Positions 1 to 37,550 of a stretch of DNA of 37,550 bases are shown here, piece after piece. Positions within the stretch are counted from its first letter, which is position 1, and each line of letters begins with the position of its first letter. The notes under the pieces are model-generated. The model saw nothing but the letters and a program-made list of their open reading frames with translations. It was not told the DNA's origin and made no database searches. The position numbers were made by a program, and so were the translations under genes. Source of the stretch: an uncultured Verrucomicrobiales bacterium (GTDB lineage Bacteria; Verrucomicrobiota; Verrucomicrobiia; Limisphaerales; UBA1100); the NCBI GenBank assembly GCA_913048135.1, contig CAJWVY010000011.1, forward strand, positions 1-37,550, given 5' to 3'.

Positions 1-1
1 A

Positions 2-106
2 GGACCAGATGAAATTAAAGTTACAAATCATGCAATAGGTTTAAACTATATTGATACCTATCATAGATCAGGATTGTATCCAATTAAGCTTCCAAGTGGA
101 ATCGGG
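2..106 (+). pseudogene. Fragment of an NADPH:quinone oxidoreductase (QOR family), cut at both ends
   Basis: Reading frame 2 from the window edge gives about 35 residues, including the stretch AIGLNYIDTYHRSGLYP followed by LPSGIG. This is the conserved N-terminal part of zeta-crystallin/QorA-type quinone oxidoreductases (E. coli QorA has AIGINFIDTYIRSGLYP and LPSGLG). The match stops immediately after the GIG; the next expected residues (EAAG) are absent and the frame reaches a stop at about 134-136. The fragment is clearly AT-rich, unlike most of the window. Only a small internal piece is present, so it cannot encode a working enzyme here. I infer a junction at about 104-110, either an assembly chimera or a rearrangement. 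The homology is convincing by eye; the cause of the break is not known. Confidence 0.72.
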
Positions 107-283
107 TCCCGTGGTTGTGATGTCAAATGCGGTTGATTGGGTTGCCGGATACTGCCCCGTGCCAAGATTGACTTTGAAATTTATATTGGCAGTCGGAGGG
201 GAAATGGTAATCCCCGCCTTTTGAGCATGCAAAACCGTACAGAATAAAACTGAAAATAATGCTAAAACCGTTCTATGCTTCAT
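68..283 (-). CDS. Small secreted protein, probably truncated at its C-terminus by the junction
   Basis: The 71-residue ORF starts at an ATG with GAGGATG just upstream, a plausible ribosome binding site. Residues 1-20 form a signal peptide (MKHR, then a hydrophobic stretch, ending in LHA before QKA), so the product is exported. The mature part is Ser/Thr/Pro-rich and looks like the beginning of a beta-rich extracellular protein; I do not recognise a family. Its last roughly 11 residues (after TTTGPD) are read from the antisense of the quinone oxidoreductase fragment, so the real protein was probably longer and had a different C-terminus. Treat this as a 5' gene fragment. Confidence 0.5.
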   Translation of the reverse strand: MKHRTVLALFSVLFCTVLHAQKAGITISPPTANINFKVNLGTGQYPATQSTAFDITTTGPDSTWKLNWIQS

Positions 284-448
284 TCTTCATCCTCACTGAG
301 CAAGTTGCCTGCCAAAATTAGTGTCGTAATATTCAGCACTCATAGTGTCAAATAATCTGAAAAATGCCAATTATAATTTCAGAATGTTCGTCCTTGATGA
401 ATGCAAAAAAAGCTCAACTTTGGGACGTTATTTAGTTTTACAGGTCAT

Positions 449-469
449 TTTGGCCATTTTTAAGCCAAA
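449..469 (-). terminator. Weak hairpin downstream of the FMN reductase gene
   Basis: A 6-bp inverted repeat, TTTGGC/GCCAAA with a 9-base loop, lies 17 bases after the FMN reductase stop. On the minus strand there is no clean U-run after it, so it is only a possible terminator. The rest of 284-485 is AT-rich and holds no other feature I can support. Confidence 0.25.
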
Positions 470-485
470 TTCAAGGCAATTAACC

Positions 486-1067
486 CTATTTCCTAATAAA
501 AGTAGCCTCATCGCAATCCAAGTCATCACGACGTTGCTTTTTGATCAATCCCCCATAAACCCGAACATCACGCACCATCATCTCCAGCCGACCCAGGAAG
601 ATATCGCTGGCGATTTGGCCATCAATCACATCCTTTTTCTCCTCGAAACTCACGGCGTAGGGTAAACTCCAAGCGTAGCATTGACGGGCGATGGTGCGGA
701 GTTGATCATGGACTGTGAGGCCTTTTTCGTGGCTGGCCACGATGGGGACAAAGAGTTTACCGGTGAATTCCTTCCAGAAATGATCGGTAAAATTCTTGAG
801 CGCCCCGCTCACGCTGCCGTGATAATCGGGTGTTCCCAGCACAAACACATCAGCCGCTTTCACCCGTTCCTTGAGCGGGCCATAATAATCGGCCGTAAAC
901 GTGGTGTCCGTATTTACCAACGGCAGGGATTCTGCCGAGAGGTCCAGAACATCCACCACCGCCCCCTGCTTCCGCAGCCCCTCAGCCACATGGAGGACGG
1001 CCACTTTGGTCACAGAAGATTGATGCAAGCTGCCGATTACGGCCATCACGTTTAATGGATCACTCAT
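486..1067 (-). CDS. NADPH-dependent FMN reductase family flavoprotein
   Basis: 193 residues, a usual length for this flavodoxin-like family, which reduces FMN or other acceptors with NAD(P)H in the cytoplasm. The N-terminal strand is followed by GSLHQSSVTK, the phosphate-binding loop for FMN (residues about 12-21). The second hallmark, GTPDYHGSVSGALKNFTDHF at about 78-97, matches the family consensus TPEYNGSxPGxLKNxxDW. No signal peptide is visible. It is divergent from the TerB-like gene with an 81-base gap. The physiological substrate cannot be read from sequence; azoreductase, chromate or quinone reductase annotations are all used for this family. The start ATG at 1067 is the only good candidate. 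Confidence 0.85.
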   Translation of the reverse strand: MSDPLNVMAVIGSLHQSSVTKVAVLHVAEGLRKQGAVVDVLDLSAESLPLVNTDTTFTADYYGPLKERVKAADVFVLGTPDYHGSVSGALKNFTDHFWKEFTGKLFVPIVASHEKGLTVHDQLRTIARQCYAWSLPYAVSFEEKKDVIDGQIASDIFLGRLEMMVRDVRVYGGLIKKQRRDDLDCDEATFIRK

Positions 1068-1148
1068 GGCGGGAGGTTACCTGTTTCGGGCTCAAGCGTC
1101 GAGCATGGGACGGTTGCCCGCAGCGCCGGTTCACGCTAAGCTTTGGAC

Positions 1149-1607
1149 ATGGGTCTATTCGATAAATGGCTGGGCAAAGAATCGGCACCAAAGGCTTCTG
1201 ATCAGGCGGCCGAATCGCCGGAGCAAATTCACATGGCTTGCGCCGCCTTAATGCTGGAGGTGGCCGAGGCGGATTACGTGGATGAACCAGAGGAAACCCG
1301 GGCCATCCTCAAGGCGCTGGAGGCCGAGTTTGGCCTGACGCATCGAACGGTCACCGACCTACTGGAGCGCGCCCGCAAGGAAAGCGCCGGAGCATCCGAT
1401 ATGTTTCCCTACACGCACTTGTTGAACCAACGGCTGGATCACGAGCAAAAATGTCGCATCCTCACCGCCATGTGGCGCGTGGCCTTTGCAGATGGTAACG
1501 TGGACAAGTATGAGGAACACCTGATTCGCCGCGTTCACGAGCTGCTCCACCTTGACCACAGCGACTTCATCGCCGCCAAACAGGCGGCTCGGGGAACTCA
1601 AAATTAG
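1149..1607 (+). CDS. TerB-like (tellurite resistance TerB family) protein
   Basis: 152 residues from the ATG at 1149; the ORF track begins two codons earlier at a TTG. The protein is all-alpha and acidic. Residues from about 25 to the end fit the TerB/DjlA-N fold: a conserved alanine- and acid-rich first helix (CAALMLEVAEADYVDE) and a later repeat of the same helix-acid pattern (WRVAFADGNVDKYEEHLIRR), where paired acidic residues bind metal in characterised TerB. The DGxxDxxE element is visible in the second half. No other ter genes are nearby, so a tellurite role should not be assumed. It converges with the ArsC-type gene; the two stop codons overlap. Confidence 0.78.
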   Translation: MGLFDKWLGKESAPKASDQAAESPEQIHMACAALMLEVAEADYVDEPEETRAILKALEAEFGLTHRTVTDLLERARKESAGASDMFPYTHLLNQRLDHEQKCRILTAMWRVAFADGNVDKYEEHLIRRVHELLHLDHSDFIAAKQAARGTQN

Positions 1608-2029
1608 CTACGTATCTCCGCGGCATACGCCTCGAATTTAGCGCGAATTTCATCCCGCACACGGCGGAACACAGCGCGAATTTCCTCTTCACTGCCCGTC
1701 GCCTTGGCGGGATCATCAAAGGGCCAGTGATGTTTCTCTGCTTGGCCGGGAAAAATGGGGCACGCCTGATCCGCATTGCCGCACACGGTGATGACGGTGT
1801 GAACTTCCCGCTGCAAAAATTCATCCAAATGCTTGGAGGTGTGCGCGCTGATATCGATCTCGATTTCTTTCATCACCTCAACCGCCATGGGATGCACATA
1901 ACCGGCGGGATCGGATCCGGCACTGGCCACCTCGGCCGCTTCCCCCACCGCGGCCCGCAGGATGCCTTCGGCCAGATGACTGCGGCAACTGTTGCCGGTG
2001 CAAAGAATCAATATCAGTGGCTTGGCCAT
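1604..2029 (-). CDS. arsC: ArsC-type low-molecular-weight phosphatase fold protein (thioredoxin-type arsenate reductase)
   Basis: 141 residues. The N-terminal P-loop LCTGNSCRS carries the CX5R signature of low-molecular-weight tyrosine phosphatases (C10, C15, R16). Two further cysteines lie in VCGNADQACP at C83 and C90. In thioredoxin-coupled arsenate reductases (S. aureus pI258 ArsC: C10, C82, C89) this triad passes the disulfide along, so all redox residues of that class are present. The tail (FPGQAEKHHWPFDDPAKATG) also matches the ArsC family. There is no arsR, arsB or acr3 in the window, so it is a solitary gene. An arsenate reductase role is likely from the residues but unproven. ATG at 2029. 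Confidence 0.83.
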   Translation of the reverse strand: MAKPLILILCTGNSCRSHLAEGILRAAVGEAAEVASAGSDPAGYVHPMAVEVMKEIEIDISAHTSKHLDEFLQREVHTVITVCGNADQACPIFPGQAEKHHWPFDDPAKATGSEEEIRAVFRRVRDEIRAKFEAYAAEIRS

Positions 2030-2365
2030 TGGTCAGGTTGAGCCGGACGGTGGCCGGTTGTCCAGCCGGGTTTGATGACAATTGGGTGAAGACGCACCGG
2101 TGCCGTGTGGGTTGTCTGGGGGTGGGTGTAGGTGTAGACAGGACCTGTTGTTTCCGGCACCGGGCGATCCTGTAGCCTCCCTGCGAGGGCTGGCTGGGCT
2201 GTCTTAACGTCCCGTGTCAATCGAGGCCAAGCCGCCTTCGTAATTAGAGTTGTACGCTTCGGCTTCCCGCGGGGCACGGGGAACTTGTTGGGAGCTATTG
2301 AGGGTCTATTACAAGGTTATTCACCCGGGCTGCTCCTGACCGTTTGGAGTTTGAAATGAAGTAGG
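2030..2365. other. 336-base stretch without a recognisable gene
   Basis: Lies upstream of arsC and downstream of the lipoprotein gene. Only one ORF of any length crosses it (2014-2277, minus), proline/threonine-rich with no protein-like pattern. There are a few short inverted repeats such as ACAGGACCTGT at about 2138, but no hairpin followed by a T-run, no tRNA-like fold and no repeat array that I can see. Confidence 0.5.
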
Positions 2366-2812
2366 CTACCAGAGAAACGAAATTTCCTCGTCCAACATTT
2401 CGTCGCCCTGCCAAACTGAAACGCGCCATGCTTCGGGCTGACCGAAGGCCGTGTAGGTTTCCTCATCAATATGAATAAAGGCCCAATGAGTTACACGCGC
2501 GCCGGAGGCCACTTCCTTTTCCACCGTCATCGGCTGGACGCCGGCCTTGGTGCTGCGTAATTCGAGCCGAACGGTGATGTCCTGGCGTCCATGCCAGTTC
2601 ACATCGTACCGCACTCCCTTGACGAGATCCGGATTGCCGCGCAGATGGTTTTGGTACACATCCCGGTGCAAGAGCGTGGGGCCATCAGTGCTGTTACCGC
2701 CCGCATCCAAGTAATGCGGCAACACCTTCACAATGCCGGTGCCGGACAGCGTTTGCACCGTGCTGCATCCGACCATCCCTGCCAACATCACCCCAAAGGT
2801 CAACAATCTCAT
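2366..2812 (-). CDS. Predicted lipoprotein, unknown function
   Basis: 148 residues starting at ATG 2812. The first 16 residues are a lipoprotein signal with lipobox LAGMVGC, so Cys16 is the predicted lipidated residue and the protein should be anchored in an envelope membrane. The rest alternates in a beta-rich way (TVRLELRSTKAG, WAFIHIDEETYTAFG, WRVSVWQGDEMLDEEISFLW) and resembles small periplasmic beta-sandwich proteins, but I do not recognise a named family. It is transcribed away from the DUF1501 gene, with a 200-base divergent intergenic region. Confidence 0.68.
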   Translation of the reverse strand: MRLLTFGVMLAGMVGCSTVQTLSGTGIVKVLPHYLDAGGNSTDGPTLLHRDVYQNHLRGNPDLVKGVRYDVNWHGRQDITVRLELRSTKAGVQPMTVEKEVASGARVTHWAFIHIDEETYTAFGQPEAWRVSVWQGDEMLDEEISFLW

Positions 2813-2933
2813 GGGCCGAAGTTAATTTGCTCCGACCAAAAGGCAACGTCTAGCGGACAAAACTTATGCCCAGCCGCTAAGGTTTTGAGGCCGGAAAACA
2901 TGAGCTAATAAGGCTTTTTTCTCTGAAATTGCG

Positions 2934-2961
2934 TTGCGAATTTTGTGAAATCGAGTAGACT
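2934..2961 (+). promoter_or_regulatory. Possible sigma70-type promoter for the DUF1501/PSCyt pair
   Basis: TTGCGA, a 16-base spacer and TAGACT lie about 50 bases before the DUF1501 ATG. Each hexamer matches the consensus at four positions. No strong Shine-Dalgarno sequence precedes the ATG. This is a by-eye call in a phylum whose promoters are poorly charted. Confidence 0.3.
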
Positions 2962-3012
2962 GCTTAAAGAAGTACGCACACAGGCCATTTGCTTGGTCCA
3001 CCCAATTTTGCC

Positions 3013-4437
3013 ATGAACGACAATCACAATTACCCGCTCTACAACAAGGCCGATCACACCGCCCGCGTTGAAGATTCCTTTCTGACCCGCCGCGAATGGC
3101 TGGAAAAGACCGGCACAGGCTTTGGCGCTCTGGCACTGTCCACCATGTTGTTTGAGCAGGGGCTCAAGGGTCAGGCCGGTGGTGGCAGTCCTTTGGCTCC
3201 CAAACAGCCGCCTCGCACCCCCAAAGCCAAGCGCGTGCTGAACATCTTCCTCGCCGGCGCCGCCCCGCACATGGATTTGTGGGATCCCAGACCTGAGTTG
3301 AATTCGAACAACGGCAAAGCAGTCGGCAACCGCAAGCTGCTAGCCTCCCCGTTCAATTTCCCAAAATTCGGCCAAAGCGGTCTGCAGATGTCCGAGATCT
3401 GGCCGAACATAGGCCGGCACGCCGATGATGTGGCTATCGTGCGTTCCACCTACACCGACGCCCCGGCGCACGGTCCGGCCACTTACATGCAGAACACCGG
3501 CGAGATGCAGGAGATACGGCCGGCCGTTGGCAGCTGGGTACTTTACGGATTGGGCACGGAAAACCAAAACCTGCCCGGCTTTATCACCATGAGCCCCGGC
3601 GGCGCGCCCGATGCCCGAAATTTTACCAACGCCTTTCTTCCCGGCGCCTTCCAAGGCACCTTCGTGGATTCCAACAACGCGAAGATTGAGGACATCATCA
3701 AAAACATTAAGAGCGAATTCGCCTCGCGCCGTGACCAGCGCAAGCAGCTCGATCTCCTGCTCAAGATAAACGAGGTGCACAAACAGAAGCGCCAAGCCGA
3801 AGGTGATTTGGAAGCGCGCATCAATTCATTTGAACTGGCTTACCGGATGCAAACTGATGCCCGTGAGGCCTTTGACATTGCTGGTGAAAAGCCAGAGACA
3901 GTTGCCAAATATGGCGCAAACGCTCAGGGCCGCCAAATGCTGATCGCACGCCGTTTGCTTGAGCGTGGCGTACGTTTTGTACAGGTGCGCCAAGGAGGCT
4001 GGGACTTGCACGGAGGCATAGCACAGCGTGCCGCCAACAACGCCCGCCAGCTCGACCCAGCTATTGGCGCGATCATGGATGACCTCAAAGAACGCGGGCT
4101 TTTCGAGGATACGCTTATTTACATTACCAGCGAATTCGGTCGCAGCCCCACTGAGGATGGTGGCGGTGGACGAAGCCATAACGCCCGCGGATTGAGTACG
4201 GTACTCATGGGTGGCGGTATCAAGGGCGGTATTGCCTATGGGTCAACTGACGAGATCGGTGGTGCCGCTGTGGAAAACAAAGTCCACGTTAAGGATATTC
4301 ACGCTACAGTAATGGACTTGCTTGGGTTCGACCATGAGCAACTGACTTATCGGACTGCAGGCAGAGACTTCCGTCTCACTCAAGCTACCCGGTCGCTACC
4401 TCAGGGTGGCATGCCGGTTAAGGGCATCATTGCCTAG
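3013..4437 (+). CDS. DUF1501 family protein (sulfatase/alkaline-phosphatase superfamily fold), Tat signal
   Basis: 474 residues from ATG 3013; the ORF track opens earlier at a TTG with no support. Residues 24-45 hold a twin-arginine signal (LTRREWLEKTG followed by a hydrophobic stretch), so a folded, possibly metal-bearing protein is exported. DUF1501 hallmarks: LAGAAPHMDLWDPRPEL (the family's usual GGPSxxDxFDPKP region), RFVQVRQGGWDLHGG, TLIYITSEFGRSP, RSHNARG, and the C-terminal VHVKDIHATVMDLLGFDHEQL. The family is related to sulfatases, but its reaction is not established. Immediately downstream (102 bases) is a PSCyt1/DUF1549/DUF1553 gene, the constant partner of DUF1501 in Planctomycetes and Verrucomicrobia, so the two are probably co-transcribed and act together outside the cytoplasm. 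Confidence 0.9.
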   Translation: MNDNHNYPLYNKADHTARVEDSFLTRREWLEKTGTGFGALALSTMLFEQGLKGQAGGGSPLAPKQPPRTPKAKRVLNIFLAGAAPHMDLWDPRPELNSNNGKAVGNRKLLASPFNFPKFGQSGLQMSEIWPNIGRHADDVAIVRSTYTDAPAHGPATYMQNTGEMQEIRPAVGSWVLYGLGTENQNLPGFITMSPGGAPDARNFTNAFLPGAFQGTFVDSNNAKIEDIIKNIKSEFASRRDQRKQLDLLLKINEVHKQKRQAEGDLEARINSFELAYRMQTDAREAFDIAGEKPETVAKYGANAQGRQMLIARRLLERGVRFVQVRQGGWDLHGGIAQRAANNARQLDPAIGAIMDDLKERGLFEDTLIYITSEFGRSPTEDGGGGRSHNARGLSTVLMGGGIKGGIAYGSTDEIGGAAVENKVHVKDIHATVMDLLGFDHEQLTYRTAGRDFRLTQATRSLPQGGMPVKGIIA

Positions 4438-4539
4438 AATCAAGCAAAGTAACCAACTGAGCTGGTTCGCCGATCGCATTAAAAGCGGTTGACCTGTTTG
4501 TTGACTAACCAAGATTTAGCCTCTCAATCTATTTTTACC

Positions 4540-7500
4540 ATGATCTCGATGAAACAACTCATCCGACCGGTCGCCATAGCAGCGGCCTTTTTTTATGGGA
4601 GCACCACCAGTGCCCAACAACTTTCACCAGCCGATCAGGAGTATTTTGAAGCCAAGATCAGACCCATCTTGATCGATTATTGCTACGACTGTCATGGTGA
4701 TGGGGCGACTAAAGGAGGTTTGGACCTCAGCACAAAAGCCGGCGCGTTGGCCGGGGGCTCTGCTGGCCCAGCTGTTGCCCCAGGAGATCCCGGCAAAAGT
4801 ATCATGATCATCCGGATGAAGGACCTAGGCGATCCTATGCCTCCAGCCGGAAAAGATGCGGTACCTGATGAATTAATCGCCGAGTTAGAAAATTGGATCC
4901 GCCGGGGTGCACCGGATCCTCGCACAGGCAAATCTGCCGGTGTACTAAAAAGCGAACAGGACTTTGCCAAAGCAAAGGAGCACTGGGGTTTTCAAAAAGT
5001 TAAAGAACCCAAAGTTCCCTCTGCCGACTCAATTTTCAGCGGTAAACTTAAAGGTTGGATCAAGAATCCCATCGACTCATATGTCCTCGAGAAACTTGAA
5101 GAGCAGGAAATGGTGCCCTCCTTACCCGCCGACCAATGGTCGCTCCTGCGTCGGATTTACTTTGATCTGATCGGTCTGCCGCCTTCCTACGAGGATATGC
5201 AACGATTTACTTCCGGCCAGGAAACCTACGAACAGGTCGTCGATCGCCTGCTCGCCAGCCCTCAATACGGTGAGCGCTGGGGCCGGCACTGGCTGGATGT
5301 CGCCCGTTATGCAGACACTACAGGGAATGACAATCGGCGCGGACAACTAGCTCGCTATATCTATGCACACACCTACCGGGACTGGGTCATTGAATCCATG
5401 AACGAAGATAAACCTTATAACCAGTTCCTTATCGAACAATTTGCCGCAGACCGCCAAAAGGGAGACCACGGCGATCTAGCTGCTTTAGGCTTTCTCACCT
5501 TAGGTCCACGAATCGCCGGAGGCGATGAAATCATTGATGACAGGATTGATGTCACTACCCGTGGAATCATGGGTCTCTCAGTTTACTGTGCGCGCTGTCA
5601 TGACCACAAATTTGATCCAGTCCCCACGGCTGATTATTACTCTCTCTACGGTGTTTTCCGAAGCAGCCGTGAACCCAATGAACAGGACAAACCAATCTTG
5701 ATCCCGAACCTAGCCAAAGGAGCCAATGGAAAACCCGCTGCCGGCTCCTCCGGAAGCTACGCAAGTAACCCCGATTATGCGGAGTTCCTGGGAAAGATGG
5801 ATAAGTTGGAGAAGGACCATGAACAGTTTCGTCTTAAAGAGGAATACGAACGTGAAAAAGAGTCCCGAGAAAAAGCTAAGACATACATGTATTGGACAGA
5901 AATGTTCACCAAAGCCGAGTTACGTATAGATCGCAACCGAGGCCAGTTTGAACGGGCCATTGAGGAAATGCAGAAGAAGCGTGGCATGAAAGTGGATAAT
6001 AAAAACCGCATTCGTCTGAACGCCGAAGTGGGTGAGGCATGGCAGCGTTTTCTCAGTCGAAAACGGGAAGATGACGCGATATTTGGCCCTTGGAAAGTAT
6101 ATGCTAATACCGCCACCAATCGAGCTGGGGCTTTCATCCCCGCCGAGTTGGCAAAGGCCCAGAAGAAACTGGCTCCCTTGATCAATCCCGACCCCAAAAA
6201 TAAACGCGCCAAGCGCCTAAATCCTTTGGTCGCAAATTATTTCAAAACTCCACCGCGAACCTTGGTTGAAGCAGCCGGTCGATACCAAACCCTATTTGAT
6301 GTCTCAGTACAGCAGTGGATGTACGCCAATCAAGTGTACTCCCAACACCGCCAAGCCGCCTTGGCCAAGGGTGATGATGAGCCAAAAAAACCGACCAGCA
6401 TGGAAGACGCCCAGAAACGGTTCGATGTCGCCTTCGACAAACAGTTCGGCGAAGGCTACGCCAAGAACATGGAAGGCATCCGCCGTGTCATGTTCGAAAA
6501 CGGCCATCCCGGCAATTTCCGTTTTGACGACCTCAAACGCCGTAACGGAGGCCTTGAACGCGAGGAAATGGAGCGCTTCATCTCCAAAATCGAAAGTCTT
6601 AAAATTAATCATCCCGGCTCCCCGCCAAGAGCTATGGTGCTTGAAGACGGCCAACTCCGTGACGAAGCCATCATGATCAAAGGCAATCCACGTCAACGCG
6701 GCAAGGTGGTACCTCGCCAATTCCTTGAGATTTTATCCGGCGAAGATCGGCAACCTTTCAAGATCGGTTCTGGACGTCTCGAACTCGCTAAAGCCATTGC
6801 CGCTGATGACAATCCGCTAACCTCTCGCGTAATGGTTAATCGTGTTTGGAGCCATCACTTCGGAAAAGGATTGGTAAGTTCACTCAACGAATTTGGCCTA
6901 CGCGCCATGGATCCTACTCATCCTGAATTGCTCGATTATCTCGCCTGGTATTTTGTGGAAAATGACTGGTCTCTGAAGACATTGCACAAGCACATTGTCA
7001 TGTCCAACACCTACCAACAGACCAGCGATGATAACCCACGATATAGCGTCAAGGATCCGGACAACCTGTACTACTACAAGATGGACCGGCGGCGACTGGA
7101 CTTCGAGGCTTTCCGCGACGGCCTGCTGCATGTGGCCGGCCGCCTAGACTTCAAAATGGGAGGCAAACCCTTACGCCTTACCGGCGGCGAATCCAACTAC
7201 CGCCGCACCGTGTATGCCCTCGTCGACCGGCGTAACTTGGACGAGATGTTCAAGACATTCGACTTCCCCAGCCCGGACTCCACCGCCGGCCAGCGCTTCG
7301 CCTCCACCGTGTCGCAGCAGGCCCTGTTCATGCTCAATAGCCCCATCGTGGCCGATCTGTCCCACCGCATCGTCAACCGGCCCGAGTTCACCAACATCGC
7401 CGATGACCGCAGCCGGATCACCACCCTGTACAACATGATCTATCAGCGGGATCCCGAGCCGCTGGAGCTTAAGCTCGGCCAACGCTTCCTACAGGGACAA

Positions 7501-8301
7501 ACCGGCAGTGTCGCCACAGGCAAGATGGCCAACACACCTACTTGGTATAATGGCTACGGGCAGTGGGGCATAATTGATGAAGAGAAGAAAGTGTACTCCG
7601 TTTCCTTCCGCCGATTCCCCTTCACCGACGGCAAAGTCTGGAAAGGTAACAACCCCACCTTCGGGCAGCTCAAGCTCACAGCACAAGGCGGCCATCCCGG
7701 CCCGCAACCCAATGTCGCCGTGATTCGGCGCTGGGTTGCCCCCATGAACACCACCGTGAATGTTTCCGGTCGACTAGAGCATCGGCTGAATGACGACGCT
7801 CAAGCTGCCTTTGATGATAAGCTCACGGATGATCTCCGCAAATGGTACGATAATAACGCTTGGGACGGCGTTACCGGTATTATCGTTCACAGCCGCGCTG
7901 GCAACGCCAGTGGCCAGCGGTTCGGCAAGGAAATCGTCCGCGCCGATGTACGCCGCGGCCGCCGCGATTTAAACAGCGGCGATATCCAGGTGCAAACGGG
8001 CGACACGATCGACTTCATCGTCACCAGCAAGGGTTATCAGGCGCCCAATACACTCACGAGTATCGCGCGCCAGTTCCAACTGGAGAATCCACAGCAGGAT
8101 AACTTTACGTGGAACCCCAAGGTAAGCATTAAAGCTGAAATAGCTGAGACCATGAATTCAGAGAATGGCTCACTAGTGGTTTCTTCCTGGACCGCCAGTG
8201 ATGAATTTGAAGGCGCCACCTACAAGCCCAAGCCACTCAATGCCTGGGAGAAATACACCCAAGTCCTACTCCTCTCCAACGAGGTCGTGTACACGGACTA
8301 A
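4540..8301 (+). CDS. Large exported PSCyt1-DUF1549-DUF1553 protein with c-type heme motifs
   Basis: 1253 residues from ATG 4540 (a second ATG at 4549 is equally possible; the track's TTG at 4489 is not needed). The signal peptide ends near TTSA before QQL. Order: PSCyt1 domain with heme-c motif CYDCH at about residue 48 and the distal PMPP; DUF1549 (PSCyt2) at about 175-390, including RRIYFDLIGLPP and YGERWGRHWLDVARYADT, and a second CxxCH in CARCHDHKFDPV at about 350; a long charged, probably coiled-coil stretch (about 420-530); DUF1553 (PSD1) from about 745, with NPLTSRVMVNRVWSHHFGKG. The expected C-terminal helix (WEKYTQVLLLSNEVVYTD) is present but separated from the domain body by about 245 inserted residues of beta-rich sequence. 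Function of the family is unknown; an extracellular redox or polysaccharide-related role is often suggested. Probably in an operon with the DUF1501 gene. Confidence 0.9.
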   Translation: MISMKQLIRPVAIAAAFFYGSTTSAQQLSPADQEYFEAKIRPILIDYCYDCHGDGATKGGLDLSTKAGALAGGSAGPAVAPGDPGKSIMIIRMKDLGDPMPPAGKDAVPDELIAELENWIRRGAPDPRTGKSAGVLKSEQDFAKAKEHWGFQKVKEPKVPSADSIFSGKLKGWIKNPIDSYVLEKLEEQEMVPSLPADQWSLLRRIYFDLIGLPPSYEDMQRFTSGQETYEQVVDRLLASPQYGERWGRHWLDVARYADTTGNDNRRGQLARYIYAHTYRDWVIESMNEDKPYNQFLIEQFAADRQKGDHGDLAALGFLTLGPRIAGGDEIIDDRIDVTTRGIMGLSVYCARCHDHKFDPVPTADYYSLYGVFRSSREPNEQDKPILIPNLAKGANGKPAAGSSGSYASNPDYAEFLGKMDKLEKDHEQFRLKEEYEREKESREKAKTYMYWTEMFTKAELRIDRNRGQFERAIEEMQKKRGMKVDNKNRIRLNAEVGEAWQRFLSRKREDDAIFGPWKVYANTATNRAGAFIPAELAKAQKKLAPLINPDPKNKRAKRLNPLVANYFKTPPRTLVEAAGRYQTLFDVSVQQWMYANQVYSQHRQAALAKGDDEPKKPTSMEDAQKRFDVAFDKQFGEGYAKNMEGIRRVMFENGHPGNFRFDDLKRRNGGLEREEMERFISKIESLKINHPGSPPRAMVLEDGQLRDEAIMIKGNPRQRGKVVPRQFLEILSGEDRQPFKIGSGRLELAKAIAADDNPLTSRVMVNRVWSHHFGKGLVSSLNEFGLRAMDPTHPELLDYLAWYFVENDWSLKTLHKHIVMSNTYQQTSDDNPRYSVKDPDNLYYYKMDRRRLDFEAFRDGLLHVAGRLDFKMGGKPLRLTGGESNYRRTVYALVDRRNLDEMFKTFDFPSPDSTAGQRFASTVSQQALFMLNSPIVADLSHRIVNRPEFTNIADDRSRITTLYNMIYQRDPEPLELKLGQRFLQGQTGSVATGKMANTPTWYNGYGQWGIIDEEKKVYSVSFRRFPFTDGKVWKGNNPTFGQLKLTAQGGHPGPQPNVAVIRRWVAPMNTTVNVSGRLEHRLNDDAQAAFDDKLTDDLRKWYDNNAWDGVTGIIVHSRAGNASGQRFGKEIVRADVRRGRRDLNSGDIQVQTGDTIDFIVTSKGYQAPNTLTSIARQFQLENPQQDNFTWNPKVSIKAEIAETMNSENGSLVVSSWTASDEFEGATYKPKPLNAWEKYTQVLLLSNEVVYTD

Positions 8302-8322
8302 CGAGCGAAATTTTTTAATCCC

Positions 8323-8352
8323 AAAACGGCGGCCCAATCAGCCGCCTTTTTT
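8323..8352. terminator. Bidirectional rho-independent terminator
   Basis: GGCGGC (8328-8333) pairs with GCCGCC (8341-8346) around an 8-base loop and is followed by six T. On the other side four A precede the stem, giving a T-run on the minus strand too. It sits between the convergent PSCyt and dnaG genes and overlaps the dnaG stop. Confidence 0.8.
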
Positions 8353-10156
8353 ATGTGGCCGCACTGATAGGCACTTTCGGTAGGACCTCTTGTTTTTGCC
8401 TCAACAACTCGCGCTGCTCTTCGAGCGTGCGCAAGAGTTCTTCCTCCGGCAGGTTTGGCTGCGCCAATAACCGGGTGAGACTAGCCAATTGCCGGTCGAG
8501 AAAACGATCGCGCAGGCGTGTCACCAAATCCTGTAGCTGCCGCGCCGGCTGAGGAATCTCCGTGGCGTCCGCCACTGCAGCGGTCAACAGTCGACTGGAA
8601 GGGGCATCCAGCGAACCTAGCAATATTTCGGCTGAATCACCAGTTTGCGCTGCCGATTCGAGAATGGCGCGGACCTGAGGATGCTCCACCCACCGTGGAT
8701 CCAGACAATCGGCTGCCCAATCTCCAAATGCCGAGTCCTGAAAAGCCAATCGCAACAACCATCGCTCCTGCTGTGTCGGCGGCGCAACCGCCGGTTCGGG
8801 CGACGAGTGCTCGGCCAGCATCGGTTCCGACCGATCATAGACTGCACTCGTTTTAGGTTGGGGAATCCTCTGAAATTCTGCCCGTACCGCTTCCGCCGAG
8901 GCTCCCACCGCCAGTGCGGTCTGTTGGGCGCACCGATCCAGCAACACCGCATCGCGCGTTTTACGCACCGCCAGCCCCATGGCTTGTGTAACCTCGCGCC
9001 GTCCGCGTTCACTTCGCACATCGTGCTCGATCAGAAGATGGTTGAGGTAAAAATCAAAATAATCCGGCGCCTGATCCATCATTTCACGGAACGCCACCAC
9101 CCCCTGCTCTCTAATGAAACTATCGGGGTCATGTGGTGCTGGCACCGTCATAACACGTACGGCCAATTCCGATTCCAGCAGGGCATCAAAGGATCGTACG
9201 GCCGCGTTTTGCCCGGCGGTATCCGAATCAAAACACAGCACTACCTCCGAGGTGTAGCGTTTCAGAATCCGCGCATGATCAGACGTGAGCGCCGTGCCTT
9301 GCGGCGCAACCGCTTGTTTCAAGCCCGCCATGTGGCAAGCCATAGTGTCGAGCTGTCCTTCACACACGAGCGCGGATTTCGCGGCCAGAATTTCCCGGCG
9401 TGCCTTGTCCAGTCCGTAGAAGACCTTGCTCTTGTGAAACAATAGTGTTTCTGGCGAGTTCACGTACTTCGCCGCTTTCACCTCCGAATCGAGCACTCGG
9501 CCACTGAAGCCAATCACTCGGCCCTGTTCATCATGGATGGGAAACATCAGCCGGTCACGAAACCGCCCATAACGTTTGCCATCCTTGTTGGCCACCAGTC
9601 CGGCTTCCTCCATCAACTCCAAGTCAAACTTCTGGGCCGCCGCCCAATTCACCGTGTCTTCCCATGATTCAGGGGCGTACCCCAACTGGAAAGTCTCCGC
9701 TGCGCCGCGGGTCATGCCGCGGGTTTTCAGATAATTTCGTGCCGGTTGGCCACCCGCCTCGTTCATCAACACGCCGTGCCAGCGTTTGGCCAACTCCGCG
9801 TGTACGTGCAACAACAAATCCTTCTTGCGCCGCGAACGCTCGGCCTGCGGGTTTTGATCAAATTCGAGAACGATCCCAGCACGTTCGGCCAGCCGTTCTA
9901 CAGCTTCAATGAATTCCACGTGCTCGTATTCCTGAACAAACTTAAAGACATCTCCACTCGCATGACACCCAAAGCAGTGATAGATTTGTCGCTGCGGATT
10001 GACGTTGAAGCTCGGACTATTCTCCTTATGAAACGGACATAAGGCCACGTGATTACCGCCGGCACGCTTGAGCGGAAAGTAGCTTCCAATCACCTCGACG
10101 ATATCACTCGCCGCCCGAATTTGCTCAATGGTAGACTGGGAGATTCGCCCCGCCAT
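8351..10156 (-). CDS. dnaG: DNA primase DnaG
   Basis: 601 residues, normal for bacterial primase, which synthesises RNA primers at the replication fork. The N-terminal CHC2 zinc-binding domain is complete: CPFH (C40, H43) and CFGC (C61, C64). The catalytic core follows with the TOPRIM motif VCEGQLDTMA and the acidic pair in VLCFDSDTAGQNAA. The C-terminal about 150 residues are helical and diverged, as expected for the helicase-binding domain. ATG 10156 begins MAGRISQSTIEQIRAASDIVEVIGSY, a typical primase start. It lies 4 bases after the TPR lipoprotein gene's stop, so the two are probably co-transcribed; rpoD is not next to it here, unlike in many bacteria. Confidence 0.96.
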   Translation of the reverse strand: MAGRISQSTIEQIRAASDIVEVIGSYFPLKRAGGNHVALCPFHKENSPSFNVNPQRQIYHCFGCHASGDVFKFVQEYEHVEFIEAVERLAERAGIVLEFDQNPQAERSRRKKDLLLHVHAELAKRWHGVLMNEAGGQPARNYLKTRGMTRGAAETFQLGYAPESWEDTVNWAAAQKFDLELMEEAGLVANKDGKRYGRFRDRLMFPIHDEQGRVIGFSGRVLDSEVKAAKYVNSPETLLFHKSKVFYGLDKARREILAAKSALVCEGQLDTMACHMAGLKQAVAPQGTALTSDHARILKRYTSEVVLCFDSDTAGQNAAVRSFDALLESELAVRVMTVPAPHDPDSFIREQGVVAFREMMDQAPDYFDFYLNHLLIEHDVRSERGRREVTQAMGLAVRKTRDAVLLDRCAQQTALAVGASAEAVRAEFQRIPQPKTSAVYDRSEPMLAEHSSPEPAVAPPTQQERWLLRLAFQDSAFGDWAADCLDPRWVEHPQVRAILESAAQTGDSAEILLGSLDAPSSRLLTAAVADATEIPQPARQLQDLVTRLRDRFLDRQLASLTRLLAQPNLPEEELLRTLEEQRELLRQKQEVLPKVPISAAT

Positions 10157-10160
10157 GGTG

Positions 10161-11834
10161 CTAACGCTGGCTGTGGTTGAAGAGCCATTGCCGAATCGCA
10201 GCCGCCTGCGGATGTTGCGGACTCAGCTCCAGCACTTTTTTGAAATGAACCACCGCCTTGCCCGAATCCTTCAGGTGATCAGAGTACAATCCGCCCAACG
10301 CCAAGTGCGCCGACAGGTCGTCCTTGTACAACTCCAGCAACTCATGAAATTCCATGGCCGCATCCACATAATACTCACTGCGGCTCAAGGCCGTGGCAAA
10401 GCCATGCCGTGTCACCTTGGAAAGCGGATTGATGGCCAGAGCCTGTTCATAAACTGGCAAAGCCTCCTCCACTTCTCCTTGCACCTGTAGTGCCAGCGCA
10501 ATATTCACGTAAGCTTGTTGATACGCGGGGTTTACCTGCAGCACTTTCCGGTAGCCGGCAATGGCTCCGTCCAGCTCATTGATCTTATGCTGATGCAATG
10601 CCGCTTCAAACATCTTGGTCAGCCCCGCCGGATCGACCACAGCGCCGGGCGCCGGGCGTTTTGGCTTCACGTATTGGTACCGTGCCACACCGGGCACGGC
10701 TTTCACCTCAGTTTTTTTCGTCGTCCCCGGAACCACATGCGGCTGGGTCACAGTGGTCTTGGCAATCTTCACCGGCGGCCGATTGGTCGGTGTGACCGGC
10801 GGCACGATCACCTCCACCGGCGGCCTGTTGGTCGGGGCCGGCCTCACTTGCGTTACGCGCACCGGCGGCTTGTTGGTAGCGACCGGTGGAATCTCCACCA
10901 CCGTATTGGTCGGCGATGGCAATTCCACCACCAGATTGGTCGCCGGCGCATTGGTGGCGGGGGGAATCTCAATTACCAGATTGGTGCTGGCCGCATTGGT
11001 GCCTTGCGGCAACCACACCGCAGTTAATTGGTTGGTCTCCACACCTGGCGAAACCGGTGGCGGATTCGGCCGCACCTTGATCTGCAACGCATCCGCCAGG
11101 GCCTGCACGCCGGGTGCCGGTTCCTTGGCCAGTTGCAAATACTGCTGAAAGGCCTCCAACGCCTTGGCGTCATTGCCCGGCAAATACCATTGATAGGTCA
11201 TGGCTAGATTCAGGTGAGCCTGCACAAATTCCGGGTTGCGCTTCAAGGCCGCCTCAAAACTTTTGGCGGCTTTCGATGGCTGAACCATCCATAACTGCGC
11301 CATCCCCAAACGATTATGGGCCACGGCCGAGCGATCATCCTGCGCGAGGGCTTTTTGGTATTCCGTGGAAGCCCCCACCCAATTCTGCTCCTTGCGATAC
11401 ACTTCCCCTAGCCAATAGTACGCGTGAAACGAAGGCTCAGCGGAAATGGAATAGGCGTGCAGCTCCGTCTTCGCGTCAGCCAGCCGATCGCGGTCAAGCG
11501 CCAGCCTGCCTGTATTAAACTTCAAAACAAACGCAGCATCCTCCGGGGAATCCCGGCGTTCCCCTGCCATTTCCATCGCGCGTTGGAACGCTTCATGGGC
11601 GCCATCCAAATCGCCCGCCCGATGACGGGCCAAGCCCAGATAATTCCAAGCGCGCCATTCGCCGGGCAGCAGTTTCACCGCCTTCTCAAACTGTGCCACG
11701 GCTTGCTTGGGTTCACCGGCCTTGAGCTGGGCTTCGCCTTCAAACATCGCCCGCGCCCCCGGCGGTTGGCAACCCAACCCGGCCAGCAGCAGCCCGCACA
11801 CAGCAATAACTTGGAACTTTTGTCTCGTCCCCAT
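10161..11834 (-). CDS. TPR-repeat lipoprotein with a Thr-Asn/Pro-rich linker
   Basis: 557 residues from ATG 11834. The upstream part of the ORF, to 11906, overlaps the divergent gene and lacks protein character. The lipobox is LAGLGC. Residues about 30-250 are a TPR array (for example AVAQFEKAVKLLPGEWRAWNYLG), and a second TPR array fills the last 160 residues (YRKVLQVNPAYQQAYVNIALALQ). Between them is a low-complexity linker with nine Thr-Asn dipeptides and PTNRPPV repeats. Such proteins are anchored scaffolds for protein-protein contacts; the partner is unknown. dnaG follows after 4 bases, but no functional link is evident. The DUF362 gene starts only 29 bases away on the other strand, so their promoters must overlap. 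Confidence 0.85.
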   Translation of the reverse strand: MGTRQKFQVIAVCGLLLAGLGCQPPGARAMFEGEAQLKAGEPKQAVAQFEKAVKLLPGEWRAWNYLGLARHRAGDLDGAHEAFQRAMEMAGERRDSPEDAAFVLKFNTGRLALDRDRLADAKTELHAYSISAEPSFHAYYWLGEVYRKEQNWVGASTEYQKALAQDDRSAVAHNRLGMAQLWMVQPSKAAKSFEAALKRNPEFVQAHLNLAMTYQWYLPGNDAKALEAFQQYLQLAKEPAPGVQALADALQIKVRPNPPPVSPGVETNQLTAVWLPQGTNAASTNLVIEIPPATNAPATNLVVELPSPTNTVVEIPPVATNKPPVRVTQVRPAPTNRPPVEVIVPPVTPTNRPPVKIAKTTVTQPHVVPGTTKKTEVKAVPGVARYQYVKPKRPAPGAVVDPAGLTKMFEAALHQHKINELDGAIAGYRKVLQVNPAYQQAYVNIALALQVQGEVEEALPVYEQALAINPLSKVTRHGFATALSRSEYYVDAAMEFHELLELYKDDLSAHLALGGLYSDHLKDSGKAVVHFKKVLELSPQHPQAAAIRQWLFNHSQR

Positions 11835-11863
11835 GAGTAGAAAACCTATCTTGGTGAGGAAGC

Positions 11864-13228
11864 ATGGTTGCAAATCTGGCACATTTGGCAAAGGCGCATT
11901 ATTCACCGGGAAAACGCAAATTATTCACGGCAATCCTTGGGCTCCTGCTTGCCACGCCGACATTGATGGCAGCGCCCAAAGTGCCCGTCATCAAGGTACA
12001 CGCCGCCGATGCCACACGCCATTTTCAACCACGCAAAGCCCGCGTGAACGCCATGTTAAAGGCCGGCCTGCAAGCATTGGCCCCTGATTTTCACTGGCGA
12101 CAGCTCATCTCCACCAACGACATCGTGGGCCTTAAAGTCAACGCCCGATTGGGCACGCTTACCGGCACGCGGACCGCCGTGGTGCGGGCCGTCGCCCAAA
12201 GCCTGATGGCCAGCGGTGTGCCGGCGAAAAACATTGTGATCTGGGATCGTAACCTGACCGATTTACAACGGGCCGGCTACACCCCGTTGGCCCGCGAATT
12301 GGGCGTACAACTGGCCGGCAGCCGCGAGGTGGGTTTTGGGGAATGGGATGCCTATACCGTGCCCGCCCTGCACTGGGAACTTGCCGTGGGCGATCATCTC
12401 TTTGGAAAAACCAAAACCAGCACCAAGTCACATTTATCCCGATTGATCACCAATCGGCTTACGGCGATCATCAGCATTCATCCTCCCATTGCCGACCGGC
12501 AAAATGGCGCGCGCGGGCATTTGCAGGAACTGGCCATGGCAGCAGCGGACAACACCGACCGGTTCCGAATCTCCACTCCGCATCTGACCCCCGCCATTCC
12601 CGAGCTACTGGATCGCATTGCCTTTTCCCACGCCCTGCCCGGCCCAGTGTTTCGAAAAAAACTGCAACAGCTACAAACCCAAAAGCCAAATCGCGCGTTC
12701 CCCTTGCATCTGCTGGAAACCTCCGGAGAGATTTTTTATTACTACGAGGAAGCCGCCGAACGTGCGCTCCCTCCACATACCGCCTTTACCTTAGCCTACG
12801 AAACCGCCAAAGAAACCGGCCGAAGCCAAACCCTGCTGATTCGCGGAGACACTCACGAATGGGAACAGATCATTCATCCCGACGGCCGTAACACCCTGCA
12901 ACGCCGCACGCTCGGCAAGGAGGAAGCCCGGCAAACCAAACTGCGCCTGCACATCACCGATGCGCTTCTTTGCCAATTTCATCAGGGCGACCAATCGCGG
13001 CCCGATTATGCCACGGCCATCAACGAACTGTGGATCAGTCGCGATCCGGTCGCTCTGGATGCGTTGTCCGCCGAGTTGATCGCCTCCTTGCGGCGCTCAT
13101 TAAATCTGCCCGTGCGCCGCGCGCCCGATGCCATTTTGCGCTATGCCTCCAAGATGTATCTAGGCTCCGATCGCCCGGAGGATTGGGATCTGCGGACGAT
13201 CAAGCTTGGGGACCGCGCGCCTGAATGA
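11864..13228 (+). CDS. DUF362 domain-containing exported protein
   Basis: 454 residues from ATG 11864, preceded by TGAGGAAGC, one of the better ribosome binding sites in the window. A basic N-terminus and hydrophobic segment ending in LMAAP suggest a signal peptide. The DUF362 signature is clear: DIVGLKVNARLG, a TRTAVVRAVAQSLMASGVP helix, NIVIWDRN, and later ITNRLTAIISIHPP and the C-terminal DPVALDALSAELI. DUF362 proteins sometimes carry ferredoxin-like iron-sulfur domains; I see no cysteine cluster here. The biochemical role is unknown. The 3' end overlaps the convergent esterase gene by 29 bases. Confidence 0.8.
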   Translation: MVANLAHLAKAHYSPGKRKLFTAILGLLLATPTLMAAPKVPVIKVHAADATRHFQPRKARVNAMLKAGLQALAPDFHWRQLISTNDIVGLKVNARLGTLTGTRTAVVRAVAQSLMASGVPAKNIVIWDRNLTDLQRAGYTPLARELGVQLAGSREVGFGEWDAYTVPALHWELAVGDHLFGKTKTSTKSHLSRLITNRLTAIISIHPPIADRQNGARGHLQELAMAAADNTDRFRISTPHLTPAIPELLDRIAFSHALPGPVFRKKLQQLQTQKPNRAFPLHLLETSGEIFYYYEEAAERALPPHTAFTLAYETAKETGRSQTLLIRGDTHEWEQIIHPDGRNTLQRRTLGKEEARQTKLRLHITDALLCQFHQGDQSRPDYATAINELWISRDPVALDALSAELIASLRRSLNLPVRRAPDAILRYASKMYLGSDRPEDWDLRTIKLGDRAPE

Positions 13229-13829
13229 AGTCGCGGATGAGGCTCAGTTCTTCCTCGCCGGCGATGGTGTGTTCCTTGGCGAATTCATTCGCCTCAATCT
13301 GCAGGCCGCCATCAGCCTGAAGTTGGTTCAACTGAACCTTCACTTTTTCCGCCGGGATGATGGGATCAAACGTGCCGTAAGTGAACAGGATCTCCTGTTG
13401 CGTAGCCACCGGGGAGAGTTCCTGCAAGGCAGTGTCCGGTTCGTGCACGTAACCGCTCACGCCAATGCAGCCGGCAAGCTTTTGCGGGTAACGCATCGCC
13501 ATCTCCATGGTCATCAGGCAGCCTTGGCTGAAGCCGAATTGAAAAATCTGTCCCGCCGGAAAGCCCGCTTTCTGCTGAGCATCGAGCAGTTCCATCAAGG
13601 CCGCCCGGCTGCGTTCCACGCCGGGAGCCGGGTTCTCAAAGATGTCGTACCATGAAAAGCCACCGTGATAATCATCGGGAGCATTGACCAACAGGTAATT
13701 CAGCCATGGTACATTCAAGCCGGTGGGCAGCCAGCGGTAGCCTTCCATGCTGTCGCCGAGGCCGTGCAGCACTACCATCAGCCATTTGGAGTCCTTGTCG
13801 GCCGCCGGGATGAGTTCGTGGGTCAGCAT
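13200..13829 (-). CDS. Phospholipase/carboxylesterase family alpha/beta hydrolase
   Basis: 209 residues from ATG 13829; the longer ORF runs back into dcd. It is cytoplasmic, with no signal peptide. The opening MVVLHGLGDS is the oxyanion-hole region typical of the acyl-protein thioesterase/carboxylesterase (Abhydrolase_2) family. The nucleophile elbow is GFSQG (Ser), the acid lies in GTFDPIIP and the histidine in AKEHTIAGEE, so the Ser-Asp-His triad is complete. The ATG follows the dcd stop by 2 bases (TAATCATG), which suggests translational coupling with dcd. The natural ester substrate cannot be told. Its 3' end overlaps DUF362 on the opposite strand. Confidence 0.87.
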   Translation of the reverse strand: MLTHELIPAADKDSKWLMVVLHGLGDSMEGYRWLPTGLNVPWLNYLLVNAPDDYHGGFSWYDIFENPAPGVERSRAALMELLDAQQKAGFPAGQIFQFGFSQGCLMTMEMAMRYPQKLAGCIGVSGYVHEPDTALQELSPVATQQEILFTYGTFDPIIPAEKVKVQLNQLQADGGLQIEANEFAKEHTIAGEEELSLIRDFIQARGPQA

Positions 13830-13831
13830 GA

Positions 13832-14401
13832 TTACATCCGCGGGATGGTGATGCCGGTTTGGCCTTGGTATTTGCCGCCGCGGTCGGCGTAGCTGGTCTC
13901 GCAAATTTCTTCGGCCTCAAAAAAGAGGACCTGCGCAAGGCCTTCGTTGGCATAGATTTTGGCGGGCAACGGGGTCGTGTTGGAAATTTCCAAGGTCACG
14001 TGTCCTTCCCATTCGGGCTCGAAAGGGGTGACGTTGACGATGATGCCGCAGCGGGCATAGGTGCTTTTGCCAAGGCACACAGTGAGGACATTGCGCGGGA
14101 TGCGGAAGTATTCCACGCTGCGCGCGAGCGCAAAAGAGTTGGGCGGCACGATGCATTCATCGGCGGTGACGTTAACAAACGAATCCTCGGCAAAGCCCTT
14201 GGGATCGACGATGGAGTTGAAGACGTTGGTAAACACCTTGAACTCGTCCGACACGCGCAGGTCATAGCCGTAGCTGGAGACGCCGTAGCTGATCACGCGG
14301 CTGCCGTCCTCAGCGGCGCGCACTTGGCCGTCGGCAAACGGCTCAATCATGCCGTGCTCCTTCGCCATTTGGCGAATCCATTGATCCGAATGTATGCCCA
14401 T
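13832..14401 (-). CDS. dcd: dCTP deaminase
   Basis: 189 residues from ATG 14401, giving [22 protein letters not shown], the standard start of the family; the longer ORF in the track is spurious upstream. The enzyme deaminates dCTP to dUTP for dTMP synthesis, as a trimer. Diagnostic segments: [60 protein letters not shown] and [19 protein letters not shown], with the catalytic Glu in [14 protein letters not shown], and the Gln-Thr-Gly near the C-terminus ([12 protein letters not shown]). The gene lies after nrdAB on the same strand, separated by a terminator hairpin, and is coupled to the esterase gene downstream. Confidence 0.95.
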
Positions 14402-14437
14402 GGGTGCGCGCAGGATACGGGACGCGGGCTTGGGTGC

Positions 14438-14475
14438 AAAAAAAAACGGCCCCCGACTTATTGACGGGGACCGTT
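14438..14475 (-). terminator. Rho-independent terminator after nrdB
   Basis: On the minus strand AACGGTCCCCG pairs with CGGGGGCCGTT (one mismatch or bulge, 9-base loop) and is followed by a run of nine T. It lies between the nrdB stop and the dcd start, so dcd probably has its own promoter or depends on read-through. Confidence 0.85.
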
Positions 14476-14529
14476 TGAGTTGAAGGGGCGCTGGCGGCAC
14501 CGCAATGCCGCCAGCGCAGTGTTCTCCAC

Positions 14530-15591
14530 CTACCAACTTAAAGCGGATGCGGTCTGGTATTCGGTGACGCGCGTCTCGAAGAAGTTTTTCTCCTTGGCCA
14601 GATCGATGGTCTCGCTCATCCACGGGAAGGGATTGTCCGAGCCGTACTTGGTGCCCAAGCCGATGCGCTCGAGGCGGCGGTCGGCGATGTGTTGCACGTA
14701 TTCGCGGAAGAGACCAGCGTTGAGGCCGAGGATGCCACGCGGCAGGCAGTCCTGCGCGTAGGCAATCTCCAGCTCCACGGCTTCCTCGATGAGCCCGTCG
14801 ATTTCCTTCTGGAACTCAGGCGTCCAAGCCTCGGGATTCTCGGCCTTGATGCCGTTGATGAGGTCGAGGCCGAAGTTCATGTGGATGGATTCATCGCGCA
14901 TGATGTACTGGAACTGTTCGCCAATCCCGGTCATGCGGTTACCGCGATGGAAGGACAGGATCATCACGAAGCCTGAGTAGAAGAAAATGCCTTCCATGAT
15001 CACGTAGAACCCGATGAGGTTCTTGAGGAAGGTCTGAACCCCCTCAGTGGTGTCGGTGTTGAAGCCTTCCTGCATGATGTCGCTAGTGAGCTTCATTTCG
15101 AAGTTATCCTTATCGCTGATGGAATTCACCTCGTGATACATGTTGAATATCTCACGTTCATCAAGGCTGAGTGATTCGCAGATGTAATGGAAGGTGTGCG
15201 TGTGAATGGCTTCCTCAAAGGCCTGGCGCAGCAGGTACTGGCGGCACTCGGGGTTGGTCACGTGTTTGAAGATGGCGAGCACGATATTGTTGCCCACGAG
15301 GCTCTCAGCGGTGCTGAAGAAGCCGAGGTTGCGCATGATCACGCGACGCTCGTCGGCGGTAAGCTTGTTGGATTTCCATAGCTCAATATCCTTCTGCATC
15401 GGCACCTCGTCGGGCATCCAATGGTTTTTGCAGCCGTTGAGATAATGTTCCCAAGCCCAGTCATACTTGATGGGCATGAGCTGGTTGACATCCACGGCTT
15501 TACAGTTAATGAGCCGTTTGTCTTCCACGTTGATGCGCTTGGTGAGGTCATGGGCCTCCGGGCGCTGGTCGCTAACATTGCAACAAGACAT
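14530..15591 (-). CDS. nrdB: Ribonucleotide reductase small subunit, class Ic type (no radical tyrosine)
   Basis: 353 residues, start ATG 15591 with the strong ribosome site AAGGAGG 8 bases upstream. R2 carries the dimetal cofactor that starts the radical for NrdA. Candidate metal ligands are E96, E127, H130, E200, E234 and H237. The place of the radical tyrosine (E. coli Y122) is F134 in [17 protein letters not shown]. Every one of these positions is offset by +7 from Chlamydia trachomatis R2 (E89, E120, H123, F127, E193, E227, H230), the type enzyme of class Ic, which uses Mn(IV)/Fe(III) instead of a tyrosyl radical. The first ligand is Glu, as in class Ic, not Asp. The C-terminal tail ends in Tyr and Trp residues, as needed for docking to NrdA. 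It is in an operon with nrdA, 37 bases upstream. Confidence 0.96.
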
Positions 15592-15628
15592 AGGTTTTCC
15601 TCCTTGGTTGGGTTAATGGTTGGTTAAA

Positions 15629-18502
15629 TTACTGGCAGGCTTCGCACTCCGGGTCGAGGATACTGCAGGCCTTCGGCGCCTCGGCCACAGGGGCCACTTC
15701 GCTGGAGGCAGATTTGCTCTTCATCCACTTAGGCTGCACGCCGTAGCTGTTGATGTTCACGGTCGATTTCTCGATCTGCGTGGCAGCCAACGTGCGCAGG
15801 TAGTAGGTGGTTTTCAGCCCCGCTTCCCAGGCGAAGAAGTACATGTCACTCAGGACTCGACCGGTCTTCTGGCCTTCGGGCACCTGATTGATGTCAAAGT
15901 ATAGGTTCAGGGATTGGCCCATATCGATCCACTTTTGGCGACGGGCCGCGCAGGCGATCAGCCATTTGGAATCAATCTCGAATGAGGTTCGGAATACATC
16001 CTTCAGATCATCGGGCACCCGGTCGATCTCAAGTACCGAACCGTCGTGGTACTTGAGGTCCTGCACCATCTCGTCATCCCACAAGCCGCGTTCCTTGAGC
16101 TGGGTCACGAGGTACTCGTTGACCACGATGAAATCTCCGGAAAGATTCGCCTTGGCGTAGAGGTTCTTGTAGGTCGGCTCGATGGATTGGCTCACGCCGA
16201 TGATGTTGGCGATGGTTGCGGTGGGCGCAATGGCCATGGTGTTGCTATTGCGCACGCCGTGTTTGGCGATGGATTCGCGCACAGGCGCCCAGTCCATCTG
16301 CGAGCTGCGATCCAGCGTGAGATGCCCGCCACGCTCCTGTTCCAGCAGGTCGATGGTATCAATCGGCAGCAGGCCGCGATCCCATTTGGATCCCTCGTAG
16401 GTCTGGTAGGCGCCGCGCTCGGCCGCCAATTCGCTGGAGGCGAGGATGGCGTAGTAGGAGATCATCTCCATGCTGTGATCGGCAAACTCCACGGCTTCCT
16501 GGCTGGCGTAGGAAATGCGCAGTTGATAAAGCGCATCCTGAAAGGCCATCACGCCCATGCCCACCGGGCGATGCTGCATGTTCGCGTTGCGTGCCTCAGG
16601 TGTAGGGTAGTAGTTGATGTCGATCACATTGTCCAACATCCGGACAGCGGTACGGACGGTCTGGGCGATGAGTTCCTGATTGAGCGCGCCATCCTTAAGG
16701 TGGGCGGTGAGGTTCACGGAGCCGAGGTTGCACACGGCGGTTTCCTCGGCGCTGGTGTTGAGGAGAATCTCGGTGCAGAGATTGGAGCTGTGCACCACGC
16801 CCGTGTGATCCTGCGGCGAGCGGACATTGGAAGGATCCTTGAAAGTGATCCACGGATGGCCCGTCTCGAAGAGGCTCATCAGTATCTTGCGCCAGAGATC
16901 CTCGGCTTCCACAGTCTTGAAGAGCTTAATCTCGCCCGCTTCGGCCATGGTCTCGTATTCCTCGTAGCGTTTCTCGAACGCCGCGCCGTAGAGATCGTGC
17001 AGATCCTCCACATCGCTCGGACTGAAGAGGGTCCACTTACCCTTCTCCTTCACACGCTTCATGAATAGGTCCGGTATCCAATTGGCGGTATTCATGTCGT
17101 GCGTGCGGCGGCGTTCGTCACCGGTGTTCTTGCGCAGCTCCATGAAGTCCTCGATATCGAGGTGCCACGTTTCGAGATACGCGCACATGGCGCCTTTGCG
17201 TTTGCCGCCCTGATTCACGGCCACCGCAGTATCATTGGCCACCTTTAGGAACGGAATGACGCCCTGGCTTTCGCCGTTGGTGCCCTTGATATGCGATCCA
17301 GTGGCGCGAACATTGGTCCAGTCATTGCCCAAACCGCCGGCCCATTTGGACAAGCGCGCGTCATCGGCCACCAGCTTGAAGATACTCTCGAGATCGTCAT
17401 CCACCGTGCTCAGGTAGCAGGAGGAAAGCTGCGGATGCAGCGTGCCTGCGTTGAAGAGCGTGGGCGTAGAGGACATAAACCGAAAAGAGCTGAGCGCATT
17501 GTAAAACTCAATCGCACGCTCCTCCTTGTTGGCTTCATTAGCCGCCAAGCCCATGGACACGCGCATGTAGAAATACTGCGGTGTCTCAATGCGGGTGCCG
17601 CCGATGTGAATGAGGTAGCGATCGTAAATCGTCTGGATTCCCATGTAGGCAAACTGCTGATCCCGCTCCAGATCGAGGGCGTCGGCCAGTTGATCGAGGT
17701 CGAACTTCAACAGATCCGGCGACAGACGCTCGGCGGCCACACCCTGCTGCAGGTACTCGCGGAAATGTTCGCGGTGCACCTTGGGCAACTCGGCCGGTGC
17801 ACCGAACTTCGGCAGCACTTCCTCATAAATCTGATTCAGTAAAAGCCGCGCGGCCACATAGGTGTAGGCCGGCTCATTCTCAATCCGAGCTTTAGCAGAC
17901 ATGATCATCGCCTTGTCTACCTCGGTGGTAGTCACACCGTCGTAGAGGTTGCGCATGGTCTCATCGAAGAGATCATTGGCCTGGCACTTGTCCTCCACGC
18001 CGCGGCAGGCGCCATAGATATCACGCTTGAGCCGACCGGGATCGAGCACCTCCTGTCCGCCGTCCGGCAGGGTGATGAACATCTGCTCCTGCGGCTGGCC
18101 GTCCACCGTGCGATCCCCGCGAATGGCGCGCGCCTTGCGACGTTCTTCGCGGTAGACAATGTAACGCCGTGCTGCACCGCGGAAGCCCATCTCCATGAGC
18201 TTGTCCTCCACCGTGTCCTGAATGCGTTCGATCTCGATGGGCGCTTCGTCAGTGGCGCGACTGAGACTTTTTTCCACCACCGCCTGCGTGAGGCGTTGGG
18301 CGTCGGCCTGCATGGTTTCGTTGGCCGGCGTGTCCTGGTCGAGTTCCGCGTCGGCCTTCAAGGCCGCCTCGATGGCGAGATAAATTCGCGTTTCATCAAA
18401 GTCGATGATGTTCCCGTTTCGTTTCCGAACTTGGAACTGTTTGCCTTCGAGGGGGTCCAAGGTGGCCATCCGCAATTGGCCATCGAGCTGCTCATTAATC
18501 AT
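15629..18502 (-). CDS. nrdA: Ribonucleoside-diphosphate reductase large subunit
   Basis: 957 residues from ATG 18502, preceded by GGAGAAAG; the longer ORF start has no support. The enzyme reduces NDPs to dNDPs. The N-terminal about 100 residues form an ATP-cone ([22 protein letters not shown] to [14 protein letters not shown]), the dATP feedback site. The RNR N-terminal helical domain follows, then the ten-stranded barrel: redox cysteine in [14 protein letters not shown], catalytic SSNLCTEI (Asn, thiyl Cys, Glu), second redox cysteine in [10 protein letters not shown], and the radical-transfer region near [19 protein letters not shown]. The C-terminal tail ends CEACQ, the shuttle dithiol. It is the first gene of nrdA-nrdB; the 670-base upstream region holds candidate regulatory sites. 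Confidence 0.97.
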
Positions 18503-18770
18503 GGATATCTTTCTCCGTCTTCTTTCCGTGCGACACGCCACGCCGCGATTCATCAGTAGACAACACAAGCCGGTGCAAGGTTGCCCGTAGTAGGTTCAGG
18601 TTGGGTTAAACCGTTCCCGCTGCCGTGGCCCGGCAGCAGCCCGCACGCCCGTGCGGGGCTCGTTGACAGCCCAACTCGTACGTTACCCGCCCGCGAGACG
18701 GTTCACATTCGAGTTGGGTCCAAAACAGCCTCATTTTTCCGTAAAAACAGGTCGTTATTCACAGAAGCCG

Positions 18771-18784
18771 CACAACCTGTTGTG
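18771..18784. promoter_or_regulatory. Candidate NrdR box, copy 1
   Basis: CACAACCTGTTGTG is a near-perfect palindrome (CACAAC/GTTGTG around CT). It fits the CACAA-N4-TTGTG core seen in many NrdR operators, and it lies upstream of nrdA, the classic NrdR target. Confidence 0.4.
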
Positions 18785-18805
18785 GAGCTTATTTACCAGG
18801 GTATC

Positions 18806-18819
18806 CACAACCTGTGGTG
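18806..18819. promoter_or_regulatory. Candidate NrdR box, copy 2
   Basis: CACAACCTGTGGTG differs from copy 1 at one base and begins 35 bases after it, in the same orientation. Paired boxes about three helical turns apart are usual for NrdR; 35 is slightly longer than the common 31-33. It overlaps a DnaA-like site at 18801-18809. Confidence 0.38.
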
Positions 18820-18841
18820 TGACCTCTCGATCAACTGCGCG

Positions 18842-18871
18842 ATATATTGGGGTATCTGAAAAAAGAGTCAA
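18842..18871 (-). promoter_or_regulatory. Possible nrdA promoter
   Basis: On the minus strand TTGACT (18871-18866) is followed 17-19 bases later by the AT-rich AATATATC (TATATC with a 19-base spacer). The -10 match is poor, so this is tentative. If right, the two NrdR-like palindromes lie just downstream of the start site. Confidence 0.35.
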
Positions 18872-18939
18872 CACCTTTCATGTTAAAATGTGAATAAACG
18901 CAGCCCCAAAAACGTACTATTGTCATAATACCCCTGTAT

Positions 18940-18968
18940 TTGACACCGATTCGTCACAAAATAATAAT
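18940..18968 (+). promoter_or_regulatory. Strong sigma70-like promoter on the plus strand with no gene downstream
   Basis: TTGACA, a 17-base spacer, then AATAAT: eleven of twelve consensus positions, the best promoter match I found in the window. It points right, away from nrdA, toward the convergent end of the cytochrome b gene 200 bases away. Two DnaA-like sites lie at its -10 and just after it. Confidence 0.5.
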
Positions 18969-19112
18969 TCACACCCTAGTATTCACACCAAATACCACTT
19001 TGCCGGAGTGATTTAGGTGAATAGCTGCATAAACAGGCGTTTTTAGCCTTTCGCCTGTGGGCAAGTCCGGAATTAGCCGATTTTATCGCCAATTGCCCCC
19101 TTCGCAGGCGCC

Positions 19113-19150
19113 AAAAAAACTCCCCGACCAGCCTCAAGCCAATCGGGGAG
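19113..19150 (-). terminator. Rho-independent terminator after the cytochrome b-c-c gene
   Basis: On the minus strand CTCCCCGA pairs with TCGGGGAG (8 bp, 15-base loop) and is followed by seven T. It ends the Rieske-cytochrome b transcript. Confidence 0.85.
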
Positions 19151-19170
19151 ATCTTGAATTGTGCGCGGCT

Positions 19171-20904
19171 CTATTCGCCCCGGAGCCAATCGACGATCCG
19201 CTCCATTTGTTTGCGAGTCAGCTTCTCATCGCGCCCGAAGGCCGGCATGCGATCGTTCTTGCTTCCGTAAAACCGTTCGTGTTCCGGATTATGCACGATG
19301 CCCATCATCCATTCGCGGGAACCGTAGCCAGTAAGATCTGGTGCAGAGTAATCGTCTGCATTCCATCCTCCTAACGCGTGACAGTCCACGCAACCGATCT
19401 CTTCAAATAGCTCATGACCAGCCTCAATGTCCGACTTGTCTGATTTATCCAGATTCACTTGAGAGGGCAGTTTAGCTTCCGCGGAGATGGCTTTGACTAG
19501 TTGATCCATTTCACTCTCTTCAATAAACTCGAATTCATCCTCAAGGAATCCCAGCATCTTACTCTTCTTGATATGCGCGGTATTGCCAAAAAATTTCTCA
19601 GAACCATAACGCTCAGGATGAAGTAATTCCGTTAGATACTCACGGCTTGCAAACCCCTTAAGATCGGGCGCACTGGGTTTATCCACCTTTCCACCTAGAC
19701 CGTCTTCCCCGCCGTAGGTATGGCAGCTAGCGCAATGCGCGGCGAAGAGCTTAGGCCCTTGGAGAAGAGCCAGTGCTCCTTCGGGCGGAATTCCGTTAGC
19801 GGCCATTTTCTTAACCAGTGCCGCCTCGCGCTCAGCCTGTGCTTTTGAGGCTTGGAGCGATTCGTTGTTCTTATCTGCATTCACTGCCGCGTAAGTCAAA
19901 ACGGCAGCAAACACAAGAATACCAAAGAGCAATCCTACGTTAAACTTATGCCCCTTTTCGCTCTTACCAATGATGGGCATGAGGAACACCAAAGTCATAG
20001 CGATACCCGGTAAAACAATCGCTCCAAGTATTTCCCAGTGGCCGGGGAAATACTTTAGGAATTGAAACAGGAACAGGAAGTACCAGTCCGGCCGGGCGGG
20101 ATAATTGGTAGAAGGATCCGCCGGCGCATCGAGATGCGCACCATTGAATGAAAAGTGAAGCACCAATACAGTAACCAACACTGCCAAGCAGGCGACAGCG
20201 TCCTTGAGCACCTGTTCGGGCCAGAAGAATTCGTCCGGGCCCTTGAGTGGTTTCTTGGGATGAATACCGTGCCTTCGGAAAAGATATATATGACCAGCTG
20301 TCAGTGCGATCACGCTGATCGGCAAGATACCGGCGTGCAATGCGAAGAATCTCGTAAGTGTGTGATGACCATAATCGGAACCACCGAGTACGAGGGTTTT
20401 TAAGTATTCACCGACAAGAGGAGTGCCACCTAAGATATCAGTAGCAACCTTAGTCGCCCAGTAGCCTTTCTGATCCCACGGCAAAAGATAACCGGTCAGC
20501 GACAGCGCCAACGTGAGTTTCAGCAGGATAACGCCGAACCAAAAGTTTACCTCGCGCGGCGCCCGGTAGGCGCCATCAATCACCACCTGCATAAGGTGCA
20601 GCACAAGCAGTACGGTCATCACCTGAGCGGTCCAATGATGCAATCCCCGTAGAAAATGCCCGCCGGTCATGTGGTTATTGATATAGTATACACTCTCCCA
20701 CGCGGTTTGCCCGCTGGGGCTGTAGCCCATCCACAGGAAAATGCCGGTGATGAACTGAATCATCAGGGCGAAGGTTAGTGTACTACCCCAAACATAGCGC
20801 CACCTAGAACCTCCTGGCACATTTTCGAACAATGTCTCGCGAATGTGATCACGAATACCCGTGCGGTTATCCAGCCAGTCGTAAAGTTTTTTAATCTGTT
20901 CCAT
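19171..20904 (-). CDS. Cytochrome b fused to two cytochrome c domains (quinol-cytochrome c reductase)
   Basis: 577 residues. Residues 1-340 are a multi-spanning cytochrome b with both heme-b histidine pairs: H89 and H103 (LHHWTAQVMTVLLVLH), and H190 and H205 (15 apart, as in the b6 subclass rather than 14 as in mitochondrial b). The Qo-site motif is PDWY (272-275), not PEWY, as found in menaquinol-using complexes. After the last helix a charged linker (about 340-380) leads to two cytochrome c domains on the outside of the membrane, with CASCH (391-395) and CVDCH (505-509); the second has an axial Met candidate in RMPAFG. One polypeptide thus combines b6, subunit IV and diheme c functions. The Rieske gene is 17 bases upstream, forming the operon. 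Confidence 0.93.
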   Translation of the reverse strand: MEQIKKLYDWLDNRTGIRDHIRETLFENVPGGSRWRYVWGSTLTFALMIQFITGIFLWMGYSPSGQTAWESVYYINNHMTGGHFLRGLHHWTAQVMTVLLVLHLMQVVIDGAYRAPREVNFWFGVILLKLTLALSLTGYLLPWDQKGYWATKVATDILGGTPLVGEYLKTLVLGGSDYGHHTLTRFFALHAGILPISVIALTAGHIYLFRRHGIHPKKPLKGPDEFFWPEQVLKDAVACLAVLVTVLVLHFSFNGAHLDAPADPSTNYPARPDWYFLFLFQFLKYFPGHWEILGAIVLPGIAMTLVFLMPIIGKSEKGHKFNVGLLFGILVFAAVLTYAAVNADKNNESLQASKAQAEREAALVKKMAANGIPPEGALALLQGPKLFAAHCASCHTYGGEDGLGGKVDKPSAPDLKGFASREYLTELLHPERYGSEKFFGNTAHIKKSKMLGFLEDEFEFIEESEMDQLVKAISAEAKLPSQVNLDKSDKSDIEAGHELFEEIGCVDCHALGGWNADDYSAPDLTGYGSREWMMGIVHNPEHERFYGSKNDRMPAFGRDEKLTRKQMERIVDWLRGE

Positions 20905-20921
20905 GCGTATGGCCGTATGAG

Positions 20922-21503
20922 TTAAAGAGCGATCTTCTCTTTAGTGTTTCCCTTGAAGCGTTGAAATTTCACCCAGACCTCACCAGCCTTGAGCTTCTCC
21001 TCATCCACCTCCAATGTATCCATAGCACGTGGGCTCACGCCTTTAACCAGTTTGCCATTTAAATCAAAATTACTATCATGGCAGGGACAGAAAAAATCCT
21101 GCTCTTTCTCACGGTAATCAACGAAACAACCCAGATGCGGGCACACCGTGTTATAGGCGATCACAGATATCGACGTCTCCGACTCCTCCTGGGTAGCGGT
21201 CTTAAGCAAATACACCGCCCCAACCGGCACATCCTTGTAGCGGCTCCATTTGTCTTTCTTATCCTCAACAATGGCGAACTTCATTGGCTCGCCCTCCGAC
21301 AAATCGGACACATCCGTCAGCCGAATAAACTCCGCGGCCCCTTCCGTTTCCGATTGACGGGTCAGGGGATCAAGCACCACGCGCACACCGGCGGCCATCG
21401 GCACCGCGCCGATGGCTGCTCCGATGGCGCAGGAGGCGCCTTTGATAAAATCCCGCCGATCCGGCTGGGAATCCTCTTGGGAAGAAACGTTTTCCTTGGA
21501 CAT
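20922..21503 (-). CDS. Rieske iron-sulfur subunit of the quinol-cytochrome c reductase
   Basis: 193 residues from ATG 21503. The Tat signal DRRDFIKGASCAIGAA and a hydrophobic anchor occupy residues about 15-45, as usual for Rieske proteins, which are inserted folded. The 2Fe-2S ligands are in CPHLGC and CPCHDSNFD (Cys-His in each), including the disulfide cysteines; the common CTH and CHGS variants are replaced by CPH and CHDS. It takes an electron from quinol and passes it to the heme c of the fused cytochrome b-c-c protein encoded just downstream. The gene is divergent from the membrane protein at 21662, with a 158-base shared promoter region. Confidence 0.94.
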   Translation of the reverse strand: MSKENVSSQEDSQPDRRDFIKGASCAIGAAIGAVPMAAGVRVVLDPLTRQSETEGAAEFIRLTDVSDLSEGEPMKFAIVEDKKDKWSRYKDVPVGAVYLLKTATQEESETSISVIAYNTVCPHLGCFVDYREKEQDFFCPCHDSNFDLNGKLVKGVSPRAMDTLEVDEEKLKAGEVWVKFQRFKGNTKEKIAL

Positions 21504-21661
21504 AACTGCGGTGGGAGTAGCTCCGTTTTCAAGGAGTCTTCCATAAGACGCCCAAACCTCCCCAGCAATTCGAAACGACTACCGCAAGAAACGACAGGAG
21601 ACAATCATCAATGTTAATCACTTTTCAGTGCAAGAATCGCAGTATCAACTAACTTCGGCTC

Positions 21662-23041
21662 ATGATGGTGTTGGCTTGGTTTCCCGGCGACTCGGTGCTG
21701 CTGCTGGCAACAGCCCTGCTTGCTGGAGGCCTCGCACTGGGGCATCGGGCCGGTGGCTTGCGGCTGGCGCTCCTTTGCTCGGCCGGCTTGCTGTCCGCCG
21801 GTGCCGCACCGTGGTTGCGCCATGCCATGCCGGATTTTCTCCTGCCCGACCATCCACTCAGCCGGCTAATGGGGGCCGACTTTGCCTGGGCCTTCGCGCT
21901 AGCGTTCCTTTTCTTGGGCTTGGTCGGTCAATTGTTGCACGAACCGTTGGCAACGAAACTGCATGCTCATTGGCCTGCGGATCGGCAGGAAGCCTGGCAG
22001 CGGTTGAACCATCGCCTCGGCCTAGTGCTGGGCGGGGGCCTAAGTATCTGTGCCAGCTGGATGATCTTGACCCTGACTTTGCCGTTGGGCTTTTTGGCCA
22101 ACCAAATTCCCGCGGCGCAACCGCAGCAGGATCCTTTCAGCCAGCGCTGGGCCGCGCGGCTGTATCGCGACGGCGCTGCACTGGGGCTTACGCCTGTGGC
22201 CCGTTGGCTGGACCCAGTTCCGGCCGATTTTTACACCGCCGCCGAGGTTGCCGGTTTGGTTTATCAAAACTGCAGCACAAACAACCTGATGCACATTCGC
22301 CAATTCCGATCGCGCCTGTTGGGTTATCCCGGTTTGGTGGATAGCGCTCACCATCCGCGCGTCGCCCAACTGGCTCATGTGTGGACGACTAACACATTTT
22401 TCATGGGGCTTCACCACCGCACCAATCTCCATCAACTGCTGGTCAATCCTCAGCTTAAGGCGGCCTGGACCGATCCGGATTTGAGCGCGCAAATCGCGCA
22501 GGTGGATTTACTGGATCTCAGAACCTACCTGCAAACCGGTCAATCCGCGCAGTACGCCCCACACACCTTGGCTCTCCAAGGCCGGGCGCCGTTGCTGGGC
22601 AGTTGGCGGCTGGATGCTTCCCAGACATTGGCGCAGTTTAAATCTCGTTATCCCAAAATGAACGCCGCAGAACGCACGGCGCTCGAGCATTATTTTCAGG
22701 AGCTGGCGGCCGACTTGGCCCTAAGTTTTTCCGATGGCACCTGTTATCTGGAAGGCCGCACATTTCCCGAACGCGCCCTCGGACAAACAGCTACCGCACA
22801 GCGCGAGAATGTGTCGCCCCGCGACTTCCTGCCGGTCATTCCCGAATCCGCCAGCGGTCGCCCAATCCAACTTCTTGCTCAGGGCGCATGGGAGAAAAAG
22901 CCCGGCGGCAGCTTTAAGACACATTGGAAGTGGGGAACGGCGGACAGCCCGGTGTCGCTGCAAATGTTTCCAGACCGCCTGCTGCTCACGGTTGAATCAA
23001 TGCGCGGGGAAAAATATGTGTTCCAGCGACCGCGCCTGTAG
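21662..23041 (+). CDS. Membrane protein with CvpA-like N-terminal region and unknown soluble domain
   Basis: 459 residues, starting with two ATG codons at 21662. The N-terminal 150 residues have about four hydrophobic segments (about 8-27, 33-50, 70-93, 118-145). Their arrangement, and the LNHRLGLVLGGGLSICASWMIL segment, recall CvpA (colicin V production) proteins, which have an LDRxxGxxxGxxxG stretch there. The remaining 300 residues are soluble and I do not recognise them; they contain helical stretches such as TNLHQLLVNPQLKAAW and a beta-rich end. This half looks like a conserved verrucomicrobial protein of unknown role. The CvpA link is inference from pattern only. It converges with the prenyl synthase gene, 5 bases apart. 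Confidence 0.6.
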   Translation: MMVLAWFPGDSVLLLATALLAGGLALGHRAGGLRLALLCSAGLLSAGAAPWLRHAMPDFLLPDHPLSRLMGADFAWAFALAFLFLGLVGQLLHEPLATKLHAHWPADRQEAWQRLNHRLGLVLGGGLSICASWMILTLTLPLGFLANQIPAAQPQQDPFSQRWAARLYRDGAALGLTPVARWLDPVPADFYTAAEVAGLVYQNCSTNNLMHIRQFRSRLLGYPGLVDSAHHPRVAQLAHVWTTNTFFMGLHHRTNLHQLLVNPQLKAAWTDPDLSAQIAQVDLLDLRTYLQTGQSAQYAPHTLALQGRAPLLGSWRLDASQTLAQFKSRYPKMNAAERTALEHYFQELAADLALSFSDGTCYLEGRTFPERALGQTATAQRENVSPRDFLPVIPESASGRPIQLLAQGAWEKKPGGSFKTHWKWGTADSPVSLQMFPDRLLLTVESMRGEKYVFQRPRL

Positions 23042-23046
23042 GCACC

Positions 23047-24051
23047 TTATTCGCTGAGCAAATCCAGCTGTTCTGTCAAGCAAGCCGAAAGCCCGTGCAA
23101 TGCCGAAGCCGCCGGCAAATCAACAACGCTGTCGTTGGCTCGTTGAATGTAGCCTTCCACCACCTCGCGACAGGCCATTGGGATTTGGCGGGCCAATAGA
23201 CCATCGCGAATGGTGTTCACCTGTTCGCCTCCGTCCTTGAGCATCGAGAGCCACGCCTTGTGCTCGATTTCATCCGCGCGCTCCAGGGCGATCAACACCG
23301 GCAACGTTGCCTTTCCGGTAATAAGATCGGTGCGCAGCGATTTGCCCGCGCGGACCTCTTCGCCAAACACATCCAAGCAATCATCGTAAATTTGATAAGC
23401 CGTACCGAGTTGCTCGCCATAATTCCGCAGGGCCGCGTGCACTTGCGGCTCGTTTGGCGCGGCAAACCGCGCGCCCAATTCGCAGGCCAACGAAAAAAGC
23501 TCGGCAGTTTTCATTCGCACCAGTTCCAGATATTCCTCACGGCCCAGTTCGAAGTTACCTCGCTGCAAGGTTTGGCGAATTTCACCGGTGCAAACAATCT
23601 TGGCCGATTGACTTACCAAACGGCATACCTCAGTAGAAGGCAACGTAGCCGCTAGTCTCAACGCCTCGGCAAAAAGGCAGTCCCCAGCCAGCACCGAAAC
23701 CTTGTTGCCCCAGTTAGCGGCCAATGTAGGACGGTTTCGGCGTACCTCAGCACCATCAACCACGTCGTCGTGGACTAAAGTGGCGAGGTGCACCATTTCA
23801 ATGATTACCGCGATATCAACATGCTGCGGCTTGATCCCACCAGCCGCTCGCGCAGCCAAAGCCACAAGTGCCGGACGGAGCTGTTTGCCCCGACTTACCA
23901 ACGCGTACTGCACAAAAGTGGCTATCTGGGGATCGAAGTTCTTTACCTCATCCTGGAGACGATCAGATACCTCATCCAAAAACGGCTGTATTGGATCGCA
24001 GAGCTCAGCCCAGTTTTTTGGGATGGCAGCTTTTTTAGTTTCAGCCAACAT
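23047..24051 (-). CDS. ispB: Long-chain trans-polyprenyl diphosphate synthase
   Basis: 334 residues, typical for octaprenyl/heptaprenyl diphosphate synthases. The first Asp-rich motif is HDDVVDGAEVRRNRPT (D95, D96, D99 plus the following RR), and the second is YQIYDDCLDVFG. Other family marks: GKQLRPALVALAA (substrate-binding GKxxRP) and KTAELFSLACELGA. Two Asp-rich motifs without an insertion fit a medium- or long-chain enzyme that makes the quinone tail. Given the nearby menaquinol-type bc complex, a role in menaquinone side-chain synthesis is plausible. Exact chain length, and therefore the ispB versus hepT name, cannot be read from sequence. ATG 24051. Confidence 0.87.
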   Translation of the reverse strand: MLAETKKAAIPKNWAELCDPIQPFLDEVSDRLQDEVKNFDPQIATFVQYALVSRGKQLRPALVALAARAAGGIKPQHVDIAVIIEMVHLATLVHDDVVDGAEVRRNRPTLAANWGNKVSVLAGDCLFAEALRLAATLPSTEVCRLVSQSAKIVCTGEIRQTLQRGNFELGREEYLELVRMKTAELFSLACELGARFAAPNEPQVHAALRNYGEQLGTAYQIYDDCLDVFGEEVRAGKSLRTDLITGKATLPVLIALERADEIEHKAWLSMLKDGGEQVNTIRDGLLARQIPMACREVVEGYIQRANDSVVDLPAASALHGLSACLTEQLDLLSE

Positions 24052-24083
24052 GAATGGGAATTATAATGAAAAATAAGTTAAAC

Positions 24084-24497
24084 TCAAATCTTCGTTTGAC
24101 CTAGCTGTAGTATTCGCCGGAATTCAGGCGAACGCAACGGCATCACAGAAAGTCGGCTTTGTTTAATCAGCGCAATCTCAGACAATTTCGCTTCAGCCTT
24201 GATCTGCTCCAAAGTCACAGGTTCGACCATAGCTTTGACAGGCTTTAGATCAACCACACTCCAGTCACCTTCCTTGGCCGTAGGATCAGGATATGCCTCA
24301 CGTGTTACTTTGGCCACTCCCACGATGGCCTTTTCGCTAACGCTGTGGTAGAAAAAAACATGGTCACCTTTTTTCATGGCACGCAAATTATTACGCGCCT
24401 GATAATTCCGTACGCCATCCCAGTATGTGCCCTGATCCTTAACAAACTGTGACCACGGATATTTTTCCGGCTCCTGTTTCACCAGCCAATGGTTCAT
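24084..24497 (-). CDS. EVE domain protein (thymocyte nuclear protein 1-like)
   Basis: 137 residues, the size of a single EVE domain, which belongs to the PUA-like fold and is thought to bind modified nucleotides or bases. Recognisable segments: MNHWLVKQEPEKYPWSQF, the highly conserved WDGVRNYQARNNLRAMKKGD, VFFYHSVSEKAIVGVAKV, and EGDWSVVDLKPV. It is cytoplasmic and free-standing here. EVE proteins occur both as housekeeping genes and inside defence islands; nothing around it suggests defence. It is divergent from the YggS-type gene. Confidence 0.9.
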   Translation of the reverse strand: MNHWLVKQEPEKYPWSQFVKDQGTYWDGVRNYQARNNLRAMKKGDHVFFYHSVSEKAIVGVAKVTREAYPDPTAKEGDWSVVDLKPVKAMVEPVTLEQIKAEAKLSEIALIKQSRLSVMPLRSPEFRRILQLGQTKI

Positions 24498-24575
24498 GCA
24501 CGAGTAATGAATGGCGCAGAGGGAGTCGTCACGAAAATCCTACTCACTACCCGCCATTCACACTAACATCCCGGC

Positions 24576-25274
24576 GTGCCGAACATCGCCGACAACCTAG
24601 CCGCCGTGCAGGAACGCATTGACGCCGCCTGCGCCCGCGCCGGCCGCGCGCCTGAAGACGTACAACTGGTCGCGGTGGGCAAAAAATTTCCGGCTCCGAT
24701 CATCCGCGAAGCCGCCGAAGCCGGCCTCACGCTCTTCGGCGAAAATCGCGTGCAGGAAGCCAAGGCCAAGATTTCCGATTGCCCAGGTCATCTGCGCTGG
24801 CATTTCATCGGCAACCTCCAAACCAACAAATGCCGGGACGCCGTCGCCCTGTTTGATTTCCTGCATGCTGTGGACAGCCTGCATCTGGCCACCGAACTCA
24901 ACAAACGCTGCGAACAGGCTGCCAAAGTCATGCCCGTACTTCTGGAGGTGAATGTCTCTGGCGAAGCAAGCAAACACGGCTTCACCCCGGAAGCCGCAGT
25001 TGCCGCCATGGATGCCTTTTTCGATTTACCCCAACTCGAACTCCACGGCCTGATGACCATGGCGCCCTTCTCCCGCCACCCCGAAAGTGCCCGACCTTAT
25101 TTTCAAAAACTGCGCAAACTCAAAAATGCCTGTGAAGATCAACTGGGCGCGCCACTGCCCGAGCTATCCATGGGCATGAGCGGCGATTACGAAATCGCCA
25201 TTGAGGAAGGCGCCACCTTAATCCGCCTCGGCACCACCCTCTTCGGCCCACGCGCAGCGGCCAGTAAGGATTAA
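24576..25274 (+). CDS. YggS/PROSC family PLP-binding protein
   Basis: 232 residues, starting at GTG 24576. It has the alanine-racemase-like TIM barrel without the second domain, as in YggS (PLP homeostasis protein). The PLP lysine is in LVAVGKKFP (usual VAVSKTxP). Other family marks: LFGENRVQEAKAK, WHFIGNLQTNK, the HAVDSLHLATELNKR stretch, VLLEVNVSGEASKHGF, GLMTMAP, LSMGMSGDYEIAIEEGATLIRLGTTLFG. It controls the balance of vitamin B6 forms and amino-acid metabolism rather than catalysing a known reaction. It is divergent from the EVE gene (78-base gap). Confidence 0.93.
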   Translation: MPNIADNLAAVQERIDAACARAGRAPEDVQLVAVGKKFPAPIIREAAEAGLTLFGENRVQEAKAKISDCPGHLRWHFIGNLQTNKCRDAVALFDFLHAVDSLHLATELNKRCEQAAKVMPVLLEVNVSGEASKHGFTPEAAVAAMDAFFDLPQLELHGLMTMAPFSRHPESARPYFQKLRKLKNACEDQLGAPLPELSMGMSGDYEIAIEEGATLIRLGTTLFGPRAAASKD

Positions 25275-25357
25275 ACTCATGAGTCTCAGTATAGTTGAAA
25301 ATACATCTCATTTTGGGAGTGATTTCAAATTAAGCACATGATACGTTCCGCCCCTCT

Positions 25358-25672
25358 ATGGACCTGACTCCAGATATGTTTGCTGAGGAGATCGCGGCGG
25401 CGGTGAAGTCGTACGACAAGCATATCGTGTGTCTGGATAAAACGCCTGATGATTGCCAGGTGGCGCTGGAGAGTTTGTTGGTCAAGGCGATCCGCGCCTA
25501 CGAAACGCGCGGCGAGGGCATGCGGCACGGGATTGCACTGGATAATCAGGTAACCATTATTCTAAGCCAGGTGGATGGCGGCCCGTTGCCGATGTGCGGC
25601 ATTTATTTTAACCTCCACTCGCCCTACAAGAAGAAGCCGCAATCACCCGCGCCGGAGCCGGCCGAGCAGTAA
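25358..25672 (+). CDS. Small conserved-looking protein of unknown function
   Basis: 104 residues, ATG 25358. The sequence looks like a real soluble alpha/beta protein: MDLTPDMFAEEIAAAVKSYD, a helical SLLVKAIRAYETRGEG, then strands (QVTIILSQVDGG, CGIYFNLHSPY) and a short Pro/Lys-rich tail. I do not recognise a family, and there is no signal peptide or membrane segment. It stands alone between the YggS gene and a terminator hairpin. Confidence 0.6.
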   Translation: MDLTPDMFAEEIAAAVKSYDKHIVCLDKTPDDCQVALESLLVKAIRAYETRGEGMRHGIALDNQVTIILSQVDGGPLPMCGIYFNLHSPYKKKPQSPAPEPAEQ

Positions 25673-25682
25673 AATAAAAAGA

Positions 25683-25710
25683 GCCCCGAGGTTTCCCCCG
25701 GGGCCCTTCT
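25683..25710. terminator. GC-rich hairpin between convergent genes
   Basis: GCCCCG (25683-25688) pairs with CGGGGC (25699-25704), with further G-C pairs inside. On the plus strand it is followed by a short pyrimidine run (CCTTCT). On the minus strand the bases after it are TTTTTATTTT, a good U-run. It serves the lipoprotein gene better than the plus-strand gene. Confidence 0.7.
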
Positions 25711-25723
25711 CCACCCATCCGTA

Positions 25724-26146
25724 CTATTCGGGGCGAACAGAGTCGCCCTCACGGATGTCCCCCTTGTTGATATCAGCCACCAGGAACGTTTCATCAGTTT
25801 GACTGGTGGTCACAATCTCTCCCACCTGCTGATTTCCCCGGTAGACAAAATAGCGTTGTTCGGCTGGCGGCATCTTGGCAACGAACATAAAGTCCACCAC
25901 GCAAAATCCCAGCGACTGATCCACCAACATCACTTTGCCTTGTTGTGCGTAGGACACGGGCGTAGTGCCCGGCTTGGCTTGGCTGCCTTGGGCCGGCGGG
26001 GTAGTGACGTTTGTGTCACTGCCCGTAGTTGTCGAGTTTTCTTCCGACGGCTGTCCAATGCTCTTGATGCTTTTACATCCCGCAAGGGGAATGCAGACAC
26101 CAATAGCCAGCAATGTGTGGATGGCGAGTATCCTTGGCATTCTCAC
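25724..26146 (-). CDS. Predicted lipoprotein with a conserved C-terminal beta domain, unknown function
   Basis: 140 residues from ATG 26146. The signal peptide ends in lipobox PLAGC, so Cys24 should be lipidated. A Ser/Thr/Gln-rich spacer (about 30-65) leads to a beta-rich C-terminal domain (GKVMLVDQSLGFCVVDF, RYFVYRGNQQVGEI, TFLVADINKGDIREGDSV). This has the look of a small barrel or SH3-like domain found in envelope proteins of this phylum. I cannot name a family. It is divergent from the SNF2 gene across 211 bases that contain an inverted repeat. Confidence 0.68.
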   Translation of the reverse strand: MRMPRILAIHTLLAIGVCIPLAGCKSIKSIGQPSEENSTTTGSDTNVTTPPAQGSQAKPGTTPVSYAQQGKVMLVDQSLGFCVVDFMFVAKMPPAEQRYFVYRGNQQVGEIVTTSQTDETFLVADINKGDIREGDSVRPE

Positions 26147-26189
26147 CGCCGGTCAGATTACGCGCTAGAACTTTGGACACAACGTAGTA

Positions 26190-26221
26190 TTGTTCACGTT
26201 CTCAATAATATTTGTGAACAA
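26190..26221. promoter_or_regulatory. Perfect 8-bp inverted repeat in the divergent promoter region
   Basis: TTGTTCAC (26190-26197) and GTGAACAA (26214-26221), separated by 16 bases, form a perfect inverted repeat between the lipoprotein gene and the SNF2 helicase gene. This is the form of a dimeric regulator's operator, though a transcript hairpin is also possible. No regulator gene is adjacent. Confidence 0.4.
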
Positions 26222-26357
26222 AAGTTCAGTAAAACCCGCACAAAGTTGGCCCGAAAAACGCCCTTTTTTACAAGTGTCCCTAAAAAAAACGTTTTCGTAT
26301 TGACGGGTAAAGCCCTGTTTGCAATGGATAGTCTTTCCTATTTTTTGAGAATTTAAG

Positions 26358-29300
26358 ATGCCACGCGGTAAAAAAGGTACACGTAAGCCAGCTCCTAAGA
26401 GTGGGGCCGCTATGAAATACGACGCCCACGCTTCGGCGCTGGATGATGCGTACGGTATGCTGGCTGAATTGCGCCGCGAACTTTCCGATACCCGCGAGGA
26501 CAAAAACGATCGCGGGGAATTGCTCGATCTCTTCGCCACCTGCAAGGATTCCCAGCGCGCTTGGATTCTGCTCGAGGATTACTTCAACAAACTCAAGCTC
26601 AGCCGCAAGGATTTCCCCGGCGACGATTGGTGGAAGGATGTGGTGGCGGTCAAGGGCAAGAAACGGCTCGAAGCCTTGTCGATTGTGTTCCTGCGAACCG
26701 GCCGGCAAATGCCCTCGGAATTGTCCGAGCACGCGAACCTCAAGCGGTTCAATGAAATTGAAAAGGCCGAAAGAGAAAGGGCGGTGTTCACTGAACTGGA
26801 GAACTGGATGTTCCCGCCCGCGCCGAATCACCTCGATGCCCCGCGCGCGTCCATTCGCGCCGTGGCCACGCCGGTGCCTGAGCGTGCCGGCTGCAACCTG
26901 CATCGGCTGAAAATTGAATTCATCATCCGCCGCCCGCGCACCGGTGATCGCAAGAAATCACTATCGAACCTCGTGGACCTCACCGTGCGCGCCGCTCATG
27001 AGAAAGAATTATTCCCGCCAAACGACTGGGAATTCATTGAATGGGTGACTGAGAATTTCGCTGCCGATGCCGGCAAGGGCGATCTCTTCCTCTCCGGCCA
27101 ACAACTCCTGCAATGGCTCGCCCATTGGGGCGATGAATCCCGCCTGCAACCGGCGGTAAACAAAGCGCATCACCAATTCCTCGGCCAACTGGCGGAACTC
27201 ACTGAAGCCAAAGGCCGCGACCAACGCCAGCTGACTCTACCCGAGGGCCACAAGGTGCCGGTGCAGGACGCCGTGTTTTTCACTGGCCGCCCAACGCTGG
27301 TACTTTGGAACAACACTTTTTATTTCCTGCGCAACTGCCCACCGGCCAAGCAGTTGGCCAAATGGCTGGCCGATCCGGCAACCGCCGCGAAGACCAAGCA
27401 GCCAGCCAAGGCCCAGAAAGCCGCGCCCGAGCTGGCTACGGTGGCCGCAGTGGCCACGGCCGAATCGGAGGATACGGATTCCAGTCTGCACCTGCTGAAG
27501 ATTGAATTTTATGTCCAGACCGCCAGCGGCAATCATAGGAAGTCACTCGCGCAATTGGCCAAAGTGATCGCCAAAGGGTCCTCGGAAAAGGAACAGTTTA
27601 ACGCCGCGGACTGGGAATTCATCGAGTGGGCCACCGCTCAATTCGGAGAGGAAGCCGGCACGGGCGATCTGTTTTTGTCCGGCCCGCAACTCCTCCAATG
27701 GCTCGCTCATTGGGGTGAGGAATCCCGCTTGCTACCGGAGCTGGATGCGCCGCAACACCGTTTTCTCGGGCAGCTCACGGAGCTATCACCCAGCCTGCGC
27801 AATGGCACAGCCGAGCTGGCCTTCACACATCAGCTCCTCCTCCCCGACGGCACAGAGGCGCCCATGCAGGAGGCGGTGTTCTTTGCCGGCCGGCCGACTT
27901 TGGTACTTTGGAATAGCACATTTTATTTCCTGCGTAACAGCCCGCCGGCCAAGCTGCTCACCAAGTGGGTTGCCAATCCGCGTGCGCCCATCACCAAGCT
28001 GAGCACACGCTTTATCACCGAGCTGCGGCGGTCTCATCACAGCGAAGGGGTGGACTGGAGCAAGTTGTGCGATTCGTTGGAGGCGCAGCCGCGGTTTGTG
28101 TTTGAGCTGCACGGAGACCGGCTGGAACTGCGTTTGCAGGCCAAGGCCAAGGACGCCAGCCAATGGGAATGGACCGGACACGAATGGAAGATCATCACCA
28201 CTGGCCGCCGCAAAGCCAAGCGACCGCAAGTGCTGGAGGATGATCGCCTGGATCCCGCAGTGAATTGGCTGCGCCAGTTGGATTGGTTCACGCCGGAGCC
28301 CGGTTTGTGGATTGGGGATGCGAACGAAAACTTTCTGCAAGTGCTCGCCAGCGTCTGGGATGATCGCCCGGAAGATGCAGAATTTCTGGGCAACGATTCC
28401 TTCCAGCGCCTGTTCCTCAAGCCCAAGCGCCTTAAGCCGAAGTTGGTGGTGAAAGGCAGCGGCATTGATTGGTTGTCCGTTTCGGCCGAGTGGGAAGAGG
28501 AAGGGCTGAAGCTGACCAAGAAGGATTTGGCAAGCCTCGCGCAGGCGACCGGCCGGTTTGTCAAACTGCCCAACAAAGGCTGGGTGCAACTGGACGAAAA
28601 CGCCACGCAACAGGCGCAGGAAGCCATGGCCGACCTCGGCCTAGACGGCCTCGATCCGGGCACGCAAAAGATCGCCATGGAACAGGCCGCGCACTTGGGC
28701 GAGGATTCGCTGGCGATGTTCGGCGACTCCAAGCAGGCGCAGAAACTGCGGTCGCGTATTGATACCTTTGAGGGCATTCCAGCCACAAGCATTCCGAACA
28801 ACATTCAAGCCGAGTTGCGTCCATACCAGCAGCAGGGCTTTGATTTCCTGTGCCACCTCAAGAGCATGGGGCTGGGTGGGATTCTGGCCGACGATATGGG
28901 TCTGGGCAAAACGCTCCAGACACTCACCTATCTTTCCTGGCTCAAGAAGCAGAAGAAACGCGGCAAATCCAATCCGTCGTTGGTGATCTGCCCGGCATCG
29001 GTGATGCACAACTGGCGCCGGGAAGCCGCGAAGTTTACGCCCGACATGTCGGTACTGGTGCTAGAAAGCGGCGCGGCGCGGCATCGCTTGCGCAAGAAGA
29101 TTCCCGATCACGATATTGTGGTCACCAACTACTCCCTGCTCCGCCGCGATCTGGAGGATTTGCAGACGTACAAGTTCAACGCCATCGTGCTGGACGAAGC
29201 GCAGTTCATTAAGAACCCCGGCGCGCAGGTGACGCAGTCGGTGAAGCAGCTAAAGTGCAAGATTCGGCTAGCCCTCACCGGCACCCCGCTGGAGAACCGG

Positions 29301-30218
29301 CTGCTCGATCTTTGGAGCATTGTGGATTTCGTGCAGCCGGGCTATCTCGGCGACGAGAAACATTTCCATGAAATGTACGATCCCGGTGGCGGCGACAGCG
29401 AAGAGGCCGTGGCCAATCGCCGCATCGCGCGCAAGCGCTTGTCCTCGCGCCTGCGCCCCATCCTGTTGCGCCGCGTGAAAAAACAGGTGGCCAAGGATCT
29501 ACCCGACCGCATCGAGCAACGGCACGATTGCGAACTGGGCAAGGACCAACGCAAGCTCTACCTCGCCGAGTTACGTCGCAGCCGCGAGAAGGTCATGGAA
29601 ACCATCCAGACCAAGGGCGTGGCTAAGAGCCGCATGCAGGTGCTCGCAGCGTTGACGCGCCTGCGCCAGATTTGCTGTCACCCCACACTGGTGGGCAGCG
29701 ATTATGCCTCCGGCAAAACCGAGGCGTTGTTCGATCTGCTCGAGCCGCTGGTGGCGCAGGGCGAAAAGGTGCTCGTGTTCAGCCAATTTGTGCAGATGCT
29801 CAAGATTCTGGAAAAGGATTGCGGCACACGAGAGATTCCCACGCACATGCTCACCGGCGAAACCAAGGACCGGCAAGAAGTCGTCAATGCCTTCCAGGAA
29901 TCCGAAGGAGCCGGCGTGTTCCTGCTCAGCCTCCGCGCGGCCGGCACGGGCCTGAACCTCACCACCGCCAGTTACGTGGTGCTCTACGATCCATGGTGGA
30001 ACCCCGCCGTGGAAGCGCAGGCCATCGACCGGACCCACCGCATTGGCCAAACCAAAACGGTGAACGCCTACAAGCTTATTGCCCCCGGCACGGTTGAGGA
30101 GAAAATTTGGAACCTCCAACAGGACAAACGCCAAACTATCTCCGACGTGCTCGGCGAGGAAGGGTTTGCCAAGAGCCTCGACAAGACGGATTTGGAATTC
30201 CTGTTCAGCGAGGATTAA
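26358..30218 (+). CDS. SNF2-family DNA translocase/helicase with a duplicated N-terminal domain
   Basis: 1286 residues from ATG 26358. The C-terminal half is a full SNF2 ATPase: RPYQQQGFDFLCHL, Walker A DDMGLGKT (about 845-852), VICPASVMHNWRRE, DEAQ box LDEAQFIKN (about 945), LTGTPLENRLLDLWS, then the helicase C lobe (VLVFSQF, LTGETKDRQEVV, RAAGTGLNLT, DPWWNPAVEAQAIDRTHRIGQ). Such enzymes move along DNA or strip proteins such as RNA polymerase. The N-terminal half starts with a basic tail and contains two copies of an about 165-residue unit (about 180-340 and 376-541), sharing DWEFIEW, GDLFLSG, QLLQWLAHWG, ESRL, and RPTLVLWN(N/S)TFYFLRN. A further unrecognised region (about 560-800) precedes the motor. 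There are no restriction or defence partners nearby, so it reads as a housekeeping translocase. Confidence 0.92.
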   Translation: MPRGKKGTRKPAPKSGAAMKYDAHASALDDAYGMLAELRRELSDTREDKNDRGELLDLFATCKDSQRAWILLEDYFNKLKLSRKDFPGDDWWKDVVAVKGKKRLEALSIVFLRTGRQMPSELSEHANLKRFNEIEKAERERAVFTELENWMFPPAPNHLDAPRASIRAVATPVPERAGCNLHRLKIEFIIRRPRTGDRKKSLSNLVDLTVRAAHEKELFPPNDWEFIEWVTENFAADAGKGDLFLSGQQLLQWLAHWGDESRLQPAVNKAHHQFLGQLAELTEAKGRDQRQLTLPEGHKVPVQDAVFFTGRPTLVLWNNTFYFLRNCPPAKQLAKWLADPATAAKTKQPAKAQKAAPELATVAAVATAESEDTDSSLHLLKIEFYVQTASGNHRKSLAQLAKVIAKGSSEKEQFNAADWEFIEWATAQFGEEAGTGDLFLSGPQLLQWLAHWGEESRLLPELDAPQHRFLGQLTELSPSLRNGTAELAFTHQLLLPDGTEAPMQEAVFFAGRPTLVLWNSTFYFLRNSPPAKLLTKWVANPRAPITKLSTRFITELRRSHHSEGVDWSKLCDSLEAQPRFVFELHGDRLELRLQAKAKDASQWEWTGHEWKIITTGRRKAKRPQVLEDDRLDPAVNWLRQLDWFTPEPGLWIGDANENFLQVLASVWDDRPEDAEFLGNDSFQRLFLKPKRLKPKLVVKGSGIDWLSVSAEWEEEGLKLTKKDLASLAQATGRFVKLPNKGWVQLDENATQQAQEAMADLGLDGLDPGTQKIAMEQAAHLGEDSLAMFGDSKQAQKLRSRIDTFEGIPATSIPNNIQAELRPYQQQGFDFLCHLKSMGLGGILADDMGLGKTLQTLTYLSWLKKQKKRGKSNPSLVICPASVMHNWRREAAKFTPDMSVLVLESGAARHRLRKKIPDHDIVVTNYSLLRRDLEDLQTYKFNAIVLDEAQFIKNPGAQVTQSVKQLKCKIRLALTGTPLENRLLDLWSIVDFVQPGYLGDEKHFHEMYDPGGGDSEEAVANRRIARKRLSSRLRPILLRRVKKQVAKDLPDRIEQRHDCELGKDQRKLYLAELRRSREKVMETIQTKGVAKSRMQVLAALTRLRQICCHPTLVGSDYASGKTEALFDLLEPLVAQGEKVLVFSQFVQMLKILEKDCGTREIPTHMLTGETKDRQEVVNAFQESEGAGVFLLSLRAAGTGLNLTTASYVVLYDPWWNPAVEAQAIDRTHRIGQTKTVNAYKLIAPGTVEEKIWNLQQDKRQTISDVLGEEGFAKSLDKTDLEFLFSED

Positions 30219-30240
30219 GCCGCGGCGGCGAAGGGAAAAA

Positions 30241-30314
30241 TGGTTGTCCCGCAGGGACTCGAACCCCAACTAGAGGTACCAAAAACCCCTGTGCTACCAT
30301 TACACCACGGGACA
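30241..30314 (-). tRNA. tRNA-Gln (UUG)
   Basis: The minus strand folds as a 74-nt tRNA: acceptor TGTCCCG/CGGGACA, a short 3-bp D stem GTG/CAC as usual for tRNA-Gln, anticodon stem GGGGT/ACCTC with loop TTTTGGT (anticodon TTG), T loop TTCGAGT, and an encoded CCA end (discriminator A). It lies between the ends of the SNF2 gene and the dus gene start. Confidence 0.93.
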
Positions 30315-30371
30315 ACCGTGAGGGGCGTAAGGTAGCGAGAGCGGCTGCCCAAGCAAAGCGAAAATTACACC

Positions 30372-31418
30372 GTGACCCCCGCCGAAGCATTTCAGGAGAC
30401 TCTCACCCGCACACCCTGTACCGCGCTGGCGCCCATGCAGGATGTCACCGATCTGCCATTCTGGAAGCTCATGGCGCGCTACGGCGGACCGGACCTGTAC
30501 TACACCGAGTATTTCCGAATCCGCGAAGGCTTCAAGCTGGAGCGCCCCATCCTCAAGTCCATCACGCACAACCCCACCGGCAAACCAGCCGTGGCCCAAA
30601 TGATCGGCAACCACATTCCGTCATTGGTCGCCGCAGCGCAAGAACTCCAGCAGCATCCGGTCGCCGCCATCGATCTGAATCTCGGCTGCCCGGCTCCGGT
30701 GGTTTACAAGAAATGCGCCGGCGGCGGTCTTCTGCGCGAACCCGACCGGGTGGATTCCATCCTCGGAGCGCTGCGCGAGGCCGTGCAAATTCCGTTCACC
30801 GTCAAGACCCGCATTGGCTTCGATGATCCCGGCGTGTTTGCCGAACTCCTCCCGATCTTCGAGCGTCATCAAATCGATCTGCTCACCGTGCACGGCCGCA
30901 CCGTCCACGAAGGCTACCGCAGCGGCGTGCATTACGATTACATCGCCCGCGCCGTCGACACCCTACCCTGCCCCGTACTCGCCAATGGCAACGTCTATTC
31001 CGCCGCCAAAGCCGCCGAAGTCCTGACCGATACCCGCGCCGCCGGCCTAATGATCGGTCGCGGTGCCATCCGCAATCCTTGGCTCTTCCATCAAATCCGC
31101 CAGTCGCTGGCCAGAGAAACCCCGTTCATGCCCGTCGGCCATGATGTGTTGCAGTATCTGCGCGACCTGTTCGAAACCGTGCGCCCACCCAGCCTCAAGG
31201 ACCGTGCCCACGTGCAGAAAATGAAAAAGTATTTCAACTACATCGCCATCGGCATCGAGCCCACCGGCGATTTCCTGCACCGCATCCGCCGCGTCACGAC
31301 CGCCGCCGAATTATTTACCGTGTGCGAAGAGTATCTAGATCACGAACGCCCCATGCCACTGGAGCCCTTCGACCTCGATCTGAAACCCCGCGACGTCCTG
31401 GCCGGCGAACATCGCTAA
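30372..31418 (+). CDS. dus: tRNA-dihydrouridine synthase
   Basis: 348 residues, start GTG 30372 (no upstream ATG in frame). An FMN-dependent TIM barrel that reduces uridines in tRNA D-loops. Family marks: APMQDVTDLPFWKLMARYGGPDLYYTEY, GNHIPSLVAAAQEL, DLNLGCPAPVVYKKCAGGGLL (with the active-site Cys in KKCAG), VKTRIGFDD, LTVHGRTVHEGY, PVLANGNVYSA, GLMIGRGAIRNPWLF. The C-terminal helical domain includes KMKKYFNYIAIGI. Which uridine it modifies (DusA, B or C type) is not clear from the sequence. It lies next to a tRNA gene, 58 bases away on the other strand; this may be chance. Confidence 0.94.
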   Translation: MTPAEAFQETLTRTPCTALAPMQDVTDLPFWKLMARYGGPDLYYTEYFRIREGFKLERPILKSITHNPTGKPAVAQMIGNHIPSLVAAAQELQQHPVAAIDLNLGCPAPVVYKKCAGGGLLREPDRVDSILGALREAVQIPFTVKTRIGFDDPGVFAELLPIFERHQIDLLTVHGRTVHEGYRSGVHYDYIARAVDTLPCPVLANGNVYSAAKAAEVLTDTRAAGLMIGRGAIRNPWLFHQIRQSLARETPFMPVGHDVLQYLRDLFETVRPPSLKDRAHVQKMKKYFNYIAIGIEPTGDFLHRIRRVTTAAELFTVCEEYLDHERPMPLEPFDLDLKPRDVLAGEHR

Positions 31419-31596
31419 CCCTCCCAGCGAAACTCCGGCATGCGCAAGCCCGCCAACGAAGGCTGGGCGGCACCGCCGAACACGCCGGCGGATACTGTCG
31501 AAGATCAATCCTCAATCCCACCAGAACCCCTCGGCGGTCACGCCGCATTGGCGCAACAATCGCCCGCTATCCCACCACACCGACAAACAGACCGCC

Positions 31597-32838
31597 CTAA
31601 ACCTGATCCGCCGCCACCTTCTGGAGGGTTTCCTCCAATGTGGTTTTGCGATCGACCACGAGTTGCAAGCCGCTATCCCACAAAGTGCGCATGCCGTCCT
31701 GCACGGCGAGGGCCTGAATTTCACGCGAAGCTCGTTTCTGCATCACGGCTTCGCGCACCGGCTCGGTGCAGACAAGCAGCTCGTTGATGGAGGTTCGTCC
31801 GCTGAACCCGGTATCGCCACAGGCTGAACAGCCTGCGCCACGATAAAAGCCCTGTTGATCAAGCATAGCCTGTAAGTACTCATCACCTTCGAATTGACGG
31901 AGTTGCTCGAGCGGGGCCGGTTCTGGTGTGTAGGGGCCAGCGCAATGCATGCAGTTGGTGCGCAGCAAGCGTACGCCCAATACACCAATAATGGTGGAGG
32001 CTAGTAGGAATGGCTCGATATCCATGTTGATCAGTCGCGCGAACGTGCCGGAGGTGGTATTCGCGTGCAGAGTGCTGATCACAAGGTGACCAGTCATTCC
32101 GGCGTTGATGGCAATCTCGGCAGTTTCCTCGTCGCGAATCTCACCCACCATAATGATCTCGGGATCCTGCCGCATCAGCGAGCGCAGAGCAGCCGGGTAA
32201 GTGTACCCACGGGCTGGGTTAAGCGAGGATTGATTTACCCAATCGAGATTTTGCTCTACAGGATCTTCCACAGACGAAATTGCCACGGCGTTGCCGTGCT
32301 TTTCCAGAAGATAGCCGATGGCTGCATAGATGGCCGTGGTTTTACCGGAACCAGTCGGGCCGGTGAGTAGCATCAACCCGGTGGGTTTGGCGGCTAGTTC
32401 CTTAAATCTTTCCAATGTCGCATCATCGAATCCGAGCTTAGAGATATCAAAGACCTTGGAGTTAGGGTTAAACACGCGGCAGACGATTTTCTCCCCAAAG
32501 ACCGTTGGGAAAATAGAGACACGTAATTGAACGCCGCCAAATTCCTCTGGCGCGGCCTTACCATCCTGCGGTAAGCCGGTGGTATGACTCTCCAGATTAG
32601 CCATCACCTTGAAGCGGCCACAGATGTTAGGATGATGGTCCGATGGGATACCCACCAGCCATTGGAGCACACCATTGACGCGCACCCGCACGCCAACCAT
32701 GTCTTCCCAAGGTTCAATGTGGATGTCGCTGGCACCGCGATGCAATGAATCCTGGATGATGTAATTCACCATCGTCGGCACATCCACCTGCTCACTGGCG
32801 GCGGCTTGGGCTTCGAGATATTGCTCGGTTGAATTCAT
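31597..32838 (-). CDS. GspE/PilB-type secretion or pilus assembly ATPase, short N-terminus
   Basis: 413 residues from ATG 32838. Hexameric cytoplasmic ATPase of type II secretion or type IV pili. Visible: SDIHIEPWEDMVGVRVRVNG (the start of the N2 domain), Walker A GPTGSGKTT, Asp box SSVEDPVE, Walker B IIMVGEIRDEETAE, His box GHLVISTLHAN, and a zinc-binding tetracysteine (CMHC and CSAC). It lacks the about 150-residue N1/MshEN domain that most GspE and PilB have, so it begins almost directly at the core. Which system it drives cannot be decided: no other gsp or pil genes are visible. It is the last gene of a minus-strand run after the PQQ propeller gene (18 bases). Confidence 0.9.
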   Translation of the reverse strand: MNSTEQYLEAQAAASEQVDVPTMVNYIIQDSLHRGASDIHIEPWEDMVGVRVRVNGVLQWLVGIPSDHHPNICGRFKVMANLESHTTGLPQDGKAAPEEFGGVQLRVSIFPTVFGEKIVCRVFNPNSKVFDISKLGFDDATLERFKELAAKPTGLMLLTGPTGSGKTTAIYAAIGYLLEKHGNAVAISSVEDPVEQNLDWVNQSSLNPARGYTYPAALRSLMRQDPEIIMVGEIRDEETAEIAINAGMTGHLVISTLHANTTSGTFARLINMDIEPFLLASTIIGVLGVRLLRTNCMHCAGPYTPEPAPLEQLRQFEGDEYLQAMLDQQGFYRGAGCSACGDTGFSGRTSINELLVCTEPVREAVMQKRASREIQALAVQDGMRTLWDSGLQLVVDRKTTLEETLQKVAADQV

Positions 32839-32856
32839 GAAGCGGGCAAACTGAAG

Positions 32857-34143
32857 CTATTGCAACTTCAATGCAGTGAGTTTATTGCCGCCATCACGCA
32901 ATCCATCTTTGAGATACAAAACGCCGTTGGAATACACGGGGAAATTCCAGGTCAGTTGACTGGCCGCGTCGATGCGGCCGAGCTCAGTGTAGGCCTTGGG
33001 GGTGGCCTTGAGCAGGGTCACCGCTCCGCGGGAACCATGCACGAGTAGAGCGTCTCCGAGCCCGATCACTGAAGCGTAATCGTCATAGCCGCCTTTGCTC
33101 CAAACCAGTTCACCGGTTTTATGATTGAGACATACAAAATCGGAATTCTTGCCGCGCGAGGAGCCCAAGCCGTAGAGGTAGCCATCCTTGAGCACGGGCG
33201 TGGTGATGTTGGTTTTCACATCCTTATTGCTCCAAACCGGCTCCGCTGTCTGGCCGTCGCCGCTGTTGCGTATACGCACTTGAAAGGTGCCGACGGTGTG
33301 ACTGGCCACGGTAACCGTGTCGCCTTGAAGAATCGGCGTCACGATATTGCGGGCGGCGCCGGTTTTCACCGGCACACTCCAGAGTTCCTTGCCATCAACC
33401 GCGCGGTAACCTTTCATATTAGCGGCGGTGACGTAGACGACCTGCTCCACTCCGGCGAGCTTGCCGAGCATGAGGCCGGCGTACGCGGCGTAGTCGTTGC
33501 CGCTTTTCCAAACGAGCTTGCCATTCGCTTTCTCCAGACACACGAGACTGGCGCCTTCGTGTCCGCCGGCCGCGGCGTAGATGTGCTTGGCATCGGTCAC
33601 GGGCGCGCCGTTGTTGCCGTGCCGGCTGGCGGCGGTGCCACTGCTGCCCGGAGCATTGCCGCCGAACCATTTGGCACCGTAATCCTTGGAGTATTGCTTG
33701 CTCCAAATCAACTTACCGGACTTCAAGGAAATGCAGGCGAGCACGCCGGTGGCGCTTTGGCAAAACAACAAATCGCCATCAATCATCGGCGCAGTACGCG
33801 GGCCCGGGCCGTAGACGTTGGTGTATTGCCAAGACTCGGAGTAGGGCGTCTGCCAAAGGGTCTTGCCGGTGGTGGTGTCGATGACGGCGGCTGTCTCCAT
33901 GGGTTTCCCTCCCACCACGGTCTCGTGGCACATCACAAGGCGGCCTTGGGAAAGAATCAAGCCGCCCTGCCCTTTGCCTGCGGGCACCTGCCACATTTGC
34001 TTAGGCTTGGCAGTCAGCGTATTCAGCGGCTTTTCGTCTTGGGCGAATCCATCCCGTTGTTCGCCTCGCCATTGAGACCAATCGCCGGCGAAGGTGGTTT
34101 GGAGGAAAACAAGTGAAAGGAGTGTGGCGGATGCAGCTTTCAT
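32857..34143 (-). CDS. Secreted PQQ-like beta-propeller repeat protein (BamB-like fold)
   Basis: 428 residues from ATG 34143, with a signal peptide ending in TFA before GDWSQWRG. The opening DWSQWRGEQRDG is the usual start of this planctomycete/verrucomicrobial family. At least six propeller blades are visible with the GKxLW or GELVW ending each blade (TTGKTLWQTPY, KSGKLIWSKQY, ANGKLVWKSGND, VDGKELWSVPV, KTGELVWSKGG). PQQ-dependent dehydrogenase residues are not evident, so it is probably a binding or scaffold protein. It sits between LptE- and GspE-like genes in a run with a BamD-like gene, so an outer-membrane assembly role is possible but not shown. Confidence 0.87.
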   Translation of the reverse strand: MKAASATLLSLVFLQTTFAGDWSQWRGEQRDGFAQDEKPLNTLTAKPKQMWQVPAGKGQGGLILSQGRLVMCHETVVGGKPMETAAVIDTTTGKTLWQTPYSESWQYTNVYGPGPRTAPMIDGDLLFCQSATGVLACISLKSGKLIWSKQYSKDYGAKWFGGNAPGSSGTAASRHGNNGAPVTDAKHIYAAAGGHEGASLVCLEKANGKLVWKSGNDYAAYAGLMLGKLAGVEQVVYVTAANMKGYRAVDGKELWSVPVKTGAARNIVTPILQGDTVTVASHTVGTFQVRIRNSGDGQTAEPVWSNKDVKTNITTPVLKDGYLYGLGSSRGKNSDFVCLNHKTGELVWSKGGYDDYASVIGLGDALLVHGSRGAVTLLKATPKAYTELGRIDAASQLTWNFPVYSNGVLYLKDGLRDGGNKLTALKLQ

Positions 34144-34184
34144 GGGCGCGAGTGTCCGCCAAGGTCACGGTGGGAGCAACTATT

Positions 34185-34721
34185 TTATGGCGCAGCAGCG
34201 GCGGCTTCAGGCCATTTGCCATCCACAATGAGGGAAGTGGCCTGACGCGCCAAATGATCGGCAATAATCGGCACGGCCTGACGTTGGCCGGCGGTGAGGT
34301 CGTTCCCCACGCGCACCGTGCTGTTGCCGGTGATTTCGCCTTCGTACACCACTTCGCCCGTGCCTGGGCGAGTGACCTTGATGTGGGCCGTAAGCGACAT
34401 GCTGTAATCCTTCACCGTCAGCGAATCGCCGGGCGTATAGCTCACGCCGTTCCGAAGAAACTCCGTCAATTCACCGGTGACCACCAGATCCGCGTTGCCT
34501 TGGGTCTCCAATGCGTAGGTGCCATCCTGTTGTAAATTCCGCTTGAGGGCGCGGTTCACGGCCACCACCAGACGTGGCTCCAAGGTTTCGTTCTTGAAGA
34601 ATTCCACGCGCACGGACTGCGCGCCGGCCGGCAGACCATTGGTGGGCCCGGCCACATAACCAACGCAACCAGTCAGCATTCCGAGGCTCAAGGTGAATAA
34701 AATGAGGGCGAAGGCTTTCAT
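34185..34721 (-). CDS. lptE: LptE-like lipoprotein (LPS assembly)
   Basis: 178 residues from ATG 34721 (the track uses the TTG codon before it). The lipobox is GMLTGC, followed by the family's CVGYVAGPTNGLPAGAQSV start. The core fits LptE: VRVEFFKNETLEPRLVVAVNRALKRNLQQDG (the helix after FxNxTxEP), ADLVVTGELTEF, and KDYSMSLTAHIKVTRPGTGEVVYEGEITGNS. LptE plugs the LptD barrel that inserts lipopolysaccharide at the outer membrane. It follows the BamD-like gene by 13 bases on the same strand, and precedes the propeller gene by 41 bases. The name is from pattern, not from a search. Confidence 0.75.
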   Translation of the reverse strand: MKAFALILFTLSLGMLTGCVGYVAGPTNGLPAGAQSVRVEFFKNETLEPRLVVAVNRALKRNLQQDGTYALETQGNADLVVTGELTEFLRNGVSYTPGDSLTVKDYSMSLTAHIKVTRPGTGEVVYEGEITGNSTVRVGNDLTAGQRQAVPIIADHLARQATSLIVDGKWPEAAAAAP

Positions 34722-34734
34722 CAAAACCGTATTT

Positions 34735-36174
34735 CTAATCTTCCCTAGAGCGGGCTAACTCGCGTTCATCAAGCAGTTGCTGAATCCGCTCCAAGTCGGC
34801 GGTGACCGCGGATTGAATTTCCTGCAACCGCACCAAATCAATCTCTGTCGCCGTAGCCGCGCGTTCGAGATCGGCAGGCAGAATTTCGAGATTCAACTTC
34901 ACCTTGCGATATTCCCGCTGGGCGGTGAAGGGCCGGTTTTTCTTTTCAGCCTTTTGCGCCTCGGCGTACAGCTCCAGAGCATCGCGCACACGCCACTGGA
35001 ATAGTTCCTCGCTAAGCCGTTTATTGGCAAAGGATTGCAACTCCTTGGCCTCGGCTTCGTGATCGGGATCGTTGAGTACATCAATGATGAGCGCCTGATT
35101 GATCTGGCCGTAGTAGGTGTGTGCTGCCACCCATTGGCGTTTCTTTTCGTAAAACAGCGCAATCCCTTTCAAGCCGCGCGCGCGCTCCAGGCGCATAGCG
35201 TTCATGTGCGCCTTGGCTTCGGTTACTTTTTCTTCACGATCGGAGTCGGCCTTATAAAATTCCACGAAATCCCCAAAGGCTTCGATGGAACGTTCCGCCA
35301 TGCTTTGGTCGTAAATGCCTTCGTTGGCTTGGGCCTCATATAACTCGGCGGTGCGGAACCTTGCTTGGGCAACCATCTCATTTAGCTTCTCTTGATTCTC
35401 TCGGGGGGAATCGCCCGCCCGTTGGCTATACCGGTCGGCCAAAAGCTGATAGGCCCGCGTTGCCTTGTCGTATTCCGAAGCGTCGGCGAAGAAACCCCAA
35501 AAACCCTGCAGCGCCTTTTCATGCGCCTGCCCAATGCCGTACTGTGATTCGGCAGCATGCAGGCCAAACGGCGCATTAGTCACAATCTGCGTGTAGAGCT
35601 TGGAGGTCTTACTCATGGAAGGAAACAACGGAATGTAAATGCTATCCTGATAGGGTATCTTCCAGCGAAAACGTTTACCATTCAGGTAGAGCGTGGCGAT
35701 CTCATACATGCGCGCGCTCACCTCATCGCTCTTTTCATAGCCGGGATGAGCATCCAGCAGCTTCTGGTACTCCTTGAAGGCGTACTCCTCCAACCCGCGG
35801 CTCTCGTACACTTCAGCCACCACACGGCGCATTTCCGGCACATCATCCGCGCCCGGCGTGCGCTGGACAAAATACCGTGCGCCAAACATCGCATCATCAA
35901 AGCGCTTTTCAGCTATCGCCTTACGCACGTAATCAAGCAACTGCGTGTTGGTGTAGGTCAAAACCTCAATATCAAGGCCCGGCTTGATATAACGCCACCC
36001 AATGCCCTCGTAGTATTTAAGACCATACTCCGAGTCCTCGTTCTTCTGGGAAGGCTTCAGTCCAAACTTCCGCTTGCCATCGTTCGATTTTCCGGACGTC
36101 TGCCCGGAGTTGTCCGACTGACAACCCAAGCTTAACACCATTATACCAATGATACAGACAATGCCTCTTGTCAT
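34735..36174 (-). CDS. BamD-like TPR lipoprotein
   Basis: 479 residues from ATG 36174; lipobox VLSLGC, Cys18. A Ser/Lys-rich tether is followed by YYEGIGWRYIKPG and TPR-type helices (DDAMFGARYFVQRTPGADDVPEMRRVVAEVYESRGLEEYAFKEYQKLLDAHPG, AERSIEAFGDFVEFYKAD) and a helical, probably coiled-coil end (VRLQEIQSAVTADLERIQQLLDERELARSRED). The arrangement of a lipid anchor plus TPRs recalls BamD/YfiO, which helps BamA insert barrel proteins, but it is longer than BamD (about 245 residues). The neighbouring lptE supports an outer-membrane biogenesis role. Divergent from the HAD gene. Confidence 0.68.
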   Translation of the reverse strand: MTRGIVCIIGIMVLSLGCQSDNSGQTSGKSNDGKRKFGLKPSQKNEDSEYGLKYYEGIGWRYIKPGLDIEVLTYTNTQLLDYVRKAIAEKRFDDAMFGARYFVQRTPGADDVPEMRRVVAEVYESRGLEEYAFKEYQKLLDAHPGYEKSDEVSARMYEIATLYLNGKRFRWKIPYQDSIYIPLFPSMSKTSKLYTQIVTNAPFGLHAAESQYGIGQAHEKALQGFWGFFADASEYDKATRAYQLLADRYSQRAGDSPRENQEKLNEMVAQARFRTAELYEAQANEGIYDQSMAERSIEAFGDFVEFYKADSDREEKVTEAKAHMNAMRLERARGLKGIALFYEKKRQWVAAHTYYGQINQALIIDVLNDPDHEAEAKELQSFANKRLSEELFQWRVRDALELYAEAQKAEKKNRPFTAQREYRKVKLNLEILPADLERAATATEIDLVRLQEIQSAVTADLERIQQLLDERELARSRED

Positions 36175-36283
36175 CTCGGCGACCCTACCGAGCAGTCAAG
36201 AGAGCGTCAAGCTGGCGCCCTGCACAGGTTGTTCACCATCGGAGGTTGACCGACCCGCAACCCGGTGGGATGTTCCCCCGCCC

Positions 36284-36955
36284 ATGTTCAGGCTCGTTCT
36301 ATTTGATATCGACGGCACCCTCATCCGCACCCATGGCGCGGGCGTACGGGCCTTTGCCGCGACCTTTGATGAAGTATTTGGCTTGCCGCAAGCCACTGAG
36401 ACCCTGTCCTTTGCTGGCCGTACCGACCGCGGGCTGGTGGAGGAAGTATTCGAGCAAAACCAAATCGAGCGCACCCAACAAAACGTCGACCGCTTCTTTG
36501 AAGCTTACCTGAGCCGCCTCACTGACTTTCTGCCCGCCGATGAACACGATCCCCTGCCCGGCACACGAGAATTGATCGCACACCTGCGAGGCAGAGCCGA
36601 GGCAACCATCATCGGCCTACTCACCGGCAACCATCCCCGCGGTGCGGAATTGAAGCTGAAGCACTACGGCATTTGGCAAGAATTCGAAATGGGCATCTTC
36701 GGTGGCGAACACACCGACCGTAACGACATCGCCCGCAATGCCCTGACCTGGGCCCAAACCCGCTGGCCCGAGCTGGACCCTGCTGAGATCCTGATCATCG
36801 GCGACACCGAACGCGATATCGAATGCGCGCGTGCCATCAACGCCAAGGTCCTCGCCGTCGCGACCGGCAACCGCACAATCGCTGATCTCCAATCCTATAC
36901 CCCGGACTGGATTGCTCCCGATCTATACCCGGAAACCGTAGCCGATTGTTTTTAA
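36284..36955 (+). CDS. HAD-superfamily phosphatase, phosphoglycolate-phosphatase-like
   Basis: 223 residues from ATG 36284; the track's longer ORF overlaps the divergent gene's start and its first 45 residues look non-coding. All four HAD motifs are visible: FDIDGTL (nucleophile D8 and general acid D10), LLTGN (motif II), the lysine in RGAELKLKHYG (motif III), and IIGDTERDIECARA (motif IV). A helical cap lies between motifs I and II (C1 type), as in phosphoglycolate phosphatase and beta-phosphoglucomutase. The substrate is not determinable. A terminator hairpin follows the stop. Confidence 0.9.
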   Translation: MFRLVLFDIDGTLIRTHGAGVRAFAATFDEVFGLPQATETLSFAGRTDRGLVEEVFEQNQIERTQQNVDRFFEAYLSRLTDFLPADEHDPLPGTRELIAHLRGRAEATIIGLLTGNHPRGAELKLKHYGIWQEFEMGIFGGEHTDRNDIARNALTWAQTRWPELDPAEILIIGDTERDIECARAINAKVLAVATGNRTIADLQSYTPDWIAPDLYPETVADCF

Positions 36956-36990
36956 ACAAAAAACGAGGCAACCCTAAGGTCACCTCGTTC
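36951..36990. terminator. Bidirectional terminator between the HAD gene and the right-edge gene
   Basis: AACGAGG (36962-36968) pairs with CCTCGTT (36983-36989), with inner ACC/GGT pairs. On the minus strand the stem is followed by TTTTTTGTTT, a strong U-run, so it mainly ends the gene from the right edge; on the plus strand only TCTCTC follows. Confidence 0.8.
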
Positions 36991-37022
36991 TCTCTCCACC
37001 CGGTTCCTTTAATTGACTAAAA

Positions 37023-37550
37023 TCAGTTGTCTGGATCAGTTTCTATGGGAAGGGTATGAACTTCTTGGCCCGCAATGGTTTCTAACTCAATTCTTCGATT
37101 AATAGTACCCTCTGAATTAAGCCAATCCAGTCCCACTGTATTCCATAAAAATTGCCCTGAGAACACTATACTTTTCCCGTCTTCCCCAAAAGTAATACCA
37201 GCAGGCGGCTCTTTAGGATTTACATTAATTCTGCCCGGACCATATGAAACATTACCAGTATCTTCAAAAGTAATTACTGATACGCCTCTAAAATTATTCC
37301 CATTAATAATAAGTGGCTGCAAATTATTTGGATATGAGCCGCTGGTTGAGTTAATATCGAACGTTGAGTTACCATCAAAACCCCCACCCGCAAATGTTGT
37401 GGAAAGCGTATTTTGAAATACTGGTGTATGACTTACCGTGAATGACCCTGTAGCGTTATTATCGCTAATAACAGACCCCCATGGCGTCTGGATTCTCAGC
37501 CGCCTGCTACCAGTGTCGATTGAGTCAAACTGATTTCCGAATAAATTGAA
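37023..37550 (-). CDS. C-terminal part of a secreted beta-rich protein (IPT/TIG-like), runs off the window
   Basis: The track starts this ORF at a TTG (37322), but the frame stays open to the window edge, giving at least 175 residues, so the real start lies outside. The sequence is rich in Asn, Thr, Gly and Ser, without charged helices, as in extracellular proteins. PLIINGNNFRGVSVITFEDTG resembles the first strands of an IPT/TIG domain (PxIxIxGxNFxG, VxF). The DNA is AT-rich compared with the genes to its left, with frequent AAT, ATT and TTT codons. The C-terminus (THTLP-like IETDPDN) shows no sorting motif that I know. Function is unknown; surface adhesion or a structural role would be speculation. 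Confidence 0.6.
   Translation of the reverse strand, partial: FNLFGNQFDSIDTGSRRLRIQTPWGSVISDNNATGSFTVSHTPVFQNTLSTTFAGGGFDGNSTFDINSTSGSYPNNLQPLIINGNNFRGVSVITFEDTGNVSYGPGRINVNPKEPPAGITFGEDGKSIVFSGQFLWNTVGLDWLNSEGTINRRIELETIAGQEVHTLPIETDPDN

Follow-up and report, generated by a model that had tools for sequence, protein, structure and literature searches.

We showed that the window (the whole 37,550-nucleotide stretch of DNA analysed here, from an uncultured Verrucomicrobiales bacterium) contains an nrdB gene whose product is, as judged from its residues, the R2 subunit of a class Ic ribonucleotide reductase (RNR). We hold with high confidence that the enzyme is an ordinary class Ic RNR, in which a Mn/Fe cluster would replace the tyrosyl radical, and which is probably the sole RNR of the cell. 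The extent and class that the original prediction had given for this gene, as well as its linkage to nrdA, were borne out (Table 1); the coding strand is the minus strand, and the plus-strand reading of the same interval is interrupted by stops.

Table 1. Features of the nrdA-nrdB-dcd cluster in the window
Feature	Position	Strand	Basis
nrdA, class I large (alpha) subunit, 957 aa	15629..18502	minus	37 bp upstream of nrdB; two ATP-cone matches; catalytic residues
nrdB, class Ic R2 (beta) subunit, 353 aa	14530..15591	minus	ORF and translation; PF00268; NF005550; alignment with CtR2 1SYY
GAG codon of E96, the first metal ligand (class Ia/Ib R2s have Asp)	15304..15306	minus	Glu invariant in 80 named relatives
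TTC codon for F134, at the radical-tyrosine position	15190..15192	minus	E. coli NrdB and Pseudomonas-type family members have Tyr here
dcd, dCTP deaminase, 189 aa	13832..14401	minus	128 bp downstream of nrdB; PF22769, 127 bits

The product of nrdB matched the profile PF00268 with 310 bits and the NCBIfam equivalog NF005550 with 630 bits (cut-off 309). In a comparison with the PDB, its best solved relatives were the R2 entries of Chlamydia trachomatis (CtR2; 1SYY, 4D8F and others), and the alignment with 1SYY ran without a gap over 337 residues, of which 248 (73.6%) were identical. Together with the invariance of the residue set in the 80 closest named relatives, these scores exclude a chance resemblance.

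The translated protein carries E96, E127, H130, F134, Y136, E200, E234 and H237, i.e. the full E/E/H/E/E/H ligand set with Glu as the first ligand and a non-tyrosine residue (Phe) at the radical-tyrosine position. Since the alignment with 1SYY is ungapped, each of the ligands, as well as F134, lies exactly seven positions beyond its counterpart in CtR2, as had been predicted; F134 is aligned with F127 and Y136 with Y129. The two residues typical of class Ia R2s, an Asp as the first ligand and a radical Tyr, are both absent from the window NrdB, which has E96 and F134 in their place. The C-terminal Tyr and the radical-transfer residues are present, with W51, Y222, D226 and Y338 of CtR2 corresponding to W58, Y229, D233 and Y345; in CtR2 these residues form the radical relay.

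The Tyr found two residues from F134 deserves attention, because a class Ia-like enzyme might use a diiron cluster to generate a radical on Y136 instead of Y122, and Y136 is conserved across the Glu/Phe set. We consider this very improbable. No shift of the alignment can bring Y136 into the position of Y122, since E. coli NrdB, included in the same alignment, has D at column 96 and Y at column 134. CtR2 has a matching Tyr (Y129, at the ungapped position), yet is a metal-centred class Ic enzyme (PMC8463856), and the window NrdB shares the Glu first ligand of class Ic (PMC4118035). Moreover, the Asp/Tyr (class Ia) members of the family carry Tyr at both 134 and 136, which identifies Y136 as a family residue found beside the radical Tyr rather than a replacement for it.

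An all-Glu ligand set, the lack of a radical Tyr and a Mn/Fe cluster are also features of the R2-like ligand-binding oxidases (R2lox), which are not ribonucleotide reductases (PMC4118035, PMC3824934). That the window NrdB belongs to this group is the least probable of the readings considered, and we regard it as negligible: the R2lox models, whose cut-offs are 194 bits or more, gave no more than 57 bits (compared with 630 for NF005550), and the C-terminal Tyr, which R2lox proteins lack (PMC3824934), is present as Y345. The adjoining nrdA also argues against an oxidase. Its product retains the residues that are catalytic in E. coli (C225, N437, C439, E441, C462, Y730 and Y731) as well as the C-terminal Cys pair, and thus provides a class I large-subunit partner with conserved catalytic Cys residues.

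The order of the cluster is nrdA-nrdB-dcd, with nrdA starting at an ATG at position 18502, preceded by GGAGAAAG; no NrdR box was found in the window. Synteny analysis placed dcd beside nrdB in 15 named Verrucomicrobiota loci and did not find it there in any examined locus of the Planctomycetota, Latescibacterota or Chlamydiota. In most loci with sufficient upstream DNA, nrdA precedes nrdB.

We infer the metal identity, activity, radical path and essentiality of the window RNR, and the Mn/Fe metallation of its NrdB is predicted from homology. Mn(II) and Fe(II) would bind the two sites built from E96, E127, H130, E200, E234 and H237, with Mn occupying site 1, beside the radical-tyrosine position. 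Oxidation of the metals by O2 or peroxide, via a Mn(IV)/Fe(IV) state, would yield a stable Mn(IV)/Fe(III) cluster that takes over the role of the tyrosyl radical. In each turnover, W58 or Y229, followed by Y345, would pass the hole on to Y901/Y900 and C576 in NrdA, the subunit that reduces ribonucleotides. The structure of the Mn/Fe form of CtR2 has been solved (PMC8463856); up to 2014, Mn/Fe had not been demonstrated in vivo for any R2c (PMC4118035). A tyrosine-free R2 might instead operate with a homodinuclear centre, e.g. Mn2 as in class Id, and the identity of the metals is not readable from sequence alone (PMC4118035). There is little to recommend this for the window enzyme, however, given that the nearest protein of known structure, with 74% identity, reaches high activity only when loaded with Mn/Fe (PMC4118035).

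The source genome measures 2.94 Mb, is 95.5% complete and includes the window as contig 11. A search of this genome for a second RNR, proposed as a check in the original prediction, revealed none: the only R2 found is the window NrdB, the only class I/II large subunit found is the window NrdA, and NrdD was not found in this 95.5% complete assembly. A second enzyme could lie in the missing part. Based on these gene counts, the class Ic enzyme is probably the only RNR of the cell, which would make dNTP synthesis dependent on O2 and probably on manganese. The host is probably free-living and marine, as its nearest relatives (97-98% at the protein level) are Verrucomicrobiota metagenome-assembled genomes (MAGs) or single cells, several of them with marine-style names.

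A possible manganese importer is encoded by an operon of contig 15, comprising genes for a TroA-like binding protein, a porin, an ABC ATPase and two permeases, one of which is fused to a metal-binding domain of the DtxR/MntR type. The best PDB match of the binding protein was TroA (229 bits), and its scores for the NCBIfam zinc and manganese binding proteins were both under the cut-off; the system could import zinc instead. The fusion of a permease with a DtxR/MntR-type metal-binding domain (L183 4565-6064, G000:C15), within a TroABCD-like operon that includes an OprB-type porin, is noted as a side observation. Three proteins of the Nramp family (L083, L084 and L085) were also identified in this genome. 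Their first helices contain GPGS, GSGE and GGGS and not the canonical DPGN, so they were dropped as evidence of manganese supply, and a normal MntH was not found.

The complete residue set was kept in all 80 of the closest named relatives, one of which has an unread base at Y136. Their record titles, which for MAGs may reflect binning errors, assign them to the Verrucomicrobiota, Planctomycetota, Latescibacterota, Actinomycetota (including a Rubrobacter MAG), Bdellovibrionota, Hydrogenedentota, Gemmatimonadota and Chlamydiota. Plasmid-borne R2s of Phyllobacterium and Methylocella are likewise Glu/Phe in the alignment. Using a DNA pattern for Glu/Phe that was checked on 83 loci, we detected such genes in 11 of 78 genomes of the window's order (any R2 in 16) and, in a sample of the phylum, in 9 of 155 Verrucomicrobiota genomes (any R2 in 46). 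When the R2 sequences of all 46 were read, 9 genomes proved to be Glu/Phe, 26 Glu/Leu and 11 Asp/Tyr; a tyrosine-less R2 is therefore encoded by 35 of the 46 R2-bearing genomes among the 155 sampled. One Glu/Leu genome also encodes an Asp/Tyr R2. Mixed pairs (Asp with Phe or Leu, or Glu with Tyr, at 96/134) were never seen in the complete sequences read.

Some individual loci are worth recording. A tandem second copy of a Glu/Leu R2 in a 609-aa open frame (L155, G116 C11:44554-45426) keeps the metal ligands, but Asn replaces the relay residue Y229; it is possibly a specialised or inactive paralogue. The Pseudomonas phage vB_PpuM-Lauda (L088) carries nrdAB with an Asp/Tyr R2, and a separate upstream gene matches the N-terminal third of R2 with 33% identity. 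The top phage-labelled match, recorded as Acinetobacter phage MD-2021a (CAKLQH020000007.1), was rejected as a phage, since it appears to be bacterial chromosomal DNA, with chromosomal-type genes around nrdAB.

The R2 tree was computed with the two trait columns (96 and 134) removed. The Glu/Leu sequences formed one side of a branch (100/100). With the tree rooted on them, the proteobacterial-type Asp/Tyr sequences sat among the Glu/Phe ones (92/89), and the alphaproteobacterial Glu/Phe pair sat among the Asp/Tyr ones (88/75). The window NrdB clustered with other Verrucomicrobiota (99/86), and chlamydial sequences branched at several nearby points. The Asp/Tyr enzymes fall in the same NCBIfam family (NF005550) as the Glu/Phe ones and may be nested among them. 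AU tests rejected neither a single Glu/Phe clade (the two alphaproteobacterial sequences excluded) nor a single Asp/Tyr clade (p 0.39 and 0.40), and for this reason a regain of Tyr is not claimed. We raise only as a speculative scenario, more doubtful than probable, that Asp/Tyr and Glu/Phe-or-Leu were exchanged, both positions together, on more than one occasion within one family, and that the Pseudomonas-type tyrosyl enzyme arose from a tyrosine-free Mn/Fe ancestor. If this were true, the Verrucomicrobiota would comprise two R2 lineages that lack the tyrosine (Glu/Phe and Glu/Leu), and metal-centred R2s would be the rule among their class I enzymes.

The original prediction had also suggested that class Ic is not a parasite-specific adaptation. 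This is correct, but was already known (PMC3824934, PMC4118035). Haloarchaeal class Ic R2s were listed in 2013 (PMC3824934), and the tyrosine-less R2s, with Glu as first ligand, numbered about 50 by 2010 and more than 150 by 2014, mainly from extremophiles and pathogens (PMC4118035). According to PMC3824934, R2c proteins with Leu, Ile or Val in place of the Tyr were already on record (citing Hogbom 2010), and R2c is polyphyletic (citing Lundin et al. 2010), which contrasts with the description of the tyrosine-less NrdB as a tight cluster (PMC4390871). A reconstruction of the last common ancestor of the chlamydiae included class Ic (PMC9816063). Our literature search, with most subscription papers outside its scope, found no paper describing a class Ic R2 in free-living Verrucomicrobiota; the window case is a known enzyme type in a further lineage. 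Two results go beyond the original prediction: the paired states at positions 96 and 134, and the prevalence of tyrosine-less R2s, with a separate Glu/Leu clade, among the R2-bearing Verrucomicrobiota genomes sampled. The Chlamydia-type Mn/Fe reductase would be a normal aerobic dNTP enzyme of probably free-living members of the PVC group and of other bacteria, which weakens the view that class Ic evolved to withstand nitric oxide from the host (PMC4390871). The linked change at 96/134 within one family also offers closely related natural pairs for studying how a metal-centred radical can take the place of a tyrosyl one.

To conclude, the window NrdB most resembles the class Ic R2 of C. trachomatis (1SYY, 4M1I), with which it shares 74% identity, an ungapped alignment, all six ligands, the Phe that replaces the radical Tyr and the relay residues; nrdA adjoins nrdB in chlamydial relatives too. 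It differs in its host (a probably free-living member of the Verrucomicrobiota) and in the dcd gene that follows nrdB. In the alignment, the R2 of PDB entry 6Y2N, presumably from Saccharopolyspora erythraea, likewise begins its ligand set with Glu and has Phe where the radical Tyr would be, but it is more distant from the window NrdB than the chlamydial protein is (489 bits). The NF005550-like NrdB of the Pseudomonas aeruginosa type is about 60% identical, has no indel near the metal site and falls in the same clade; unlike the window NrdB, it has an Asp first ligand and the radical Tyr, which by residue set makes it class Ia. The Glu/Leu R2s of other Verrucomicrobiota (L134-L159) share the Glu first ligand, the absence of a radical Tyr and the relay residues, and the two members tested exceeded the NF005550 cut-off, whereas they carry Leu in place of Phe, are only about 42% identical and form a separate clade.

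Follow-up and report, generated by a model that had tools for sequence, protein, structure and literature searches.

The window analysed here (the whole stretch of 37,550 nucleotides) is contig C11 of a MAG of an uncultured Verrucomicrobiales bacterium, which comprises 2.94 Mb in 207 contigs and is 95.5% complete. Its minus strand carries nrdA and nrdB, encoding the large and small subunits of a class I ribonucleotide reductase, and a dCTP-deaminase-like gene, all three of which lie downstream of a cluster of DnaA-box-like sites (Table 1). The likely start of nrdA is the ATG at 18502-18500, with a GGAG upstream; the possible extension of the open reading frame back to 18568 is assigned to the leader because in-frame stops interrupt it in several relatives. 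The intergenic region before nrdA, of approximately 670 bases, serves this gene; the upstream cytochrome b operon ends at a terminator-like hairpin and T-run, and positions 18503-19112 therefore belong to nrdA. A preliminary description of this DNA had called the stretch bearing the sites AT-rich and free of ORFs; it is AT-rich (42% GC compared with roughly 55% for the contig) and intergenic, but short GTG/TTG ORFs overlap it.

Table 1. Genes and predicted regulatory features of the nrdAB locus (identity refers to the family alignment).
Feature	Position	Strand	Remarks
nrdB, small subunit	14530-15591	-	Pfam Ribonuc_red_sm, E=2e-92
nrdA, class I ribonucleotide reductase large subunit	15629-18502	-	Pfam Ribonuc_red_lgC, E=4e-194; ATP-cone, lgN
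Small hairpin GCGG..TGGC..CCGC	18530-18546	-	Just before start codon; also in order-level relatives
Three leader hairpins	18599-18657 (18640-18657, 18617-18639, 18599-18612)	-	Covariation
DnaA box (predicted) TTATTCACA, exact	18755-18763	+	5' leader, downstream of NrdR operator; identity 0.99
DnaA-like site GTATCCACA, one mismatch	18801-18809	+	Overlaps NrdR box 2 by 5 bp; ambiguous; identity 0.88
NrdR box 2 (predicted) ACACCACAGGTTGTGG	18805-18820	-	16 bp from box 1; 11-13/16 in family
NrdR box 1 (predicted) CCCCAATATATCGCGC	18837-18852	-	Matches ACACWATATATWGTGT at 11/16; core nearly unchanged across 16 genomes
Candidate -10 region AATATATC	18841-18848	-	Inside NrdR box 1; 17-19 from -35; almost invariant
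Candidate -35 hexamer TTGACT	18866-18871	-	TTGAC kept throughout the family apart from G010
DnaA box (predicted) TTATTCACA, exact	18889-18897	-	17 bp upstream of -35; mean column identity 0.91
DnaA box (predicted) TAATTCACA, one mismatch	18965-18973	+	Identity 0.93
DnaA box (predicted) GTATTCACA, one mismatch	18979-18987	+	Identity 0.82
Terminator-like hairpin and T-run	19113-19150	-	End of upstream cytochrome b operon; from sequence

All five of the DnaA-box-like sites reported in the preliminary description, two exact and three one-mismatch matches to TTATNCACA between 18755 and 18987, were present, but the overlap of the site at 18801 with an NrdR box had been missed. This site is ambiguous because five of its bases are common to NrdR box 2; its conservation is not creditable to DnaA alone, and it may not be a DnaA site. 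The sites at 18965 and 18979 have the same orientation and, at 5 bp from one another, form the closest pair in the cluster. Dinucleotide shuffling of positions 18750-18990 (3000 shuffles) gave means of 0.024 exact sites (the earlier rough expectation was about 0.02) and, when one mismatch was permitted, 0.43 sites, so that the cluster is far beyond chance; two exact sites were reached in none of the 3000 shuffles and five sites in one. The exact TTATNCACA 9-mer occurs 51 times genome-wide (2.94 Mb) compared to 20 times for the reversed control. When mismatches were allowed and box density was scanned in 240-bp stretches over 80 contigs of the same genome (1.84 Mb, 62%), the nrdA cluster was the densest, with a score of 7 (next best 5).

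A predicted NrdR operator, omitted from the preliminary description, forms the core of the region, with its first box on the candidate -10. In the family alignment the candidate -35 hexamer is followed by the nearly invariant ACCCCAATATATCGCGCAGT, and the two NrdR boxes consist of the core of ACCCCAATATATCGCGCAGT and the motif ACAC(A/T/C)ACA(G/A)(G/C)TTGTGG. The spacer between the boxes is 16 bp in every family member scored, in keeping with a published spacer of 15-16 bp (PMC12051234) and the same two-box geometry elsewhere (PMC12176259), and the pair scored 22/32 in the window and 22-24/32 across the family. The arrangement is thus that of NrdR operators of bacterial RNR operons, with two 16-bp boxes, a 16-bp spacer, box 1 over the -10 region and nrdR present, except that the right half of box 1 has diverged (CGCG rather than GTGT) and is almost invariant in the family in this form. 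The nrdR gene is encoded in the same genome (TIGR00244, 180.8 bits on C71, cut-off 124.65) and passed this threshold in 17 of the 20 family genomes, this one included. NrdR pairs are rare: at the threshold used, three were found in 1.84 Mb, namely at nrdA, at gyrB and inside a coding sequence, the last of which is probably due to chance. A dnaA gene with a standard box-binding motif (GGRDHGTVLHA) is also present. Wherever dnaA was identified in the family, the genome gave just one match to the DnaA AAA+ model, so that no Hda-like paralogue was detected.

The region upstream of nrdA was aligned for 16 genomes of this family, of which three contributed partial sequence. Among all intergenic 9-mers (mean identity 0.71), TTATTCACA at 18755 ranked first for conservation and the core of NrdR box 1 next, while the boxes at 18889 and 18965 were in the top 5-6%, the site at 18801 in the top 9% and that at 18979 in the top 20%. 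Most of what is conserved in the intergenic region corresponds to the NrdR and DnaA boxes. Conservation in relatives, which had been proposed as a check on the cluster, was borne out for the four sites other than 18801, which most family members retain in the same place and orientation; the box at 18889 is conserved with mild variants (TTATCCACA, TTGTTCACA or TTATTAACA) and that at 18979 is kept as (C/G/A)TATTCACA in most members. The most divergent member, G010, has no exact box.

The promoter of gyrB (named by eye from sequence) was compared across family genomes and appears to follow the same design as that of nrdA, a DnaA box beside an NrdR pair. In the genome of the window the NrdR pair abuts an exact TTATTCACA (C6:19431-19487, locus L177); the DnaA box is exact in 12 of 17 family genomes and has one mismatch in a further 4, and the mean score of the NrdR pair was 22.0 compared to 15.9 in shuffles (16 family genomes). 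The topoisomerase reported among known NrdR targets is topA of P. aeruginosa (PMC4409342), whereas the second operator here is at gyrB; no paper joining NrdR, the NrdR box and gyrB was found in the literature searched, an absence which is not proof of novelty. At the dnaN promoter a motif, TTAT(T/C)CAC(A/G), is conserved in most members (C53, approximately 9600-9615, locus L235, with dnaN at 9665) and may overlap the -10 element; five one-mismatch sites lie at C53 9489-9712.

On these grounds the region is probably the control region of nrdAB with dual input from DnaA and NrdR, as in E. coli, where both proteins bind the nrdAB promoter (PMC12176259, PMC8203912, PMC11317965). The earlier suggestion of a DnaA-controlled nrd promoter is supported by the conserved position and orientation of the sites, by the predicted promoter and NrdR operator lying between them and by the parallel site at gyrB, and binding of DnaA at the nrdA promoter is very likely on this sequence evidence. 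Weighing against dual input, only two of the five sites are exact, one of the three with a single mismatch overlaps NrdR box 2, the closest pair is spaced more widely (5 bp) than E. coli DnaA prefers in vivo, and G010 lacks an exact box. Regulation of nrdAB by DnaA has been dissected in E. coli and suggested for Caulobacter (PMC8203912); NrdR with dATP is established as a repressor, and E. coli nrdAB is repressed by high DnaA-ATP and activated by low occupancy or DnaA-ADP (PMC8203912). By analogy, the same logic would presumably hold in this Verrucomicrobiota family. The binding of DnaA and of NrdR, the sign of each effect and its nucleotide dependence are what we infer in the following scheme. 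When dNTPs are ample, NrdR with ATP and dATP would occupy both boxes over the -10 region and block the promoter, while DnaA would occupy sites on either side of the NrdR operator. At low DnaA occupancy the box lying 17 bp before the -35 hexamer, together with the upstream pair, could aid RNA polymerase; at high DnaA-ATP the leader box, and possibly also the box overlapping NrdR box 2, would impede transcription. Supply of dNTPs would thereby be linked to the state of replication initiation.

The locus shares with E. coli nrdAB a class I operon, DnaA boxes beside the promoter and an NrdR pair with a 15-16 bp spacer (PMC8203912, PMC12176259, PMC11317965). It differs in that boxes flank the operator on both sides, transcribed leader included, in that one DnaA-like site overlaps NrdR box 2, in its long and structured leader and in having one protein that matches the DnaA AAA+ family, with no Hda-like paralogue found. 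In vivo, DnaA of E. coli prefers boxes 2-3 bp apart (PMC11317965), which is not a universal requirement, whereas the closest pair here is separated by 5 bp. At gammaproteobacterial loci with an exact box, the box mostly lies upstream of the best-scoring NrdR pair; single TTATCCACA sites are often upstream of the best NrdR pair, consistent with E. coli.

An alternative is that NrdR alone controls the promoter and that the DnaA-like sites are remnants or are recognised by a different regulator whose site resembles TGTGAATA. The overlap of one site with NrdR box 2 fits this, as does the fact that nrdA orthologues outside the family manage without the boxes, and DnaA binding is itself a prediction; we nevertheless consider it unlikely, given that TTATTCACA at 18755 and 18889 is conserved and separate from the NrdR boxes, that the same 9-mer recurs before gyrB and, in variant form, at the promoter of dnaN, both genes acting in replication, and that TTATNCACA is over-represented genome-wide. 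The cluster could also act mainly as a reservoir or reactivation site for DnaA (datA- or DARS-like) that lies at nrdA by chance; E. coli uses such sites (PMC11317965), and several boxes are present here, some of them beyond the core promoter. Instead, the constant placement of the boxes with respect to the promoter in most family members, and the recurrence of a box at gyrB, point to gene control, which makes a reservoir improbable.

The preliminary description had further raised the possibility that the cluster is oriC itself, in a genome where dnaA is elsewhere, and this was not supported. GC skew, named there as a check, falls steadily across the window with no inflection at nrdA, and it rises steadily over the 190-kb contig of a relative (G017) in which nrdA lies mid-contig on the other strand, again with no inflection. 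Nor was an inflection observed on the dnaA contig or on the dnaN contig, neither of which is supported as the origin. Although the cluster is the densest found in the 1.84 Mb scanned, lies in an AT-rich stretch and has no comparable counterpart near dnaA, its boxes are laid out around a conserved promoter and NrdR operator and the cluster follows nrdA, so that a chromosomal origin at this position, apart from dnaA, is very improbable. The cluster is real and conserved, and of the two earlier readings that of a promoter is supported and that of an origin is not.

The leader of nrdA contains four helices, in which 99.1% of cells were paired and 22 double-sided changes were counted compared to 5.9 in shuffles. 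By eye, the family leader hairpins resemble the part of cobalamin-riboswitch nrdAB leaders that lies downstream of the aptamer; unlike in those leaders, no cobalamin aptamer was found in the family where one was looked for (the window and locus L033), and a search of the window leader against Rfam was negative up to E=10. Nor did any of the 20 family genomes give a class II reductase match above cut-off, nearly all matches being nrdA itself. Although several of these genomes are incomplete, class II is likewise absent from the 10 with a completeness of at least 90%. Among order-level relatives the exact DnaA box was absent before orthologous nrdA in G026, G057, G043, G033, G035, L034 and L035, while a cobalamin riboswitch lies between NrdR-type boxes and nrdA in 6 of 7 (not found in G026), and the riboswitch-bearing G057, G043, G033 and G035 have class II reductase matches apart from nrdA. 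The family has the DnaA boxes but neither riboswitch nor class II, whereas the relatives lack these boxes and mostly carry both of the others; gain of the DnaA boxes therefore coincides with loss of B12-dependent control. The riboswitch was seen in the nrdA leaders of order-level loci L016, L017, L018, L023, L034 and L035; a second, weaker match was noted further downstream in L016 (4397-4622) and L034 (6900-7071), at the 3' end of nrdA or immediately beyond it.

Any order between box gain and loss of B12 control is one that we infer. Tentatively, class II and the B12 riboswitch may have been lost and nrdAB then rewired to DnaA, and DnaA and NrdR might form a small regulon (nrdAB and gyrB, with DnaA alone at dnaN) by which dNTP supply, supercoiling and the clamp are all coupled to initiation in the absence of Hda; we regard this as possible rather than probable. 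A 2025 review asks how dNTP synthesis and initiation are coordinated in species without Hda (PMC11853086). The present family, with conserved DnaA boxes beside NrdR operators at nrdAB and gyrB and a single DnaA AAA+ match, is a concrete and testable case, and the contrast with its riboswitch-bearing relatives suggests a route of regulatory replacement. Such a system has a precedent in E. coli; within the reach of the searches made, the lineage, the layout, the gyrB parallel and the riboswitch contrast are new.

Other small clusters of DnaA boxes were observed in the genome of the window at C44:1581-1609, C35:5524-5627, C5:22305-22466, C6:30826-30954 and C27:798-957, two of which adjoin Ser/Thr kinase-like genes (by eye). 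In G017, the interval C8:165424-165559 (L127-L136 joined), upstream of a small putative lipoprotein gene, contains two one-mismatch sites and two exact TTATTCACA sites whose starts are 11 bp apart.
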